Shown in pieces: positions 1-64,000 of a stretch of DNA of 64,000 bases. Position 1 is the stretch's first letter, and the number at the start of each line of letters is the position of its first letter. A program made the translations under genes and the position numbers. The notes under the pieces were generated by a model that did not search any database, was not told the DNA's origin, and saw only the letters and a list, made by a program, of their open reading frames with translations. Source of the DNA: Nocardioides cavernaquae (GTDB lineage Bacteria; Actinomycetota; Actinomycetes; Propionibacteriales; Nocardioidaceae). The stretch is taken from NCBI RefSeq assembly GCF_003600895.1, contig NZ_QYRP01000002.1, positions 124,001 through 188,000 on the forward strand. The letters run 5' to 3'.

Positions 1-61
1 ACCAGCTGACGGACCTCTGACATCCCGCCGTCGCGGGTGCCTGAGAAGAATCCTGCAACAT

Positions 62-126
62 CCGGAAGGGTTTCCGGGCACGTTCAGAGTTGCAGAAACC
101 TGCAATGCAGAAACCTGCAGTTTCTG
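62..126 (-). terminator. Hairpins downstream of proS
   Basis: The 133 bases after proS hold several small inverted repeats: CCGGAA/TTCCGG at 62-77, two copies of the palindromic 14-mer TGCAGAAACCTGCA at 91-104 and 106-119, and a CAGAAAC/GTTTCTG stem at 108-126. They lie directly 3' of the proS stop, so a transcript-end role is likely, but no T-tract follows. No gene is seen in 1-133. Confidence 0.4.
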
Positions 127-133
127 GCCGGGC

Positions 134-1912
134 TCAGGCGCGGACGATCTCCGCAATCCGGACAGCGGCGTCAGCGACCGCTACGTCCTGCCGCTCCCCC
201 GTGCGCCGGTCCTTCACCTCGACGACGCCGTCAGCAAGACCACGGCCGACGGTGACGATCGTGGGTACGCCGATCAGCTCGGCGTCCTTGAACTTCACAC
301 CGGGGCTGATCTTGCCGGCGCGGTCGTCGTAGATCACGGTGACGCCGGCGGCCGCCAGATCGGCGGAGAGCTTCTCGGCGGCCTCGAAGAGCGCGGCGTC
401 CTTGCCGGCCGCGACGACGTGCACGTCCGCCGGTGCGATCTCACGCGGCCAGCACAGGCCGAGCTCGTCATGGTTGCCCTCGGCGATGACCGGGACAGCA
501 CGCGAGACCCCGATGCCGTAGGAGCCCATCGTGACGGTCACGAGCTTGCCGTTCTCGTCGAGCACCTTGAGGTCCAGCGCCTCGGCGTACTTGCGGCCGA
601 GCTGGAAGATGTGTCCCATCTCGATGCCCCGCGCAGCGGAGACGAACCCTTCCTGGCACTGCGGGCAGGTGTCGCCGTCGCGGACCTCGGCGGCCTCGAT
701 GGTGCCGTCGGGCGTGAAGTCGCGGCCGGCGACCATGTCGATGACGTGCTGGCCGTCGACGTTCGCGCCGGTGACCCAGCGGGTGCCCTCGACCACGCGC
801 GGGTCGACGAGGAAGCGGATGCCGGTGGCGGCCTGCTCGCCGAGCACCGCGGGGCCGATGTAGCCCTTGACCAGGTCGGGAAAGCTCTTCAGCTCGGCCT
901 CGTTCATCGGCTCGACCTCGATCGGCTCGAGCTGACCCTCGAGGCGCTTCTGGTCGACCTCGCGGTCGCCGGGCAGGCCGATGGCCAGCGGCTCGCGGGT
1001 GCCGTCGGGGTGCTTGAGCATGACGAGCACGTTCTTGAGGGTGTCGCCCGCGGTCCAGGCCCGGTCCTCGCGCGGGAATGCCTTGTTGAGATGCGCGACC
1101 AGGGAGTCGATCGTGGGCGTGTTGGGCGTCTCCTCCGCGTGGGCGGCCGGCGCGTCGTCGTACGGCTGCGAAGCGGGGGCGGGCACCGTGACGGCCTCGA
1201 CGTTGGCCGCGTAGTCGCAGTTCGTGCACTGCACGAACGTGTCCTCGCCGACGTCGAGCTTCGCGAGGAACTCCTCTGACTTCGAGCCGCCCATCGCGCC
1301 GGCGGTCGCCTTGACGATGACGTAGTCGAAGCCGAGGCGGTCGAACGTCTTGATGTACGCCGCGCGGTGCGCCTGGTAGGACGCCTCGAGGCCGGCGTCG
1401 GTCGTGTCGAACGAGTAGCTGTCCTTCATCACGAACTCGCGACCGCGCATGAGCCCGGCGCGCGGACGCGCCTCGTCGCGGTACTTCGTCTGGATCTGGT
1501 AGAGCCAGACCGGCAGGTCCTTGTAGGACGAGTAGAGGTCCTTCACCGTGAGGGTGAACATCTCCTCGTGCGTGGGACCGAGCAGGTAGTCGGCACCCTT
1601 GCGGTCCTTCACCCGGAAGATGCCGTCGCCGTACTCCTCCCAGCGGTTGGTCGCCTCGTAGGGCTCCTTGGGCAGCAGCGCCGGGAACTGCAGCTCCTGC
1701 GCGCCCATCGCGTCCATCTCCTCGCGGACGATGCGCTCCACGTTGCGGTAGACCCGCAGGCCCAACGGCAGCCAGGTGTAGATGCCCGGAGCGGCGCGGC
1801 GGATGTAACCGGCGCGGACCAGCAGGCGGTGGCTCGGGACCTCTGCGTCGTTCGGGTCGTCGCGGAGCGTACGGACGAAGAGCTGGGACATGCGCATCAC
1901 GCGAGCAGACAT
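134..1912 (-). CDS. proS: Prolyl-tRNA synthetase
   Basis: Charges tRNA-Pro with proline in the cytosol. The 592-residue protein is the bacterial-type ProRS: the class II core begins near [12 protein letters not shown], motif 2 ([17 protein letters not shown]) lies near residue 147, an inserted editing (INS) domain fills roughly residues 220-400, motif 3 (GSYGIGVSR) is near 465, and the anticodon-binding domain follows. The start at 1912 is chosen because a TAGCCT -10 element sits 7 bases upstream, as at other leaderless genes here; 1897 and 1891 are alternative ATGs. The gene is monocistronic and divergent from the patatin-like gene. Length and motifs are normal for the family. Confidence 0.97.
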
Positions 1913-1919
1913 GCGCGCA

Positions 1920-1925
1920 AGGCTA
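1920..1925 (-). promoter_or_regulatory. -10 element of proS, leaderless
   Basis: TAGCCT on the minus strand ends 7 bases before the ATG at 1912, which would place transcription start on or next to the start codon. No good -35 is seen. Confidence 0.45.
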
Positions 1926-1990
1926 CTTGTGACGGCGGGTCCCCAGCCAAGTGCATGGTCAAGTGGCTGTCGGCGCCGGACCCGTGGCCC

Positions 1991-1996
1991 TAGTCT
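1991..1996 (+). promoter_or_regulatory. -10 element of the patatin-like gene, leaderless
   Basis: TAGTCT ends 7 bases before the ATG at 2004, and no Shine-Dalgarno sequence lies between them. It is divergent from the proS promoter about 70 bases away. Confidence 0.45.
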
Positions 1997-2003
1997 CCGG
2001 ATC

Positions 2004-3659
2004 ATGCGCATCCCAGTACGCCGCCGCGAGGCGTTCCTTCCACCCGAGCCGGCCGACCTCCCTGCCGAGGACGCGAGGGCCCGTGCCGAGCGGGACCACG
2101 ACCCGGTCTATCGGCTGCAGCGGATGGAACGCCGGCTGGTGCGGAGCGCACTGGCCAATCCGAACGTGCTCGCGACCGACGACCTGCGGCGGCTGCGCTA
2201 CCTGATCAGCTTCGCGCGACTGACCGTCTTCGAGCCCGGTGCTGCCGGCGGCGGACAGCGCGGCCGGGGTGACGTCGATGTCACCGACGAGCTGGCTCCG
2301 TGGCGCCTGAAGGTCATCGACGCCTTCGGCCGGTCACTTCGCGACGAGGCCGATCCCGTTGCCCGCCTGCGTCTGGCACGCGGCGTACTCCGGGGACTGG
2401 AGGCCGAGCAGACCGAGCAGCGCCTGGCCCTGATCGACCGGCACCGCAACGACTTCTCCCCCGCCGAGCTGGATGCAGAGGTCGGCCTGCGCAGCCTCGT
2501 GCTGGTCCTCGGTGGCGGCGGCGGAGCGGGGTTCGTCTACGTCGGAGCGCTCAAGCAGCTCGTGGAGACCGGCCGGATCCCGGACTACATGATGGGTGGC
2601 TCGATGGGCGCCATCCTCGGCGGCATCTTCGCGCGCGAGCTGCCGGTCCCGATCGAGCAGTACATCGAGTTCGCCCACAGCCTGTCCTACCGGGGAATCC
2701 TCGGGCCCGAGCCACGGACTCGGCGTCACGGGCTGACCAGCCTCTTCGCGCTCCGGTACGACGCGTTCGCGGCCGACCTGTTCCGGCGTCCCGACGGTGA
2801 GCAGATGCGGATGGAGGACCTTGCGATCCCGTTCGACTGCGTCGTTTCGGGCGTGCACCAGGACCTGTTCTCCCGACTGCCCGCACGCTTCCGCCGGCAG
2901 GAGCTGGCCAACGTGCAAGGTCGCGCACTCCCCCTGCGTCCGATCAGCATCGGTCCCGTCACCAGCAGCCGGCTGTGGCAGATCGCCTCGTTCATCGACT
3001 CGCGGGTCGTGAAGCCGCTCGTGATCGGGGCCGACGAGCTGACCCGGCAGTTCGACGTGGTCGACGCCCAGTCGTTCTCGGCGGCGATCCCGGGGATCCT
3101 CCACCACGAGGTGAAGAGCGAACGCATGACCGGGCTCGTGGACCAGTGGATGGAGCAGAAGAAGGTCGCTGCCCTCATCGACGGTGTCGCCGCCGCCAAC
3201 GTGCCGGTCGAGCTGGCCTGGCGCCGTCTGCGCGAGGGACGCATCGGCACCCGCAACGGCGTGGTCATCGCCCTCGACTCGATGCACCCGCGGTGGGACC
3301 CGAAGCATCTGTGGATGACCCCCGTCACCCAGGCCGTCGCCGTCCAGATGATCGGCAACGCGCCGTACGCCGACCACCTCGAGCGCATGGACCCGACCCT
3401 GAGCCCCGTGACGCTGGCTCCGAACCGGGCCGGCATGGACCGTGCGATCGGCTGGGGCGAGGACTCGATGCGAGCGCTCCAGCCACTGCTCGACGCGTTC
3501 ACCCAGCCCGTGTGGTGGGACGGCGACCGGCCGTCGTACGACGAGCACCCGGAGAAGCCGCGGCGTACGTCGCTCGCGCCGTCGATGTCCTCGGTGCTCG
3601 AGGCCTACGGGAGGCAGCGCGAGTGGTGGCAGCGGACCCGGGGCCGCTACTTCACCTGA
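2004..3659 (+). CDS. Patatin-like phospholipase family protein
   Basis: Predicted serine acyl hydrolase of the patatin/RssA type, acting on lipid esters. The 551-residue protein has an alpha-helical N-terminal region of about 165 residues, then the glycine-rich oxyanion loop ([14 protein letters not shown]), the nucleophile elbow GGSMG with Ser200, and a D-G motif (Asp393 in LIDGV), giving the expected Ser-Asp dyad. The C-terminal 150 residues match no domain I recognise. The start is set by a TAGTCT -10 element 7 bases upstream. It is the only gene on its strand in the first 11 kb and has no operon partners, so the substrate is unknown. Confidence 0.85.
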
Positions 3660-3660
3660 G

Positions 3661-4026
3661 TCAGGAGCGGGCGGCCTTGAGGGCTGCCTGGATCATCGGG
3701 ATCTGCAGCGGCAGCCGGCTGTAGGCGATCGCCTGGAAGGTCGGGCTGCCCATGCGGCGGGCGTCGTCGGCCATCTTCAGGTTGCCCGGGAACACACCGA
3801 CCAGGAGCGCGGCACTGGCGAGTCCTGCGATGCGACGGGTGGGCGGCAGAAGCATCCCGAGCGCGCACACGATCTCGGCCACGCCGGAGGCGACGATCAC
3901 GTCATGGTGACGGGGGACGAAGTCCGGCATCAGCGGCTCGTAGATGTTGGGCTTGACGAGGTGAAGCGTGCCGGAGGCGACGAACGCGCCGGCGAGGAGC
4001 TTGCTGCTCAGGGGAAGCGGGGCCAT
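3661..4026 (-). CDS. DoxX-like small membrane protein
   Basis: A 121-residue integral membrane protein with about four hydrophobic helices and the DoxX/DoxD-like pattern: LLAGAFVASGTLHLVKP near the N-terminus, then GVAEIVCALGMLL and a helix containing ALLVGVFPGNL. Family members are poorly characterised; some are linked to quinone or thiosulfate redox chemistry or oxidative stress, and none of that can be read from this sequence. It ends one base after the converging patatin-like gene. A TAGCCT -10 element lies 6 bases before the ATG, so it is probably transcribed alone as a leaderless message. Confidence 0.75.
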   Translation of the reverse strand: MAPLPLSSKLLAGAFVASGTLHLVKPNIYEPLMPDFVPRHHDVIVASGVAEIVCALGMLLPPTRRIAGLASAALLVGVFPGNLKMADDARRMGSPTFQAIAYSRLPLQIPMIQAALKAARS

Positions 4027-4032
4027 GTCAGC

Positions 4033-4038
4033 AGGCTA
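4033..4038 (-). promoter_or_regulatory. -10 element of the DoxX-like gene, leaderless
   Basis: TAGCCT on the minus strand ends 6 bases before the ATG at 4026, with no room for a ribosome binding site. Confidence 0.4.
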
Positions 4039-4050
4039 GGACATCGCCGA

Positions 4051-4899
4051 TCAAAACATAATGGTGGAGAACCGCGCGGTCTCGCGGAATCCGACCTTGG
4101 CGTATGCCGCTCGAGCGGGTTGGTTCCACTCGTTGACGTAGAGCGACACGGTGGGAGCGATGCTCGCCTGCACCAGGTTGACGACCGCCGCCATGCCGGC
4201 CGCCCCGATGCCCCGGCCCCTGGCATGAGGTGCCACGTAGACGCCTTGAACCTGGGCGGCGGTCGGCGTCACGCTCGCAACCTCGGCCTTGAAGAGCAGG
4301 TGACCGTCATCGTCGAACCGCGCGAAGGACCAGCCTCGGCTGACCAGCTGGTTGACGCGCGCACGGTAGAGCGGCCCGGCTCCCCCGGTCTCGGGCGAGA
4401 CGCCGACCTCCTCGGTGTACATCGCCACACAGGCCGGGTAGAGCGCGTCCATGTCGAAGACCTGCGTCGGACGCACGTGAGGATCGGCTGCGATCAGGGG
4501 TGGACCGCTGATCTCGAGGTGCGGCTGGCGCCACCGCTCCTCGCGTGGTGGCTCGAAGTCGTCCTGCAACAGCGCCCAGAGCCCGTCGACGGCCTCGTGG
4601 GGACCGACCAGCGTCGCCCAGGCAGGCGACCGGCCTCGCAGGGCAGCCGCGAACTCGGCGAGGTCCACCGGGCCGGCCTGGACGGGCACCAGGTTGGCTC
4701 CGACGTGCAGGGCAGCGACCAGCTCGCCGTCGACGAAACGGCCGAGCACCTCACCGCCGAGCCAGCGCCGGTCGAGCTGCGTCGAACGGGCGCGGTACTC
4801 GACGAAGACGTTGACCACCGGATCCTTGGCGGTGAGCGCGACAAAGGACGGCACGTCGGCCGGCCCGAGGACGCGCACGCCACTGGAGGTCAAGAGCAC
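4051..4899 (-). CDS. GNAT-family N-acetyltransferase (DUF4081-GNAT)
   Basis: A 282-residue acetyltransferase with an N-terminal DUF4081-like half and a C-terminal GNAT fold. The acetyl-CoA loop reads RGRGIGAAG near residue 226, after the strand QGVYVAPHA, and the final beta-strand region is YAKVGFRETARFSTIMF. The acceptor is unknown. The place next to ispG-rip1-dxr matches Mycobacterium, where Rv2867c follows gcpE (ispG), Rip1 and dxr, so the pairing is an old actinobacterial one. The GTG start is supported by a TAGAGT -10 element 6 bases upstream, so it can be expressed apart from ispG. Confidence 0.88.
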   Translation of the reverse strand: MLLTSSGVRVLGPADVPSFVALTAKDPVVNVFVEYRARSTQLDRRWLGGEVLGRFVDGELVAALHVGANLVPVQAGPVDLAEFAAALRGRSPAWATLVGPHEAVDGLWALLQDDFEPPREERWRQPHLEISGPPLIAADPHVRPTQVFDMDALYPACVAMYTEEVGVSPETGGAGPLYRARVNQLVSRGWSFARFDDDGHLLFKAEVASVTPTAAQVQGVYVAPHARGRGIGAAGMAAVVNLVQASIAPTVSLYVNEWNQPARAAYAKVGFRETARFSTIMF

Positions 4900-4905
4900 A
4901 CCCCG

Positions 4906-4911
4906 ACTCTA
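4906..4911 (-). promoter_or_regulatory. -10 element of the GNAT gene, leaderless
   Basis: TAGAGT on the minus strand ends 6 bases before the GTG at 4899. Confidence 0.45.
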
Positions 4912-4932
4912 ACCGCAGCGCCCGACAAAGCG

Positions 4933-5433
4933 TCAGAGCGACTTGACGATGACTTCCCGCCGCTCGGCGTACTCCGAGGCGGTGATCAGGCCCTGCTTGC
5001 GGAGCTCTTCGAGATCGCGGAGCCGGTCAGCGGCCGAGGGGCCCGCGGACCTGTCTGATCCCTGGCGCACCTGCGAGGCGACGTACGTCGCCTCGAGGCC
5101 GTTGTCGGTGAGGAGGCTCATCGCGGTGGCGTCGCCCGGGTCCATGCCGGACTGCTCGGCCAGGCGTCGGGCCGTCGAGACCTTCCAGATGGTGCCGGCG
5201 ATCGCTGCCAGGATCGCGAGGACGAAGAAGACGCCGAAGAATGCCGGGATGCCTTCACCGGGGCCACCCACCATCGGGTCACCGGCGAGCAGGTCTGCAT
5301 GCTCAGTGCACGTGAAGGCGCCCTCGGAGCTCTCCATCCACTCGATGCAGCCATCGGGGATGCCCGGCAAGGTGTCGTCCGCACCGGGAGACGGCTCCTC
5401 GGCGAGGGCAACACCCTCGCCAGCGAGGGTCAC
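4933..5433 (-). CDS. SHOCT-domain membrane protein
   Basis: A 166-residue protein of unknown function. Residues about 62-86 form one membrane helix ([19 protein letters not shown]), preceded by an acidic, Cys-containing segment and followed by a cytosolic part ending in a SHOCT domain ([20 protein letters not shown]), a short helical module common at the C-terminus of actinobacterial membrane proteins. The GTG start overlaps the ispG stop by four bases (GTGA), so translation is probably coupled to ispG. No typical signal peptide is visible, and the true start could be a little downstream. Confidence 0.75.
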
Positions 5434-6581
5434 GAGACCGAGACCTCAGCGGAAGCGCCTTCGACAGGCTCCATGCTCTCCGCAAGCTTCATGGCCTCCT
5501 CGATCAGCGTCTCGACGATCATCGACTCGGGCACGGTCTTGATGACCTCGCCCTTCACGAAGATCTGGCCCTTGCCGTTGCCGGAAGCAACGCCGATGTC
5601 GGCCTCGCGGGCCTCACCCGGACCGTTGACGACGCAGCCCATGACGGCGACGCGCAGCGGGACCTCCATGCCCTCGAGCCCGGCGGTCACCTGCTCGGCG
5701 AGCTTGTAGACGTCGACCTGCGCACGGCCACAGCTCGGGCAGGAGACGATCTCGAGCTTGCGCGGGCGGAGGTTCAGCGACTGCAGGATCTGGATGCCCA
5801 CCTTGACCTCTTCGACCGGCGGGGCCGAGAGGGAGACGCGGATGGTGTCGCCGATGCCCTTGCTCAGCAGTGCACCGAACGCAGTGGCCGACTTGATCGT
5901 GCCCTGGAACGCGGGGCCGGCCTCGGTCACACCGAGGTGCAACGGCCAGTCGCCGGCCTCGGCCAGCAGCTCGTAGGCACGCACCATGACGACCGGGTCG
6001 TTGTGCTTGACGGAGATCTTGAAGTCGCGGAAGCCGTGCTCCTCGAAGAGGCCCGCCTCCCACACAGCGGACTCGACGAGCGCCTCGGGGGTCGCCTTGC
6101 CGTACTTCTCGAGAAGGCGCTTGTCGAGCGATCCGGCGTTGACGCCGATGCGGATGCTCGTGCCCCGGTCCTGGGCCGCGCGCGCGATCTCCTTGACCTG
6201 GTCGTCGAAGGCCCGGATGTTGCCGGGGTTCACGCGAACGGCGGCACAACCGGCGTCGATCGCGGCGAAGACGTACTTCGGCTGGAAGTGGATGTCCGCG
6301 ATCACCGGGATCTGGGAGTGCTGCGCGATCTGGGCCAGCGCCTCCGCGTCGTCCTGGCTCGGGCACGCCACACGCACGATGTCGCAGCCGGCGGCCGTCA
6401 GCTCGGCGATCTGCTGCAACGTCGCGTTGACGTCAGAGGTGAGCGTGGTCGTCATCGACTGCACCGAGACCGGCGAGTCACTGCCCACGCCGACCTTGCC
6501 GACCTGGATCTGGCGGGTCGTGCGGCGCGGTGCGAGCACCGGCGGTGGAGCAGCAGGCATGCCCAGGCTGATCGACGTCAT
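5430..6581 (-). CDS. ispG: 4-hydroxy-3-methylbut-2-enyl diphosphate synthase
   Basis: The [4Fe-4S] enzyme that reduces MEcPP to HMBPP, the penultimate step of the MEP isoprenoid pathway. The 383-residue protein has the TIM-barrel N-terminus ([11 protein letters not shown]) and the cluster ligands Cys281 and Cys284 (SCPSCGR) and Cys316 in GCVVNGPGE, with Glu323 of that motif at the active site. The start at 6581 ([12 protein letters not shown]) is chosen over one 42 bases upstream because a TAGACT -10 element sits 7 bases before it. dxr of the same pathway lies upstream with rip1 between, the usual actinobacterial grouping. Confidence 0.97.
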
Positions 6582-6840
6582 GCAAAACAGTCTAGGAGGC
6601 CGGGACCCAGCCGGCTCACCCACTGCTCAACGGTCTCGGCAGCGAGCGGCGAGCCCGACTGGATCAGTAGTCGGGTGAGTCCGTCGACCAGGGCAATCAG
6701 AGCGATCGTCGGCGGCGTGAATTGTCCGGATCCCAGTCGGCGAAATCCCAGTCGGTGAACTGGCTCATCGACCACGAGAATGCGCTGGCGCGACCGGGAT
6801 CGTTGAGCCACTGAGCCTGCAGCGCGATGCGTTCGATCAC
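6578..6840 (-). pseudogene. Possible frameshifted remnant of a TetR-type regulator
   Basis: Between rip1 and ispG no intact gene is present, but two overlapping minus-strand frames look like pieces of one protein. The first (6840-6697) reads IERIALQAQWLNDPGRASAF and stops; the second resumes around 6740 and reads ALIALVDGLTRLLI, then [16 protein letters not shown], resembling the last helices of a TetR-family ligand-binding domain. The N-terminal DNA-binding half is absent. This is inference from pattern; chance reading frames in high-GC DNA are the main alternative. Confidence 0.28.
6589..6594 (-). promoter_or_regulatory. -10 element of ispG, leaderless
   Basis: TAGACT on the minus strand ends 7 bases before the ATG at 6581, giving ispG a promoter of its own in addition to any readthrough from dxr-rip1. 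Confidence 0.45.
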
Positions 6841-6856
6841 GGCCGTCCGGCCGCGC

Positions 6857-8215
6857 TCAGCCGTAGAGACGGACCGGGATCACGATGTCCGCCACGATCA
6901 GCACCACACCCATCACCAGGAAGGCCCCAGCCATCACGTAGGCGACGGGCAGCAGCCGGGCCACGTCGACGTGGCCGGGGTCGGGCAGCCGACGCACGCG
7001 CGCCCAGCCGCGGCGTACGCCTTCCCACAGGGCACCCGCGATGTGGCCACCGTCGAGCGGCAGCAGCGGGACGAAGTTGAACATGCCTATGAAGAAGTTG
7101 AAGCCAGCGATCAGCATCAGCAGCGAGACCAGCTTGTCCTGCAGCGGGTCCGGCTGGGAGGCCACTTCACCGGCGATCCGGCCGCCGCCCACGATGCTGA
7201 CCGGGCCGTTGGGGTCGCGCTCCTCGAGCCCGACAACGGCCAGCCCGACGTGCCACACCTTGACCGGCAGCGTTGCGATCGCCTGGGCGGTCTCGCCGAC
7301 CATGCCACCCATCTGGCCGAGGGTGTAGAGCGGGCCGCCCTCCCGGGCGTGGATCTCCGGCACGACGCCGAGGAAGCCGACCGGCTCGAGCGTGCCGGGG
7401 TGCTCGGGGTCGAGCGGGCGAGGAGTGACCTGGGTGGTCACGGCGAGGTCGAGCAGCTTGCCGTCACGGAGCACGCCGAGTTGTGCCGTGCGAGCACCGT
7501 TGTCACGGATGAAGGACTGGACCTGCTCCCACGAGGTGATCTCTTCTCCGTTGAAGCTGACGAAGCGGTCGCCCGGCTTGATGCCGGCCGCGTGCGCGGG
7601 GCTCGGGTTCTCGAGAACCTCCTCGTCGGTGCAGGCGCGGCTGTCCTCCGAAGCGGGCACGATGCAGCCCGAAACCACGTGCACGACCGGCTCGGAGACA
7701 CCGTCGCGCGCGTTGCCCACGGTCGCGAAGACACCCCAGAAGAGCAGGAAGGCGATGACGAGGTTCACCGTCGGGCCGCCGGCCATGACGATGGCCTTCT
7801 TCCACCACGGCAGCTTGTAGAAGAGCCGGTCCGCATCCTCGGGGCCCACGAGCTCCCACTCGGCCGCGCGGGCGTCGGAGATGAGCTGGGTGAACATGCC
7901 GGTGTTGGACTTCCGCACACGGAAGACCTGGTTGCCCTCGGCGTCGACCTCGACGTCCTCGACGAGCTGCTCCGCGCCCGGGGGAAGCATGCCGATGATC
8001 TTGACGTAGCCACCGAGCGGGAACGCCTTCAGGCCGTACTCGGTCTCGCCGACCTGCTTGCTCCACACGGTCGGCCCGAAGCCGATGAAGTACTGGGTGA
8101 CCTTCCCGCCGAACTTCTTCGCGGGAATCATGTGGCCCAGCTCGTGCAGCGCAATCGACGCCAGGATGGCGATCGCGAAGATCGCGACGCCGAGTGCGTA
8201 GTAGAGCGAGGCCAT
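6857..8215 (-). CDS. rip1: Site-2 intramembrane zinc metalloprotease (Rip1/RseP type, M50)
   Basis: An intramembrane protease that cuts membrane-anchored anti-sigma factors and similar substrates in regulated intramembrane proteolysis. The 452-residue protein has the zinc motif HELGH at residues 24-28 in the first helix, a PDZ domain in the middle (HAAGIKPGDRFVSFNG), and the third zinc ligand in the C-terminal helix motif LPLDGGH (Asp388). Several hydrophobic helices surround these. The ATG overlaps the dxr stop as TGATG, so it is translationally coupled to dxr. The order dxr-rip1-ispG is the mycobacterial one. Confidence 0.95.
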   Translation of the reverse strand: MASLYYALGVAIFAIAILASIALHELGHMIPAKKFGGKVTQYFIGFGPTVWSKQVGETEYGLKAFPLGGYVKIIGMLPPGAEQLVEDVEVDAEGNQVFRVRKSNTGMFTQLISDARAAEWELVGPEDADRLFYKLPWWKKAIVMAGGPTVNLVIAFLLFWGVFATVGNARDGVSEPVVHVVSGCIVPASEDSRACTDEEVLENPSPAHAAGIKPGDRFVSFNGEEITSWEQVQSFIRDNGARTAQLGVLRDGKLLDLAVTTQVTPRPLDPEHPGTLEPVGFLGVVPEIHAREGGPLYTLGQMGGMVGETAQAIATLPVKVWHVGLAVVGLEERDPNGPVSIVGGGRIAGEVASQPDPLQDKLVSLLMLIAGFNFFIGMFNFVPLLPLDGGHIAGALWEGVRRGWARVRRLPDPGHVDVARLLPVAYVMAGAFLVMGVVLIVADIVIPVRLYG

Positions 8216-9318
8216 CACGAACCTTCGATCAGTGTGCGGGCAGCGGAGCGCGCCCAAGCGTCGGCGGCGAGCACGTCGTCGAGTTCAAGCGTCTGCTTCG
8301 AGGGTACGTCGTGTTGCGCGAGCGCGCTGGCGACGGTCGGCACGATGTCCACGAACGGCAGCCGTCCGGAGAGAAAGGCGTCCACGCAGACCTCGTTCGC
8401 GGCGTTGTAGACCGCGGGCGCCGTGCTCCCGCGCAACCCCGCCTCGCGGGCCAGCGCGACCGCCGGGAAGGCCTCGTCATCGAGCGGGAAGAACTGCCAC
8501 GTCTCGGGCCTCGTCCAGTCCACGCCAGGCGCGGCCTCGGGGACCCGGTCGGGCCAGTCGAGACCGAGCGCGATCGGGATCATCATGGTCGGCGGGCTGG
8601 CCTGGAGGATCGTGGAGCCGTCGATGAACTCCACCATGGAGTGCACGACGCTCGTGGGGTGGACGACCACGTCGATCCGCTCGAAGGGCAGGCCGAAGAG
8701 CAGGTGCGCCTCGATCACCTCGAGGCCCTTGTTGACCAGGGTGGCCGAGTTGACGGTGATCACCGGGCCCATGGCCCAGGTCGGGTGGTTGAGCGCCTGC
8801 TCCCGGGTCACGCCGGCGAGTTGCTCGCGGGTCCAGCCACGGAACGGTCCGCCGGACGCAGTGAGCACGAGGCGGCGTACCTCATCGGGGCTGCCGCCCC
8901 GCAGGCACTGGGCGACCGCGGAGTGCTCGGAGTCGACGGGGACGATCTGGCCGGGCCGCGCGCGCTCGAGCACGAGCGGGCCGCCGATGATCAGCGACTC
9001 CTTGTTGGCCAGCGCGAGGGTGTTGCCCGCGTCCAGCGCAGCGAGAGTGGGGCGGAGGCCGACCGCGCCGGTGATGCCATTGAGCACCACGTCGCACTCG
9101 AGCCCTGCTGCGGTGACCGAGGCGTCCTCCCCCAGCCCGGCATAGCGCGGTGCGAACTCCTCCACCTGCTCCCGGAAGAGCTCAGCGTTGGAGCCGCCCG
9201 CGGTCAGTCCGACGACCCGGAACCGCTCGGGGTTCGCCCGGACCAGGTCGAGGGCCTGCGTGCCGATGGAACCGGTCGAGCCCAGGATGACGACGTCGCG
9301 CACGTCCGCGGTGCCCAT
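8215..9318 (-). CDS. dxr: 1-deoxy-D-xylulose-5-phosphate reductoisomerase
   Basis: Converts DXP to MEP with NADPH, the first committed step of the MEP isoprenoid pathway. The 367-residue protein begins with the Rossmann motif [14 protein letters not shown], has metal-binding acidic residues in VDSEHSA (Asp129 and Glu131), and the substrate-loop sequence with [18 protein letters not shown]. It is slightly shorter than the E. coli enzyme (398) but ends normally. The ATG overlaps the upstream stop as TGATG and the stop overlaps rip1 the same way, so the run from the AMP-binding-like gene to rip1 is one tightly coupled operon. Confidence 0.97.
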
Positions 9319-10757
9319 CAGAAACCGTTCTCCTCGGTGTGCGCCGGCCGCTGCGTGTCGTAGAGCCAGTGCTGGAAGAAGCCGTCGAGGTCCTCGCCGC
9401 TGATCTCCTCGGCGAGTGCGGTGAAGTCCGCGATCGCGGCGTTGCCGTTGCGGTGGCGGGTGACCCAGGTGCGGAGCACCGCGTTGAAGTCCGTCTCGCC
9501 GATGCGGTGGCGGAGCGCCTGAACGGCCATCGCGCCGCGCTGGTAGACCTCGTCGCCGAACAGGCTCTTCGTGCCCGGGTCGCCGATCTTGACCTGCCAG
9601 AAGTCACTGCCGTTGGCGTAGGTCTCCCACTGGAACTCGAGCCAGTCCTGCAGGGCCGCCGGCTGGTCCGCCTCGCGGCGGTTGTCCCACCACGTCTCCA
9701 TGTAGGTCGCGAGCCCCTCGTTGAGCCAGATGTCCTTCCAGCTCTCGAGAGTGACGGAGTTGCCGAACCACTGGTGCGCCAGCTCATGCGCGACGAGCCA
9801 GTCGGCGTCGCTTCCGAGGTAGGGATAGACCGGCCGGGTCTGGTTCTCCAGAGCGAAGCCGGTGCGGTGCGACGTGACGACGCCCCCGGTGACGGGGAAC
9901 GGGTAGGTGCCGAGTCGGTCCTCCAGCCAGCCCTGGACGACCGACGTGCGTCGCATCAGGGCGAGGGCACTGCGCTGCTGGGCATCACCGAGCTGCTGCG
10001 AGACCGCGATCAGGTACGGCGTGCCGTGAGCGGTCCTGCCTCGCTCGACGATGAACCGGCCGGCCGCGAAGAAGGCCAGGTAGGTGGTCATGGGCTGTGC
10101 CATGCGCCAGCGGTACGTCGTCCAGTTCGGCGTGCGCGTCGTCGAGACCAGCGAGCCGTTGGAGATCGCCTGGTTGCCGCGGCGTACGCGGACGGCGATG
10201 TCGAAGGTCGCCTTGTCGCGCGGGTGGTCGTTGGCGGCGAACCACCACGGGGCGATGTGTGGCTCGTTGATCGCGACGACCTCGCGCTCGTTGCCGAACC
10301 AGCTGCGCTCCCCCTCCCAGCTGATCGAGCCCGGCGTGCCCTGGTGGCCGACGACGACGGTGAAGGTCTTGCCCGCAGGGATCGGGCTCTTCGGCCGGAT
10401 CCGGACCTCGTGCCGGTTGGGCCGGGAGTACGACGCAGCGGCGCCGTTGACGGTGACGCCCGTGACCGTGAGCAGCAGGTCGACGGAGAAGCTGGCGAGG
10501 TCCTGGGTGGCGCGCGCGGTGATCTTCGTGGTGCCGGACAGCGTCCCGGCACGCAGGCGCATCGTGTCGTTGATCGCGTAGTGGGTGACGTCGTAGCCGC
10601 CGTTGCCGTCGGCCGGGAAGTACCTGTCGCCGATGCCGGCCGCGCCGTTGACCGGGGAGGGGGTCTCCTGCGCCGAGGCGTCCTCGCCGGCGGTGGTGCA
10701 CGCTGCGAGCAGGGTCACGAAGGCTGCCGCTGCTGCGGTTGCGACGCGGCTCCTCAT
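9318..10757 (-). CDS. M1-family metallopeptidase, lipoprotein
   Basis: A predicted surface-attached zinc aminopeptidase. The 479-residue protein has a lipoprotein signal peptide ending in LLAAC with Cys20. The catalytic motif HELAH at residues 324-328 followed by Glu347 gives HEXXH-X18-E, typical of gluzincin M1 enzymes. The M1 N-terminal beta domain precedes it, but the C-terminal helical domain of full-length aminopeptidase N is absent, as in the shorter actinobacterial M1 lipoproteins. It overlaps both neighbours by one to four bases, so it is translated together with dxr, although no functional link is evident. Confidence 0.9.
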
Positions 10758-11275
10758 GCGCGGCCGATCGTGATGGGTCCGACTGTGGTGGAGCCACCCG
10801 CACAGAGCCCGGCGATGAGCCGCCCGGCCCAGTCGGTGCGATCGAGGACCTCGAGCTGGCTGACGGATGCGCCGTCGACCAGGAGTGCTGCCGTGCCAGG
10901 GGCGAGGTCGACGCAGCCTGCGGGGTCCTGACGGCCGACCTTGACCGCAGGCTCGATCTGCCCCGGCTCGATGGTCAGCTTCGGCTCGATGCCGCCTGCA
11001 GGACCCTCCGCCTCGCCGATGATCAGGACAGCGCCGATCCGGAGGAGGGCCAGCAGGAGCAGCACCCGCTCGGGCTCCTCGTCGAGCGACTCCGCGACGT
11101 ACGTGCCCTCGGCGACGCCGAGTCCCTGCAGCACTCCCGCGAGCGCCGCGACCTGCTCGAGCAGGGTGACCCGCTCGAGGTCGCCGCGCACGACGTGAAC
11201 GTCGAGGGCGTTGTAGCAGAGGTTGAGCGTGCCGGGCGTCTCCGGACCGGGACGACGGAACCAGGTCAGCTCCAC
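10754..11275 (-). CDS. Short protein resembling the N-terminus of AMP-binding enzymes
   Basis: A 173-residue protein. Its start, LTWFRRPGPETPGTLNLCYN, recalls the N-terminus of acetyl-/propionyl-CoA synthetases (the NVCYNALDRH region), followed by a segment like the first alpha/beta part of the AMP-binding fold (ALAGVLQGLGVAEGTYVAES and LLALLRIGAVLIIGEAEG). The adenylate-forming signature and the C-terminal lid are missing, so catalysis by itself is unlikely. The GTG start at 11275 has AAGGAG five bases upstream; an in-frame ATG 69 bases further out lacks such a site. The stop overlaps the M1 peptidase start as ATGA. Function unknown; it may be a decayed synthetase or a binding module. Confidence 0.7.
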   Translation of the reverse strand: MELTWFRRPGPETPGTLNLCYNALDVHVVRGDLERVTLLEQVAALAGVLQGLGVAEGTYVAESLDEEPERVLLLLALLRIGAVLIIGEAEGPAGGIEPKLTIEPGQIEPAVKVGRQDPAGCVDLAPGTAALLVDGASVSQLEVLDRTDWAGRLIAGLCAGGSTTVGPITIGRA

Positions 11276-11378
11276 GAATCTCCTTGCAGGAAGCACGATG
11301 CATATCTCGGGGTCGATCACGGGCAGCGTAGTGGGTCCACGCACAGCGGCCCGTGGGGATCATCGGACTTCGGGCGCT

Positions 11379-11384
11379 TAGTGT
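11379..11384 (+). promoter_or_regulatory. -10 element of bluB, leaderless
   Basis: TAGTGT ends 8 bases before the GTG at 11393; no Shine-Dalgarno sequence is present. Confidence 0.4.
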
Positions 11385-11392
11385 TGCCGCCC

Positions 11393-12016
11393 GTGGAGCT
11401 GTATGACGCGATCAATCGCCGCCGGGACACCCGGGCCGAGTTCACCGGGGCACCGATCCCGGACGATGTCCTGACCCGGGTGCTGTCCGCAGCTCACGCG
11501 GCCCCGAGCGTGGGGATGTCCCAGCCCTGGGACTTCGTGCTCGTGCGGTCCCGCTCGACGCGCGAGGCCTTTCACTCGCACGTGGCGTCGGAGCGCGACG
11601 TGTTCGCCGCATCGCTCTCGGGCGAGCGTGCCGAGACGTTCAACCGGATCAAGATCGAGGGGATCCTCGAGTCCACGCTCGGCATCGTCGTCGGCTACGA
11701 CCCGACCCGCGGCGGGCCGGCCGTGCTGGGACGGCACGCGATCGCGGACGCGGGCCTCTACTCCGCGGTCCTCGCGATCCAGAACCTGTGGCTCGCGGCC
11801 ACCGCCGAAGGCCTCGGCGTCGGATGGGTGAGCTTCTACCGCGAGGAGTTCCTGTCCTCGTTGGTCGGCCTTCCGGAGCAGGTCCGCCCGATCGCCTGGC
11901 TCTGCGTCGGCCCGGTGGCCGACCTGCCGGATGTCCCTGACCTCGAGCGGTTCGGCTGGCGCCACCGCTCTCCGCTGGAGACCGTCGTCCACGAGGAGCG
12001 CTACTCCCCGCGCTGA
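11393..12016 (+). CDS. bluB: 5,6-dimethylbenzimidazole synthase
   Basis: BluB splits reduced FMN with oxygen to make 5,6-dimethylbenzimidazole, the lower ligand of cobalamin. The 207-residue protein belongs to the nitroreductase fold and carries BluB-type features: RRDTRAEF at the N-terminus, AAHAAPSVGMSQPWDF, the long lid with SGERAETFNRIKIEGILEST, and NLWLAATAEGLGVGWVSFYR. The GTG start is set by a TAGTGT -10 element 8 bases upstream and by the start of homology. No other cobalamin gene is nearby. Its stop codon is the first TGA of a 12-bp tandem repeat. A general nitroreductase is the less likely alternative. Confidence 0.88.
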   Translation: MELYDAINRRRDTRAEFTGAPIPDDVLTRVLSAAHAAPSVGMSQPWDFVLVRSRSTREAFHSHVASERDVFAASLSGERAETFNRIKIEGILESTLGIVVGYDPTRGGPAVLGRHAIADAGLYSAVLAIQNLWLAATAEGLGVGWVSFYREEFLSSLVGLPEQVRPIAWLCVGPVADLPDVPDLERFGWRHRSPLETVVHEERYSPR

Positions 12017-12072
12017 CCCCCGCGCTGACCCCCGCGCTGACCCCCGCGCTGACCCCCGCGCTGACCCCCGCC
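12013..12072 (+). repeat. 12-bp tandem repeat, five units, carrying the bluB stop codon
   Basis: CTGACCCCCGCG occurs four times in a row from 12013 and a fifth time with a final C. Because the period is a multiple of three, each unit supplies an in-frame TGA, so bluB ends in five successive stop codons. The opposite strand of the repeat reads as (SAGV)n. The last unit runs into a 22-bp repeat array. Replication slippage is the likely origin. Confidence 0.9.
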
Positions 12073-12135
12073 GAGAGGTCAAACTTGGCCTGGCGAACGG
12101 CCACGTCTGGCGCGCCGAGAGGTCAGATCTGGTCA
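12070..12135 (+). repeat. 22-bp repeat array A, three units
   Basis: Three direct units with an exact 22-base period start at 12070, 12092 and 12114. Units 1 and 3 begin GCCGAGAGGTCA and have TTGG or CTGG at positions 16-19; unit 2 is diverged (GGCGAACGGCCACGTCTGG). It lies between bluB and the LOG-family gene. The same family recurs at 13251 (inverted) and 18249. Confidence 0.85.
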
Positions 12136-12167
12136 GCGGGATAGAACCGCCGTCCACAACTCCGCGC

Positions 12168-12173
12168 TAGGTT
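12168..12173 (+). promoter_or_regulatory. -10 element of the LOG-family gene, leaderless
   Basis: TAGGTT ends 7 bases before the GTG at 12181. Repeat array A lies just upstream, ending 32 bases before this element. Confidence 0.45.
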
Positions 12174-12180
12174 CGGGGCC

Positions 12181-13263
12181 GTGAAGAAGACCCGCGGCGG
12201 TGTCGTCGAAGTGCGAGACCTGGCCGACTTCGACCGTCGCACGGCGATGGGCGTCAGCTCGCTGACCGGCTGGGTGCTGACCGGTGTGGATCTTTGCGAC
12301 CGCACCGAAACCCTGGCCGGGTGCCGGGTCGCCGGAGCGCTCTTCCTCGGCTGCACCTTCGCGCCGGGTGTCGAGGACACCCTCGAGGCCCGCGGGGCGC
12401 TCGCCTTCCCGACCGTCCCCGGAGCCCCGGTCGACACGTGGCGGACCACGCTCTACTCCCCCGACGAGCTCTACGGCACCGCGGCCTATCCGACCTCGCT
12501 CGATGCCCGGGCTTACGCCTGGTCCCGCGAACGCGGACGGGAGGCGACGCTGGCCCGCGCGCTCCACGACCACGCGATCGACACCGCGTTGGCAACGTGG
12601 ACGAGCGGCCGATCGCTCGTCGGCGTCATGGGCGGCCACGCGGCAGAACGCGGCTCGAACGAGTACACCGCGGCAGCGCGGCTCGGCCGTGCCATCTCGC
12701 GGACGCACACCGTCGCGACGGGCGGCGGACCGGGCGCGATGGAGGCGGCCAACCTCGGCGGATGGCTCGCAGGCCAGCCCGACGAGGCGCTCGACGAGGC
12801 GCTGGCCGTGCTGGGCGGCGTACCTTCCTTCCGGCCCGACATCGGCGCGTGGGCCGCAGCGGCCTTCGATGTCCGGAAACGCTGGCCCGAGGGGGCTGCG
12901 TCCCTCGGCATCCCGACTTGGCACTACGGCCACGAGCCGCCGAACGCGTTCGCGACGGCCATCGCCAAGTACTTCGGCAACCCTGTCCGCGAGGCGATCC
13001 TGCTGCAGGTCTGCGACGCCGGCATCGTCTTCCTGCCGGGCGCCGGAGGTACCGTGCAGGAGATCTTCCAGGACGCCTGCGAGAACTACTACGCCGACGA
13101 GTCGTCCGTCGCGCCGATGGTGCTGGTCGGGGTCGACTACTGGACGCGGGTCTTCCCGGCCTGGCCTCTGCTCCACTCACTCGCGAAGGGTCGACCGATG
13201 GAGCCGCACGTGCACCTGGTCGAGACTGTCGACGAAGCTACTGGCCTGCTCAGCCAAAGTTGA
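12181..13263 (+). CDS. LOG-family (lysine decarboxylase-like fold) protein
   Basis: A 360-residue protein with a Rossmann-like LOG fold in its C-terminal two thirds. The phosphate-binding signature is present as GGGPGAMEA (residues 181-189) and GAGGTVQE (287-294, ending at Glu294), the PGGxGTxxE-type motif of cytokinin-activating phosphoribohydrolases and related nucleotide-binding proteins. The N-terminal 115 residues are extra compared with small LOG enzymes of about 190 residues and contain a short pentapeptide-like stretch (VDLCDRTETLAGCRVAGALF). Substrate unknown, probably a nucleotide. The gene is bracketed by repeat arrays A and B in opposite orientation, and its stop codon lies inside array B. 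Confidence 0.82.
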   Translation: MKKTRGGVVEVRDLADFDRRTAMGVSSLTGWVLTGVDLCDRTETLAGCRVAGALFLGCTFAPGVEDTLEARGALAFPTVPGAPVDTWRTTLYSPDELYGTAAYPTSLDARAYAWSRERGREATLARALHDHAIDTALATWTSGRSLVGVMGGHAAERGSNEYTAAARLGRAISRTHTVATGGGPGAMEAANLGGWLAGQPDEALDEALAVLGGVPSFRPDIGAWAAAAFDVRKRWPEGAASLGIPTWHYGHEPPNAFATAIAKYFGNPVREAILLQVCDAGIVFLPGAGGTVQEIFQDACENYYADESSVAPMVLVGVDYWTRVFPAWPLLHSLAKGRPMEPHVHLVETVDEATGLLSQS

Positions 13264-13316
13264 CCTCTCACCGCACCAGACCTGACCTCTCGGCACACCA
13301 AGAGTGACCTTTCGGC
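13251..13316 (-). repeat. 22-bp repeat array B, three units
   Basis: Read on the minus strand, three units of exactly 22 bases (13316-13295, 13294-13273, 13272-13251) begin GCCGAAAGGTCA, GCCGAGAGGTCA and GGTGAGAGGTCA, each with TTGG or CTGG at positions 16-19. The array starts two bases past the TPR gene stop and contains the converging LOG gene stop. Orientation is opposite to array A. Confidence 0.88.
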
Positions 13317-13318
13317 GG

Positions 13319-13963
13319 TCACCACTGGATCTGGGCCGAGGGCTCGTTCTGGGGGTCCACCTTCGGGTCCTTGGTGCGCTGCGCCTCGTCGTTGCGCTTC
13401 CTCAGCTCCTCGAGCTTCTGCTCCTCGGTGAGGTCCTGGTCCGGCCGGGACGCCGGGTCCTCGGCATCGAGGTCGTGGATCTTCTTCTCGATCCGCTCCT
13501 CGATCTCGGTGCTGCAGCCTCCACCTCCGAGGGCGGTGCGGGCATCGCGCAGCGCGATCTGGGCAGCCGCCCGGGACTCCTCCTCGGCGGCCTTGGCAGC
13601 CGTCGCCTCGTGCGACAGCGCGAGGTCGATCCGGACGTCGCACTCGTGCTCGTCCGGTGCGTCGGGCAGGGCCGCCTGGAAGAGCCTGGCGGCGCCGCGG
13701 AAGTCCCCTTCCCGGTACGCCGCGGTGCCGGCGTCGAAGCGCGCCACCCACGGCTGGAGCACCCCGAGGTCCCTGGCCTCCTCGAAGCCGCCGCGCGCGT
13801 CGGCGTACTGCTTGTCGTCGTACGCCGAGCGGGCGGAGTTGTTGCCCTGCACGAGCAGCCACAGGTGGCCCGCGACCAGCAGGGCAACGATGGAGGGGAG
13901 GATGCCGCGGAGCAGCAGCTGACGGCGTGCCGCATCCATCTGGCCGGTGACCTGGCCGATCAT
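13319..13963 (-). CDS. TPR-like membrane protein, last gene of the MoxR/vWA operon
   Basis: A 214-residue protein with one N-terminal membrane helix (PSIVALLVAGHLWLLVQ, about residues 21-38) and an outward region with tetratricopeptide-like helices (SAYDDKQYADARGGFEEARD, then FDAGTAAYREGDFRGAARLF), followed by a charged, probably disordered C-terminus rich in Glu, Lys and Gln. It takes the position of BatC/TPR proteins that end aerotolerance-type (Bat) operons. The ATG overlaps the vWA gene stop by four bases, with GAAGGAGG seven bases upstream. Its role is probably as a scaffold for the membrane complex; this is inferred from context. Confidence 0.78.
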   Translation of the reverse strand: MIGQVTGQMDAARRQLLLRGILPSIVALLVAGHLWLLVQGNNSARSAYDDKQYADARGGFEEARDLGVLQPWVARFDAGTAAYREGDFRGAARLFQAALPDAPDEHECDVRIDLALSHEATAAKAAEEESRAAAQIALRDARTALGGGGCSTEIEERIEKKIHDLDAEDPASRPDQDLTEEQKLEELRKRNDEAQRTKDPKVDPQNEPSAQIQW

Positions 13964-14841
13964 CCCGCCACCTCCTTCGCCGCACGCCACGCGAGCACGT
14001 CGAGCCTCAGCTCGACGATCGCCAGCGCGGCAAGGATGAGGGCGAGGATCCAGTAGACCTCGCGCTTGTCGTCCTGCGGAGCCGGCTCCGTGTCGCCGCC
14101 ACGCGCGAGTCCCTGGGCCCACTCGGTGAGGTCACCGGATCCGCCGCGATAGGCGTACTCGACACCGAGCTCCTTCGCGATCGTGCGGAGGTTCTGCTCG
14201 TCGGCACGACTGACGGCGTCCTCGCCGGTCTTGTGATCGCGCACGAAGGTCCACGGCGGCTCGCCACCGGTGGGCATGCGGCCACCGCCGAGCGTGCCGT
14301 AGCCGAGCACCGCACCCTGGTCGATGTACTTCGCCAGCCCTGCGTAGGAGGCCTGCTTCGCGCCCGCCAGCGTGTTCTCACCGTCGCTGATGAAGATCAC
14401 GACCCGGCGGCGGTCGGGGTGCTGCTTCGCGACACCGGCGAGAACCGTCTGCATGAGGGGCAGCGGCCGGTCGAGCACGGTGCCGGTGCCGGCGAGCATC
14501 GGCTCGCGGGCGATCCCGGCCACAGCGCGGGAGACTGCGCCGGGGTCGGAGGTGAAGGGCAGGTCCACGCGGGCGTCATGGCCGAAGCCGATCAGCGCGA
14601 ACTGGGAGTCGGGCAGCGCCTTGGTGACCTGGACGAGGTCCTCGCGCACTCCCTCGAGGCGGGAGCGCACACCGGCGTGGTCCAGGGCGGACATGCTGAG
14701 CGTCTGGTCGACCACGAGCAGCACCTCGAGGTCTGATCCCAACGGGACCTTCGCGGCCTCACCCGACGGCAGGCCGGGGCGCACGGCGATCAGGACGGCA
14801 AGCACGGCCATCGCGATGCGGATGTTCCAGTTGGGCTTCAT
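13960..14841 (-). CDS. vWA-domain membrane protein (BatA/BatB type)
   Basis: A 293-residue protein with an N-terminal membrane helix, a von Willebrand A domain and a C-terminal helix (YWILALILAALAIVEL). The MIDAS metal site is a variant: VVDQTLSMSALD gives D45-x-T47-x-S49 rather than DxSxS, with Asp retained in FISDGEN. Such D-x-T-x-S variants could still bind Mg2+. It overlaps the preceding vWA gene and the following TPR gene by four bases each, so the three are co-translated. With MoxR it probably forms a chaperone-like or envelope-stress complex, as proposed for other MoxR-vWA pairs. Confidence 0.88.
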   Translation of the reverse strand: MKPNWNIRIAMAVLAVLIAVRPGLPSGEAAKVPLGSDLEVLLVVDQTLSMSALDHAGVRSRLEGVREDLVQVTKALPDSQFALIGFGHDARVDLPFTSDPGAVSRAVAGIAREPMLAGTGTVLDRPLPLMQTVLAGVAKQHPDRRRVVIFISDGENTLAGAKQASYAGLAKYIDQGAVLGYGTLGGGRMPTGGEPPWTFVRDHKTGEDAVSRADEQNLRTIAKELGVEYAYRGGSGDLTEWAQGLARGGDTEPAPQDDKREVYWILALILAALAIVELRLDVLAWRAAKEVAG

Positions 14842-15764
14842 CGGAACAGCCCCCGCAGTCCGGCCACCAGCAGCCCGGCGACACCGAAGAGGGTGAGCAG
14901 GGTCGGCACCAGCGGCCCGTCCCGGCGGGTCGGGGTCGGCGGCGGATCGAGGCGGGACTGCTCGAGATCCCAGGCCTGCGCGAGCGCGTCACGACCGGTC
15001 ACGAGCCGGCCGCCGGTCAGCTCGGCCGCGGTCTGCAGGTCAGCGCGGGCCGCGGCGGTCGCGCCCGCGGGGATCGAGTAGACGGTGACGTCGTGCTCCT
15101 CGGCGTACTCCGCGGCTTCGACGAGCGTGTGCAGCGAGCCGTTGCCCGTGCCGTCGGCACTCAGGAGTACGACGGCACGGCCGCGCTCGCGGGCCGGCTT
15201 GTCGAATCCCTGGGAACACGAGATCAGGCCGTCACCGGTCGCGCCGCTGGTCGCACCGCCGGCAGGAAGGTTGCCCAGGGCGGTCTGGGTGTCGTGCAGG
15301 ACGCTCACCGCCCCCGTGTGGTCGTCGGTCAGGGGTAGGAGATCGGCCGCCGTCGCCTGGAAGCCCTGCAACCCGATCCGTGCGTCTCCCAGGTGCGGCA
15401 CCAGCGCGCGAGCCTGGGCGAGCAGGTCGATGTCCGCAGCGCGCTGGGGCGCGGTCAGGTCGAGGCAGAGCACGAGGTCACCGGGCCGGGCGACCTTGTC
15501 GACGATCTCGGTGGTCTGAGGACGCGCGGCGAGCCAGACCGTGCCGAGCAGCACGAGCCCGACGGCGCCGATCTGGAAGGTCGCCCAGGCCAGCTGCTGG
15601 CGAGCCAGCTCGCGGAAGCGCGGCAGCGTCCGGAGCCGCTCGGCGTAGGCGACCGGGAGCCCGGTCGGCGGCGGCTCGGTGGGACGGACCCGCCCCAGCA
15701 ACCAGTACGCCGCGGGGAGCAGCGCGATCAGCAGCAGGGCGAGCAGGGGCCATCTCAGGTCCAT
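14838..15764 (-). CDS. vWA-domain membrane protein with degenerate MIDAS
   Basis: A 308-residue protein with two membrane helices near the N-terminus (LLALLLIALLPAAYWLL and FQIGAVGLVLLGTVWLAA), a vWA-like domain, and a C-terminal helix (TLLTLFGVAGLLVAGL). Where active vWA domains have DxSxS, it has LCLDLTAPQRA: Asp102 and Thr104 remain but the last Ser is Pro106, and the later TDG is ADG. Metal binding is therefore doubtful and the domain may be structural. It overlaps the downstream vWA gene by four bases and the upstream small membrane gene by ten, so it is part of the same coupled operon. Confidence 0.85.
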   Translation of the reverse strand: MDLRWPLLALLLIALLPAAYWLLGRVRPTEPPPTGLPVAYAERLRTLPRFRELARQQLAWATFQIGAVGLVLLGTVWLAARPQTTEIVDKVARPGDLVLCLDLTAPQRAADIDLLAQARALVPHLGDARIGLQGFQATAADLLPLTDDHTGAVSVLHDTQTALGNLPAGGATSGATGDGLISCSQGFDKPARERGRAVVLLSADGTGNGSLHTLVEAAEYAEEHDVTVYSIPAGATAAARADLQTAAELTGGRLVTGRDALAQAWDLEQSRLDPPPTPTRRDGPLVPTLLTLFGVAGLLVAGLRGLFR

Positions 15765-16225
15765 GTGCGCACCAGCTCCCGGGCACCCCGCACGCTGCGC
15801 TCGAAGTCCTCGGCGAGCGCGTCGTCAGGCGCGAACTCGGGGGTGTACATCGCCTCGATCGCGTCTGCGACGCGCGAGTCTGTCGCCTCGCGCAGCTCGC
15901 CCGCCGTCATCGAGCGGGCCGGCAGGCCGGTCACGTCGCCGACGAAGCCGCGCAGGGCGACGCTGAGCTGCTGGAAGGCGATGCGGACCGGCATCCGTCC
16001 GAGGCGGACCGCGTTGTCGATGCGGTCGATGTCCGCCAGCCGCTTGGCCTTCGCGGTGTCCACGGGATTCTTGAACGGGCGGTGGTCGGAGTCCTCCTCG
16101 ACCGGCTCCCGATGGGTGAGGGCCCAGACGTAGTACGCGATCACGCACGCGACCAGCGCGATCGGCAGCCAGGTCAGGGGTCCGGAGTAGCCGACCGGAC
16201 CCACGAACTCATCGGCGGCGCGCAT
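15755..16225 (-). CDS. Small membrane protein of the MoxR operon
   Basis: A 156-residue protein with one membrane helix at about residues 18-36 (LTWLPIALVACVIAYYVWAL), then a cytosolic helical part (RIAFQQLSVALRGFVGDVTG, SMTAGELREATDS) resembling the C-terminal region of proteins between DUF58 and vWA genes in Bat-type operons (DUF4381/DUF4129-like). The ATG at 16225 overlaps the end of the DUF58 gene by 17 bases. No catalytic motif is visible. Its position suggests an accessory subunit of the MoxR-DUF58-vWA membrane assembly. Confidence 0.72.
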   Translation of the reverse strand: MRAADEFVGPVGYSGPLTWLPIALVACVIAYYVWALTHREPVEEDSDHRPFKNPVDTAKAKRLADIDRIDNAVRLGRMPVRIAFQQLSVALRGFVGDVTGLPARSMTAGELREATDSRVADAIEAMYTPEFAPDDALAEDFERSVRGARELVRTWT

Positions 16226-17099
16226 GGCGGTGGTGCTCCAGGAGATCGAAGACGCCCTTGATCGCGGCGGCGTGGTCGGACACGTGGGTGTGGACGATGC
16301 CGAGCTGCTCGAGGCGTCGCTTGAGCGTGGTGGCATCAGCGACCAGCAGGTCGGCGTACTGCTGGCGGAGCTCGTCGTCGTCGGCCACCCACTCGGGCAG
16401 CAGCTGGCCGGAGTCGACGTCGCGCAGGTCGTCGAGCGCGAACTCCTCCGATGTGGGGTCGACACCACCCACGGTCACGAAGAGCACCTCGTGCTGCACC
16501 GCGAGGCGGCGGAGGCTCGATGCGGTCACGTCGTCGATCGCGAAGTCGTCGCAGATGATCACCAGCACGGTCCGTCGACGGATCGTGCGCACCACGTAGT
16601 CGATGAGCTCGCGCACGTCCGAGGCGCCCGCGTCGACCGACGTGGCGTCGTGGATCGCCTCCAGGTTGCGCTCGAGCGGGAGCTCCCCACGCTTCGGCGG
16701 GTTCTGGTGCTGCTCGTCGGCGTCGCCCCATGCGACAGCGACCAGGTCGCCGTGGCGCACCGCGAGCCAGCCGATGACACCAGCCACGGTGATCGCGAGG
16801 TCGCGCTTGGGCACGTCGCGCTCGTGCATCGCCGCCATGCTCCGGCCGGTCGAGACGACGAGCTGGATCGTGTGCTGCCGCAGCGCCGCGTAGCGCTTGA
16901 CCAGCAGGGTGCGCGAGCGCGCCGACGCCTTCCAGTCGATGTCCTTCACGTCGTCGCCGCGCACGTATTCACGGAGGTCGTTGAAGTCCATCGAGCGCCC
17001 CGCGTGCAGCGCGGCGTACTCCCCCTCGAGGAGGCCACGCACCTTGCGGTGCGCGTGGATGGTGAGGCGGGCCTTGACCCGGGTCAGGTGGACGGTCAT
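16209..17099 (-). CDS. DUF58 domain-containing protein
   Basis: A 296-residue protein with the DUF58 signature at residues 39-61: FNDLREYVRGDD and IDWKASAR, followed by RTLLVKRYAALRQHTIQLVV, the start of a vWA-like fold. DUF58 proteins are nearly always encoded next to MoxR ATPases and are thought to be their substrates or adaptors. It lacks the N-terminal membrane helices of many relatives, so it is predicted to be cytosolic. It starts 17 bases after the MoxR stop and overlaps the next gene. Confidence 0.93.
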   Translation of the reverse strand: MTVHLTRVKARLTIHAHRKVRGLLEGEYAALHAGRSMDFNDLREYVRGDDVKDIDWKASARSRTLLVKRYAALRQHTIQLVVSTGRSMAAMHERDVPKRDLAITVAGVIGWLAVRHGDLVAVAWGDADEQHQNPPKRGELPLERNLEAIHDATSVDAGASDVRELIDYVVRTIRRRTVLVIICDDFAIDDVTASSLRRLAVQHEVLFVTVGGVDPTSEEFALDDLRDVDSGQLLPEWVADDDELRQQYADLLVADATTLKRRLEQLGIVHTHVSDHAAAIKGVFDLLEHHRHARRR

Positions 17100-17116
17100 C
17101 GCGCGTCAGAGGGCGA

Positions 17117-18133
<1,017 letters not shown>

Positions 18134-18218
18134 GGCGTGCGGGTTTCCTTCCGGCGCGGCTCGGCTGGTCCGCTGACCCCTGTGGATCTGGTCGGACGGA
18201 CGAGCTGTGATCGCGCTC

Positions 18219-18224
18219 ACCCTA
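18219..18224 (-). promoter_or_regulatory. Possible -10 element of the MoxR operon
   Basis: TAGGGT on the minus strand lies about 85 bases before the GTG at 18133, giving a leader long enough for the ribosome site seen there. No clear -35 is present; repeat array C begins 25 bases further upstream. Confidence 0.3.
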
Positions 18225-18248
18225 GCCGCGATCCGTCCCCCCATGTCC

Positions 18249-18314
18249 GCCGAAACGTCAGGTTTGGTCCGCCGAAACGTCACGTCTGGCGGGCCGAGAG
18301 GTCAACCCTGGCGA
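18249..18314 (+). repeat. 22-bp repeat array C, three units
   Basis: Units begin at 18249, 18271 and 18293: GCCGAAACGTCA, GCCGAAACGTCA and GCCGAGAGGTCA, each with TTGG or CTGG at positions 16-19 of 22. The array ends ten bases from the stop of the GT4 gene and lies upstream of the MoxR promoter region. Same orientation as array A. Confidence 0.88.
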
Positions 18315-18323
18315 TGCTTCCGC

Positions 18324-19502
18324 TCAGGAGGCGCGGCGCAGCGACATGCCGCGACGCTCGGCGATGACCGCGCGGTAGTGGCCCACGAGGATCTCGTTGA
18401 CGGCGTACCAGGAGCGGTTCTCGACGCTGCGGCGTGCGGTGGCCGCCATCTGCGCGCGGAGCGGCTCGTTGCGCACCAGCATCTCGACGTAGGACTTCAG
18501 GTCCTCGCCGTCGCCGGGCGCGTAGAGGAAGCCGGCGCCGCGGTCGATCACGTCGACCGGGCCGCCCTGGTTGGGCGCGACTGCAGGCACACCGGCAGCG
18601 AGCGCCTCCTGGACGGCCTGACCGAAGGTCTCGTGGCGGCCGGTGTGGACGAAGACGTCGAGGCTCGCGTAGGCCTCCCCCAGCTCCTCGGCGTGCAGCA
18701 CACCGAGGAAGGCGGCGTCCGGGAGGAGGCGGCGCAGCTCGGGCTCCGAGGGACCGCCGCCGACCAGGACCAGCTTCACGCCGTCCATGCCGTGGAGGTG
18801 CGTGAGGAGCTCGAGCTCCTTCTCGGGAGCGAGCCGGCCGATGTAGCCGACCAGCTTCTCGCCGTGGGGAGCAAGACGCGCCCGCAACGACTCGGAGCGG
18901 CGCGAGGGGTGGAACGTGACCGTGTCGACACCACGCCCCCAGCGACCCAGGCCGGGGATGCCCAGGTCCTCGAGCTGACGGAGGCTGGCCGTCGAGGGCG
19001 CAAGGGTGCGGTCGACCGAGGTGTGGATCCGACGGGTCAGCGCAGCCATGGCCTTGGCGCCACCCGGGATGTCATAGCGCTCCGCGAAACCGACCATGTC
19101 GGTCTGGTAGATCGCCACGGTCGGGATGTCGAGCTCCTCGGCGGCACGCGCCGCCTGGTAGCCGAGCGTGGCCGGAGAGGCGATGTGGACGACGTCGGGC
19201 TGGAAGGCGATCATCACGCGGCGCAGGCGGCGGCGGGTCTCGAGACCGATGCGGAAGTCCTTGTAGAACGGCAGGCGGGCACCGCGGGCGATGTTCACGC
19301 GGAAGCCTGCGTAGAAGTCAGGTCCGGTCGGAGCGACCAGCTCGGCGTGGTGACCTTCGGCGGAGAGGTGCTCGAGCACGCGGCGTACGGAATTGGTGAC
19401 GCCGTTGATCTGGGGCAGGAACGACTCGGCGACGACCAGGACCCGGAGGCCGTCGATACGGGTGGTGCTGAACTCGAGGACCTCTGCACTGGTGCGGGGC
19501 AT
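18324..19502 (-). CDS. GT4 glycosyltransferase, MgtA-like (GDP-mannose-dependent)
   Basis: A 392-residue GT-B enzyme. The N-terminal domain opens with LRVLVVAESFLPQINGVTNS, the hallmark of the actinobacterial alpha-mannosyltransferase group (MgtA/PimB-like). The C-terminal domain has the nucleotide-sugar site (YIGRLAPEKELELL, then VHTGRHETFGQAVQEALAAGVPAVA with the EX7E-type glutamates). Members build glycolipid and lipomannan cores at the inner membrane face; the acceptor is not decidable here. AAGGAG precedes the ATG by eight bases. The 158 bases upstream hold the gene's promoter region and no other gene. Confidence 0.88.
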   Translation of the reverse strand: MPRTSAEVLEFSTTRIDGLRVLVVAESFLPQINGVTNSVRRVLEHLSAEGHHAELVAPTGPDFYAGFRVNIARGARLPFYKDFRIGLETRRRLRRVMIAFQPDVVHIASPATLGYQAARAAEELDIPTVAIYQTDMVGFAERYDIPGGAKAMAALTRRIHTSVDRTLAPSTASLRQLEDLGIPGLGRWGRGVDTVTFHPSRRSESLRARLAPHGEKLVGYIGRLAPEKELELLTHLHGMDGVKLVLVGGGPSEPELRRLLPDAAFLGVLHAEELGEAYASLDVFVHTGRHETFGQAVQEALAAGVPAVAPNQGGPVDVIDRGAGFLYAPGDGEDLKSYVEMLVRNEPLRAQMAATARRSVENRSWYAVNEILVGHYRAVIAERRGMSLRRAS

Positions 19503-19661
19503 CTCGGGTGCTCCTTCGCGGAGTGTCGGCGCCCGCTTGTTCGAGCACCTCGTACACCGCTGACGCTAGAAACCCGGTCTGGACGCAAGTGAAGCCCTGC
19601 GTGGACGTCGCGTGAACCGCATCTGACGGTTCCCGCGAGTCGCGCGTGAGCCAGCCCACGC

Positions 19662-20180
19662 TCAGGCGCGCTCGAGCTCCCGCTTCAGGTTCTTCAGGGT
19701 CCGTGCGATGTTGCCCCGCTGGAACTCCGCGAAGCTCGCGCGACGGGTGGCGAGCGGGTCGAAGAGCCGGACGCTGAGGTCGGGCCAGCGGGTGCGACCG
19801 TCGCGCCAGGTCTCCGTCACCAGCGTCCCGCCGTCCTGCGGCGCGAAGTCATACGCCCAGGAGGCGACGGAGACCGGCAGCAGCAACGGCGCCAGCCCGT
19901 AGCGGTCCACGTCGAAGGCGAAGCGGCGCCCACGCTCGGCCGCGGTCACCGTGCAACGGGTCTGCCACCGCGCCGGGCCGCGCTTGTTGCTGCCCACGAA
20001 GTGCATCCCGACGTACGCCGGGTCGGCAGCCCCGGCTGCACCAGGCGCCCGCACGATCCGGGCACCGGTGTTCTCCGGGCTCCAGCGACCCATCTGGGTG
20101 ACGTCGCCGACGGCGTCGTAGGCCGCCTCGGGGGTCACGTCGATCCAGATCGAGCCAGCGACCGTCATCTCACGCGTCAT
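19662..20180 (-). CDS. SRPBCC-family protein
   Basis: A 172-residue protein with the helix-grip (START-like) fold of polyketide cyclase/dehydrase relatives: SIWIDVTPEAAYDAVGDVTQ at the N-terminus, then strands with CTVTAAERGRRFAFDVD and GGTLVTETWRDGRT. Such folds bind hydrophobic ligands; no catalytic residue can be named. A TAGCGT -10 element lies 6 bases before the ATG. It is followed by the GT4 gene and preceded by the MBL-fold gene on the same strand. Confidence 0.82.
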   Translation of the reverse strand: MTREMTVAGSIWIDVTPEAAYDAVGDVTQMGRWSPENTGARIVRAPGAAGAADPAYVGMHFVGSNKRGPARWQTRCTVTAAERGRRFAFDVDRYGLAPLLLPVSVASWAYDFAPQDGGTLVTETWRDGRTRWPDLSVRLFDPLATRRASFAEFQRGNIARTLKNLKRELERA

Positions 20181-20186
20181 GCGCGC

Positions 20187-20192
20187 ACGCTA
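20187..20192 (-). promoter_or_regulatory. -10 element of the SRPBCC gene, leaderless
   Basis: TAGCGT on the minus strand ends 6 bases before the ATG at 20180. It overlaps nothing but sits only 14 bases from the stop of the upstream MBL-fold gene. Confidence 0.42.
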
Positions 20193-20205
20193 GCGGCCGG
20201 TCCGC

Positions 20206-20994
20206 TCACAGCTCGAAGCTGGTCGCCTCGCCGGGGTCGAGCCACGTGATCCTGTCGGCGTACGCCGAGCCGGCCAGGACCGGCTCGGCGGGGCCGCGAC
20301 CTTGCTGGAAGTGTGACCAGCCCTCGTAGTGCACCGGGACGACATGGGCCGGCTTCACCAGGTCGATCAGCTCCACCCCTTCGCGGGCGTCCATCGTGTA
20401 GCGGAGCCACCCGGACAAGTACCTGAACCGGACCGACCCGAGGTGGATGAGCATCGTGCCGATGGTCAACCGGGCCGGGACCTCCTTCAGGGCGGGATAC
20501 AGCACCGTGTCGCCGGTGATCCAGAGCGCTCCGTGCTGCTGCCCCTCCCAGGCCAGCGAGAAGCCGATGACCGGGCCCGTGATCGGCTCACTGCCCACCG
20601 GCCCGTGCCGGCACGGGGTGGCGGTGATGGTGATCGCCGGCTTTCCCGGAGCCTCGAGCGTCGCGGTGTCCCACGCAGCGAGCCCGACCGCGCCGTTCCC
20701 CAACGTCGCAGCGGCCTTCCGGGTGGTGAAGGTCGTCCCCCAGGTGGGCAACAGCGCCCGGGCCGACGGGTCCAGGTTGTCGCCGTGGTGATGGTGGCTG
20801 ACCAGGACGGCGTCGATCGGGCCGAGGTCGGCAGCTGCGACAGACGGCCCAGCGAGCTTGCGCGACGTCGTACCCCAACCGAAGAAGTAGCGCTTGCCCG
20901 GCGCGTCGAACGTCGGGTCGGTCAGGATGCGCCACCCGCCGACCTCGATGAGGGCTGTCGGCCCGCCGATGTGAGTGATCCGGGCAGCAGTCAT
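20206..20994 (-). CDS. MBL-fold metallohydrolase
   Basis: A 262-residue metallo-beta-lactamase-fold hydrolase of the UlaG-like branch. The metal motif is SHHHHGDNLD (HxHxD type), with later ligands in TGDT and the C-terminal VPVHYEGWSHF. N-terminal strands ITHIGGPTALIEVGGWRILTDP are typical of the group. Homologues include L-ascorbate-6-phosphate lactonase and lipid-metabolising enzymes; the substrate here is unknown. No signal peptide, so cytosolic. Confidence 0.87.
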   Translation of the reverse strand: MTAARITHIGGPTALIEVGGWRILTDPTFDAPGKRYFFGWGTTSRKLAGPSVAAADLGPIDAVLVSHHHHGDNLDPSARALLPTWGTTFTTRKAAATLGNGAVGLAAWDTATLEAPGKPAITITATPCRHGPVGSEPITGPVIGFSLAWEGQQHGALWITGDTVLYPALKEVPARLTIGTMLIHLGSVRFRYLSGWLRYTMDAREGVELIDLVKPAHVVPVHYEGWSHFQQGRGPAEPVLAGSAYADRITWLDPGEATSFEL

Positions 20995-21058
20995 GGGCTC
21001 ATCAGAGCGGATCGGTCGGCATCCGACAAGTGGTGTGCGCGGTCATCCCCGCGCGGGG

Positions 21059-22186
21059 TCACTCGGAGGCGGCGAGCTGACCGCAGGCAGCGTCGATGTC
21101 GCTGCCGCGGGTGTCACGCATCGTCGTCGCGATGCCGGCGGCGTTGAGGCGACGGACGAACTCGTCCATGTCCTCCTCGCGCGACCGGGTGAACTGCGAT
21201 CCGGGGATGTCGTTGAGCGGGATCGGGTTGATGTGCACCCAGCTGGTGCCGCGACCGTTGTCCGAGAGCACCTCTGCCAGCAGGTCCGCACGCCACGCCT
21301 GGTCGTTGATGTCGCGCATCATGGCGTACTCGATGGAGACCCGGCGGCCGGTCTTCTCGAAGTACTCGTACGCCGCAGCGACCGTCTCCTCGACGGAGAA
21401 CTTCGTGTTGATCGGGACCAGCTCGTTGCGCAGCTCGTCGTCCGGAGCGTGGAGGCTGAGCGCGAGGGTGACCGGGATGCCCTCGTCGGCGAGCTGCTTG
21501 ATGCGCGGCACCAGGCCGACGGTGGACACCGTCACGTGGCGGGCGCTCAGGCCGAGGCCCGCGGGCGCCGGGTCGGTCAGGCGACGCACGGCGCCGACAG
21601 TGGCCTTGTAGTTGGCCAGCGGCTCACCCATGCCCATGAAGACCACGTTGGACAGGCGCCCCGGTCCCCCGGCGATGTCGCCGTTGGCCATCGCGCGGGC
21701 ACCGACGACGACCTGGTGGACGATCTCGGCGGTCGACATGTTGCGCTGCAGGCCACCCTGGCCGGTGGCGCAGAAGGGGCACGCCATGCCACACCCCGCC
21801 TGCGAAGAGATGCAGATCGTGGCACGGTCCTTGTAGCGCATCAGGACCGACTCGACGAGGGATCCGTCGAAGAGCTTCCAGAGCGTCTTCACGGTCTTGC
21901 CGCGGTCGGCCTCCTGCTGACGGATCGGGTCCATCAGGTCCGGGAAGAGCGCAGCGACCAGCTCCGCCCGCTGTGCCGCCGGGAGGTCGGTCATCTCGGC
22001 GGGGTCGTGGACAAGCCGGCCGAAGTAGTGCGTCGAGAGCTGCTTGGCCCGGAACCCGGGCAGGCCCATCTCGGTCAGGAGCTCCTTGCGGCCCGCCTCG
22101 TCGAAGTCTGCGAGGTGGCGCGGCGGCTTGGCGCGGCCGCGCGGCGCCTCGAAGACGAGGGGCAGGGTCTTGATGGTTTCGCTCAT
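21059..22186 (-). CDS. rlmN: 23S rRNA (adenine2503-C2)/tRNA methyltransferase
   Basis: Radical SAM enzyme that methylates C2 of A2503 in 23S rRNA and of A37 in some tRNAs. The 375-residue protein has the cluster motif CGMACPFC (Cys132, Cys136, Cys139), the SAM-binding GMGEP region, and the C-terminal segment [12 protein letters not shown] containing the catalytic Cys that resolves the methyl transfer, which distinguishes RlmN. An N-terminal helical domain ([15 protein letters not shown]) binds RNA. It is downstream of cdsA and the META lipoprotein, the common actinobacterial order. Confidence 0.97.
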
Positions 22187-22220
22187 GACGGCCCGATTCT
22201 CCCACCTCGCGCGGCCGTAC

Positions 22221-22242
22221 GCCGAAACGTCGCCTCAGCTGG
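22221..22242 (+). repeat. Single diverged 22-bp repeat unit
   Basis: GCCGAAACGTCG matches eleven of the first twelve positions of the 22-bp repeat family and CTGG ends near the unit end. It overlaps the stop codon of the META-domain gene, again at a gene 3' end. Being single and short, it may be coincidence. Confidence 0.4.
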
Positions 22243-23002
22243 CCCGGAAGGTCAGGCCCTGCTTCCCGTTGGTCAGCGTCAAGGTCGCCTCCTCGATCGT
22301 GTACGACGTCGCGCCGGCCAGGATCCCGGACACCGTGGTGTCGAGCTGCTGTCGCGCCGGATCGGCGCAGGCGATCAGCGTGCGCATGCCCGGCGTCCAG
22401 GTGATCTCGTCGCCGGTGAGGGTCACGTCGGCGCCGAAGCCGTTGCACAGGCCGGTGACCGATGCTGAGCGCTTTGACAGCGTCAGCACCACCGGCGGGC
22501 CGGCCGGGATCGAGCTGACGGAGTCACCCTCAATGAGCCCGTCGAGGGCCCATGCCGTGCCGAGCAGCGTCGTGTCCGGGTGAACGTCGGCGCGGGGCGT
22601 CAGGGTGAGCACCGTGTCGCCCGCGGTCAGTGTCAGCGGATCGCGGCCGATGGTGACGTCGCCGGAGAAGAGCTTGGCGAGCCAGGTGTCCTGCGCCATG
22701 AGTGGCTCCGGGCAACCCATCTCGGTGCCCCCGATCGCGCCGGCCGTCAACCGGTCCCCAGCGAGCGAGTAGTCGCCGAAGAGGTGGTTGCAGCCAGCCG
22801 TGATCCCGAGCTTGCCGTCGTCGAAGCTCAGGCGGGCTTCGGAGCCCTCGACCAGCGCATGGTCGGCGCCGTCCACCGTGACCGCCGTGACGACGTACTC
22901 CCCCGACGGGGCGAACGCGAGCATGCCGGAATCCGTGGGTCCAGCCTCGCGTCCGCACGCGGGCAGGACAAGCAACAGCACGGCGGCGAAGGCGATCCTC
23001 AT
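22235..23002 (-). CDS. META-domain lipoprotein
   Basis: A 255-residue exported lipoprotein: signal peptide MRIAFAAVLLLVLPAC with the lipobox LPAC (Cys16). Two META-like repeats follow, one around SARLSFDDGKLGITAGCNHLF and one around VVLTLSKRSASVTGLCNGFG, each with the CN motif of HslJ/META domains. HslJ of E. coli is a heat-shock protein linked to novobiocin resistance; the function here is unknown. The start follows from the signal peptide; an in-frame ATG 72 bases upstream would bury it. Confidence 0.83.
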   Translation of the reverse strand: MRIAFAAVLLLVLPACGREAGPTDSGMLAFAPSGEYVVTAVTVDGADHALVEGSEARLSFDDGKLGITAGCNHLFGDYSLAGDRLTAGAIGGTEMGCPEPLMAQDTWLAKLFSGDVTIGRDPLTLTAGDTVLTLTPRADVHPDTTLLGTAWALDGLIEGDSVSSIPAGPPVVLTLSKRSASVTGLCNGFGADVTLTGDEITWTPGMRTLIACADPARQQLDTTVSGILAGATSYTIEEATLTLTNGKQGLTFRAS

Positions 23003-23037
23003 GCCCGTCTGACGCCCCGCACCGGACAACGGTTCCC

Positions 23038-23931
23038 TCAGCGGGTGAAGACCAGGTAGTGGAGCAGCAGCCACACCGGAGCGACCGTTGCGAGCAGCGA
23101 GTCCAGGCGGTCAAGCAGGCCACCGTGGCCCGGGATGATCTGGCTCATGTCCTTGATGCCGAGGTCACGCTTGATCACCGACTCGCACAGGTCGCCGAGC
23201 GTGGCCATGACGACGGCGATCAGGCCGAGAAGGATGCCCACCCACCACTCACCCTCGAGCAGGTAGACGACGATGGCGGTGCCGGCAGCAACGCACGAGA
23301 CCAGTGAGCCGGCGAAGCCCTCCCACGACTTCTTCGGGGAGATGACCGGTGCCATCGGGTGCTTGCCGAAGAGCACGCCGGCGATGTAGCCGCCGATGTC
23401 GGAGGCGATCGTCACGAGGATGAACGCGGCGATGCCGAGGACACCGAAGTCGACCGCGTCGGTCCAGTCGGGGTGGCCCTTCTCGGAGAGCATCAGCGCG
23501 ACGAACGAGCCGAGGAACGGCAGGTAGATGAGCGTGAAGACCGCTGCCGTCGCGTTCATGACGTAGCCGTCGACGCCACGACGCAGGAGGTGCAGCATGA
23601 TCGCCAGGGCGGTGACCGCCGTGGCCGTCACCAGCGCAGCAGGCCCCCAGAAGTAGGCGACCATCACCATCACGACGCCGCCGATCATCAGCGGCTGCTC
23701 GGGCAGGTCGATGCCCTTGGCGAGGAAGCCCTTGCGGATCTCCCAGATCGCGACGACGACAGCCGCCGCGACGACGAACATGAAGGCCGTCTTCCAGAAC
23801 GCCAGCGAGGCGAAGATGACAGCGAGCAGGACGACCGCGGACGTGATCGCGGCCTTCAGGTCTCGCCCGGCGCGCCCATGGTCCTTGGCAGGACCGTTCT
23901 GCGGCGCGGGAGACGGGCTGGAAGTGGTCAT
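23038..23931 (-). CDS. cdsA: Phosphatidate cytidylyltransferase
   Basis: Makes CDP-diacylglycerol from phosphatidic acid and CTP, the branch point of phospholipid synthesis. The 297-residue membrane protein has about eight helices and the CDS signature at the C-terminus (SVIKRDLGIKDMSQIIPGHG followed by GLLDRLDSL). The N-terminal 30 residues are hydrophilic. It starts nine bases after frr and belongs to the pyrH-frr-cdsA run conserved in bacteria. Confidence 0.96.
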   Translation of the reverse strand: MTTSSPSPAPQNGPAKDHGRAGRDLKAAITSAVVLLAVIFASLAFWKTAFMFVVAAAVVVAIWEIRKGFLAKGIDLPEQPLMIGGVVMVMVAYFWGPAALVTATAVTALAIMLHLLRRGVDGYVMNATAAVFTLIYLPFLGSFVALMLSEKGHPDWTDAVDFGVLGIAAFILVTIASDIGGYIAGVLFGKHPMAPVISPKKSWEGFAGSLVSCVAAGTAIVVYLLEGEWWVGILLGLIAVVMATLGDLCESVIKRDLGIKDMSQIIPGHGGLLDRLDSLLATVAPVWLLLHYLVFTR

Positions 23932-23940
23932 CAGTGGCCC

Positions 23941-24498
23941 TCAGACTTCGAGGAGCTCGGCTTCCTTGGACTTCAACAGTTCGTCGATCGCATCGGAGTG
24001 CTTCTTGGTGAGCGCGTCGAGCTTCTTCTCGGCACCGGCGACGTCGTCCTTGCCGACCTCGCCGTCCTTCTCCAGCTTCTCCAGGCCCTGCTTCGCCTTC
24101 TGGCGCACCATGCGGACCGACACGCGACCCTGCTCGGCCTTCTCCTTGGCGAGCTTGACGTACTCCTTGCGGCGGTCCTCGGTCAGCTCGGGGATCACGA
24201 TGCGCAGGACCTTGCCGTCGCTCGACGGGTTCACACCCAGGTCGGAGTCACGGATCGCACGCTCGATGCTGCCGATCGAGCTCTCGTCGAACGGAGCGAT
24301 CAGGATCGTGCGCGCGTCCTGGGCGGTGAACGTCGCCAGCGACTGGATCGGCGTCTGGGTGCCGTAGTACTCCGCGGTGAGCTTGCTGAACATCTGCGGG
24401 TTGGCGCGACCGGCACGGATCGCCGCGAACTCCTCACGCGTGGCCTCGACCGACTTGGCCATCTTCTGGTCGGCTTCGTTGAGGGTCTGGTTGATCAC
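23941..24498 (-). CDS. frr: Ribosome recycling factor
   Basis: With EF-G, splits the post-termination ribosome. The 185-residue protein has normal length and features: the three-helix-bundle start KMAKSVEATREEFAAIRAGR, the LNQ-like hinge region with ANPQMFSKLTAEYYG and TPIQSLATF, and VRMVRQKAKQGLEKLEKDGE near the end. It lies between pyrH and cdsA, 86 bases after the pyrH stop. Confidence 0.98.
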   Translation of the reverse strand: MINQTLNEADQKMAKSVEATREEFAAIRAGRANPQMFSKLTAEYYGTQTPIQSLATFTAQDARTILIAPFDESSIGSIERAIRDSDLGVNPSSDGKVLRIVIPELTEDRRKEYVKLAKEKAEQGRVSVRMVRQKAKQGLEKLEKDGEVGKDDVAGAEKKLDALTKKHSDAIDELLKSKEAELLEV

Positions 24499-24584
24499 GG
24501 TGTCTCCTGGTGTCCGGTTGGCGCTGCGCGTCGTACGACGTGTGGTGCTGTTGTCTGTGGGTCGCCGGTTCTGTTGACTCAGCG

Positions 24585-25295
24585 TCAGGCGCTGACCAGC
24601 GTGCCGATCTTCTCACCCTGGACCACTCGCAGGATGTTGCCCTGCGGCTCCATCCCGAAGACGACCATGGGGAGCTTGTTCTCGCCACAGAGGGCGAATG
24701 CGGTCTGGTCCATGATCCGAAGACCCTGCGCGATCGCGTCCGTGTAGGTGACGTGGTCGAGCTTGACCGCGCTGCTGTCGGTGCGAGGGTCGGCGGTGTA
24801 GACGCCGTCGACGCCGTTCTTGGCGACCAGGACGACGTCGCACTTGCTCTCCAGCGCACGCTGGACGGCAACGGTGTCGGTGGAGAAGAAGGGCATGCCC
24901 ATGCCGGCGCCGAAGATCACGACGCGGCCCTTCTCCATGTGCCGGATGGCGCGGCGCGGGATGTAGGGCTCGGCGACCTGGCCCATCGTGATGGCGGTCT
25001 GCACACGGACCTCGACGCCGAGCTTCTCGAGGAAGTCCTGCAGCGCCAGGCAGTTCATGACGATGCCGAGCATGCCCATGTAGTCGGCCCGGACGCGGTC
25101 CATGCCCTTTTCCTGCAGCTCGGCGCCGCGGAAGAAGTTGCCGCCGCCGGTGACGATGGCGACCTGCACGCCGGCCTCGACGACGGAGGCGATCTCCTCG
25201 GCGATCTCAGCGACCACATTGGGGTCGACGCCGACGTTGCCGCCGCCGAACACCTCACCTGAGAGCTTGAGCAGAACGCGCTTGTACGCGGGCAT
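24585..25295 (-). CDS. pyrH: Uridylate kinase
   Basis: Phosphorylates UMP to UDP. The 236-residue protein is a standard bacterial hexameric UMP kinase of the amino-acid-kinase fold: [14 protein letters not shown] at the N-terminus, [12 protein letters not shown] in the nucleotide-binding part, and [11 protein letters not shown] near the C-terminus. GAAGGG lies six bases upstream of the ATG. It starts the pyrH-frr-cdsA run, just downstream of tsf and rpsB in the common bacterial order, here with a PLD-like gene inserted before it. Confidence 0.98.
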
Positions 25296-25330
25296 GCGGT
25301 TCCCTTCACGAGACTGGATTCGGTACGCGA

Positions 25331-25336
25331 AACCTA
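25331..25336 (-). promoter_or_regulatory. Possible -10 element of pyrH
   Basis: TAGGTT on the minus strand overlaps the end of the PLD-like gene and would start a leader of about 28 bases before the pyrH ATG, which has its own ribosome site. No clear -35. Confidence 0.35.
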
Positions 25337-26506
25337 TCGCACCGACTTGCCGGACACCTGCTCCACCAGCATGCGGTAGTGCGCGAGGTAGGCGGGCCAG
25401 GCGTCACCGTCGCCCGCGGCGCCCCCGTCGATCGCCACCACGACCTCGTCACGGTCCAGGGCAGCGGTGCCGAAGTTGTCGCTCCCGGTGACGATGCGTC
25501 GCTGGCGGTCGCCGTCGCGGTCGCGCCACTGCAGCAGCATCAGCTTGTGGTGCACCTCGCGGCCCTTCCTCAGGCCGGCGATCACCTCGACGCCGGCGTC
25601 CTGGAGGATCCGTCGCGAGTCGGAACCCATCGTGGTCGCGATCACCCGGATGCGGGCACCCTGCCGCGCCTTTGCCGCGAGCACCCGGGCGATCCGGGCG
25701 CCACGTACGCCGTGCCACGCGAGCATGGCGACCTTGACGCGGAGCCGGGAGGCAGGCAGCCGGGCGAGGTAGTGGCGCATCGGGTCGCTGGCCAGCGAGT
25801 ACCCCGGGTAGAACCAGGCGTGGTCGGTGCCGAGGTCGACACTCACCGCCGGGCTGGCCAGCGGCCGGTCACGCAGCTGGTCACGGAAGACCCGCCGGAA
25901 CTGCGTCCACACGTCCGCCCGCCCCACGAACGTGTACATGTTGTTGAACTGGCCCATCGACCGGTAGGAGAGGTTCGTCGAACCCACCATCAGCACCTGC
26001 CGCGACTGCCCGGTCCTGCTGAACGACCAGGTCTTCTGGTGCTGCTCGGTGTCACCGCCTCGCGCTGACCCCTTCACCCGGTGGACGAACGACGCCGCGC
26101 GACGGTTGGCGCCCAGCTCGCGGCGCAGGATGGCCACCGCCGCCGACCCACGCGACGCGTCCGCATCGACGAGGACCTTGACGGCGACGCCACGCCGATG
26201 CGCAGCGAGGAGAGCGTCCGCGGCCGGTCGGACCGCGAACGAACGGGCCACGATGCGGATCGTGGCTCCGGGCGGGGTGTGCCGGATGTTGGCGAGCAGC
26301 ACCCGCAGGATCGCGTTGTCCCCGACGTCTCGCCGCGCGACCGGCGAGGCGAAGACCGGCCCCGCGGGCGCGGCGTACGGACGCTTCCAGGCCGGACCAG
26401 CAGCCACCGATCCCGCAGCCACCGATCCGGCAGGGCCGACGGCACCGGTGACCACCAAGGTCATCCCGATGAGGCCGATCAACCTGCGAGCGGCGGAGAA
26501 ATGCAT
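25334..26506 (-). CDS. Secreted phospholipase D-like protein
   Basis: A 390-residue exported protein: N-terminal signal peptide ([20 protein letters not shown]), a short [12 protein letters not shown] linker, then two PLD-type halves. The first half has HQKTWSF followed by GSTNLS; the second has HHKLMLLQ followed by TGSDNFG. These are HxK(x)4(D) motifs of the phospholipase D superfamily, though the first lacks the usual Asp spacing. It could be a phospholipase, a transphosphatidylase or a nuclease-like enzyme. It interrupts the usual tsf-pyrH neighbourhood and appears to be monocistronic. Confidence 0.82.
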
Positions 26507-26540
26507 GAAGCCCCTGCCAGTCCGACGACTTTCTCGGACT

Positions 26541-26574
26541 GTAACAGGGGCCTCAGCCGTAACAGGGGCCTCAG
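26541..26574. repeat. Direct repeat between tsf and the PLD-like gene
   Basis: GTAACAGGGGCCTCAG occurs at 26541-26556 and again at 26559-26574, an 18-base period. The pair lies just past the tsf stop and upstream of the PLD-like gene. A terminator role is possible, but no clean stem is formed. Confidence 0.6.
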
Positions 26575-26581
26575 GCGCGGA

Positions 26582-27391
26582 TCAGGCGCCGACCTCGAAG
26601 CGCGCGAAGCGCGTCACGGTCGTGCCGGCAGCGTCGAGAACCTGCTTGACCGACTTCTTCGCCTCGAAGACCGACTCCTGGTCGAGCAGGACGATCTCCT
26701 TGAAGAACGCACCGATGCGACCCTCGACGATCTTGGCGACGGCAGCCTCGGGCTTGCCCTCCTCGAGCGTCTTCTTGGTCAGGACGTCCTTCTCGGCGGC
26801 AACGACCTCGGCCGGGACCTGGTCGCTCGTGAGGAACTGGGCCTTCAGGGCGGCAGCCTGCTGAGCGGCCTGACGGGCGGCAGCCTCGTCACCGGTGTAC
26901 TCGACGAGAACGCCGAGGGCCGGGGGCAGGTCAGCGGCCTTCTTGTGCAGGTAGACCGTGGTGTTGCCCTCGAAGTAGGCGACCTCGCCGAGCTCGATCT
27001 TCTCGCCGATGGTGCGGGCGAGCTCGTCAACGGTCTCGCCGACGGTCTTGTCACCGAGCGACACGGCGCGGAGCGACTCGATGTCGCCGGCCTTGCTGGT
27101 GTTGGCGGCCTCCGCGATCGCCTGCGCGGCGTTCATGAACGCCTCGTTCTTGGCGACGAAGTCCGTCTCGGCCTTGAGGCTGATCAGGGCGTTGCCGGCG
27201 GAGGCGACGAGGCCAGCGGAGGCCTCGCGCTCGGCGGCGCGGGCAGCAGCCTTGGCGGCACCCTTGACGCGGAGCAGCTCGACGGCCTTGTCGAGGTCAC
27301 CCTCGGTCTCGTCGAGCGCCTTCTTGCACTCCATCATTCCGGCCTGGGTGATCTCGCGAAGCTTCTTCACGTCAGCAGCGGTGAAAGCCAT
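26582..27391 (-). CDS. tsf: Elongation factor Ts
   Basis: Guanine nucleotide exchange factor for EF-Tu. The 269-residue protein begins with the TDVxxLRExTGAGMMxCKKAL-type N-terminal domain, here DVKKLREITQAGMMECKKAL, followed by the core domain with the switch motif EAETDFVAKN-like sequence KAETDFVAKNEAF. The C-terminus VTRFARFEVGA is normal. GAGGAAG precedes the ATG. It follows rpsB, with a hairpin between the two. Confidence 0.98.
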   Translation of the reverse strand: MAFTAADVKKLREITQAGMMECKKALDETEGDLDKAVELLRVKGAAKAAARAAEREASAGLVASAGNALISLKAETDFVAKNEAFMNAAQAIAEAANTSKAGDIESLRAVSLGDKTVGETVDELARTIGEKIELGEVAYFEGNTTVYLHKKAADLPPALGVLVEYTGDEAAARQAAQQAAALKAQFLTSDQVPAEVVAAEKDVLTKKTLEEGKPEAAVAKIVEGRIGAFFKEIVLLDQESVFEAKKSVKQVLDAAGTTVTRFARFEVGA

Positions 27392-27442
27392 GGTTCTACT
27401 TCCTCGAAAGTTCGTGTGGGGTACGACGGGTGGAACGGCGGA

Positions 27443-27474
27443 CGCGGGCTGCCGTCGTGAGACGACAGCCCGCG
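27443..27474 (-). terminator. Hairpin between rpsB and tsf
   Basis: CGCGGGCTG at 27443-27451 pairs with CAGCCCGCG at 27466-27474; the loop can pair further (TCGT/ACGA). It lies between the rpsB stop and the tsf ATG and may be a partial terminator that sets the rpsB:tsf ratio. Confidence 0.6.
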
Positions 27475-27486
27475 ATCCAGAGTCGA

Positions 27487-28416
27487 TCAGGCCTCGGCCG
27501 GAGCCTCGGTGTCAGCAGCGGGGGCCTCGACGACCTCAGCCTCAGCGGCAGGCGCCTCGACGGCCGCGGTCTCGACGACCTCAGCCTCAGCAGCTGCCTC
27601 GACAGCGTCAGCAGAGACGGCGGCGTCAGCAGCAACGGCCTCGGCGGGCTTGAGAAGCTCCTGCTCCCACTCAGCCAGCGGCTCCTCGGCGCCAACAGCC
27701 TCGGCACCCTCGGCAGCCTTGACGCCGGAACGGGCGATGAGGCCCTCGGCGACGGCGTCCGCGATGACGCGGGTCAGCAGGCCAACGGCGCGGATCGCGT
27801 CGTCGTTGCCGGGGATCGGGAAGTCGACCAGGTCGGGGTCGCAGTTGGAGTCCAGGATGCCGATGATCGGGATGCGCAGCTTGCGCGCCTCCTCGACAGC
27901 GAGGTGCTCCTTGTTCGTGTCGACGATCCAGACGGCCGAAGGCGTGCGGGTCATGTCGCGGATGCCACCGAGCGTCTTGTCGAGCTTGACGTGCTCGCGA
28001 CGCATCTGGAGCAGTTCCTTCTTGGTGCGGCCCGAGCCGGCCACCTGGTCGAAGTCGACGCCGTCGAGCTCCTTGAGGCGGTTGATCCGCTGGTGCATCG
28101 TCTGGAAGTTGGTGAGCATGCCACCGAGCCAGCGCTGGTTCACGTAGGGCATGCCGACGCGGGTCGCCTGCTCGGCGATCGCTTCCTGGGCCTGCTTCTT
28201 CGTGCCGACGAACATCACGGTGCCGCCCTTGGCGACCGTCTCCTTGACGAAGGCGAACGAGCGGTCGATGTAGGCCAGCGACTGCTGCAGGTCGATGATG
28301 TAGATGCCGTTGCGCTCGGTCATGATGAAGCGCTTCATCTTCGGGTTCCAGCGACGCGTCTGGTGACCGAAGTGGACGCCGCTCTCGAGGAGCTGGCGCA
28401 TGGTGACGACTGCCAT
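27487..28416 (-). CDS. rpsB: 30S ribosomal protein S2
   Basis: Essential small-subunit protein. The first 240 residues are standard S2: [50 protein letters not shown] and the C-terminal [20 protein letters not shown]. The protein is 309 residues long because of an extra C-terminal tail of about 70 residues made almost only of Ala, Glu, Val, Asp and Pro ([19 protein letters not shown] repeats), probably disordered. Similar acidic tails occur in actinobacterial S2 proteins. Ribosome site GGAAAG lies before the ATG. Confidence 0.98.
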
Positions 28417-28861
28417 GGTTCTTCTTTCCTGTTGTTCGACCCTGGGCTCCGTTTGGTGACCGCCTTGGCCCGCAGGGGGAGGCAGCCGGAGTGATCCGGA
28501 TCGGTGCTTTCAGTTCCTGCCGCCGACGGGTGCCGGTGGCCCTGGCGTCCGCACGCGGTCCGACCTGACCGCTCTCACGGACTGGACTGAGGACCGCGCC
28601 CACGGGTGCCGACCCCCAGGAGGATCGTCGTGGTCTGCAGGCGCGCGAAGTCAACCCACGGATGGGTTGCGGTGACCAGCGTAGTCGACGTACGCCGCAG
28701 GGGCGAATCCGCCGAGACCCCTTTCCGGGCCGTCCGCCGGGGGCTGTCGCGACCGCGGGGCGCGGTCCGGTTTCTGCGCACAACTCGGTGGCGCCGGCCC
28801 TCGTTCCCCATGGCGGCGGGAACTCGCCCCACGCTGCCGGTCCAGCCACGATCGTCGAGGG
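28417..28861. other. 445-base intergenic region between divergent rpsB and the M23 gene
   Basis: No supportable gene is present. It must contain the rpsB promoter and leader: TTGACT at 28649-28654 on the minus strand is a fair -35, but its best -10 partner (GACGAT) is poor and 19 bases away. GATCCGGATC at 28493-28502 is a palindrome within the presumed leader. No known S2 leader structure could be recognised by eye. Confidence 0.5.
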
Positions 28862-29506
28862 ATGAACCCGTTGATTCCGGCCCTGCTGACCACTCTCACC
28901 GCACTGCCCCCGGGCACGCCCGACGGGTTTCAGGACCCGCGTGGGACGGGTGTCTGGCCGGTCGGGCCGCCGGTGTCCGTCGTGCACGGCTTCGACCCAC
29001 CCGAGTCTGCCTTCGGGGCGGGTCATCGCGGCGTCGACCTGGCGGGCGCCCCGGGTGCCGTCGTCCGCGCGGCTCTCGGCGGCCAGGTGGTCTTCGCGGG
29101 CACGCTCGCGGGACGAGGAGTGATCACCGTGCGCCACGGCGACACCCGCACCACCTATGAACCGGTGACCGCCACTGCCCGCGTCGGCGACGTCGTCCGG
29201 ACAGGCGCGCCCATCGGCGTCATGCAGTCCGTTCCCGGGCACTGCGCGCCGGCATCCTGCCTCCACTGGGGCTGGCTGCGCGACAGGACCTACCTCGATC
29301 CGCTCGAGCTGATCGGGGCCCGGCCGGTGCGACTGCTCCCCTGGGAAGGCTTGCCGGTGACGCCGGTCCACGGTGCTCCGGGGCCTGGCGTTGCCAGCGC
29401 GGTCCAGATCGAGCCGGCCCGTGTCGCGGCCGCACTCCTCGCGGTCGGGCTGGGCCGCACTCCCCTGCCTGCGCTCGACATCGCGAGCCACGGGCTTGCT
29501 GGCTGA
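28862..29506 (+). CDS. M23-family (LytM-type) peptidase
   Basis: A 214-residue protein with a short hydrophobic N-terminus and an M23 domain. GHRGVDLAG supplies His55 and Asp59; VRHGD supplies His92; CLHWGW supplies His135, with Cys in place of the first His of the usual HxH. That variant is common in small actinobacterial M23 proteins; hydrolytic activity on peptidoglycan cross-bridges is likely but not certain. The signal peptide is weak. It is the only plus-strand gene between bluB/LOG and the Fic gene, facing xerC head to tail. Confidence 0.82.
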   Translation: MNPLIPALLTTLTALPPGTPDGFQDPRGTGVWPVGPPVSVVHGFDPPESAFGAGHRGVDLAGAPGAVVRAALGGQVVFAGTLAGRGVITVRHGDTRTTYEPVTATARVGDVVRTGAPIGVMQSVPGHCAPASCLHWGWLRDRTYLDPLELIGARPVRLLPWEGLPVTPVHGAPGPGVASAVQIEPARVAAALLAVGLGRTPLPALDIASHGLAG

Positions 29507-29515
29507 GACACGCGA

Positions 29516-30448
29516 TCAGGCGCGCGGATGCGCCTGCTGGTACGCCGAGCGGAGCCGCTCGTTGCTGATGTGGGTGTAGACCTGCGTGGTCGCCATCGAC
29601 GCATGCCCGAGAAGCTCCTGGACCGTGCGGAGGTCCGCTCCCCCTTCGAGGAGATGGGTCGCCGCGGTGTGCCGGAGCCCGTGCGGCGCGATGTCGGGTG
29701 CACCCGGGACTGCGCTCACTCGAGCGTGCACCACCTGGCGCACCACCCGTTGATCGATGCGGCCACCGCGCGCTCCGACGAAGAGCGCAGCGCCCACTCC
29801 CTCGCGCCGCAGGTCGGCACGGCCGTGGTCGAGCCAGCGGCGGAGTGCCGCGGCAGCAGGCAGCCCGAACGGGACGGTCCGCTCCTTGCGGCCCTTGCCG
29901 AGGACCCGCACGACATTCCGCTCGAAGTCGACGTCGTCGATGTCGAGCCCACAGAGCTCTCCGACGCGGATGCCCGTGGCATACATCAGCTCCAGGATCG
30001 CGGCGTCGCGGACTCCGATCGGCCCGTCCTCCGCAGCGGCGGCGCTGGCCGACTCGACCAGTGCGAGCGCCTCGTCCTGGCGGAGCACGGACGGAAGGGT
30101 GCGGTGGCTCTTCGGCGACGCCAGGCGGGCTCCGACGTCGACGGGCAGGCGACCCGTGCGGTGCAGCCACGCGGTGAAGACGCGGGCCGCCGTGGCGCGG
30201 CGTGCGATGGTCGTGCGCGCGCGGCCGGTGGTCTGCTGCTTGGCGAGCCAGCTGCGCAGGGCACGGAGGTCGAGGTCGGTGACGTCCTGCCCGCCCAGTC
30301 GGGTGAGGTGCTCGAGCAGGGAGCTCAGGTCGCCCAGGTAGGCGCGCACGGTGTGCACGGTCAGGTCGCGCTCGACGGCGATGTGGCGCTCGAACTCGCC
30401 GAGCGCACGGGCCATCGGCTCAGGCAGCTCGTCCCGCTCGGTGTCCAC
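29516..30448 (-). CDS. xerC: Site-specific tyrosine recombinase XerC
   Basis: With XerD resolves chromosome dimers at dif. The 310-residue protein has a SAM-like core-binding domain (FERHIAVERDLTVHTVRAYL) and a complete catalytic set: Arg161 (TGIRVGEL), Lys185 (GKGRKER), His256 and Arg259 (HGLRHTAATHLL), His282 (GHASMATTQVY) and Tyr291. Its place after dprA/comM and before rpsB is the usual actinobacterial site of xerC rather than a phage integrase. The GTG start is supported by a TACGCT -10 element 7 bases upstream. Confidence 0.94.
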   Translation of the reverse strand: MDTERDELPEPMARALGEFERHIAVERDLTVHTVRAYLGDLSSLLEHLTRLGGQDVTDLDLRALRSWLAKQQTTGRARTTIARRATAARVFTAWLHRTGRLPVDVGARLASPKSHRTLPSVLRQDEALALVESASAAAAEDGPIGVRDAAILELMYATGIRVGELCGLDIDDVDFERNVVRVLGKGRKERTVPFGLPAAAALRRWLDHGRADLRREGVGAALFVGARGGRIDQRVVRQVVHARVSAVPGAPDIAPHGLRHTAATHLLEGGADLRTVQELLGHASMATTQVYTHISNERLRSAYQQAHPRA

Positions 30449-30455
30449 CCGATCG

Positions 30456-30461
30456 AGCGTA
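30456..30461 (-). promoter_or_regulatory. -10 element of xerC, leaderless
   Basis: TACGCT on the minus strand ends 7 bases before the GTG at 30448, in the short gap after dprA. Confidence 0.42.
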
Positions 30462-30474
30462 GGGCGGTGGCGGC

Positions 30475-31614
30475 CTAGACGCGGGCTGCCTCGCCGAGCT
30501 GCCAGCCGCTCGGCACCCTGACCACGAACTCCTCCCGAGCAAGTCGAACCAGTGCCGACTGGACCTCGATCAGTCCCAGACCCGCGGTGCGCGCGATGGA
30601 CTCGACCTCGGCAGGCCGAGAGACCGGGACCGCTTCGAGCACCCGGGCATCACGCGGCCGGAGCTTGTCGCGCGGGCGCTGCACCGCGCGTGGCTCCACG
30701 AGCAGGTGGGTGCCCGCCACACCGAGGATCTCCCGGGCGTCAGCGCCGGACGTCACCAGCTGGGCGGAGCCGGCGCGCACCAGCTGGTGCACCCCCGCGG
30801 ACTGCGCACTGGTCACGGGACCTGGCACGGCCATCAGCGGACGACTGAGGCGGTCCGCCCAGTTGGCGGTGTTCAGTGCGCCGCTGCGGACAGCCGCCTC
30901 CACCACGATCGTGCCACGGGTCAGCGCAGCGATCAGCCGGTTGCGAGCGAGGAAGCGGGCCCTGGTCGGGGCACTGCCGGGCGGCAGCTCGGAGACGACA
31001 GCGCCGTGGTCCGCCAGGTGGTCGAGCAGCGCCTTGTGCGCGAGCGGGTAGACCCGGTCAACTCCGCAGGCAAGGACCGCGACCGTCGCTCCCCCGCCGC
31101 CGAGTGCTCCTCGGTGGGCGGCCTTGTCGATGCCGAACGCGGCCCCCGACACGATCGTGACGCCGTGCTGGGCAAGGTCTGCGGCGAGACGGGACGCGAC
31201 GCCCTCGCCGTACGTCGTGGCCGAGCGCGATCCGACGATGGCCACCGCGTCGCGGTGCTGGTCGATCCGCAGCGGCCCGCGGACCCAGAGGCCCAGCGGC
31301 ATGCCACCGCGCTCCTGGACGGGCAGGGCATGGGTCAGGTCGTCGACCTGCGCCGGCCACTCCGGATCGCCCGGGATCACGAAGCGGATGCCGAGTCGGT
31401 CCGCGGACTCCAGGTCCCGCACCGGATCGAGGGAGGCCAGCCGCGCCGCGATGTCGGTGAGCACACCCCTCAAGTCGCGCTCACCGGAGAGGTGCTCGTG
31501 CACGCGCATGGCTCCGAGGTCGTGGACGAGGCCGGTCATCCGCAGGTCGCCCGGCTCCCCCAGCCGGGACAGCGCTGCGCGGGCCAGCCGCTCGGGCTGG
31601 AGTGCGTCGGTCAT
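30475..31614 (-). CDS. dprA: DNA-processing protein DprA
   Basis: Loads RecA on incoming single-stranded DNA in transformation. The 379-residue protein has the Rossmann-like DprA core: AIVGSRSATTYGEGVASRLA, the SGAAFGIDKAAHRGAL motif and VLACGVDRVYP, then NRLIAALTRGTIVVEA. A C-terminal winged-helix (DML1-like) region follows (RPAEVESIARTAGLGLIEVQ). The ATG overlaps the comM stop as ATGA, so the two are coupled. The pair is kept in many bacteria without known natural competence. Confidence 0.95.
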   Translation of the reverse strand: MTDALQPERLARAALSRLGEPGDLRMTGLVHDLGAMRVHEHLSGERDLRGVLTDIAARLASLDPVRDLESADRLGIRFVIPGDPEWPAQVDDLTHALPVQERGGMPLGLWVRGPLRIDQHRDAVAIVGSRSATTYGEGVASRLAADLAQHGVTIVSGAAFGIDKAAHRGALGGGGATVAVLACGVDRVYPLAHKALLDHLADHGAVVSELPPGSAPTRARFLARNRLIAALTRGTIVVEAAVRSGALNTANWADRLSRPLMAVPGPVTSAQSAGVHQLVRAGSAQLVTSGADAREILGVAGTHLLVEPRAVQRPRDKLRPRDARVLEAVPVSRPAEVESIARTAGLGLIEVQSALVRLAREEFVVRVPSGWQLGEAARV

Positions 31615-33194
31615 CCGGCCCTCCGCGTCATCCAGGTGTCCAGCGGGAGGCCGGTCCGCAGCCGGATCGCAGTCAGCACGTCCCGCTCCACAGGGGACGG
31701 ACGCTCGCCGAGATCGGCAAGCGTCCACGCCAGTCGGTGGGCCCGGATCGCGCCACGTCGCGTGAGCTCACCCGCCTGGACCGCACCCTCGATCATGGCG
31801 ACGCCATCGGGAGGTAGCGGCCACCGCGCACGGAGCGCGGCACCAGGAACGTGGGCGTTGAGCCGCCAGGGAGTGCCCGCGTAGCGCGCCGCCTGCCGCT
31901 CCCTTGCCTGGGCCACGCGGGCCCGGACGGCGGCGGACGACTCCGGCACGTCGAAGGGTGCGCGGGTGAGCGTGGCCTCCGGCAGCACGTGCCGGGTGAT
32001 GTCGATGCGATCGATCACCGGGCCCTCGAGACGGCGTCGGTACTCCCGCCGGACGGCCTCGGAGCAGTGACAGTCATCGCTGTCGACCACGGTGCTGTAG
32101 TCACCGCACGCGCACGGATTGCAGGCCAGCACGAAGAGGGCACGCGCAGGGTACGTCGCCACCTCCTCGCCCCGCGCAAGTGTCACCTCACCGGACTCGA
32201 GCGGCTGGCGCATCGCCTCGAGGATGTCGCGAGCGAAGAGCGGGAACTCGTCCAGGAGGACGACCCCGCAGTGGGCACGGCTGACCTCCCCGGGCCGGAC
32301 GCGACCGCTGCCTCCGCCGAGCACGCTGGTCCGGCTGGAGCTGTGGTGCGGAGCCGAGAACGGGGGCCGGCTGACCAGCCCGGCGGACGGAGCCAGCGTG
32401 CCCGCGAGCGACTGCACCGCGGTCACCTCCAGCGACTCGGCCACGGTCAGATCCGGCAAGATGCCAACGAGCCGCTCGGCGAGCGAGGTCTTGCCCGCTC
32501 CCTTGGGTCCGGTCAGCAGCAGATGGTGCCCACCCGCAGCCGCAACCTCGAGCGCGACCCGTGCGTCATCCATGCCGACCAGGTCGGCGAGGTCGAGGTC
32601 GGCCAGGCGGTCCTCGCCTCGCCAGGTCAGCACCCTGGTGCCGCTCTCTGCGGCGACGGGCAATGCGTCCGGCACCTCGTCGCCGCGAAGGATCGCGACC
32701 ACCTGCGGGAGCGAACGGACCCCGATCACCTCCACGCCCGGCACCATCGCGGCCTCGGCCAGCTGAGGCTCGGGCACCATCACCCGGCCCACTCCGGAGC
32801 GCGCCGCCGCGAGCACCATCGGAAGCACCCCGCTCATCGGACGCAGTCGTCCACCAAGCGTGAGCTCACCCAGCAGGACGGTCTCCTCGAGGCCGGCCGG
32901 CGGCACCTGGCCGGACGCCGCCAGGACTCCCACGGCGATCGCCAGGTCGAACTGGGTGCCTCGCTTGGGCAGGTCAGCCGGCGAGAGCAGGATCGTGACG
33001 CGCCGAGTGCTCGGCCAGCGGAACCCCGAGTTGACGACCGCGGTCCGGCACCGGTCGCGTGACTCGGTGATCGCGGCGTCAGGGCGCCCCACAAGGCTGG
33101 TGCTCACGACGCCCTGGGACACATCGACCTCGACGTCGACCAGGTGGCCGAAGGCCCCCGACAAGGTGATCGTGCGAGCGGCAGCGCAGGGCAT
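31611..33194 (-). CDS. comM: ComM/YifB-family Mg-chelatase-like AAA+ ATPase
   Basis: AAA+ helicase that extends branch migration of integrating DNA in transformation. The 527-residue protein has the N-terminal Lon-like domain (GHLVDVEVDVSQGVVSTSLV, PADLPKRGTQFDLAIAVGVL), Walker A GPKGAGKT at 229-236, Walker B VVLLDEFPLF near 290, and the ACNPCACG zinc-like motif of ComM, followed by the Mg-chelatase C-terminal domain. The ATG overlaps the yraN stop as TGATG. Order yraN-comM-dprA is standard. Confidence 0.94.
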   Translation of the reverse strand: MPCAAARTITLSGAFGHLVDVEVDVSQGVVSTSLVGRPDAAITESRDRCRTAVVNSGFRWPSTRRVTILLSPADLPKRGTQFDLAIAVGVLAASGQVPPAGLEETVLLGELTLGGRLRPMSGVLPMVLAAARSGVGRVMVPEPQLAEAAMVPGVEVIGVRSLPQVVAILRGDEVPDALPVAAESGTRVLTWRGEDRLADLDLADLVGMDDARVALEVAAAGGHHLLLTGPKGAGKTSLAERLVGILPDLTVAESLEVTAVQSLAGTLAPSAGLVSRPPFSAPHHSSSRTSVLGGGSGRVRPGEVSRAHCGVVLLDEFPLFARDILEAMRQPLESGEVTLARGEEVATYPARALFVLACNPCACGDYSTVVDSDDCHCSEAVRREYRRRLEGPVIDRIDITRHVLPEATLTRAPFDVPESSAAVRARVAQARERQAARYAGTPWRLNAHVPGAALRARWPLPPDGVAMIEGAVQAGELTRRGAIRAHRLAWTLADLGERPSPVERDVLTAIRLRTGLPLDTWMTRRAG

Positions 33195-33550
33195 CAGCAC
33201 ACCCCCACAACATGCTCGATCTCGGGACCGGCTGCCGTCCGCAGGACCCCTACAAGGTCGATGCGCACGTCCGGGACCCGTAGGTCGTGCGCCGCCATCC
33301 ACTGCCCTGCGAGCCGGCGAAGGCGCGCGGCCTTGGTCGCGGTGACGCCCTCCAGCGGAGATCCGAAGGCTGTCGAGCTCCGCGTCTTGACCTCGCAGAT
33401 CACGAGCGTGCGCCCGTCGCGGAGCACCAGGTCCAGCTCTCCCCCGGCACCACGCCAGTTGCGGTCCAGCACCACCATCCCCGCGCGCACCAGGTGCTGC
33501 GCGGCCAGGTGCTCGCCATACGTCCCGAGTCTCTGTCGATCCGTTGTCAT
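33194..33550 (-). CDS. YraN/UPF0102-family nuclease-like protein (intact copy)
   Basis: A 118-residue protein of the UPF0102 family, a small PD-(D/E)XK-type fold: the start QRLGTYGEHLAAQHLVRAGM, then WRGAGGELDLVLRDG and VICEVKTRSS give the E...D...EVK motif expected at the active site. Function unknown; often encoded before comM-dprA. AGGAGG lies seven bases before the ATG. A truncated second copy lies near 36.4 kb as part of a duplication scar. Confidence 0.9.
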   Translation of the reverse strand: MTTDRQRLGTYGEHLAAQHLVRAGMVVLDRNWRGAGGELDLVLRDGRTLVICEVKTRSSTAFGSPLEGVTATKAARLRRLAGQWMAAHDLRVPDVRIDLVGVLRTAAGPEIEHVVGVC

Positions 33551-33652
33551 GTCCGACCTCCTGCGCCCAGCGTCCGGGAAGGAGGACGGCGACGAAGGTC
33601 GGTCAGCGCGGTCAGGGGATGACGACGTCAGGCTCGACGCATGTGGGAGAAA

Positions 33653-33689
33653 AGCGGGCCGACAACCGGGGGATGAAAGTCGGCCCGCT
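33653..33689 (-). terminator. Hairpin downstream of TadG-like copy 2
   Basis: AGCGGGCCGAC at 33653-33663 pairs perfectly with GTCGGCCCGCT at 33679-33689, 15-base loop. It lies 36 bases past the TadG stop and before yraN, so it probably ends the Tad transcript and insulates yraN-comM-dprA. The rest of the 174-base gap shows no gene. Confidence 0.6.
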
Positions 33690-33724
33690 CTCCCGCCCTT
33701 CCGGACGAAAGGGGGTCTGGTGGG

Positions 33725-35500
33725 TCAGCCGCGCAGGGCTGGCGTCGAGCAGTTCGGTCGCGGCAACAGGTACAGGTCGGCGCCGCCCAGCTTGAGACCC
33801 AGCATCGGCGCCAGCTGGTTGAGCAGCAGCGAGTTCACGCTGTTCACGATCGGCGTCACGATGGGCGTCACGATCGAGCTGGTCACCGCGCTCAGAACCG
33901 GGTTCAGGACCGTCGCGATCGGCCCGAGCTCGATGCCGGGCAGGCCGAGGAGTCCACCCAGCAATCGCACACTCTGCGTCTTGGACGGATCCAGGGCCAC
34001 GGTGGCCGTGGGCATCGGCAGCGCATTGTTGACCGTCGACTTCGGCTGCCCGTAGGTCTGCGGAGGCACCTTGTACTCGATGCTCTGCGAGTTGTCGTAC
34101 GGCGTGAGCTTGGTGGAGATCAGCAGGTTGAGATCGATCCGGTACACGCTCAGCAGGCCGATGCTCACATCACCAGCGATGCGGATCGGAACGCCTACGC
34201 TCGCAGTGGCCAGACCCGTCTGCACGTCGACCGTGATGCCTTCGGGGTCGGCAGTCGTCGCGGGACCGCAGCGCACGTCCCGCAGCCACCCGGATGCCGA
34301 CGCCGCGCTCAGCTGCACGTCGAGCCCGGTGGTCGTGGTGGCCGCACCGAGGATCGGCGGCAGCGAGATGAGCGTGCCGCCCAGGTTGAGATCGAACTGC
34401 GTGCTGTGCGCCGCATCGGCGGCTGCAGTACCGGTGACCGAGTCGCCGCACTTCCACTTCGGCTGCTCGGTGATGTGCAGGTTGCCGGCGAGGTTGCTGA
34501 CGCTGGGGATGTTGATCCCGAGCTGCGACACCGAGACCCCGTAGTCACCGTTGGCGACCTGCGCGGCTCCGGTCAGCAGGTCGAGCGCGTTGAACGACGC
34601 GTCGAGGGCGGACGAGCCGGCCGTGGTGAGGTCGATCAGGTCCCCGACCTTGAGGGCAAGGGTTCCGACCTTGGCCGAGATGCTCTCGAGCAGGTCGGCC
34701 TGAACCGCGTTGCCACCGTTGCGGAGCACGTGTGCCATCGCGAGGTAGAAGTTGCCGAGGGTGACACTCGTGGTCGCCAGCTCGTCGACAGTGCCCAGGC
34801 CGAGGTCGGCGGCGATGGCGCCGAGCTCGACGTTTGCACCCGCCAGACCCTGGTAGGACAGCAGGCTGAGGTTGAGATCGCTGTCGATCGCACCGAGCAG
34901 CGGACCGAGCAGGGCGGAGTCGCCGGCGTTGACGCGCGCGGCGTACGAACCGAGCATGAAGCAGGCCATCGTCTCGGCGCTGGCCACGGCGGAGCGGGCG
35001 GTCGAACCGCTCTCCGAGAAGACCGGCAGCAGGTAGTCGACGCTGGTCCGGGTCAGCACCTTCACGTGTGTCGCCGGTGCGGCGCCGCTGGCGGAGAACG
35101 TGCCGTCTGCGTTGAGGATGCCCGGGAAGGCGCAGATGCCTGTGGTCGCCAGCACGGCCTTCTTTGCCGCGACCTGGCTTGCGGTGCAGGTCTTCACGGT
35201 CAGCGCATCGCCGAGTGCGCCCCCCTGGTGCGAGAGCGACGTGCCGACCTTGGCGTCCCAGCTCGAGCCGACGAGGGTGGCTGTTGCGCTGCCGTTGAGC
35301 TCGCGCGCCATGTCCATCGCGACGATGTCGGCGACCGCCTGCATGTCGCGCGAGGCCATCCGCTTGTAGCCGATGTCGAGCGCGAACGATGCGAAGCCGG
35401 TCAGCACCGTGACCATGACGAGGGCCACCATGATGGCCACGACTCCCTGCTCGTCCCGGGACCGCCGCCGCCCACGGAGGGCCGCCAGACGCTCGCGCAT
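33725..35500 (-). CDS. TadG-like (Flp pilus-associated) membrane protein, copy 2
   Basis: A 591-residue protein with a single N-terminal helix in the Tad-domain motif (DEQGVVAIMVALVMVTVLTG), then GYKRMASRDMQAVADIVAMD, typical of TadG-like minor pseudopilins of Tad/Flp systems. The long extracellular part has LTRTSVDYLLPVFSESG, a Cys pair and a tail ending in RPNCSTPALRG. The ATG overlaps the TadE-like stop as TGATG. It is a diverged paralogue of the gene at 36.6-38.4 kb, with the same layout to the last residues. No Tad ATPase or prepilin peptidase lies in the window. Confidence 0.82.
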   Translation of the reverse strand: MRERLAALRGRRRSRDEQGVVAIMVALVMVTVLTGFASFALDIGYKRMASRDMQAVADIVAMDMARELNGSATATLVGSSWDAKVGTSLSHQGGALGDALTVKTCTASQVAAKKAVLATTGICAFPGILNADGTFSASGAAPATHVKVLTRTSVDYLLPVFSESGSTARSAVASAETMACFMLGSYAARVNAGDSALLGPLLGAIDSDLNLSLLSYQGLAGANVELGAIAADLGLGTVDELATTSVTLGNFYLAMAHVLRNGGNAVQADLLESISAKVGTLALKVGDLIDLTTAGSSALDASFNALDLLTGAAQVANGDYGVSVSQLGINIPSVSNLAGNLHITEQPKWKCGDSVTGTAAADAAHSTQFDLNLGGTLISLPPILGAATTTTGLDVQLSAASASGWLRDVRCGPATTADPEGITVDVQTGLATASVGVPIRIAGDVSIGLLSVYRIDLNLLISTKLTPYDNSQSIEYKVPPQTYGQPKSTVNNALPMPTATVALDPSKTQSVRLLGGLLGLPGIELGPIATVLNPVLSAVTSSIVTPIVTPIVNSVNSLLLNQLAPMLGLKLGGADLYLLPRPNCSTPALRG

Positions 35501-35937
35501 CAGTTGATCCGCGCCTGCGAGGTGAACTTGAGCGAGGACGGCATCGGGATCAGCGGGAGCTGGAGCTTGGAGTTCGCCTTGTAGGCATAGTCCACGCTCA
35601 CGGTGATCGAACCGCCCGACACCGAGGTGACACAGTTGACGCCCGTGGTCGTGCAGCTCAGGTCGTAGCCGGACAGCGCGTCGTCGATGGCCGACCGCGC
35701 CTCGGTTGCGGCGTTGCCCGGGGTCGCCACTGCGCCGGCGCGGGCTCCCTCGGCAGTCGCCTGGGTGATCGCCTGACGCACGCTGAACATGTACGAGTAG
35801 GCGATGATGCCGAAGATGAACAGCGCCAGGAACGGCAGCAGCATGGCGAACTCGACCGCCGACGCTCCCCGTTCGTCACGGTCCTTCGACCGATCGGTCC
35901 TGCCGGCACGCGCGCGCAAAGCTGCACAACGAGACAT
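35500..35937 (-). CDS. TadE-like pseudopilin, copy 2
   Basis: A 145-residue protein of the TadE family: a charged N-terminus (RDERGASAVE) followed by the hydrophobic helix FAMLLPFLALFIFGIIAYSY and then MFSVRQAITQATAEGAR, the TadE signature with Glu at position 5 of the mature pilin-like helix. A four-Cys region (DLSCTTTGVNC) follows. ATG 35937 has GGGAGGGG just upstream, conserved with copy 1. It precedes and overlaps its TadG-like partner; the pair may form surface filaments with a Tad machine encoded elsewhere. Confidence 0.85.
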   Translation of the reverse strand: MSRCAALRARAGRTDRSKDRDERGASAVEFAMLLPFLALFIFGIIAYSYMFSVRQAITQATAEGARAGAVATPGNAATEARSAIDDALSGYDLSCTTTGVNCVTSVSGGSITVSVDYAYKANSKLQLPLIPMPSSLKFTSQARIN

Positions 35938-35991
35938 GGCCCCTCCCAAGGCATATCAAGCGGCGCAAGTTCCCTCCCGCACCCTCAGAGC

Positions 35992-36020
35992 AGGATAGTG
36001 GCACTCGCCACAATCTGTCA
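35992..36020 (-). promoter_or_regulatory. Promoter of TadE-like copy 2
   Basis: On the minus strand TGACAG (36020-36015) and TATCCT (35997-35992) are 17 bases apart. The same region upstream of copy 1 has CGACAG and TAACCT, so the promoter was duplicated along with the genes. Confidence 0.5.
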
Positions 36021-36065
36021 CCCGAACCGGGCAATCCGGACTAGTCCTCGGGGCAGGTCTGGGGT

Positions 36066-36338
36066 CAGACCTTGTCCGGGTCGATGTCCCGGTTTCGCGA
36101 GCTCCTCGACGTTGACGTCCTTGAAGGTGGGCACCGTGACGTTCTTCGCGAACCGCGCGGGGCGGTACATGTCCCACACCCAGGCATCGCTCATGGACAC
36201 CTCGAAGAAGACATCGCCCTGCTCTGTCCGGGTCTTCACGTCCACCTGGTTGCACAGGTAGAAGCGACGGTCGGTCTCCACGACGTACTTGATGATGGCG
36301 ACCACGTCGCGGGCGCGCCACCAGGGTGCGATCGTCAC
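36066..36338 (-). pseudogene. Truncated, frameshifted DUF2469 gene (duplication scar, right part)
   Basis: From 36338 downward the minus strand encodes [20 protein letters not shown] and [17 protein letters not shown], nearly identical to the intact DUF2469 protein at 38.9 kb, but it lacks the first 20 or so residues. Near 36092 one extra base (CCGGG where the intact gene has GCGG) shifts the frame so that the usual end DIDPDKV is lost. The former stop position is 36066-36068. It is joined upstream, in a different frame, to a yraN fragment. Confidence 0.9.
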
Positions 36339-36339
36339 G

Positions 36340-36471
36340 AAGGATCAGGTCGAGCTCTCCCCCGTCGCCGCGCCAGTTGTGGTCGAGCAGTGTCATCCCG
36401 GCACTGACGAGGTGTCGAGCGGCCAGGGCCTCGCCGTACGCCCCGAGGCGTTGCTTGTCGGTCGTCGTCAT
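36340..36471 (-). pseudogene. Truncated yraN gene (duplication scar, left part)
   Basis: Beginning at an ATG at 36471 the frame reads TDKQRLGAYGEALAARHLVS and WRGDGGELDLILRDDRTLVA, closely matching the first 49 residues of the intact YraN at 33.2-33.6 kb, then breaks off just before the EVK active-site strand and runs into DUF2469 sequence out of frame. The remaining open frame has no meaning. This is the junction of a tandem duplication. Confidence 0.9.
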
Positions 36472-36581
36472 TCCCCCACCCTCGACGGCGTCGCTCACAT
36501 CGGACGAGGCCTCGGGCCCAGGGTGAGGAGAACGACGCCACTCGCGCTCCTGTGAACTGAGAGCGGGCTGGCTCCCCGGAC

Positions 36582-38351
36582 CTACCCCCGCAGCGCGGGG
36601 TTGTTGCAGACCGGTCGTGCCAGCGGATAGAAGTCGGCTCCGGCCACGTTGATGCCCAATGCCGTCGTCAAGGCGCTCAGGTTGGTGTTCACGACGCCGA
36701 TGAGCGGATTCACGGTCGCCCCGACGAAGGTGCCGATAGCGGGGACTGCCAAATCGAGGATGGGGTTCACGATGGCGTCAAGGGTGGATGTCGGGACAGG
36801 AAGTCCCAGAACAGTCAGTGGCCCGGTCGCCAACGTGCCCGACACCATGCTGGCGGTCAGGTTGGGAAGGATCGTCGTACCACTACCAACCTCCACGTGA
36901 TCCCCGTAGACGTTGGGCGGGAGATCCATCGAAGCGGGTGCTGACGAGACCGACGCCGGCTTGGACGCGTCCGCGGACAACGCGACCTTGAACTGAACCG
37001 GCACGTTGACTCCAGCGATGCCCAGAACAGTCGCTTTGACGGTCCCCTTCACCGTGATCGTCGCGCTCACGCGCGCTTGGACCAGGTCCGTCCAGATGTC
37101 AGCTCGGAACTTCTCCACAGGCGAGCAGTCGACGTCGGTCAGATGCCCGTGAGCTCCGGCGACGTCGATATCGATGTCGACCGCAATGTCGTTGTTGGGG
37201 TTCCCCGTGGCCGGGTCGATCAATTTCAGATTCAGCAGAGGTCCCAGGGGCAGGGGTGAGGCATTGAGGTTTGCCTTGGCGGTAGCCGCCAACTTGATCT
37301 GCGCTGTCTTGGCTTCATCGTCGTTACAGGCTCGTTGCGGACGCTCGATGATCTGAAGCTGGGCAGTCGTCACACCGACCGACGGCACCCCGGCCTGGAG
37401 GTTGGGTATCGCCAGGAAATTGGTCCCGTTCGCGAGGAAGACACTTCCGAGAAACAGGTCCATCGCGTTGAACTGAGTACTCAGTGCCGCATTGTCGGAC
37501 GTGCTCAGGCCGATCAACTCTCCGATCTCGATCTCGACGCCGGCGACCGCCTGGACCGCTGCCGTCTCCAGCACCTGAGCCTCGGCACCCTTGCCGTTGG
37601 CCCGGAGGACGTGCGCTTCCGCGAGCAGCACGTCACTGACGGTGACGTTCTCCAGGGCCAACAGTTCGTTGACGGTGCCGACGTTGAGGGTCGGTGCCTT
37701 GATCAGGTCGATCAACGCGATAGTGGCCGCGGCCAGGCCGTCGTAGCCCAACAGACCGATGGTGCTCGCCCCGACCAAGGGCTTGAGGATGTCCTCGAGA
37801 ACGGGCGATGCGGAGGGATTCACGCTCGCTGCGAAGGAGCCCAGCTGGAAGCAGGCCGAGGACTGCGTCTTCGCGACCGCCGAGCGGGCGGCAGAGCCGC
37901 TCTCCGCGAAGATCGGGAGGAAGTAGTCGACGTCCGTGCGAGTCAGCACCTTGACATGCGTGGCCGCGGCGCCGCCGGCGAATCCACCGTCATCCTCGAG
38001 GATTCCGGGATATGCGCAGATGCCCGTGCCGTCGAGGGTCGGCTCACCAGAGGCGGCAACACCGCACGACTTGAGGTTCAACGCATCACCCAGCGTCTCG
38101 CCTTGGCGATCGCGCGAGGCAGTCACCGCGGCCGCCCAGGCAGGGTCAGCGAGCAGGGTCGCCGTCGAACTCCCGTCGAGGTGGCGGGCCATATCCATGG
38201 CTACGAGGTCGGCGACCGCCTGCATGTCGCGGGCGGCCATCCGCTGGTAGCCGATGTCGATGGAAAAGGACGCAAAACCGGTCAGGACAGTCGTGGTCAG
38301 CAGTGCGGTGAAGACCGCGACAGCGCCGCGCTCGTCGCGAGCGCGCCCCAT
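36582..38351 (-). CDS. TadG-like (Flp pilus-associated) membrane protein, copy 1
   Basis: A 589-residue paralogue of the TadG-like gene at 33.7 kb. The N-terminus has the Tad motif (DERGAVAVFTALLTTTVLTG) and GYQRMAARDMQAVADLVAMD; LTRTDVDYFLPIFAESG and the C-terminal RPVCNNPALRG are shared, while the middle has diverged widely. The ATG overlaps the TadE-like stop (TGATG). No Tad motor genes are present here. Function is probably a minor pseudopilin or tip-type subunit; the long diverged middle suggests exposure to selection outside the cell. Confidence 0.82.
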   Translation of the reverse strand: MGRARDERGAVAVFTALLTTTVLTGFASFSIDIGYQRMAARDMQAVADLVAMDMARHLDGSSTATLLADPAWAAAVTASRDRQGETLGDALNLKSCGVAASGEPTLDGTGICAYPGILEDDGGFAGGAAATHVKVLTRTDVDYFLPIFAESGSAARSAVAKTQSSACFQLGSFAASVNPSASPVLEDILKPLVGASTIGLLGYDGLAAATIALIDLIKAPTLNVGTVNELLALENVTVSDVLLAEAHVLRANGKGAEAQVLETAAVQAVAGVEIEIGELIGLSTSDNAALSTQFNAMDLFLGSVFLANGTNFLAIPNLQAGVPSVGVTTAQLQIIERPQRACNDDEAKTAQIKLAATAKANLNASPLPLGPLLNLKLIDPATGNPNNDIAVDIDIDVAGAHGHLTDVDCSPVEKFRADIWTDLVQARVSATITVKGTVKATVLGIAGVNVPVQFKVALSADASKPASVSSAPASMDLPPNVYGDHVEVGSGTTILPNLTASMVSGTLATGPLTVLGLPVPTSTLDAIVNPILDLAVPAIGTFVGATVNPLIGVVNTNLSALTTALGINVAGADFYPLARPVCNNPALRG

Positions 38352-38794
38352 CAGTTGACCTCGGCGCTGGAGGTGAAGCTGAGCGTTGCGGGGATGGCCG
38401 AGTCCGGCAGGAGGTTGGGTATCGGGGTGTGGTCGCGGTAGGCGTAGCTGACCGTCACCTGCATGCAGGACTCGCCGCCGCACGAGGACGTGACGGGGGT
38501 GCAGGTGAGGCCCTCTGCCCCGCACGTCAGGTCGTACCCGGCGAGCGCCGAGTTGACCGCCTCGACTGCTTCGGTGGCGGACTGGCCGGTCGCGGCGACG
38601 GCGGCAGCACGTGCCCCCTCAGCGGCAGCCTGGGTGATCGCCTGGCGGACGCTGAACATGTACGAGTACGAGATGATCCCGAAGACGAAAGCCAGCAGGA
38701 TCGGCACGACCAGCGCGAACTCGAGCACGGCTGCGCCGCCCTCATTCTTCTGCCGCTTCCACGCTTCCACGCGCGCACCACTGCAACCAGACAT
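38351..38794 (-). CDS. TadE-like pseudopilin, copy 1
   Basis: A 147-residue TadE-family protein: NEGGAAVLEFALVVPILLAF is the charged start and helix with the conserved Glu, followed by SYSYMFSVRQAITQAAAEGA, identical over a long stretch to copy 2. Four Cys residues in the extracellular part (LTCGAEGLTC, SSCGGESC) could form disulfides. GGGAGGGG precedes the ATG as in copy 2. It is the first gene of the TadE-TadG pair following DUF2469. Confidence 0.85.
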   Translation of the reverse strand: MSGCSGARVEAWKRQKNEGGAAVLEFALVVPILLAFVFGIISYSYMFSVRQAITQAAAEGARAAAVAATGQSATEAVEAVNSALAGYDLTCGAEGLTCTPVTSSCGGESCMQVTVSYAYRDHTPIPNLLPDSAIPATLSFTSSAEVN

Positions 38795-38853
38795 ACGGCC
38801 CCTCCCAAGGCACCTTCACATCGGCAGTGGATTTCCCTCCCACGCCACTGATC

Positions 38854-38881
38854 AGGTTAGTGGCGCTCGTCACACCTGTCG
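38854..38881 (-). promoter_or_regulatory. Promoter of TadE-like copy 1
   Basis: CGACAG (38881-38876) and TAACCT (38859-38854) on the minus strand, 16 bases apart, aligned with the equivalent elements before copy 2; the flanking GCGCCACTA sequence is also shared. Confidence 0.45.
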
Positions 38882-38899
38882 GGCGAACGGCCGAACTGG

Positions 38900-39208
38900 C
38901 TAGACCTTGTCCGGGTCGATGTCCGCTTTCGCGAGCTCTTCGACGTTGACGTCCTTGAAGGTGAGCACCTTGACGTTCTTCGCGAAGCGCGCGGGGCGGT
39001 ACATGTCCCACACCCAGGCATCGCTCATGGACACCTCGAAGAAGACATCGCCCTGCTCCGTGCGGGCCTTCACATCCACCTGGTTGCACAGGTAGAAGCG
39101 GCGGTCGGTCTCCACGACGTACTTGAAGATGGAGACCACGTCGCGGTACTCGCGATAGAGGTTGAGCTCCATCTCGGTCTCGTACTTCTCGAGATCCTCG
39201 GCACTCAT
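38900..39208 (-). CDS. DUF2469-family protein (intact copy)
   Basis: A 102-residue protein of an actinobacteria-specific family of unknown function: [20 protein letters not shown], then [20 protein letters not shown] and [17 protein letters not shown], ending [16 protein letters not shown]. The sequence is extremely conserved across the phylum, which suggests a basic cellular role. The ATG overlaps the rnhB stop as ATGA, the usual arrangement (rnhB-DUF2469). A broken copy lies at 36.1-36.3 kb. Confidence 0.93.
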
Positions 39209-39969
39209 CGCGTCTCCTCGGGCTGGGCTTCGCGGACATTCTGCACCGAGGCGTGTACGCCCCACCCCGCGGCCCGCCGGAACGCAGCAGGGTCGACGTC
39301 GGCACACCCGGGCAGCCGCCAGCTGAGGCGGTGGTGCCGGGTAGGGCCATGGGTGGCGAGCGCAGCCAGGTGCTCCGGCGCGCTGTAGCCCTTGTTCTCG
39401 GCCCAGCCATAGTGCGGGAACTCCTCGGCGAGCTCGATCAGGAGCGCATCACGGGCAGTCTTCGCGAGGACACTCGCTGCGGCAACCGCCGAACACTTCA
39501 GGTCCGCCTTGATCATGGTGACGACGCGCGGCACCTCGGCAACGACAGGTGCCGGTGACCCGAAGAGCGCATCCTGCTCCGGGGTGCTGAGGTAATCATG
39601 GTTGCCGTCGAGCAGGACGACGCCCGCTGACGGAGCGAGCTGTGCCAGCGCACGCTGACCGGCCAGCCGCAGGGCGGCGGTGAGCCCGAACTCGTCGATC
39701 TCGACCGGGCTCGCATGGCCCACGCCGTAGGACATGGCCCAGCGCTGGATGCGCGGCACGAGCTGCTGGCGCGCCGACGCCGTCAGCAGCTTGCTGTCAC
39801 GGACGCCGGACGGTGCCGAGCGGGTCGACTCGTCGATCAACACCATCCCGACGGTGACCGGACCGCAAAGAGCGCCCCGCCCGACCTCGTCCGCCGCAGC
39901 GAGCAGGGCGACGCCCTCACGCAGGAGGCGCCGCTCGAAGCGAAGCGAAGGGGCGATGGTCGGGCTCAC
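39205..39969 (-). CDS. rnhB: Ribonuclease HII
   Basis: Cuts RNA in RNA-DNA hybrids, including single misincorporated ribonucleotides. The 254-residue protein has the DEVGRG active-site motif at residues 27-32, [29 protein letters not shown] and the C-terminal NKGYSAPEH with the fourth acidic position in the usual place. The GTG start overlaps the lepB stop as GTGA, so translation is coupled. A C-terminal extension of about 25 residues ([15 protein letters not shown]) is extra to the core. Confidence 0.95.
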
Positions 39970-40778
39970 TTCGCGTCCGGGACGTCCTTGAACGCGTCGG
40001 GACGGGTGATGTGGTCGAAGCGCTTGATGGGCCAGACGAGGGCGAAGACCTTGCCCACGACGTTGTCGACCGGGACCAGGCCACGGGTCGGCGGGCACTC
40101 GGTCTCCTTGGTGGTGCACAAGCGCGCCGTGGAGTCCTCGGAGTTGCTGCGGTTGTCGCCCATGACCAGGAGATACCCCTCAGGGATCGTCACCTTGAGC
40201 GCCTTGGCCGTGCAGGGCTGGTCCTCGGACTGGATGCTCAGCGGTGCCGCGCACGTCGCGTTGGGCATGACGTACTGGCTCTCGTTGACGGGTTTGCCGT
40301 TGACGCTGAGGCGGCCCTCGTCGTCGCAGCAGGTGACCGTGTCACCGCCGACTCCGATGACCCGCTTCACCAGGTGACCGCCGGTCGGGTAGAGGCCGAC
40401 CTTCGCGAGCACGCGGGCGGCGGGGTTGTTGGGACCGGTGCTGTCAGCCGCCAGCCAGTTGCCCGGGTCCTCGAAGACGATGACGTCGCCGCGCTCCGGA
40501 GTGCCACCGCCCCAGTAGGAAACCTTCTGGACCAGGATCCGGTCGTCCTGGACGAGGCCGGGCTCCATCGAGGGCGACGGGATGTAGAACGCCTGGATGA
40601 AGAGCGCCTTCAGCACGATCGCCAGGCCGAGGGCGACCGCGAGGAGCAGGATCGACTCCTGCCAGACCGGCAGGTGCTTCTTCGCGGGCTTGCCGGACGA
40701 AATGGACGAGGACCGCGACTCCGTGCCCTTCACGCCGTCATTGTCGGCGGGCACAGTGTCGCGGTCCTCGGAAGTCAC
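39966..40778 (-). CDS. lepB: Signal peptidase I
   Basis: Membrane serine protease that releases Sec/Tat-exported proteins. The 270-residue protein has a charged 38-residue cytosolic start, one membrane helix ([18 protein letters not shown]), catalytic Ser70 in [10 protein letters not shown] and Lys138 in [10 protein letters not shown], plus the C-terminal [10 protein letters not shown] box. The GTG start at 40778 is preceded by a TAGGCT -10 element 7 bases upstream, so lepB-rnhB-DUF2469 can be transcribed separately from rplS. Confidence 0.96.
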
Positions 40779-40785
40779 GCGGCAG

Positions 40786-40791
40786 AGCCTA
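40786..40791 (-). promoter_or_regulatory. -10 element of lepB, leaderless
   Basis: TAGGCT on the minus strand ends 7 bases before the GTG at 40778, inside the 29-base gap after rplS. Confidence 0.45.
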
Positions 40792-40807
40792 ACTGGCCCT
40801 GCGCAGA

Positions 40808-41158
40808 TCAGAACTCGCGGCGCTCCTTGATCTTCGCTGCCTTGCCGCGCAGGTTGCGCAGGTAGTACAGCTTCGCGCGACGGACGTCACCGCGGGTGAC
40901 GATCTCGATCGACTCGAAGATCGGGGAGTTCAGCGGGAAGGTGCGCTCGACACCGACGCCGAAGGAGACCTTGCGGACGGTGAAGGTGCGGCCGATGCCG
41001 GCGCCGTGGATGCGGATGACGACACCCTGGAAGACCTGGATACGCGAGCGCGTGCCCTCGATGACCTTCACGTGGACCTTGATGGTGTCTCCGGCGCGGA
41101 AGGCCGGGACGTCGTCGCGCTTCTGCGCGTTGCCGAGCTCGGTGATGACGTTGGTCAT
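40808..41158 (-). CDS. rplS: 50S ribosomal protein L19
   Basis: Large-subunit protein at the 30S-50S interface. The 116-residue protein is standard: [60 protein letters not shown] and the C-terminal [25 protein letters not shown] lies six bases before the ATG. In most actinobacteria it follows trmD directly; here amt and a Fic gene have been placed between, and rplS has its own promoter about 165 bases upstream. Confidence 0.98.
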
Positions 41159-41322
41159 GATGCTCCTCGCGAACGCCACAGGTCAGCCGCGGTAGATGCT
41201 TGAGTTGATCGGTGCGGCCCGCACTCCGGCCGGCGGCACCCGGCGCCCCCTGTGGCAGGAGCTGGATGCAGGACCCCCGTGTGTTCCTCGGAGCGCCCCT
41301 TCGGCCGACGGGCCAAGGAAGA

Positions 41323-41355
41323 AGTCTGCCACAGCGGGTGCCACGCCGGAAAATC
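41323..41355 (-). promoter_or_regulatory. Promoter region of rplS, shared motif with rpsP
   Basis: On the minus strand GATTTTC (41355-41349) and TGGCAGACT (41331-41323) are the ends of a 33-base block that is matched, with the same length, upstream of rpsP. The transcript would have a leader of roughly 155 bases before rplS. It overlaps the -60 region of the divergent Fic gene. Confidence 0.5.
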
Positions 41356-41383
41356 CTGAGGTTGCCCTGCAAGGATGGCGCGC

Positions 41384-42610
41384 GTGACGACTTCCGCCGC
41401 CGACTGGCCACCGCACGGCGCCGTGACCAGGCCCTGGCGGCAGACAGTACGCCGCGGCCCCCGCGCCGATCGTCAGCTCGGCGAGGTCATCGTCTCGCTT
41501 CCTCCCCTGATCGCCGGGCTGACCTACTCGCCCGAGCCCGCACTGCTGCGCATGCTCGAGGCGGTTGCCGGCGGGCTGACCCACCTCGACATGGTGCATG
41601 GACGCACGCTGGCGGCGCTCAACGGACTGCTGCTGCGCACCGAGTCGGTCGACTCCTCCAAGATCGAGAACGTCGACGCCTCGCTCTCCGACTACGGTCG
41701 GGCGCTGCTGGGCGAGGGCGCCAATGCCTCCGCCGTCTCGATGGCATCTGCCACCTCCGCTCTCGACCGGATGATCCGCGACGCCGGCATGCTCCCCCGC
41801 ACGCTGCGCAAGGAGGCGATGCTGCGCGCCCACCACGACCTGTTCTCCCGTGTGCCCTCGGAGAGCGTGCGCGCTGGCCACGTCCGACACCGCCAGAACT
41901 GGGTCGGCGGCAGCGACTGGTCACCCCGTGGAGCGCTGCACGTCCCTCCCCCGCCGGAGACCGTCGACGCCTACCTCGACGACCTGTTCGCGTTCGCCAA
42001 CCGCGACGACATGCCGGCACTCGCCCAGGCCGCGATCGTGCACGCGCAGTTCGAGTCGATCCACCCGTTCACCGACGGCAACGGCCGGATCGGGCGGGCT
42101 CTCATCCACGCCGTGCTGCGCAAGCGGCGGGTGACGCGTCACCTCACCGTGCCGATCGCCTCCGGCCTCGTGTCCCACCGGGATCAGTACTTCGGAGCAC
42201 TCAACGACTACCGGGCCGGCAACGCGTCGACCATCGTCACGATGCTGGCGAGTGCGGCGAGCATCGCGACGCGTGAATCGCGCCGCACCGCCGCGGAGGT
42301 GACCGAGACCCGCGAGCGCTGGAGCTCGGCTGCGGGACATCCTGCGCCGGGGACCCCGGCGTACCGGTTGCTGGACCTGCTCGTCGAGGAGCCGATCATC
42401 AACATCCCGCTCGTCATGGAACGGGGCGACGTGAAGGATTCCACCGCCCTCGATGCGATCGGCGAGCTCCAGAAGGCGGGAGTGCTCCAGCGGGCGCCGC
42501 GCTCGCGGCGTACTCCGGTCTGGTTGGCACCCGACGTGCTGCGCGAGGTCCACGACCTCAGCATCCGGATCAGCTCCGCCTCCCTGAACCTCCACGCGAC
42601 CGACCGCTGA
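41384..42610 (+). CDS. Fic-family protein with N-terminal autoinhibitory motif
   Basis: A predicted AMP-transferase (AMPylator) or related nucleotidyl-transferase. The 408-residue protein has the complete Fic motif HPFTDGNGRIGR at residues 227-238 and an upstream SSKIEN (Ser91-Asn96) that fits the inhibitory (S/T)xxxE(G/N) helix of class II Fic proteins. A C-terminal winged-helix-like region follows (ALDAIGELQKAGVLQ). The GTG at 41384 is preferred over an ATG nine bases upstream because AAGGA overlaps that ATG and is eight bases before the GTG. It stands between rplS and amt in a normally compact operon; target unknown. Confidence 0.9.
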   Translation: MTTSAADWPPHGAVTRPWRQTVRRGPRADRQLGEVIVSLPPLIAGLTYSPEPALLRMLEAVAGGLTHLDMVHGRTLAALNGLLLRTESVDSSKIENVDASLSDYGRALLGEGANASAVSMASATSALDRMIRDAGMLPRTLRKEAMLRAHHDLFSRVPSESVRAGHVRHRQNWVGGSDWSPRGALHVPPPPETVDAYLDDLFAFANRDDMPALAQAAIVHAQFESIHPFTDGNGRIGRALIHAVLRKRRVTRHLTVPIASGLVSHRDQYFGALNDYRAGNASTIVTMLASAASIATRESRRTAAEVTETRERWSSAAGHPAPGTPAYRLLDLLVEEPIINIPLVMERGDVKDSTALDAIGELQKAGVLQRAPRSRRTPVWLAPDVLREVHDLSIRISSASLNLHATDR

Positions 42611-42640
42611 CCGACTGATCCACGGGACGCGAAATGGCCA

Positions 42641-42672
42641 CAGGCCCGCCCCGGCGAACCGGGACGGGCCTG
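42641..42672. terminator. Bidirectional terminator between Fic and amt
   Basis: CAGGCCCGCCCCGG (42641-42654) pairs with CCGGGACGGGCCTG (42659-42672) with one mismatch and a CGAA loop. It separates the converging Fic and amt genes. Confidence 0.75.
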
Positions 42673-42689
42673 CGAAGAGTGCGAGGCAC

Positions 42690-43949
42690 TCAGTCCATTG
42701 CGTAGCCCCCGCCGTGCAGCGCGAGGTCGATGCCGGCGATCTCGTCCTCTTCCTTGGCGCGGAAGCCGACCGTGAGGTCGATGACCTTGCCCAGGACGAA
42801 CGCGACGACGAACGAGTAGGCCAGGATCGTGAAGGCCGGGATGGCCTGGACGACCAGCTGCTCGTAGTTGCCGCCGACGAAGAGGCCGGTGTCGATGGCG
42901 AAGAAGCCGAGGTACAGCGTGCCGATGAGACCAGCGACGAGGTGGATGCCCACCACGTCGAGGGTGTCGTCGACGCCGATCTTGTACTTGAGCTCGATGG
43001 CGACGGCGCAGACAGCACCGGCCACCAGGCCAAGGACGATCGCCCAGATCGGCGTCAGGTTGGCGCAAGCCGGGGTGATCGCGACCAGACCGGCAACGAT
43101 GCCGGAGGCGGCGCCCACCGCAGTGGCCTTGCCCTCCTTGAAGTGCTCGACGACGATCCAGCCGATGAGCGCAGCGGCCGGAGCCACGAGCGTGTTGACG
43201 AAGATCAGACCGACCTGGCCGTCAGCGATGGCCGCGCCACCGTTGAAGCCGAACCAGCCGAACCACAGGATCGCGGCGCCGATGAGGACGAGCGGCACGT
43301 TGTGCGGCTGAGCCTCTTCCTTGGAGAAGCCGACCTTGCGCTTGCCCAGGACGATGGCAAGAGCGAGGGCAGCAGCACCCGCGTTGATGTGAACAGCCGT
43401 ACCACCGGCGAAGTCGATCGTGCCGGCCGCGTAGCCGAACTTCTCGTCGAGCTTGTTGACCCAGCCGGTGAAGTCGCCGGAAGCGTCGAACGCGAAGACC
43501 CAGGAAGCAACCGGGAAGTACACGAGCGTCGAGAAGAGTGCCGTGAACAGCATCCAGGGCCAGAAGCGCGCACGGTCGGCGATCGCACCCGAGATCAGCG
43601 CGACCGTGATGATCGCGAAGGTCGCACCGAAGATGGCGCTCGCCATGACGACGCCCGAGCCGTCCTCACCAGCGAATGCGGCCTTGGCAGCGTCCTGCAG
43701 ACCGAAGTCGGAGAACGGGTTGCCCAGGACGCGCGGGATCCAGTCAGCGTCGGAACCGTCGACGTAGGCCTGGTTGAAGCCGTACAGGATCCACAGGACC
43801 GCAACGACACCGATGCTGCCGAAGCTGAGCATCATCATCGAGATGACGCTCTTCGACTTGACCAGGCCTCCGTAGAAGAACGCCAGGCCGGGCGTCATGA
43901 AGAGGACGAGGGCCGCTGTGATCAGCAGCCAGATAACACCAAGATCCAT
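42690..43949 (-). CDS. amt: Ammonium transporter (first of three)
   Basis: A 419-residue Amt/Rh-family channel with eleven expected membrane helices: N-terminal LLITAALVLFMTPGLAFFYG, the signature DFAGGTAVHINAGAAALALA, and VGIHLVAGLIGTLYLGFFAI near the C-terminus. Conducts ammonia/ammonium in response to need. It stands alone, without a PII gene, between the Fic gene and trmD. A GTTAC-n6-GAAAC box lies about 118 bases upstream of the start, so GlnR control is likely. Confidence 0.95.
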   Translation of the reverse strand: MDLGVIWLLITAALVLFMTPGLAFFYGGLVKSKSVISMMMLSFGSIGVVAVLWILYGFNQAYVDGSDADWIPRVLGNPFSDFGLQDAAKAAFAGEDGSGVVMASAIFGATFAIITVALISGAIADRARFWPWMLFTALFSTLVYFPVASWVFAFDASGDFTGWVNKLDEKFGYAAGTIDFAGGTAVHINAGAAALALAIVLGKRKVGFSKEEAQPHNVPLVLIGAAILWFGWFGFNGGAAIADGQVGLIFVNTLVAPAAALIGWIVVEHFKEGKATAVGAASGIVAGLVAITPACANLTPIWAIVLGLVAGAVCAVAIELKYKIGVDDTLDVVGIHLVAGLIGTLYLGFFAIDTGLFVGGNYEQLVVQAIPAFTILAYSFVVAFVLGKVIDLTVGFRAKEEDEIAGIDLALHGGGYAMD

Positions 43950-44066
43950 GAAACAACTCCTCGAGGGGTTCGGGCCCGGACTGCAGACCCACGGCGGCCA
44001 ACCTCATTGGTGACCATGCGTGGGCGCGATCCTGCCTGCGCCGCATTTCGGGCAACGGTGGGTCTT

Positions 44067-44082
44067 GTTTCGTGCATGTAAC
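44067..44082 (-). promoter_or_regulatory. GlnR-like box upstream of amt (first copy)
   Basis: Minus strand GTTAC-ATGCAC-GAAAC, an exact match to the GTNAC-n6-GAAAC consensus of the actinobacterial nitrogen regulator GlnR. The adjacent bases ACAGATCTCACGG (44081-44093, plus strand) also occur next to the box of the second amt gene. Confidence 0.75.
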
Positions 44083-44166
44083 AGATCTCACGGCTTTCCA
44101 GCGTTGAGCGTGAGAACCCGGATACGGGAGAGGCGAAGACCTCACAGTCTCTCCGACTGGACCGGT

Positions 44167-44847
44167 CTACTCGCCGAGCAGATCCGGGCGCCGCTCGCGG
44201 GTGCGCTCCTCGGACTGCGCGAGCCGCCACCTGGCGATCTCGCCGTGGTGACCGCTCAGGAGTACGTCGGGGACGTCGAGGCCGCGCCAGCTCGCCGGCT
44301 TCGTGTACGACGGGTACTCGAGCAGCCCGTCCTCGTGCGACTCCTCGACCAGCGAGTCAGGATTGCCCATGAAACCGGGGATCAGGCGGACGACTGCCTC
44401 GGTGATCGCGAGCGCAGCGACCTCTCCCCCGTTGAGCACGTAGTCACCGAGCGAGATCTCGCGGACCTCGGCACGGGTGCGGGCGTGGTCGATGACGCGC
44501 TGGTCAATGCCCTCGTAGCGCCCGCAGGCGAAGACGATCCGCTCGCGGGTGCTCAGCTCACGGGCCAGCTCCTGGTTGAAGACCTCGCCGCTGGGCGTCG
44601 TGAAGATGACGGTCGCGCCGTCGATCTCCAGCTCGTCGAACGCCTCACCGAACGGCTCGGGCTTCATCACCATGCCCGCGCCGCCGCCGTACGGGGTGTC
44701 GTCGGCGGTGTTGTGCCGGTCGTGCGTCCACTGGCGCAAGTCGTGCACGTGGATCTCGAGCAGGCCCTTGGCGCGCGCCTTGCCCGGCAGGCTCAGCTCG
44801 AGGGGCGCCAGGTAGTCCGGGAAGATCGAGAGGATGTCGATCCTCAT
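44167..44847 (-). CDS. trmD: tRNA (guanine37-N1)-methyltransferase
   Basis: Methylates G37 of tRNAs, guarding the reading frame. The 226-residue SPOUT enzyme begins [16 protein letters not shown] and has the trefoil-knot SAM site around [12 protein letters not shown] and [20 protein letters not shown]. It is a little shorter than the usual 240-250 residues but complete. The ATG overlaps the rimM stop by four bases. The operon downstream is broken by an amt gene. Confidence 0.97.
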
Positions 44848-45422
44848 GGCCGCCGACTGTCCTGTCCGGCGTCCTCGTCGTCGTCGTCCTCGAACGGCGT
44901 CACGAGGCCAGGGCGGTCGGCGATGACGACCCGCCCACCGGCCACGTCGACCTCAGGCACGAGCGCGCTCACGAACGGGACCAGCGCATCACGCCGGTCC
45001 TCCGTGCGGATGGTCAGCAGGTCCTGTGCGCCGTGGACCAGCTTCGTCACGGTGCCGAGGAGCTTGCCCTCCAGGTCGTACGCCGCGAGGCCGATCAGCT
45101 GGTGGTCGTAGAACTCGTCCGGGTCGTCCGGCGTCTCGTCGGCGTCGACGGTCGCGTGCAGCAGCGTGCCCCGAACGGCCTCGGCCTGGTCCCGGTCGGT
45201 CATCTCGTCGAAGGTCGCCAGCAGGACGCCCTGGTGCCACCGGATCCGGTTGACGGTCAGCGCCCGCAGCCTGCTCGCGCTGTCCTTCGGCGGCGTCGCG
45301 GCCAGCTTGTTGCCGACCGCGAACCGGCGCTCCGGCTCGTCGGTCTTGACGTCGATGGTCACCTCGCCGCGAACGCCGTGGGGCTTGCCGATACGGCCGA
45401 TGAGGACCTCGATCTGGTTCAC
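44844..45422 (-). CDS. rimM: Ribosome maturation factor RimM
   Basis: Assists assembly of the 30S head with S19. The 192-residue protein has the N-terminal barrel ([20 protein letters not shown]) and the PRC-barrel C-terminal domain ([20 protein letters not shown], then [14 protein letters not shown]). The GTG at 45422 begins the homology and a TACCCT -10 element lies 7 bases upstream, next to the left inverted repeat of the AbiEi-like cassette. The C-terminus overlaps trmD. Confidence 0.95.
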
Positions 45423-45429
45423 GGGCTCA

Positions 45430-45435
45430 AGGGTA
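45430..45435 (-). promoter_or_regulatory. -10 element of rimM, leaderless
   Basis: TACCCT on the minus strand ends 7 bases before the GTG at 45422. Any -35 would fall in the palindromic start of the adjacent inverted repeat. Confidence 0.45.
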
Positions 45436-45443
45436 GTGGCTGG

Positions 45444-45513
45444 CAGATTCACCGGCCGACCGGTGAATCGGGCACATGTTGTGGCGTGCACCGCACAACC
45501 AGTGCCCGAATCG
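45444..45513 (+). repeat. Left 70-bp inverted repeat of the AbiEi-like cassette
   Basis: About 61 of 70 positions match the reverse complement of 46590-46659. Within the arm, ACCGGCCGACCGGT (45451-45464) is a near palindrome, and AATCGGGCAC...TGTTGTG pairs with CACAACC...GTGCCCGAAT (45466-45512), so each arm can fold on itself. Confidence 0.85.
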
Positions 45514-45537
45514 CGCACGAAGTCACGAAGTGCGGCG

Positions 45538-46482
45538 TCAGGCGGCCTGCGCGAGAACCCGCCGGATCATCGCGGCCGTGCGGGCGGGGTGCTCGAGGTC
45601 CGCCCAGGTGATGCGGATGCAGCGCCAGCCTGTGGCCCGCCGCAGTCGGTCCTCACGCTTCTTCTCACGGAAGACGGCATCACCAGGCTCCTCACCTTCA
45701 CGCAGAAACCGCTGGTACTTCGCCTTGCCGTCGAACTCCAGGAAGACGCCGAGCTCGGGCCAGGCAAAGTCGACCACTCCGACCAGGTCGCCGGTGGCGT
45801 CATACACCTCGTGCTGCGGGACCGGCATCGGCAGCCCCTGGCTCCACAGCAAGTACGACGTGCGGCTCTCCCCAGCAGACTCCATCCGACGGTCCATCAG
45901 ATGCAGGACAGCGTTGGTGCTGAGCGTGTGCGGCCAGTGGTCGATCGCCTGCGCATATCTCTCCCGAATGGCGGCGTCCGTGACCAGCCCCGAGTGGAGC
46001 AGATCGTTGATCGTCACGAGAGCCGCCTCCACACCGACCACAGTCGTGAGCTCAAGCGCCGCACGAACGGGTGCCATGACCTGGAAGTCGCCAACCGTCA
46101 CGACATCACCGTCGATGATCCGGCCGCGATGCTGGCGAACGCCCGCTGCACGCCCGACACTCCGGCCATCCAGGCGGGTCAGGTGGGGAATCTCCAGCGG
46201 GAGAGACCAGTGCGTCGCGGTGTGCTCCAGCACCGCGGACACATGCGAGAGCGCGACCGGGCGGTCGCAGCACCGGTACGCAGCGCGGGCCCGCACCCCA
46301 TGACGCTCCCGTGGGCTCATTGCCTCCCAAACGTCCGCGAACACGTACGCACCGTGACGCAGTCGCAGGATCACCCCAGCCCGCCGAAGCCTTCCGAGGG
46401 CATGGTCGTCGTACCCGGCCGCGAGCGCCTCCCGTCGGAGAAATGCACCCTTGGCCGCGCAGATGGCTCGCAGTTTGTCCAT
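45538..46482 (-). CDS. AbiEi-like winged helix / PD-(D/E)XK (DUF559-like) protein
   Basis: A 314-residue protein. Residues 1-55 resemble the AbiEi antitoxin N-terminal winged helix (DKLRAICAAKGAFLRREALA, RRAGVILRLRHGAYV). The C-terminal part has a Vsr/DUF559-type nuclease-like core: GVVDFAWPELGVFLEFDGKA places Asp238, Glu249 and Lys253 as a D...ExxxK site, then RRATGWRCIRITWADL. No AbiEii toxin partner is adjacent. It splits the rpsP-KH-rimM-trmD operon and is flanked by 70-bp inverted repeats, so it probably arrived as a unit. The start at 46482 is the best match to family N-termini; an upstream TTG is possible. Confidence 0.8.
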   Translation of the reverse strand: MDKLRAICAAKGAFLRREALAAGYDDHALGRLRRAGVILRLRHGAYVFADVWEAMSPRERHGVRARAAYRCCDRPVALSHVSAVLEHTATHWSLPLEIPHLTRLDGRSVGRAAGVRQHRGRIIDGDVVTVGDFQVMAPVRAALELTTVVGVEAALVTINDLLHSGLVTDAAIRERYAQAIDHWPHTLSTNAVLHLMDRRMESAGESRTSYLLWSQGLPMPVPQHEVYDATGDLVGVVDFAWPELGVFLEFDGKAKYQRFLREGEEPGDAVFREKKREDRLRRATGWRCIRITWADLEHPARTAAMIRRVLAQAA

Positions 46483-46589
46483 GCCGGGAGACTTCCCCGG
46501 TTCGCCGCCTGCCGGATCGGCGTGCGCGCGATCAGTGGAGGACAACTCGATTCACTCGACTGTGGATGAAGAGTGGCTCACTCCGCGCG

Positions 46590-46659
46590 CGAGTCGGGCA
46601 CCTGGAGTGCGGTGCACGGCACAACATGTGCCCGAATCACCGGCCGGCCGGTGAAACTG
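46590..46659 (-). repeat. Right 70-bp inverted repeat of the AbiEi-like cassette
   Basis: Reverse complement of the left arm with about nine mismatches; contains ACCGGCCGGCCGGT (46639-46652) and the same foldback stem with GTGCCCGAATC. No target-site duplication is obvious. It lies between the cassette gene and the KH gene terminator. Confidence 0.85.
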
Positions 46660-46673
46660 CAGGAGCAGAAATG

Positions 46674-46714
46674 CGCAACGGGCGCCGCTCCGTGAAGGAG
46701 CGACGCCCGTTGCG
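46674..46714 (-). terminator. Terminator of the rpsP-KH transcript
   Basis: CGCAACGGGCG and CCGCTCC pair with GGAGCG and CGCCCGTTGCG around a GTGAA loop, with a one-base mismatch. It lies 13 bases after the KH gene stop and separates it from the cassette and rimM. Confidence 0.75.
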
Positions 46715-46727
46715 TCGTACGTGCTTG

Positions 46728-46976
46728 TCAGCTGCGGCGGTCGACGTCCACGAAGTCGACCCGCGCGCCACCCTTGCCCGCGAGGGCAGAGACGACCGTG
46801 CGGAACGCGGACGCGGTGCGACCGCTGCGACCGATCACCTTGCCGAGGTCCTCGGGATTGACCCGGACCTCGAGCACGGAGCCGCGCCGGAGCTGCTTGT
46901 CCCGGACGACAACGTCGTCAGGGTGATCCACGATGCCGCGGACCAGGTGCTCGAGCGCGTCGGCCAGCATGCTCAC
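46728..46976 (-). CDS. khpA: KH-domain RNA-binding protein (KhpA/YlqC)
   Basis: An 82-residue single KH domain: [20 protein letters not shown], then [20 protein letters not shown] with the GRSG RNA-binding loop, and [19 protein letters not shown]. KhpA proteins act with KhpB in small-RNA and cell-size control in Gram-positives. The GTG start overlaps the rpsP stop as GTGA, the usual pairing, so the two are coupled. Confidence 0.93.
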
Positions 46977-47470
46977 GCCTCGGTGACCTCGGCGGCGGGC
47001 GCCTCGACGACCTCGGCCGGAGCCTCAGCGGCCGGAGCCTCAGCAGCGGGAGCCTCAGCCTCGACGGCCGGCTCCTCAGCCTTGGCGGCCTTCTTCTTGG
47101 AGGTCACGGCCGCGCCCTTGGGCTCGTCGTTCGCCTCCTTGAGGGCAGCGTTGAAGATCTCCAGCTTGTCGGCCTTCGGAGCGGCGACCTTGAGGGTGCC
47201 CTCCGTGCCCGGCAGGCCCTTGAACGTCTGCCAGTCACCGGTGATCTTGAGGATGGCAGCGACGGCCTCGGTCGGCTGCGCGCCGACACCGAGCCAGTAC
47301 TGAGCCCGGTCGGAGGTCACCTCGATGAACGAGGGCTCCTCCTTGGGGTGGTACTTGCCGATCTCCTCGATGACGCGCCCATCGCGCTTCTTCTTGGCGT
47401 CGACAACGACGATGCGGTACTGCGGGACCCGGATCTTGCCCAGGCGCTTCAGGCGAATCTTGACGGCCAC
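46973..47470 (-). CDS. rpsP: 30S ribosomal protein S16
   Basis: Small-subunit assembly protein. The first 85 residues are standard S16: [60 protein letters not shown]. The protein reaches 165 residues because of an Ala/Glu/Lys/Pro-rich C-terminal tail ([20 protein letters not shown]), common in actinobacterial S16 and similar in style to the tail of S2 here. GAGGAG lies eleven bases before the GTG start. The transcript begins about 125 bases upstream. Confidence 0.97.
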
Positions 47471-47601
47471 GTTTGTGGTGTCTCCTCGAAAAGTTGTTGT
47501 GAGTGAGCGTTGGCTCCCTGGTGGGGACCGGGGCCAAGAAACTCGAAGGGCCTGCCAGTGCCGGGATAGAGGGTCGCGACTCAGGCAGGACTCAGCGGGA
47601 C

Positions 47602-47634
47602 ATTCTGCCAGACGGTTGCCCAGCCGCGAAAATC
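47602..47634 (-). promoter_or_regulatory. Promoter region of rpsP, shared motif with rplS
   Basis: Minus strand GATTTTC (47634-47628) and TGGCAGAAT (47610-47602) bound a 33-base block that matches the one before rplS in length and end sequences. The upstream end overlaps the stop codon of the amidohydrolase gene. Confidence 0.5.
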
Positions 47635-48703
47635 AGGCCACGACGACGCCGCGGAGTACGACGACCGCGGGGCTGTGGAGCACCGTCAGGTCCTCCCGCG
47701 GATCGCGGTCATAGACGACGAAGTCTGCCTCCGCGCCCTCCTCGAGGGCCCCGTAGCCGAGCCAGTGGCGGCCCTTCCAGGATGCCGCCGCGAGCGCGTC
47801 AACGGCCGGGATGCCCATCGCGTGCATCGCCAGGACCTCGTTTGCCAGGTTGCCGTGGCGCTTGTCGCCGCCGCCGTCGGTGCCGGCGTACAGGGCAACG
47901 CCGGCGTCGAACGCGTTCATCAGTACGTCGCGGCGGTGCGCGTAGAGGTCGGTCATGTGCGCCGCGTAGACCGGGAAGCGGGCCGCGCCGCCCGCTGCAT
48001 GGTCGGTGAACTTCTCCGTCTGCATGACCGTGGGCACCAGCGCGGTGCCCTGCGCGACCATCGCCTCGATCAGGTCGGTGGTCAGCCCGGTGCCGTGCTC
48101 GATGCAGTCGATGCCTGCGCCGATCAGCGCAGGCAGCACCTCGGCGCCGAAGCAGTGGGCGGTCACCTTGGCCCCGTGGGCATGTGCCGCCGCGACTGCC
48201 GCCGCGAGCACCTCGTCGGGAAAGGTCGGAAGCAGGTCGCCCTCCTCACGGGAGATCCAGTCACCCACGAGCTTCACCCAGCCGTCACCGCGGCCGGCCT
48301 GGTTGACCACCTCGGCGACCAGGTCCGCAGGCTCGACCTCGACGCCGTAGTTCCTGATGTAACGACGCGTGCGCGCGACGTGTCGGCCCGCCCGCACCAG
48401 CCGGGGCAGGTCGTCGCGCTCCTGCACGAAGCGCGTGTCGATCGGCGAACCGCAGTCCCGGATCAGCAGCGCGCCCGCGTCACGGTCCTCGATCGCGGTC
48501 GCCACGGTCTCGGACTCGGAGATCGCGCCCTCCTCCCCCAGGCCGAGGTGGCAGTGGGCGTCGACCAGGCCGGGCACGATCCAGCCGCGCGCAGCCGTCT
48601 CCGCTCCCGGTTGCGCGTGGAAGGTCACGTGACCATCGACGACGTACAGGTCCTGGGGCTCGCCCGACGGAAGAATCGGGCCGTGGAACCGGAGCGCGCT
48701 CAT
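47633..48703 (-). CDS. Amidohydrolase-family protein
   Basis: A 356-residue TIM-barrel metal-dependent hydrolase of the imidazolonepropionase-like branch. Metal ligands are readable: His50 and His52 (VDAHCH), a likely carboxylated Lys144 (WVKLVGDW), His183 (TAHCFG), His203 (IEHGTG) and Asp276 (AGTDGGG). The N-terminal beta domain is short. Substrate unknown; candidates include cyclic amides, Xaa-Pro dipeptides and aryl-amides. A TAGCGT -10 element lies 7 bases before the ATG; it is followed by rpsP on the same strand without sharing its promoter. Confidence 0.88.
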   Translation of the reverse strand: MSALRFHGPILPSGEPQDLYVVDGHVTFHAQPGAETAARGWIVPGLVDAHCHLGLGEEGAISESETVATAIEDRDAGALLIRDCGSPIDTRFVQERDDLPRLVRAGRHVARTRRYIRNYGVEVEPADLVAEVVNQAGRGDGWVKLVGDWISREEGDLLPTFPDEVLAAAVAAAHAHGAKVTAHCFGAEVLPALIGAGIDCIEHGTGLTTDLIEAMVAQGTALVPTVMQTEKFTDHAAGGAARFPVYAAHMTDLYAHRRDVLMNAFDAGVALYAGTDGGGDKRHGNLANEVLAMHAMGIPAVDALAAASWKGRHWLGYGALEEGAEADFVVYDRDPREDLTVLHSPAVVVLRGVVVA

Positions 48704-48710
48704 GGACGCG

Positions 48711-48716
48711 ACGCTA
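48711..48716 (-). promoter_or_regulatory. -10 element of the amidohydrolase gene, leaderless
   Basis: TAGCGT on the minus strand ends 7 bases before the ATG at 48703. Confidence 0.42.
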
Positions 48717-48731
48717 TCGCCCCCTCCACCC

Positions 48732-48775
48732 CGACACGGCGCAACCTCGATGCCGACACGGGTCGCGCCGTGTCG
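48732..48775 (-). terminator. Hairpin downstream of the NYN gene
   Basis: CGACACGGCGC (48732-48742) pairs perfectly with GCGCCGTGTCG (48765-48775) around a 22-base loop, just past the NYN gene stop and before the amidohydrolase promoter. Confidence 0.5.
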
Positions 48776-48790
48776 ACGGAGGAGAGCGGA

Positions 48791-49159
48791 TCAGCCGAGG
48801 AGGTCGAGCAGCCAGGACGGGCTCATCGAGCGTGCGCCCAGGCCCTCGAGGCGCGCAGCCAGGACCCGGTCGGCAGTGATGGCGGTGACGTGGTCACCGG
48901 CGTCGACCGCGCGGCGTACCTGCTCGATGATCGCGGTGTCGCCGTCCTTGGGTGCGTGGACGGTGAGTACGTCGCCGTCGCGGCCCGCACGAACTCCGCC
49001 CTTGGCCTGGCCCTCGAGCACCATCACGACACGGTCGTAGGCAACATCAGCGGTCAACAGGGTCTCGTGCAGGCGACGCGCGGCAGACGCGCGGTCCTTC
49101 CACCAGCCGTCGGGGCGCGAGCCCACGACGTTGGCGGCGTCGACAACCAGGACCCTCAC
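48791..49159 (-). CDS. NYN/PIN-like RNase-fold protein
   Basis: A 122-residue protein with a NYN/YacP-like nuclease fold: VLVVDAANVVG at the N-terminus (Asp7 and the AN pair), VMVLEGQAKGG, APKDGDTAIIEQVRR and VTAITADRVLAARLEGLGA supply the acidic cluster typical of PIN/NYN RNases. It follows ffh by ten bases on the same strand and is probably co-transcribed. Substrate unknown; involvement in RNA decay is an inference from the fold. Confidence 0.78.
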   Translation of the reverse strand: MRVLVVDAANVVGSRPDGWWKDRASAARRLHETLLTADVAYDRVVMVLEGQAKGGVRAGRDGDVLTVHAPKDGDTAIIEQVRRAVDAGDHVTAITADRVLAARLEGLGARSMSPSWLLDLLG

Positions 49160-49169
49160 CGACGGAGCC

Positions 49170-50714
49170 TCACTTCAGGAACTTCGAGAAGTCCTTCGGC
49201 AGGTCAAGGTTGGCGGCAGCCGTCTCGTAGTCGATGACCGGAGCTGCGGGAGCCTTGGCAGCCAGCTCGGCCTTCTGCTGCGCAGCCTTGGCCGGGTTGC
49301 CGGAGACGCGCTTCGACTTGCCCTTCTGCGGAGCCTGGCGCGCATTGCCGCGCTTGCCGGGCCCGGGACCGCCCATGCCGGGGACTCCGGGCATGCCCGG
49401 CATGCCACCGCCCCGGGCCATCTGCAGCATCATCTTCTTCGCTTCGTGGAAGCGGTCGACGAGGGTGTTGACGTCGGAGACCTGGGTGCCGGAACCCTTC
49501 GAGATGCGCAGGCGGCGCGAGCCGTCGATCATCTTCGGGTTGTCGCGCTCGGCCGGCGTCATCGACTGGATGATCGCCTGGATCCGGTCGATCTCGCGCT
49601 CGTCGAAGTTGGCCAGGGCGTCCTTGAACTGACCCATGCCCGGGAGCATGCCCATGATCTTCGACATCGAGCCCAGCTTGCGGATCTGCTGCATCTGGAC
49701 GAGGAAGTCCTCGAGGGTGAAGTCGCCGCCCTGGCCCGACAGCTTCTCGGCGGCCTTGAGCGCCTGCTCCTGGTCGAAGACCTTCTCGGCCTGCTCGATC
49801 AGGGTGAGCATGTCGCCCATGTCGAGGATCCGGCCCGCCATGCGGTCGGGGTGGAAGACGTCGAAGTCGGTCATCTTCTCGCCCGCCGAGGCGAACATGA
49901 CCGGCTTGCCGGTGACCGAGCGGACGGAGAGCGCCGCGCCACCGCGGGCGTCGCCGTCGAGCTTGGTGAGGACGACGCCGTCGAAGCCGACGCCTTCCTG
50001 GAAGGCGAGCGCGGTGGTGACCGCGTCCTGGCCGATCATGGCGTCGACGACGAAGAGCACCTCGTCGGGGTTGACCGCAGCGCGGATGTCCGCCGCCTGC
50101 TGCATCATCTCCGCGTCGATGCCGAGGCGGCCGGCGGTGTCGACGATCACGACGTCGTAGAGCTTGCGAGTGGCTTCCTCGATGGAGGCCTTGGCGACGG
50201 CGACCGGGTCGCCGCTGCCGTTGCCGGCTTCCGGAGCGAAGACGGGTACGCCGACGCGCTCACCGTTGACCTGGAGCTGGTTGACCGCGTTGGGGCGCTG
50301 GAGGTCGCAGGCCACGAGGAGCGGGGACTTGCCCTGCTCCTTGAGCCAGAGCGCGAGCTTCGCTGCGAGCGTCGTCTTGCCGGCACCCTGGAGGCCCGCG
50401 AGCATGATGACCGTCGGGCCGGTCTTGGCGTAGCGCAGGCGGCGGGTCTCGCCACCGAGGATCTCGACGAGCTCCTCGTTGACGATCTTGACGATCTGCT
50501 GCGCAGGGTTCAGCGCTCCGCTGACCTCTTCGCCGCGCGCACGTTCCTTGATCGCGGCCGTGAACTCCTTGACCACGGGCAGGGCGACATCGGCCTCAAG
50601 CAGCGCGATGCGGATCTCGCGCGCGGTGGCGTCGATGTCGGCCTCGGAGAGCCGTCCCTTGCCGCGAAGGTTCTTGAACGTATCGGCGAGCCGGTCGGAG
50701 AGCGTGGCGAACAA
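49170..50714 (-). CDS. ffh: Signal recognition particle protein Ffh
   Basis: SRP54 GTPase that binds signal sequences with 4.5S RNA and docks with FtsY. The 514-residue protein has the N domain, the G domain (GLQGAGKT at 107-114, DTAGRL, TKLDGDARGG), and the Met-rich M domain with RRLRISKGSGTQV followed by MMLQMARGGGMPGMPG. A Gly/Met/Pro and Lys-rich C-terminal stretch is extra. The TTG at 50714 (FATLSDRLADTFKNLRGKG) begins the family homology; GAGGA lies nine bases before it. Confidence 0.97.
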   Translation of the reverse strand: MFATLSDRLADTFKNLRGKGRLSEADIDATAREIRIALLEADVALPVVKEFTAAIKERARGEEVSGALNPAQQIVKIVNEELVEILGGETRRLRYAKTGPTVIMLAGLQGAGKTTLAAKLALWLKEQGKSPLLVACDLQRPNAVNQLQVNGERVGVPVFAPEAGNGSGDPVAVAKASIEEATRKLYDVVIVDTAGRLGIDAEMMQQAADIRAAVNPDEVLFVVDAMIGQDAVTTALAFQEGVGFDGVVLTKLDGDARGGAALSVRSVTGKPVMFASAGEKMTDFDVFHPDRMAGRILDMGDMLTLIEQAEKVFDQEQALKAAEKLSGQGGDFTLEDFLVQMQQIRKLGSMSKIMGMLPGMGQFKDALANFDEREIDRIQAIIQSMTPAERDNPKMIDGSRRLRISKGSGTQVSDVNTLVDRFHEAKKMMLQMARGGGMPGMPGVPGMGGPGPGKRGNARQAPQKGKSKRVSGNPAKAAQQKAELAAKAPAAPVIDYETAAANLDLPKDFSKFLK

Positions 50715-50776
50715 GGTGTCGGGTCCTCGGTGATCTGGCTGGATGGACAAACGTCCACCAGCGTGAGACGGCTGAG

Positions 50777-53023
50777 TCAGGCCTCAAGAGTAACCGTGCG
50801 GACGAGGGCCTCCCGCACAGCGTGGGCAGCCTGGTCGGCGCGGTCCGGGGTGAGCACTCCCCCATCGACCTCCTGCACGTAGAAGACGTCGACTGCCTGG
50901 GGGCCCAGCGTCGACACGTGGGCCGACCGGACCGAGAGTCCCAGGAAGGCCAGCGCGGCGCAGACGAGGTAGACGACGCCCGGCCTGTCGTCCATGCGGA
51001 TCTCCAGCACCGTGGCCGTCGAGGAGGCCTCGGGACGGATCTTCACGCGGGGCTCGAGGCGACCGGGGCGCGGCCGCGACAGCCGCTCGCGTGCGTCGAG
51101 CCGGCCCTCGACGATGGAGGCAAGCCGGGTGCGGAGAACGGCGGCATCGAGGTGCTGCTCGTCGGTGTCCCACACGGAGACGCCGTAGAGGTCCTGGGTC
51201 CAGACCTTCGCCGCACGCACCGAGGTGCGCTGCACGGCGAACATCGCCGCAGCATCGGCGAGCAGGCCCACCCGGTCACCGGAGATCACCGTGACCCGCG
51301 AGCCGTCAGCGGTGCGGTCGACGCCGACGTGCACCTTGGACGGGTTGTCGCCGATCTCGCGCGGGATCTGCACCCACTGCTCGGGAACCTTCGGTGCCGA
51401 CGAGTGGGTGGCCTGGGCTACCAGAGCGGCAAGCGTGCGGTTGGCGAGGTGCCGCACCAGCCGCGCCCGCCAGGTCGACCAGGCCTTGGGCGAAGCGGCC
51501 TTGGCATCCGCCTCGGTGAGCGCCGTCAGCAAGGAGAGCATCTCCTGCGTCTTCACCCGGTCGACGATCAGCTGCACGGTGGCGGGGTCGTCGGGGTCGC
51601 GTGTGGTCGCGGTCTCGGCGAGCAGCAGGTGCCAGCGGACCAGGTTGCCGACCAGATCGACCTCGTCGCCGTCGAAGCCCCAGCGAGCTGCCACCTCGCG
51701 CGCGATCGGCTCGCCGGCGACGGAGTGCTCCATCGTGTCGCACTTGCCGATGTCGTGGAGCAGGGCCGCAACCATGAGTACGTCGGGGCGCGCGACCTTG
51801 CGGATCAGCTCCGAGGCCTCGATGCAGGTCTCGACCACGTGCCGGTCGACGGTGAAGCGGTGGATGATCGAGGCGTGCGGGAGCGACCGGATCAGCTCCC
51901 ACTCGGGGAGGATCCGGTCGAGCGCACGGGTCTCCTCCAGGGTCTCCCAGACCGGCAGCAGCCCGCGGCCGGCGGCGAGCAGCCGCACGAGCTGGTGCCG
52001 GGCCTCCTCGGGCCACGGCACCGGCATCTCGGGGCAGAGCCTCGCCAGACGGGCCGCGGTGGTTGGCGCGAGCGGCACTCCCCGCTCCGCGGCCTCGGCG
52101 GCGGCGCGCAGCAGCATGATCGGGTCGTTGGCCGGTTTGGCGGTTGCATCCAGCACGATCTCGCCGGACGAGAGGGCGATGCCCGGTGCCACCGTGCGCA
52201 GGTCTGGCCTGCGCGCACCACGCAGCGACGTCGGACGGGCAACGACCTGGTCGACGCGGTGCCAGGTGAGCCGGGCGATGTGGGTCATGCGACGCCCGAG
52301 CTCGCGCACGTGGGACTGGACGGCACCGGCGTCCGCGAGGCCGAGGGGTTCGGCAAGCTGCGCCCACATCTCGGGGTTGATGCGGTCGGTGGCGCGGCCG
52401 GCGACCGCGTGCAGGACGTCGCGGGTGTCGAGCAGCGCCTGACGGCACCGCTCGACCTCGACGTGCGGGACGTCGACCAACCAGCTCGCGACCAGTGCCT
52501 TCAGCGCCGTCGCGTCACGCAGGCCGCCCTCGGCCTCCTTGAGGTCCGGGATGGAGACGTGCGCCAGCTCGCCCATGATGTCGTGGCGTGCCTTGACCAG
52601 CTCGTGCATCTCGGGCAGTCGCCGGCGTGCCTCGCGGCGCCAGCCGCCGAGCATGTTGGTGCGCAGCCGGAGCGTGAGATTGGGGTCGCCGGCAAGGTGT
52701 CGTGCGTCGAGCATGCCGAGCGCGACGCGCAGGTCGGCCTCCGCGGCTGCGATGGTCTCGGGCAGGGACCGGACCGAGTGGTCGATGTTGTTGCCCGAGT
52801 CCCAGAGCGGATACCAGAGCTTCTCGGCCAGCTCCCCGAGGTCGACGCCCTCGTCATGGACCAGCACGACATCGAGGTCGGAGTACGGCGCCAGCTCGGC
52901 GCGGCCGTAGCCGCCAACGGCGACCAGGGCGACCCCGACATCGGGGCCGCCCAGGTCGGCGTACGCCTTGGCACACAGCTCATCGGCGGCGGCCGTGCGT
53001 CGCTGGCGATCGTGCGCGTTCAC
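50777..53023 (-). CDS. glnD: PII uridylyl-/adenylyltransferase GlnD
   Basis: Modifies PII protein according to glutamine level. The 748-residue protein has the nucleotidyltransferase motif GGYGRAELAPYSDLD (residues 37-51, Asp49 and Asp51), an HD domain with HDIGK (His423, Asp424), and two C-terminal ACT domains (VISGDRVGLLADAAAMFA and IRMDDRPGVVYLVCAALAF). The N-terminus is shorter than in E. coli GlnD (890), as usual in actinobacteria, where the enzyme adenylylates GlnK. It follows glnK by 13 bases, in the order ftsY-amt-glnK-glnD-ffh. Confidence 0.95.
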   Translation of the reverse strand: MNAHDRQRRTAAADELCAKAYADLGGPDVGVALVAVGGYGRAELAPYSDLDVVLVHDEGVDLGELAEKLWYPLWDSGNNIDHSVRSLPETIAAAEADLRVALGMLDARHLAGDPNLTLRLRTNMLGGWRREARRRLPEMHELVKARHDIMGELAHVSIPDLKEAEGGLRDATALKALVASWLVDVPHVEVERCRQALLDTRDVLHAVAGRATDRINPEMWAQLAEPLGLADAGAVQSHVRELGRRMTHIARLTWHRVDQVVARPTSLRGARRPDLRTVAPGIALSSGEIVLDATAKPANDPIMLLRAAAEAAERGVPLAPTTAARLARLCPEMPVPWPEEARHQLVRLLAAGRGLLPVWETLEETRALDRILPEWELIRSLPHASIIHRFTVDRHVVETCIEASELIRKVARPDVLMVAALLHDIGKCDTMEHSVAGEPIAREVAARWGFDGDEVDLVGNLVRWHLLLAETATTRDPDDPATVQLIVDRVKTQEMLSLLTALTEADAKAASPKAWSTWRARLVRHLANRTLAALVAQATHSSAPKVPEQWVQIPREIGDNPSKVHVGVDRTADGSRVTVISGDRVGLLADAAAMFAVQRTSVRAAKVWTQDLYGVSVWDTDEQHLDAAVLRTRLASIVEGRLDARERLSRPRPGRLEPRVKIRPEASSTATVLEIRMDDRPGVVYLVCAALAFLGLSVRSAHVSTLGPQAVDVFYVQEVDGGVLTPDRADQAAHAVREALVRTVTLEA

Positions 53024-53036
53024 TCCGGGATGACTG

Positions 53037-54750
<1,714 letters not shown>

Positions 54751-54819
54751 CGTGCGTCCTCACGGTCGGTGTGCGGGTGCTCCTGGTCGACGGAGCGGCC
54801 CACACTGTCGCCGCCTTGT

Positions 54820-54835
54820 GTTTCGGGGACGTTAC
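54820..54835 (-). promoter_or_regulatory. GlnR-like box upstream of the second amt gene
   Basis: Minus strand GTAAC-GTCCCC-GAAAC, an exact match to GTNAC-n6-GAAAC, 70 bases before the ATG at 54750. ACAGATCTCACGG adjoins it as at the first amt gene. Confidence 0.78.
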
Positions 54836-54860
54836 AGATCTCACGGACTCACCCGACCTC

Positions 54861-54910
54861 ACTCAACGACGAAGGCTCCCCGCGCGTGCGGGGAGCCTTC
54901 GTCGTTGAGT
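54861..54910 (-). terminator. Perfect 23-bp hairpin after glnK copy 2
   Basis: Positions 54861-54883 and 54888-54910 are perfect reverse complements around a GCGT loop. The structure lies ten bases after the glnK copy 2 stop and 26 bases from the GlnR box of the second amt, so it probably ends the first amt-glnK transcript and insulates the second. Confidence 0.85.
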
Positions 54911-54920
54911 GGAGCCGGGA

Positions 54921-56601
<1,681 letters not shown>

Positions 56602-56718
56602 ACCTCCAGGAGAGTTCTACGTGGCGGGCCCTCCGCATCGCGACCGCCGTAGCGGCAGCGGGGGTCCACCGATTGGAAGCACTCTGGTGGTTGAGGGTTT
56701 CGTCGCGCAATCCCCAAT

Positions 56719-56734
56719 GTTTCGCGCAGGTTAA
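56719..56734 (-). promoter_or_regulatory. GlnR-like box upstream of the third amt gene
   Basis: Minus strand TTAAC-CTGCGC-GAAAC, one mismatch from GTNAC-n6-GAAAC, about 118 bases before the ATG, the same distance as at the first amt gene. Confidence 0.6.
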
Positions 56735-56753
56735 GTCGTTGGGCGGGTCGCCC

Positions 56754-57899
56754 TCAGCCCAGCAACGCGTCGACGAACGCCTCGGGCTCGAACGGCGCGA
56801 GGTCGTCGGGGCCTTCGCCCAGGCCGACCAGCTTGACCGGCACGCCCAGCTCCCGCTGGACCGCGACGACGATGCCGCCCTTCGCCGAGCCGTCGAGCTT
56901 GGTCAGCACGATGCCGGTCACGTTGACGACCTCGGAGAAGACCCGGGCCTGGATCATGCCGTTCTGGCCGGTGGTGGCGTCGAGGACGAGCAGCACCTCG
57001 GTGACGGGTGCCTGCTTCTCGATGACGCGCTTGACCTTGCCGAGCTCGTCCATGAGGCCGGCCTTGTTCTGCAGGCGACCCGCGGTGTCGACCAGCACGA
57101 CGTCGTACCCACCGTCGACGGCTGCCTTGGCGGCCTCGAAGGCCACCGATGCCGGGTCACCGTTCTCGGCGCCGCGGATGACGGGTACGCCGACCCGCTC
57201 GCCCCAGGTGGCGAGCTGGTCGACGGCGGCTGCGCGGAACGTGTCCGCTGCGCCGAGGACGACGGTCTTGTCCTGGGCGACGAGGATGCGCGAGATCTTG
57301 CCGACCGTGGTCGTCTTGCCGGCTCCGTTGACACCGACGACGAGGACCACACCGGGCTTGCCGTCGGATCCGCTGATCTGGAGACGGCGGTCCATCGTCG
57401 GGTCGACGAGGTTGATCAGCTCCTCGCGGAGCACGTCGCGGGGAGACGCGGCGTCCGCGCCCTCGACGCGCATGCGGGTGCGCAGTCGCTCGACGAGCTG
57501 CTGCGTGGGCGCGACGCCGATGTCCGCCGACAGCAGGGTGTCCTCGATGTCCTCCCACGTGTCCTCGTCGAGACGGTCGCGCGAGAGCAGTGCGAGCAGG
57601 CCACGACCGAGGCCGGACTGCGAACCGGAGAGGCGCTGCCGCAGGCGGACCAGGCGACTCGCGGTGCCTTCAGGCTTCTCGAGAGTCGGCTCGAGCGTGG
57701 GCGCCTCGGCTGTTGCGGTCGCGGCGCCGCCACCGGCGTCCGCAACCTGGGGCTCGTCGGTGTCGGGACGCGCGAGGACGTCGGCGCCACTGCCGCGCGG
57801 GCGCCGGCGCACGGCCGTGCCGACCAGTCCGACGATGAGCAGCAGTCCGAGGACGCCGATGCCGATGAGGAGGTAGAGCTGGTCAGCGAGAGCACCCAT
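56754..57899 (-). CDS. ftsY: Signal recognition particle receptor FtsY
   Basis: GTPase receptor for SRP at the membrane. The 381-residue protein begins with one membrane helix (LYLLIGIGVLGLLLIVGLVG), as in actinobacterial FtsY, then an acidic linker and the NG domain: GVNGAGKT at 189-196, DTAGRLQNKAGLMDEL, and TKLDGSAKGGIV. The start at 57899 places this helix at the N-terminus. In relatives ftsY lies directly next to smc; here three glycan-related genes separate them. Confidence 0.96.
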   Translation of the reverse strand: MGALADQLYLLIGIGVLGLLLIVGLVGTAVRRRPRGSGADVLARPDTDEPQVADAGGGAATATAEAPTLEPTLEKPEGTASRLVRLRQRLSGSQSGLGRGLLALLSRDRLDEDTWEDIEDTLLSADIGVAPTQQLVERLRTRMRVEGADAASPRDVLREELINLVDPTMDRRLQISGSDGKPGVVLVVGVNGAGKTTTVGKISRILVAQDKTVVLGAADTFRAAAVDQLATWGERVGVPVIRGAENGDPASVAFEAAKAAVDGGYDVVLVDTAGRLQNKAGLMDELGKVKRVIEKQAPVTEVLLVLDATTGQNGMIQARVFSEVVNVTGIVLTKLDGSAKGGIVVAVQRELGVPVKLVGLGEGPDDLAPFEPEAFVDALLG

Positions 57900-57970
57900 G
57901 CCGCCAATCCAATCACGCGGCACGCGCGAGCCGGCAAACCACCGTGTCCGTCCACCGCGGGCTGCACGGA

Positions 57971-57976
57971 TAGTCT
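57971..57976 (+). promoter_or_regulatory. -10 element of the GT2 gene, leaderless
   Basis: TAGTCT ends 6 bases before the ATG at 57983. Confidence 0.45.
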
Positions 57977-57982
57977 CCCGGC

Positions 57983-58996
57983 ATGACTGGAACGCCCGAC
58001 GCCCGCCTCCGCATCATCGCGACGATGATGGTCCGCGACGAGGTCGACATCGTCGCCGCCATGATCGAGCACACCCTCGACCAGGGCGCTGACCTGATCA
58101 TCGTCACCGACAACGCGTCGGTCGACGGCACCACCGAGGTCCTCGAGGCGTACGCCGCGACCGAACGTGTCGAGCTGCACCACGATCCACTGCACAAGAA
58201 GCAGCAGAGCAAGGTGGTCACGGGCATGGCCCGACGCGCGCGCACCGAGCACCGGGCAGACTGGGTCCTCAACCTCGACGCCGACGAGTTCCTCGTCCCC
58301 GTTGACAAGCAGCTGACCGTGCGCGAGGCGTTGTCGCGCACCAGCCTGCACCTGAACGCGTTCACCACCGAGGTCGTCAACCTCGTCGGCCCCCCGGCCT
58401 GGAGCGGCGGCGGCATCGGCAGGCTCGACTGGCGCGACCACCGCCCGGTCGAGCAGCTCCACGAGATCGGCATCCACGCCCACCCGACGCCGAACTGCGT
58501 GCACCGTGGCGAGTCCGACATCGTCGTCGCCCAGGGCAACCACTTCGTCTCGCTGCTCTCCAACGGCCAGCCGCCGGCCGAGGTCGCCATGGAGGTCTAC
58601 CACCTGCCCTGGCGCTCGTGGGCGCAGCTCGAGCGCAAGGTGGTCAACGCCGGCAAGGCCTACGAGGGCAACCCCGAGCTCAAGCCGAGCAAGAACCACC
58701 ACGGCATGGCTGACTACCGCCGTTACAAGGCGGGGCGCCTCCAGGAGGCCTACCTCGCCCGCACGCCCACTCGCGGCGAGATCGAGCGCGGTGTCCCAGA
58801 AGGTCACTACGAGCACGACGGCTGGCTCTCGCAGCACCTGATCGGTCTGGCCGGGCGGGCGGTCCTCCCCCAGCAGCTGGAGGCCGTCGTGGGCCCGGAC
58901 CGCGACCACCCGGTCCCGGACGCAGAGCACGAGGCCGGCGCTGCGGCAGGTCGGCGCTGGCTGGCCGAGGACCGGCTCGCCACTGCTCCCGCGTGA
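57983..58996 (+). CDS. Glycosyltransferase family 2-like protein
   Basis: A 337-residue GT-A enzyme of the GT2/DUF4910-like type: MMVRDEVDIVAAMIEHTLDQ, TDNASVDGTTEVL (Asp43) and the DXD-type LNLDADEFLV (Asp99-Asp101). No membrane helix, so cytosolic. The substrate is probably a nucleotide sugar used for a surface glycan, by analogy to neighbours. It converges with the large glycosyltransferase gene, ending one base before that gene's stop. Confidence 0.87.
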   Translation: MTGTPDARLRIIATMMVRDEVDIVAAMIEHTLDQGADLIIVTDNASVDGTTEVLEAYAATERVELHHDPLHKKQQSKVVTGMARRARTEHRADWVLNLDADEFLVPVDKQLTVREALSRTSLHLNAFTTEVVNLVGPPAWSGGGIGRLDWRDHRPVEQLHEIGIHAHPTPNCVHRGESDIVVAQGNHFVSLLSNGQPPAEVAMEVYHLPWRSWAQLERKVVNAGKAYEGNPELKPSKNHHGMADYRRYKAGRLQEAYLARTPTRGEIERGVPEGHYEHDGWLSQHLIGLAGRAVLPQQLEAVVGPDRDHPVPDAEHEAGAAAGRRWLAEDRLATAPA

Positions 58997-61900
58997 TCAG
59001 AGGCTGAAGCCGCGCCGCTTCCGCTCCTCGATCGCGACCTCGACCAGCCGCTCCGCACGAGCGTGGAACGAGTGCTCGCGCGCGATCCGTGCGGCCACCT
59101 CGCGCCGGTAGGCGTCGTCTCCGAACACTTCGTCGGGGTTGACCATCGAGGACAGGCGCACGAGATCCTCGGGCGTCCGGTAGACCTGCACGAGGTTGCC
59201 GAAGGTGTCACCGAGTCCTGCGACGTCATCGGTGATGACCCGGGCACCGCTCGCGGCCGCATCGAAGAGGCGGTTGGACACGAAGCCCTCGACCCGCATG
59301 TCCTCCCAGTGGTCGTTGAGCACCACTCCTGCGCTCCGGTACGCCGCCCCGAGATCCGCGTTGGGGAGGTACTCGCCCTTGATGTAGCGCTTGTGGACGA
59401 ACTCCTTCCACTGCCCTCCGTAGATCGACAGGGGAAGGCCCTGCTCGACGGCATCCGCCACGATCGGCCGACTCACGTTGCGCGAGCTGCCCACGAACAG
59501 GACCGGGTGCCCGGTGTCGGGCACCGCGCGGTCCGGGTGGAAGGACTCCGGATCGGTCGCCTGGAGCAGCGGCTCCACCCTGCGTCCCCATTCGCGCGAG
59601 GTCTGCTCGGCCCACGAGACGCTGGCGGCGAGAACGCGGTCGAAGTAGTGCGCCTGCGCTGCGTGGAAGCGTTCGGGGTGGGAGATCACCCAGACCAGGT
59701 TCACGCTCTCGGCGAACGGCTGATAGGGCGCGAGTCCCTGCAGCACCAGGTTCACGTCATCGTGGCGCCCCGACGAACGGTAGAACTCCGGGCGGGCATC
59801 GATGACGACCTGCTGCCCGAGCTCGCGAAGCGCTCCTGCGACGGCACGGGCGAAGTGGGTGTCGCCCCAGTGCTCGCCGGCCTTGCCCGCGGGGGCCGGG
59901 TTCTTGATGGACCAGCGCAGTCGCGGCGGCGCCTCCGAGACCTGGGCCCGGCCCGGCAACCGGTCCGTGCGCACGAGCACAGGCGACGGCGCCCCGACCG
60001 ATCCGATCTCGTCGCGGTGGTGAACCACCTCGTGATCGACGACGGTGAACCCGCGCGTGCCCCACAGCTTCACGTCATCCGCCGGCAGGCGGTCGCGCCA
60101 CTGCTCGAGCAGGACGGCGCGGTTCTGGCGGGACTTCTTGAAGCGGCCCTCGCTACGCGACTCGTGGTGGATGACCACTGAGTCGGGCCGGACGACGAAG
60201 TGGCCCTCGCGGACGTCGGCGAGGCGCAGGCACAGGTCGATGTCCTCCATGCCGTTGCGATAGATCGGGTCCAGGCCACGCACTGCCGTCAGGTCGGCGT
60301 GCCGGACGGCAAGGGCGGCACCGGTGAGTGCGTGGAACCGCAGCTGCTCGATGCCCTCGGCGTCCTCGCGAGGGAAGCCACCGAGGAACTCGTGCGGAAT
60401 CCCGACACACGACGGGAACGCGACGCCGGCCGACTGGATCGTGCCGGTCGGGAAGAGCAACAGCGACTGGACACCGAGGACCTGAGGGTCCTCCAGAGCG
60501 CTGACCAGCGGCGTGAGCCAGCCCGGCTCGACCTCGGTGTCGTTGTTGAGGAGCACGACCACAGCTCCGCGGGCATGCGCGAAGGCCAGGTTGTTGGCCA
60601 TGGCGAAGCCGCGGTTGATGTTGTCGTGCATGACCCGGACACCCGGGAAGCGGAGCGGCAGGCTGTCGAGGATGACCGCGCTCATGGCGTCGCCGCCGTC
60701 GTCGTGCACGATGCAGTCGATCTCGAGATCGGTCTCGGTCTGGGCAAGTGCGGCGACCGCGTCGGTCGTCATCCGCCAGTCACGGTAGGTGGGGATCAGG
60801 ACCGACACCACGTCGGCTTCCGGCGTGCGCTCCTCGATCTCCGACCAGTCGATGAGCCGGTCACGCAGCGCCCGGTCGGGCGCGGTGTCCAGCGGCGCGT
60901 AACGCAGCCGCTGCCACCGGCGGAGCGGGCGCAGCGCCCGCATCCGGACAGACTGGTCGCGGGTGGTGCCAACCACCGGGAGGTACTCCACCCGGGAGTG
61001 GTCGGTCAGGGCAGTGACGAGAAGCCATGCCCAGATGTCCTGGGACCAGTCGATCGCCGCGGACGCAACCAGGTCGCGCCGTGCGACGACCCGGGAGATG
61101 TCGATGGTCTGGCGGCTCACCACGCGACCGCCTGCCAGGCGAGCCGCACCGTAGCGAATCGAGTCGCCGCGCTCCACCTTGAGCACGTCGGCGACAAGGT
61201 CAGCGCCGCCGGAACGGGCGGCAGCAACTGCCAACCGGAGACGATCGGCCGACCAGGTCTCGCCGGCGGTGATCACCGCGGCGTACTCACCCGTGGCACG
61301 CTCGACGGCCTCGCGCACGCCGAGGCCCACGTTCTGCCCGACCTCGAGCACCGTGACGCGTTGTCCCGGCACCTCCTCGAGGGCAAGGGCCGCCAGCGAC
61401 GCGTCCTCGACGAGGACGAAGGCCTCCCACGAGACCTCGGTCTGCGCGGCCACGGACCGGAGGGTGTCCGCGAGCCGCTCGGGCACATAGCCACCGATGA
61501 TCGCGACGCTGACGAGCGGACCGGACGTGGAGGGCGCGGGCCGGACACCGGCGAGTCGGGCGCGCGCGGCGTCGGCCTCCGGGCCAGGCGCCTGACGGAC
61601 CAGGTCCGGGGCCATGGGCGACTCACGTTCACGCCACTCGACCAGACGCTCGCGGAGCCAGGCGCAGAGGTCCGGCTGGCGTCCGTCGTCATCGACCGGG
61701 AGCCATTCGTTGGCGTGGGCGCCGGCAGGCGCACCGACCTCGACGTAGTGGCCGATCGGTCCGTCACGGTGGTCACGCGCTGCGGGGAACTTCGCCACGT
61801 AGGGGCCGACCCGGAAGAGCGGATGCGTGCGGTACCTCCAGCGCCGACGCTGGAGGTAGACCGTGAGGGGGTCGCGGTCGTCCTCGAGCGAGAGCTGCTC

Positions 61901-62158
61901 GGCAAGGAAGGTGGGGTCGACCAGCGGGTGCGGGGTCAGACCGCCGCTCCGGCCGGTGGAGAGATAGTGGCGAATCGCCTGGCGCCGATCGAGGGGGCTC
62001 GCGCCACGCTCGAGCTGCAGGTTGTACCAGTCCAGATCGAACAGGGTCGAGGACGCAAGCACCTTCAGCGATGCGTGGACCGGGTCCTGGCCCGACTGCA
62101 CCCGATTGATTGCCCGCCTGGCAACCCGTCGTGCGCGTCGCGTCAGTTCGTTCGCCAT
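58997..62158 (-). CDS. Large multidomain glycosyltransferase
   Basis: A 1053-residue protein with three parts. Residues about 1-230 are an N-terminal region found in rhamnan/galactan-type synthases (DWYNLQLERG, AIRHYLSTGRSGGLTPHPLV). A first GT2-like domain follows near 245-420 (VSVAIIGGYVPERLADTLRS) without an obvious DXD. A second, complete GT2 domain lies near 480-720 (VSVLIPTYRDW, VVLLNNDTEVEPGWL, DIDLCLRLADVREG). The C-terminal part from about 800 is CgeB/GT1-like (VLFVGSSRNVSRPIV, VEGFVSNRLFDAAASGARVI). AAGGGG precedes the ATG. Probably builds a surface polysaccharide in several steps. Confidence 0.88.
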   Translation of the reverse strand: MANELTRRARRVARRAINRVQSGQDPVHASLKVLASSTLFDLDWYNLQLERGASPLDRRQAIRHYLSTGRSGGLTPHPLVDPTFLAEQLSLEDDRDPLTVYLQRRRWRYRTHPLFRVGPYVAKFPAARDHRDGPIGHYVEVGAPAGAHANEWLPVDDDGRQPDLCAWLRERLVEWRERESPMAPDLVRQAPGPEADAARARLAGVRPAPSTSGPLVSVAIIGGYVPERLADTLRSVAAQTEVSWEAFVLVEDASLAALALEEVPGQRVTVLEVGQNVGLGVREAVERATGEYAAVITAGETWSADRLRLAVAAARSGGADLVADVLKVERGDSIRYGAARLAGGRVVSRQTIDISRVVARRDLVASAAIDWSQDIWAWLLVTALTDHSRVEYLPVVGTTRDQSVRMRALRPLRRWQRLRYAPLDTAPDRALRDRLIDWSEIEERTPEADVVSVLIPTYRDWRMTTDAVAALAQTETDLEIDCIVHDDGGDAMSAVILDSLPLRFPGVRVMHDNINRGFAMANNLAFAHARGAVVVLLNNDTEVEPGWLTPLVSALEDPQVLGVQSLLLFPTGTIQSAGVAFPSCVGIPHEFLGGFPREDAEGIEQLRFHALTGAALAVRHADLTAVRGLDPIYRNGMEDIDLCLRLADVREGHFVVRPDSVVIHHESRSEGRFKKSRQNRAVLLEQWRDRLPADDVKLWGTRGFTVVDHEVVHHRDEIGSVGAPSPVLVRTDRLPGRAQVSEAPPRLRWSIKNPAPAGKAGEHWGDTHFARAVAGALRELGQQVVIDARPEFYRSSGRHDDVNLVLQGLAPYQPFAESVNLVWVISHPERFHAAQAHYFDRVLAASVSWAEQTSREWGRRVEPLLQATDPESFHPDRAVPDTGHPVLFVGSSRNVSRPIVADAVEQGLPLSIYGGQWKEFVHKRYIKGEYLPNADLGAAYRSAGVVLNDHWEDMRVEGFVSNRLFDAAASGARVITDDVAGLGDTFGNLVQVYRTPEDLVRLSSMVNPDEVFGDDAYRREVAARIAREHSFHARAERLVEVAIEERKRRGFSL

Positions 62159-62284
62159 CGATTCCCCTTTTGCCGAGACAGGTCGACGGTCATCCTGCCA
62201 CGGCGTCAACGCGGTAGCCGTCGTCCGTTGCCATTCGTCGGACGCTCTACGATCTGCGGACAGGCACATTCGAAGGAGTCATCA

Positions 62285-63295
62285 GTGGGTTCGAAACAAG
62301 CGCTTCATGTGCTCCGCCAGCTGGCCTACGTCGGCATGGCAGCAGCCGGCGTCGCGGCAGCGGTGCTGGCAGCCGCCGGATCCGTTCGGTGGGCGGTTGC
62401 GGCGCTGAGCCTTGTCCCCGTTGCCCTCGCCTATCTCCTGTGGGGTTTCAGCCGGACGCTCCAGGAAACGGCCCACGGACAGCGTGAGCGCCACCAGCAG
62501 CTCGGGCGCCAGGTCCGACGGACGAACGCCGGGCTTTCCGAGGTCGCCAAGATCGTGGCCACGCTGGAGAAGCGTCAGGACCCCACGCCGGAGCTCTCCC
62601 GAGCAGCGGGCCGGTACGACGAGCTGCGCCGTCGCATTCTCGCCCTCACCCACTCCGTGGACGCGACCGCGAGCGAGACCGTGAACCTGGCTCGCCTCCA
62701 GGACGAGCTGCTGCCCGGGACCGCCACGATGCCGACCCTCGGCGGTTGGGCGGCAACCAACCGCACCATCGCGGAACTGGTCTCGATCGTCCTGACCCGC
62801 GCCGAGCACCCGACTGTTGTCGAGTGCGGCTCAGGCTCCTCGACCGTCTGGACCGCGGCCGCCCTGCGCAAGCGCGGCGGCGGCAAGGTCATCTCCCTCG
62901 ACCACGACGCGTCGTACGCGGAGCGCACCCGGGAGGAGCTGCGCCGCCACGGCTTGTCCGACTACGCCACGGTGATCCACGCACCGCTGACCGACCTTCC
63001 GGGACAGGTGGGACGGCAGTGGTACTCCACCGCCGGGCTCCCCGAGCTCGACGGAGTGGACGTCCTGTTCGTGGACGGCCCGCCCGGAGCCTCGGCCCGT
63101 CTCGCGCGCCAGCCGGCATGGGACACGTTCGCGCCCAGCCTCAACAACGGCGCGCTGGTGATCCTCGACGACACCGACCGCGAGGCCGAGCAGGAGATCG
63201 TCGAGGACTGGACCTCGCGTCCGGTCGCCGGTCGCGACCTGGCCTTCGTGGGCTACCTGGGCCGGGCCACCCTCATGGACGTCACGACCGGCTGA
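62285..63295 (+). CDS. Membrane-anchored SAM-dependent methyltransferase-like protein
   Basis: A 336-residue protein with two N-terminal membrane helices (VGMAAAGVAAAVLAAAG and WAVAALSLVPVALAYLLWGF), a coiled-coil-like linker (about 55-120), and a class I methyltransferase-like domain: VVECGSGSSTVWTAAAL at 178-194 is the SAM-binding loop, then VISLDHDASYAERTREEL and VLFVDGPPGASARL. The end EWDDTDR-like segment VILDDTDREAEQEIV suits a glycan or lipid methylase. GTG 62285 has AAGGAG six bases upstream. It is divergent from the large glycosyltransferase, with which it may act. Confidence 0.85.
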   Translation: MGSKQALHVLRQLAYVGMAAAGVAAAVLAAAGSVRWAVAALSLVPVALAYLLWGFSRTLQETAHGQRERHQQLGRQVRRTNAGLSEVAKIVATLEKRQDPTPELSRAAGRYDELRRRILALTHSVDATASETVNLARLQDELLPGTATMPTLGGWAATNRTIAELVSIVLTRAEHPTVVECGSGSSTVWTAAALRKRGGGKVISLDHDASYAERTREELRRHGLSDYATVIHAPLTDLPGQVGRQWYSTAGLPELDGVDVLFVDGPPGASARLARQPAWDTFAPSLNNGALVILDDTDREAEQEIVEDWTSRPVAGRDLAFVGYLGRATLMDVTTG

Positions 63296-63305
63296 GAGCC
63301 AGCGA

Positions 63306-63500
63306 TCAACGACGCGACGTCAGCGGGCGGTGGGCGTCGTCCTCGGTGAGCACCGGCAGCGCGGAGCGACCTCGCGCGAGCGCATCGCCCAGCCACGCGG
63401 CGCGCGGGATCTCTTCGCCGCGGTGTGGGTAGGCGACGTACAGGACGACGAGAGCTGCCACGGCAACGGCAGCCAGAAGCACCAGCAGGATAAGGAACAT
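63306..63500 (-). CDS. Small single-helix membrane protein
   Basis: A 64-residue protein of unknown function: one helix at residues 2-25 (FLILLVLLAAVAVAALVVLY), then a cytosolic tail AYPHRGEEIPRAAWLGDALA ending in a charged RPLTSRR. GGGGTGA precedes the ATG. It lies between smc and the methyltransferase-like gene; similar tiny membrane proteins next to smc or ftsY are common in actinobacteria but unstudied. Confidence 0.7.
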   Translation of the reverse strand: MFLILLVLLAAVAVAALVVLYVAYPHRGEEIPRAAWLGDALARGRSALPVLTEDDAHRPLTSRR

Positions 63501-63630
63501 CAGTGATTCACCCCGAGTGAGTCGATTTTTCCTGGGTCGGCGACATCGTGCCATGGCAAAGGAAACTGGAGGTTGCCAGCAGGAGCCGGGGACGCCCGAT
63601 CGTGGCGCGCATCACGCCATGCCTGTCGGA

Positions 63631-64000
63631 TCAGGCGTTGGCAGCCTCACGCAGACGCTGGCTGATGACGGCCGAGACACCGTCGCCACGCATCGTCACG
63701 CCGTAGAGCGCGTCACCCACCTCCATCGTGCGCTTCTGGTGGGTGATCACCAGCAGCTGGGAGTTCTCGCGCAGCTCTTCGTAGATCTCGAGCAGCCGAC
63801 CGAGGTTGGTGTCGTCGAGCGCCGCCTCGACCTCGTCGAGGATGTAGAACGGCGACGGGCGGGCCTTGAAGAGCGCGACCAGGAAGGCGACCGCGACCAG
63901 CGAGCGCTCGCCACCGGAGAGCAGCGAGAGCCGCTTGACCTTCTTGCCGGGCGGGCGAGCCTCGACCTCGATGCCGGTGGTCAGCATGTTGTCGGGGTCG
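63631..64000 (-). CDS. smc: Chromosome partition protein SMC (C-terminal part, cut by the window edge)
   Basis: The last 123 or so residues of the SMC ATPase: [20 protein letters not shown] is the ABC signature motif (LSGGE), [20 protein letters not shown] is Walker B with the D-loop, and [20 protein letters not shown] follows. The frame stays open to the window end (DPDN just before the edge). The rest of the gene, with hinge and coiled coils, lies beyond 64000. In relatives smc is directly followed by ftsY. Confidence 0.96.

Follow-up and report, generated by a model that had tools for sequence, protein, structure and literature searches.

A gene for an AbiEi-like, predicted Vsr-like nuclease bracketed by palindromes in Nocardioides: a candidate REPtron-like partnership with an unrelated enzyme

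A 64,000-nucleotide stretch of the Nocardioides cavernaquae genome (contig NZ_QYRP01000002.1, positions 124,001 to 188,000; hereafter, the window) contains a single gene enclosed between two long inverted arms, with neighbours that, together with two further genes, we take from their sequences to be rimM, KH, trmD and rpsP. This locus raises the question of what the gene and the arms are to each other, namely, whether the arms serve to move or to regulate the gene, or whether the gene product acts on the arms. A sequence-only reading of the window favored the first of these possibilities and described the element as a non-autonomous mobile cassette that carries a defence gene.

The inverted arms are real and somewhat longer than the 70 nucleotides initially proposed, that is, 81 nt each and 86% complementary, with 1056 nt between them (Table 1). 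In both, palindrome A is outermost, followed by the long hairpin B and by the short tail C nearest the gene. The arms were further proposed to fold on themselves; this holds for the left arm, in which self-folding is far above that of shuffled sequences (z -6.0 and -5.2 for the two strands, equalled by 0 of 200 shuffles), whereas for the right arm the same two hairpins are predicted but the folding stays within the expectation from composition (z -1.6 and -1.9; 13/200 and 7/200 shuffles, about 4-6%, fold equally well). A search of Rfam over 45200-46900, up to E 1, gave no match. The -10 element of rimM that had been placed nine bases outside the arm corresponds to a TACCCT motif that ends 7 bases outside it and could be a promoter element, although a simple promoter scan detected no promoter. 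Open reading frames and the Pfam search agree with the earlier claim of one gene and no transposase between the arms, the sole gene being the one that encodes an AbiEi_4 domain and a predicted nuclease fold; neither a second gene nor an AbiEii nucleotidyltransferase toxin is present there. Judging from the homologs, the gene probably starts at the ATG at 46482.

Table 1. Features of the arm-gene-arm element and its surroundings (window coordinates)
Feature	Position	Strand	Description
Left arm	45443..45523	+	gene's 3' side; palindrome A, hairpin B, tail C
Palindrome A, left arm	45448..45467		TTCACCGGCCGACCGGTGAA
Hairpin B, left arm	45468..45509		
Gene for AbiEi-like + predicted Vsr-like PD-(D/E)XK protein	45538..46545 (open frame)	-	335 aa from TTG 46545
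Right arm	46580..46660	-	gene's 5' side; left-arm unit inverted
Palindrome A, right arm	46637..46654		TCACCGGCCGGCCGGTGA
Terminator-like hairpin	46674..46714	-	behind KH gene, outside element

The protein was proposed to combine an AbiEi-type part with a DUF559/Vsr-like nuclease, and the first half of this assignment stands as it was: AbiEi_4 is the only Pfam family above the cut-off (E 1.3e-8) and is matched by 61 of 80 homologs, the PADLOC AbiEi models match the N-terminal part, and no NCBIfam model matches the protein. The second half is retained as a predicted Vsr-like fold rather than as DUF559, the Pfam model of which has no match in the window protein or, at E 0.01, among the 80 proteins (three families matched). 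In the structure model (pLDDT 92.2, pTM 0.87), the N-terminal part is AbiEi-like, with a winged helix and an NTase-like core, and the best match of the C-terminal domain is the homing endonuclease I-Bth0305I, followed by Vsr; if Foldseek is considered by itself, AbiEi is the only match that passes E 1e-3. The best match of the profile among PDB sequences, AbaSI (4par_B), is weak (E 0.058), so the nuclease call relies on the predicted fold together with the motif. The residues D259, E270, D272, K276 and E294 are conserved; the conservation of E270-Y277 in 79 loci is partly conditioned by the search patterns, and in a pattern-free homolog set E270, D272, G273 and E294 are invariant, with D259, K276 and Y277 at 90% or more. 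The C-terminal domain is predicted to be a Vsr/homing-endonuclease-like PD-(D/E)XK nuclease, which is in line with the earlier suggestion that the element might use a nuclease of its own.

The arm-gene-arm unit probably appeared newly between KH and rimM in the window genome. The rimM gene was sought in 30 genomes including the host and is present in 29, with rimM and KH orthologs side by side in the relatives, where a terminator-like hairpin behind KH is also visible by eye. The gap between the two genes is 97-236 bp in all 18 genus loci (17 genomes) vs 1308 bp in the window, and none of the 18 contains the nuclease gene, so that the gene-free site anticipated by the sequence-only reading does exist. 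Among the same-order loci, the gap is 27-264 bp in 10 of 11, and the eleventh has no KH within 1.5 kb. None of 80 named homolog loci is located next to rimM or KH. Several KH-rimM spacers of other Nocardioides contain, by eye, different palindromic elements (L068, L074, L077) or a common palindromic element of another design (L076 and L081), and thus this spacer may attract such elements.

Homologs of the window gene (E 1e-30) are found in 82 of 98 genus genomes including the host (81/97 congeners) and are 33-54% identical elsewhere. The expectation that copies of the arms would flank AbiEi-type genes in relatives is borne out for the bracketing but not for the sequence. Among 29 loci from 81 other genomes, all 28 that were testable have flanking inverted repeats (E 1e-3) with the same two-hairpin design as in the window and a different sequence, whereas the window arm itself recurs in only one other genus genome, as a 32-bp piece. 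In a second set, made up of the 80 best loci from 327 confirmed ones and restricted to Nocardioides and Marmoricola, 75 loci have brackets at 40 bits or more, the exceptions being L132, L141, L192, L198 and L166 (the last at a contig end). The corresponding controls gave 6/80 for mismatched flanks, 2/72 for distal flanks and 0/30 for rimM loci. As is evident from identical arms, the first set partly overlaps the second, and their counts are not additive. The association between the nuclease gene and the palindromes can be considered practically certain.

The alignment of 28 left arms contains two-sided changes in 24 of 28 stem pairs, and 85.8% of the cells pair vs 31-47% when the arms are slid; none of these stem measures was reached by any of 500 shuffles. 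As judged from this alignment, dyad symmetry is retained while the arm sequence changes, a symmetry that would suit a hairpin and a protein-dimer site alike. A pairing of tail C with the left stem of B was considered and rejected as inconsistent between rows. In several arms (e.g., L037, L060), a portion of the right stem of B recurs in tail C, which could allow a second hairpin to form, although this is not consistent across all rows.

The retained symmetry is also compatible with the arms being operators, such that the AbiEi-like part represses its own gene, in the manner of AbiEi and Rv2827c, which act on their own promoters, and the dispersed copies described below serve a regulator or defence nuclease as additional binding sites. 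Proteins of the AbiEi type recognise 23-bp inverted repeats located upstream of the genes that encode them (PMC7319586, in part), and the 5' arm ends at a median of 120 bp before the matched start. However, an equal arm lies behind the gene (median 40 bp after the matched end), the units that are copied are whole two-hairpin structures of about 80 nt rather than short sites, and solo units are present or absent between related species. This makes a purely regulatory role quite unlikely, and autoregulation may exist beside mobility.

Other copies of the arm in the host genome, the existence of which the sequence-only reading had suspected, are readily found: the left arm as query matches 15 places at E 1.1e-15 or better, two of which are the arms themselves, leaving 13 further copies. 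With these 13 other places in the genome, the arms are more than a chance occurrence; any two of the 13 solos are more than 5 kb apart. The aligned copies have in common A, B and the beginning of C, two of them (L014, L015) are A-B-A forms, and the weaker matches are mostly on the opposite strand or single palindromes. One solo (L004 1501-1580; host C2:1772483-1772562) lies in frame within an open frame of 887 aa, where translation of the repeat may yield a linker; the encoded protein presumably resembles an adenylation/carrier/acyltransferase fusion. The host also encodes distant paralogs of the nuclease (L032-L035 at C2:742765, 1609937, 779699 and 80824; 29-32% identical), each with flanking repeats of its own, and the repeat next to L034 occurs at further places too.

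Many of the host solos sit, by eye, directly behind stop codons and the hairpins are GC-rich, as would befit bidirectional transcription terminators of an old gene that were spread by recombination. Against this interpretation, the terminator scan was positive only behind KH and not in the arms, the gene is missing from all 18 KH-rimM loci of the genus, and the arms differ between the genes of one genome; we regard it as very improbable.

The arms are specific not only to the genome but to the individual gene. We searched the joined arms of ten finished genomes in these ten genomes and in five others, likewise finished, that lack a homolog (E 1e-30); matches are alignments on either strand, so that the copies are fewer, and up to 33 candidates per genome were scored. 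The arms have at least 32 matches each in G055 and G063, at least 20 in G024, 18 in G001, 24 in G050, 5 in G047, 24 in G079, 33 in G065, 67 in G032 and 75 in G012. Among the matches listed, every one falls chiefly on the arm of the genome in question, and this genome's own arm family is dispersed in 10/10 genomes tested; four more genomes have 22, 24, 30 and 24 matches. The five genomes without a homolog have 0, 0, 0, 0 and 2 matches, a weak control because the arms are genome-specific anyway. In all 13 genomes with at least two bracketed homologs, the left and right arms of a gene are more alike than the arms of different genes; the between-gene scores are 0-26 bits in 11 genomes, whereas the two genomes with close paralogs, URHA0020 and Yes46-02, have 45-69 bits. 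The arms show a correlation with the protein. In seven genomes (G001, G012, G047, G055, G063, G065 and G079), by eye and among the matches listed, no separate copies other than the two that flank the nuclease gene come within 2.5 kb of one another, except for a single additional neighbour in G063.

These observations bear on the possibility that another, unrecognised enzyme moves the palindromes, with the nuclease gene as a regular landing place or passenger. Cutting and copying by the nuclease is itself deduced, the search for other movers covered Y1 transposases, and 4 of the 12 bracketed genes inspected across the phylum have hardly any dispersed copies, all of which leaves room for such an enzyme. 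Conversely, an outside mover does not easily account for an arm family that belongs to each gene even inside one genome, for the correlation of arms with protein, for brackets that recur at many unrelated sites, or for the lone close pair around the gene in the seven genomes and the matches listed; Y1_Tnp is absent as well. We consider this possibility unlikely. A reading in which the mover is a RAYT was rejected, given that Y1 (RAYT) transposases (Y1_Tnp) were detected in 0 of 98 genus genomes.

By genomic site, the 80 loci form 33 groups, 13 of them shared and 20 represented once (an upper limit, some flanks being cut), and the gene tree requires 13 site changes for 14 labels, the minimum possible, vs 40.6 in shuffles. 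The gene tree thus largely tracks the sites, so movement of the gene must be rare; the genes at sites 1, 2, 3, 8 and 11 do not form one clade each, in keeping with occasional moves. In this tree, the window gene clusters with L127, L170 and L178 (99/95). At one orthologous site, the arms are unlike between species, and the left and right arms match each other within a species. From these comparisons, the nuclease gene is mostly inherited in place and is the constant element, whereas its arms change. The three paralogs of strain URHA0020 occupy three sites; homology in L135/L144 and L144/L153 stops no more than about 10 bp from the outer ends of the arms, and L135/L153 as well as L142/L152 in another genome share a homologous block without the 5' arm.

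The solo units behave differently from the gene. In the related genomes G506 and G507, in which the flanks of the shared gene are 86-93% identical, eight solo loci were compared. For five of these (L241, L260, L249, L257 and L265), the site in the other genome is 75-141 bp shorter and lacks the element, although some 30 bp of palindrome-like sequence is left at the counterpart of L260, and the counterpart of L249 has other sequence that does not align; the remaining three (L252, L253 and L264) are common to both genomes. The presence or absence of these solos would be explained by insertion and deletion alike. A target-site duplication, suggested earlier as a check, is not clearly seen at the window locus or in the five aligned solo sites, the flanks of which have diverged. 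Two further loci on different contigs of G506, L244 and L248, apparently represent a single stretch in opposite orientation, either an assembly duplication or a true repeat. Taken as a whole, the comparisons suggest that the arms spread for the most part by themselves, as gene-free solos. The original proposal, in which a non-autonomous transposon carries a lone defence gene (or, as a variant, a toxin-antitoxin gene), agrees with the PADLOC AbiEi matches and with the likeness of the arms to terminal inverted repeats but is not supported: the toxin partner is absent between the arms and a nuclease domain takes its place, the gene stays while the arms change, gene-free solos are the common form, and a clear target-site duplication is not seen. 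Its probability appears to be very low.

The association extends beyond the genus. In a sample of the phylum, 79 of 396 genomes (host included) have a match at E 1e-20, and 19 of 28 testable loci outside the host have flanking repeats at 40 bits or more (13 inverted, 6 direct only), with 9/28 unbracketed at this threshold and 0/28 in each of three shifts of the mismatched-flank control. Most of 12 repeats inspected are palindromic by eye, with the exceptions of L218, L225 and L233. The repeat is dispersed in 8 of the 12 genomes (47, 37, 16, 36, 35, 94, 64 and 15 matches) and nearly confined to the gene in the other four (5, 2, 2 and 2 matches). A 66-bp repeat beside a homolog in G170, with 94 matches, occurs in short overlapping runs around C1:2095526-2095659 and elsewhere. 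Whether a phylum-wide class of replicators exists, in which an AbiEi-type DNA-binding part is combined with a homing-type nuclease and each member would cut, spread and homogenise its own fast-changing palindromes by a hydrolytic, repair-driven route unrelated to HUH and DDE enzymes, appears to us evenly balanced.

We favor, with some reservation, the view that the nuclease and the palindromes form a partnership that is laid out like a REPtron and built on an unrelated enzyme. Under this model, the AbiEi-like part, with its winged helix and NTase-like core, most likely binds palindrome A, and the Vsr/homing-endonuclease-like domain most likely introduces a nick or a cut at the A-B unit or next to it. 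Since PD-(D/E)XK enzymes act by hydrolysis and lack an end-joining activity, host repair has to be assumed: repair or replication of the cut ends would place copies of individual units, A-B-C or A-B-A, at new positions that are mostly intergenic, and would also keep both arms of the gene alike. Enzyme and repeats would thereby diverge together in each lineage, with the gene mostly inherited in place and the whole arm-gene-arm unit occasionally reaching a new site. Given that AbiEi-type proteins bind inverted repeats (PMC7319586, in part), binding of the arms is plausible. We infer binding, cutting and the driving of copying by this protein, and not by another enzyme, from comparative sequence data; that the enzyme acts on its own repeats seems likely, and that it drives their spread somewhat more probable than the opposite.

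If this model is correct, partnerships of enzymes and palindromes, already known for dispersed palindromes with HUH-type partners, arose more than once and by different chemistry, and there are sequence-specific nucleases the targets of which change quickly between relatives. Dozens of natural enzyme/repeat pairs would allow the co-evolution of recognition to be tested directly, and AbiEi_4-domain genes without a toxin partner would gain a testable role. Among the open-licence PMC titles and abstract beginnings listed, preprints excluded, there is no description of AbiEi- or DUF559-type genes with palindromic repeats.

Several known systems resemble parts of this one. Vsr and I-Bth0305I share with the window protein the predicted catalytic fold with acidic residues and a lysine; unlike these, the window protein is joined to an AbiEi-like part and bracketed by palindromes, and its gene lies between genes, by position not in an intron or intein. 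The AbiEi and Rv2827c antitoxins of type IV toxin-antitoxin systems have the AbiEi-like DNA-binding part, whereas the window element lacks a toxin gene and has an added nuclease domain. A related type of nuclease domain is present in the Caulobacter protein VsrA, which is Vsr-like, belongs to DUF559 and has, in one mutant background, a link to DNA damage in vivo; in the main text of the report palindromes are not mentioned, and in its parts considered here an AbiEi part is not described (PMC12907096). TIRtrons, IS200/IS605 elements and MITEs also combine repeats around an enzyme gene with enzyme-free miniature forms, but the window enzyme is of another class and no target-site duplication is clear; DDE-type insertion sequences and their MITEs differ in that the window element has no transposase. 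The closest parallel is the REPtron, in which a TnpA_REP/RAYT gene is bordered by REP palindromes that are also dispersed, mostly in intergenic regions, the enzyme and the repeats co-vary, and the enzyme gene behaves like a housekeeping gene (PMC8266576 and PMC3733652, in part). For one of the REP superfamilies, the absence of a dedicated transposase has been reported (PMC3733652, in part). The window system shares the palindrome-bordered gene, the dispersed cognate repeats, inheritance in place and enzyme-repeat co-variation. It differs in its protein, which is AbiEi plus PD-(D/E)XK and not HUH/Y1 (Y1_Tnp in 0/98 genomes), in the arm consensus, from which the GTAG tag is missing, and in its units of about 80 nt with two hairpins, found in Actinomycetota. 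By this comparison, it is not a member of the REPtrons, the defining HUH/Y1 enzyme not having been found, but may work like one.
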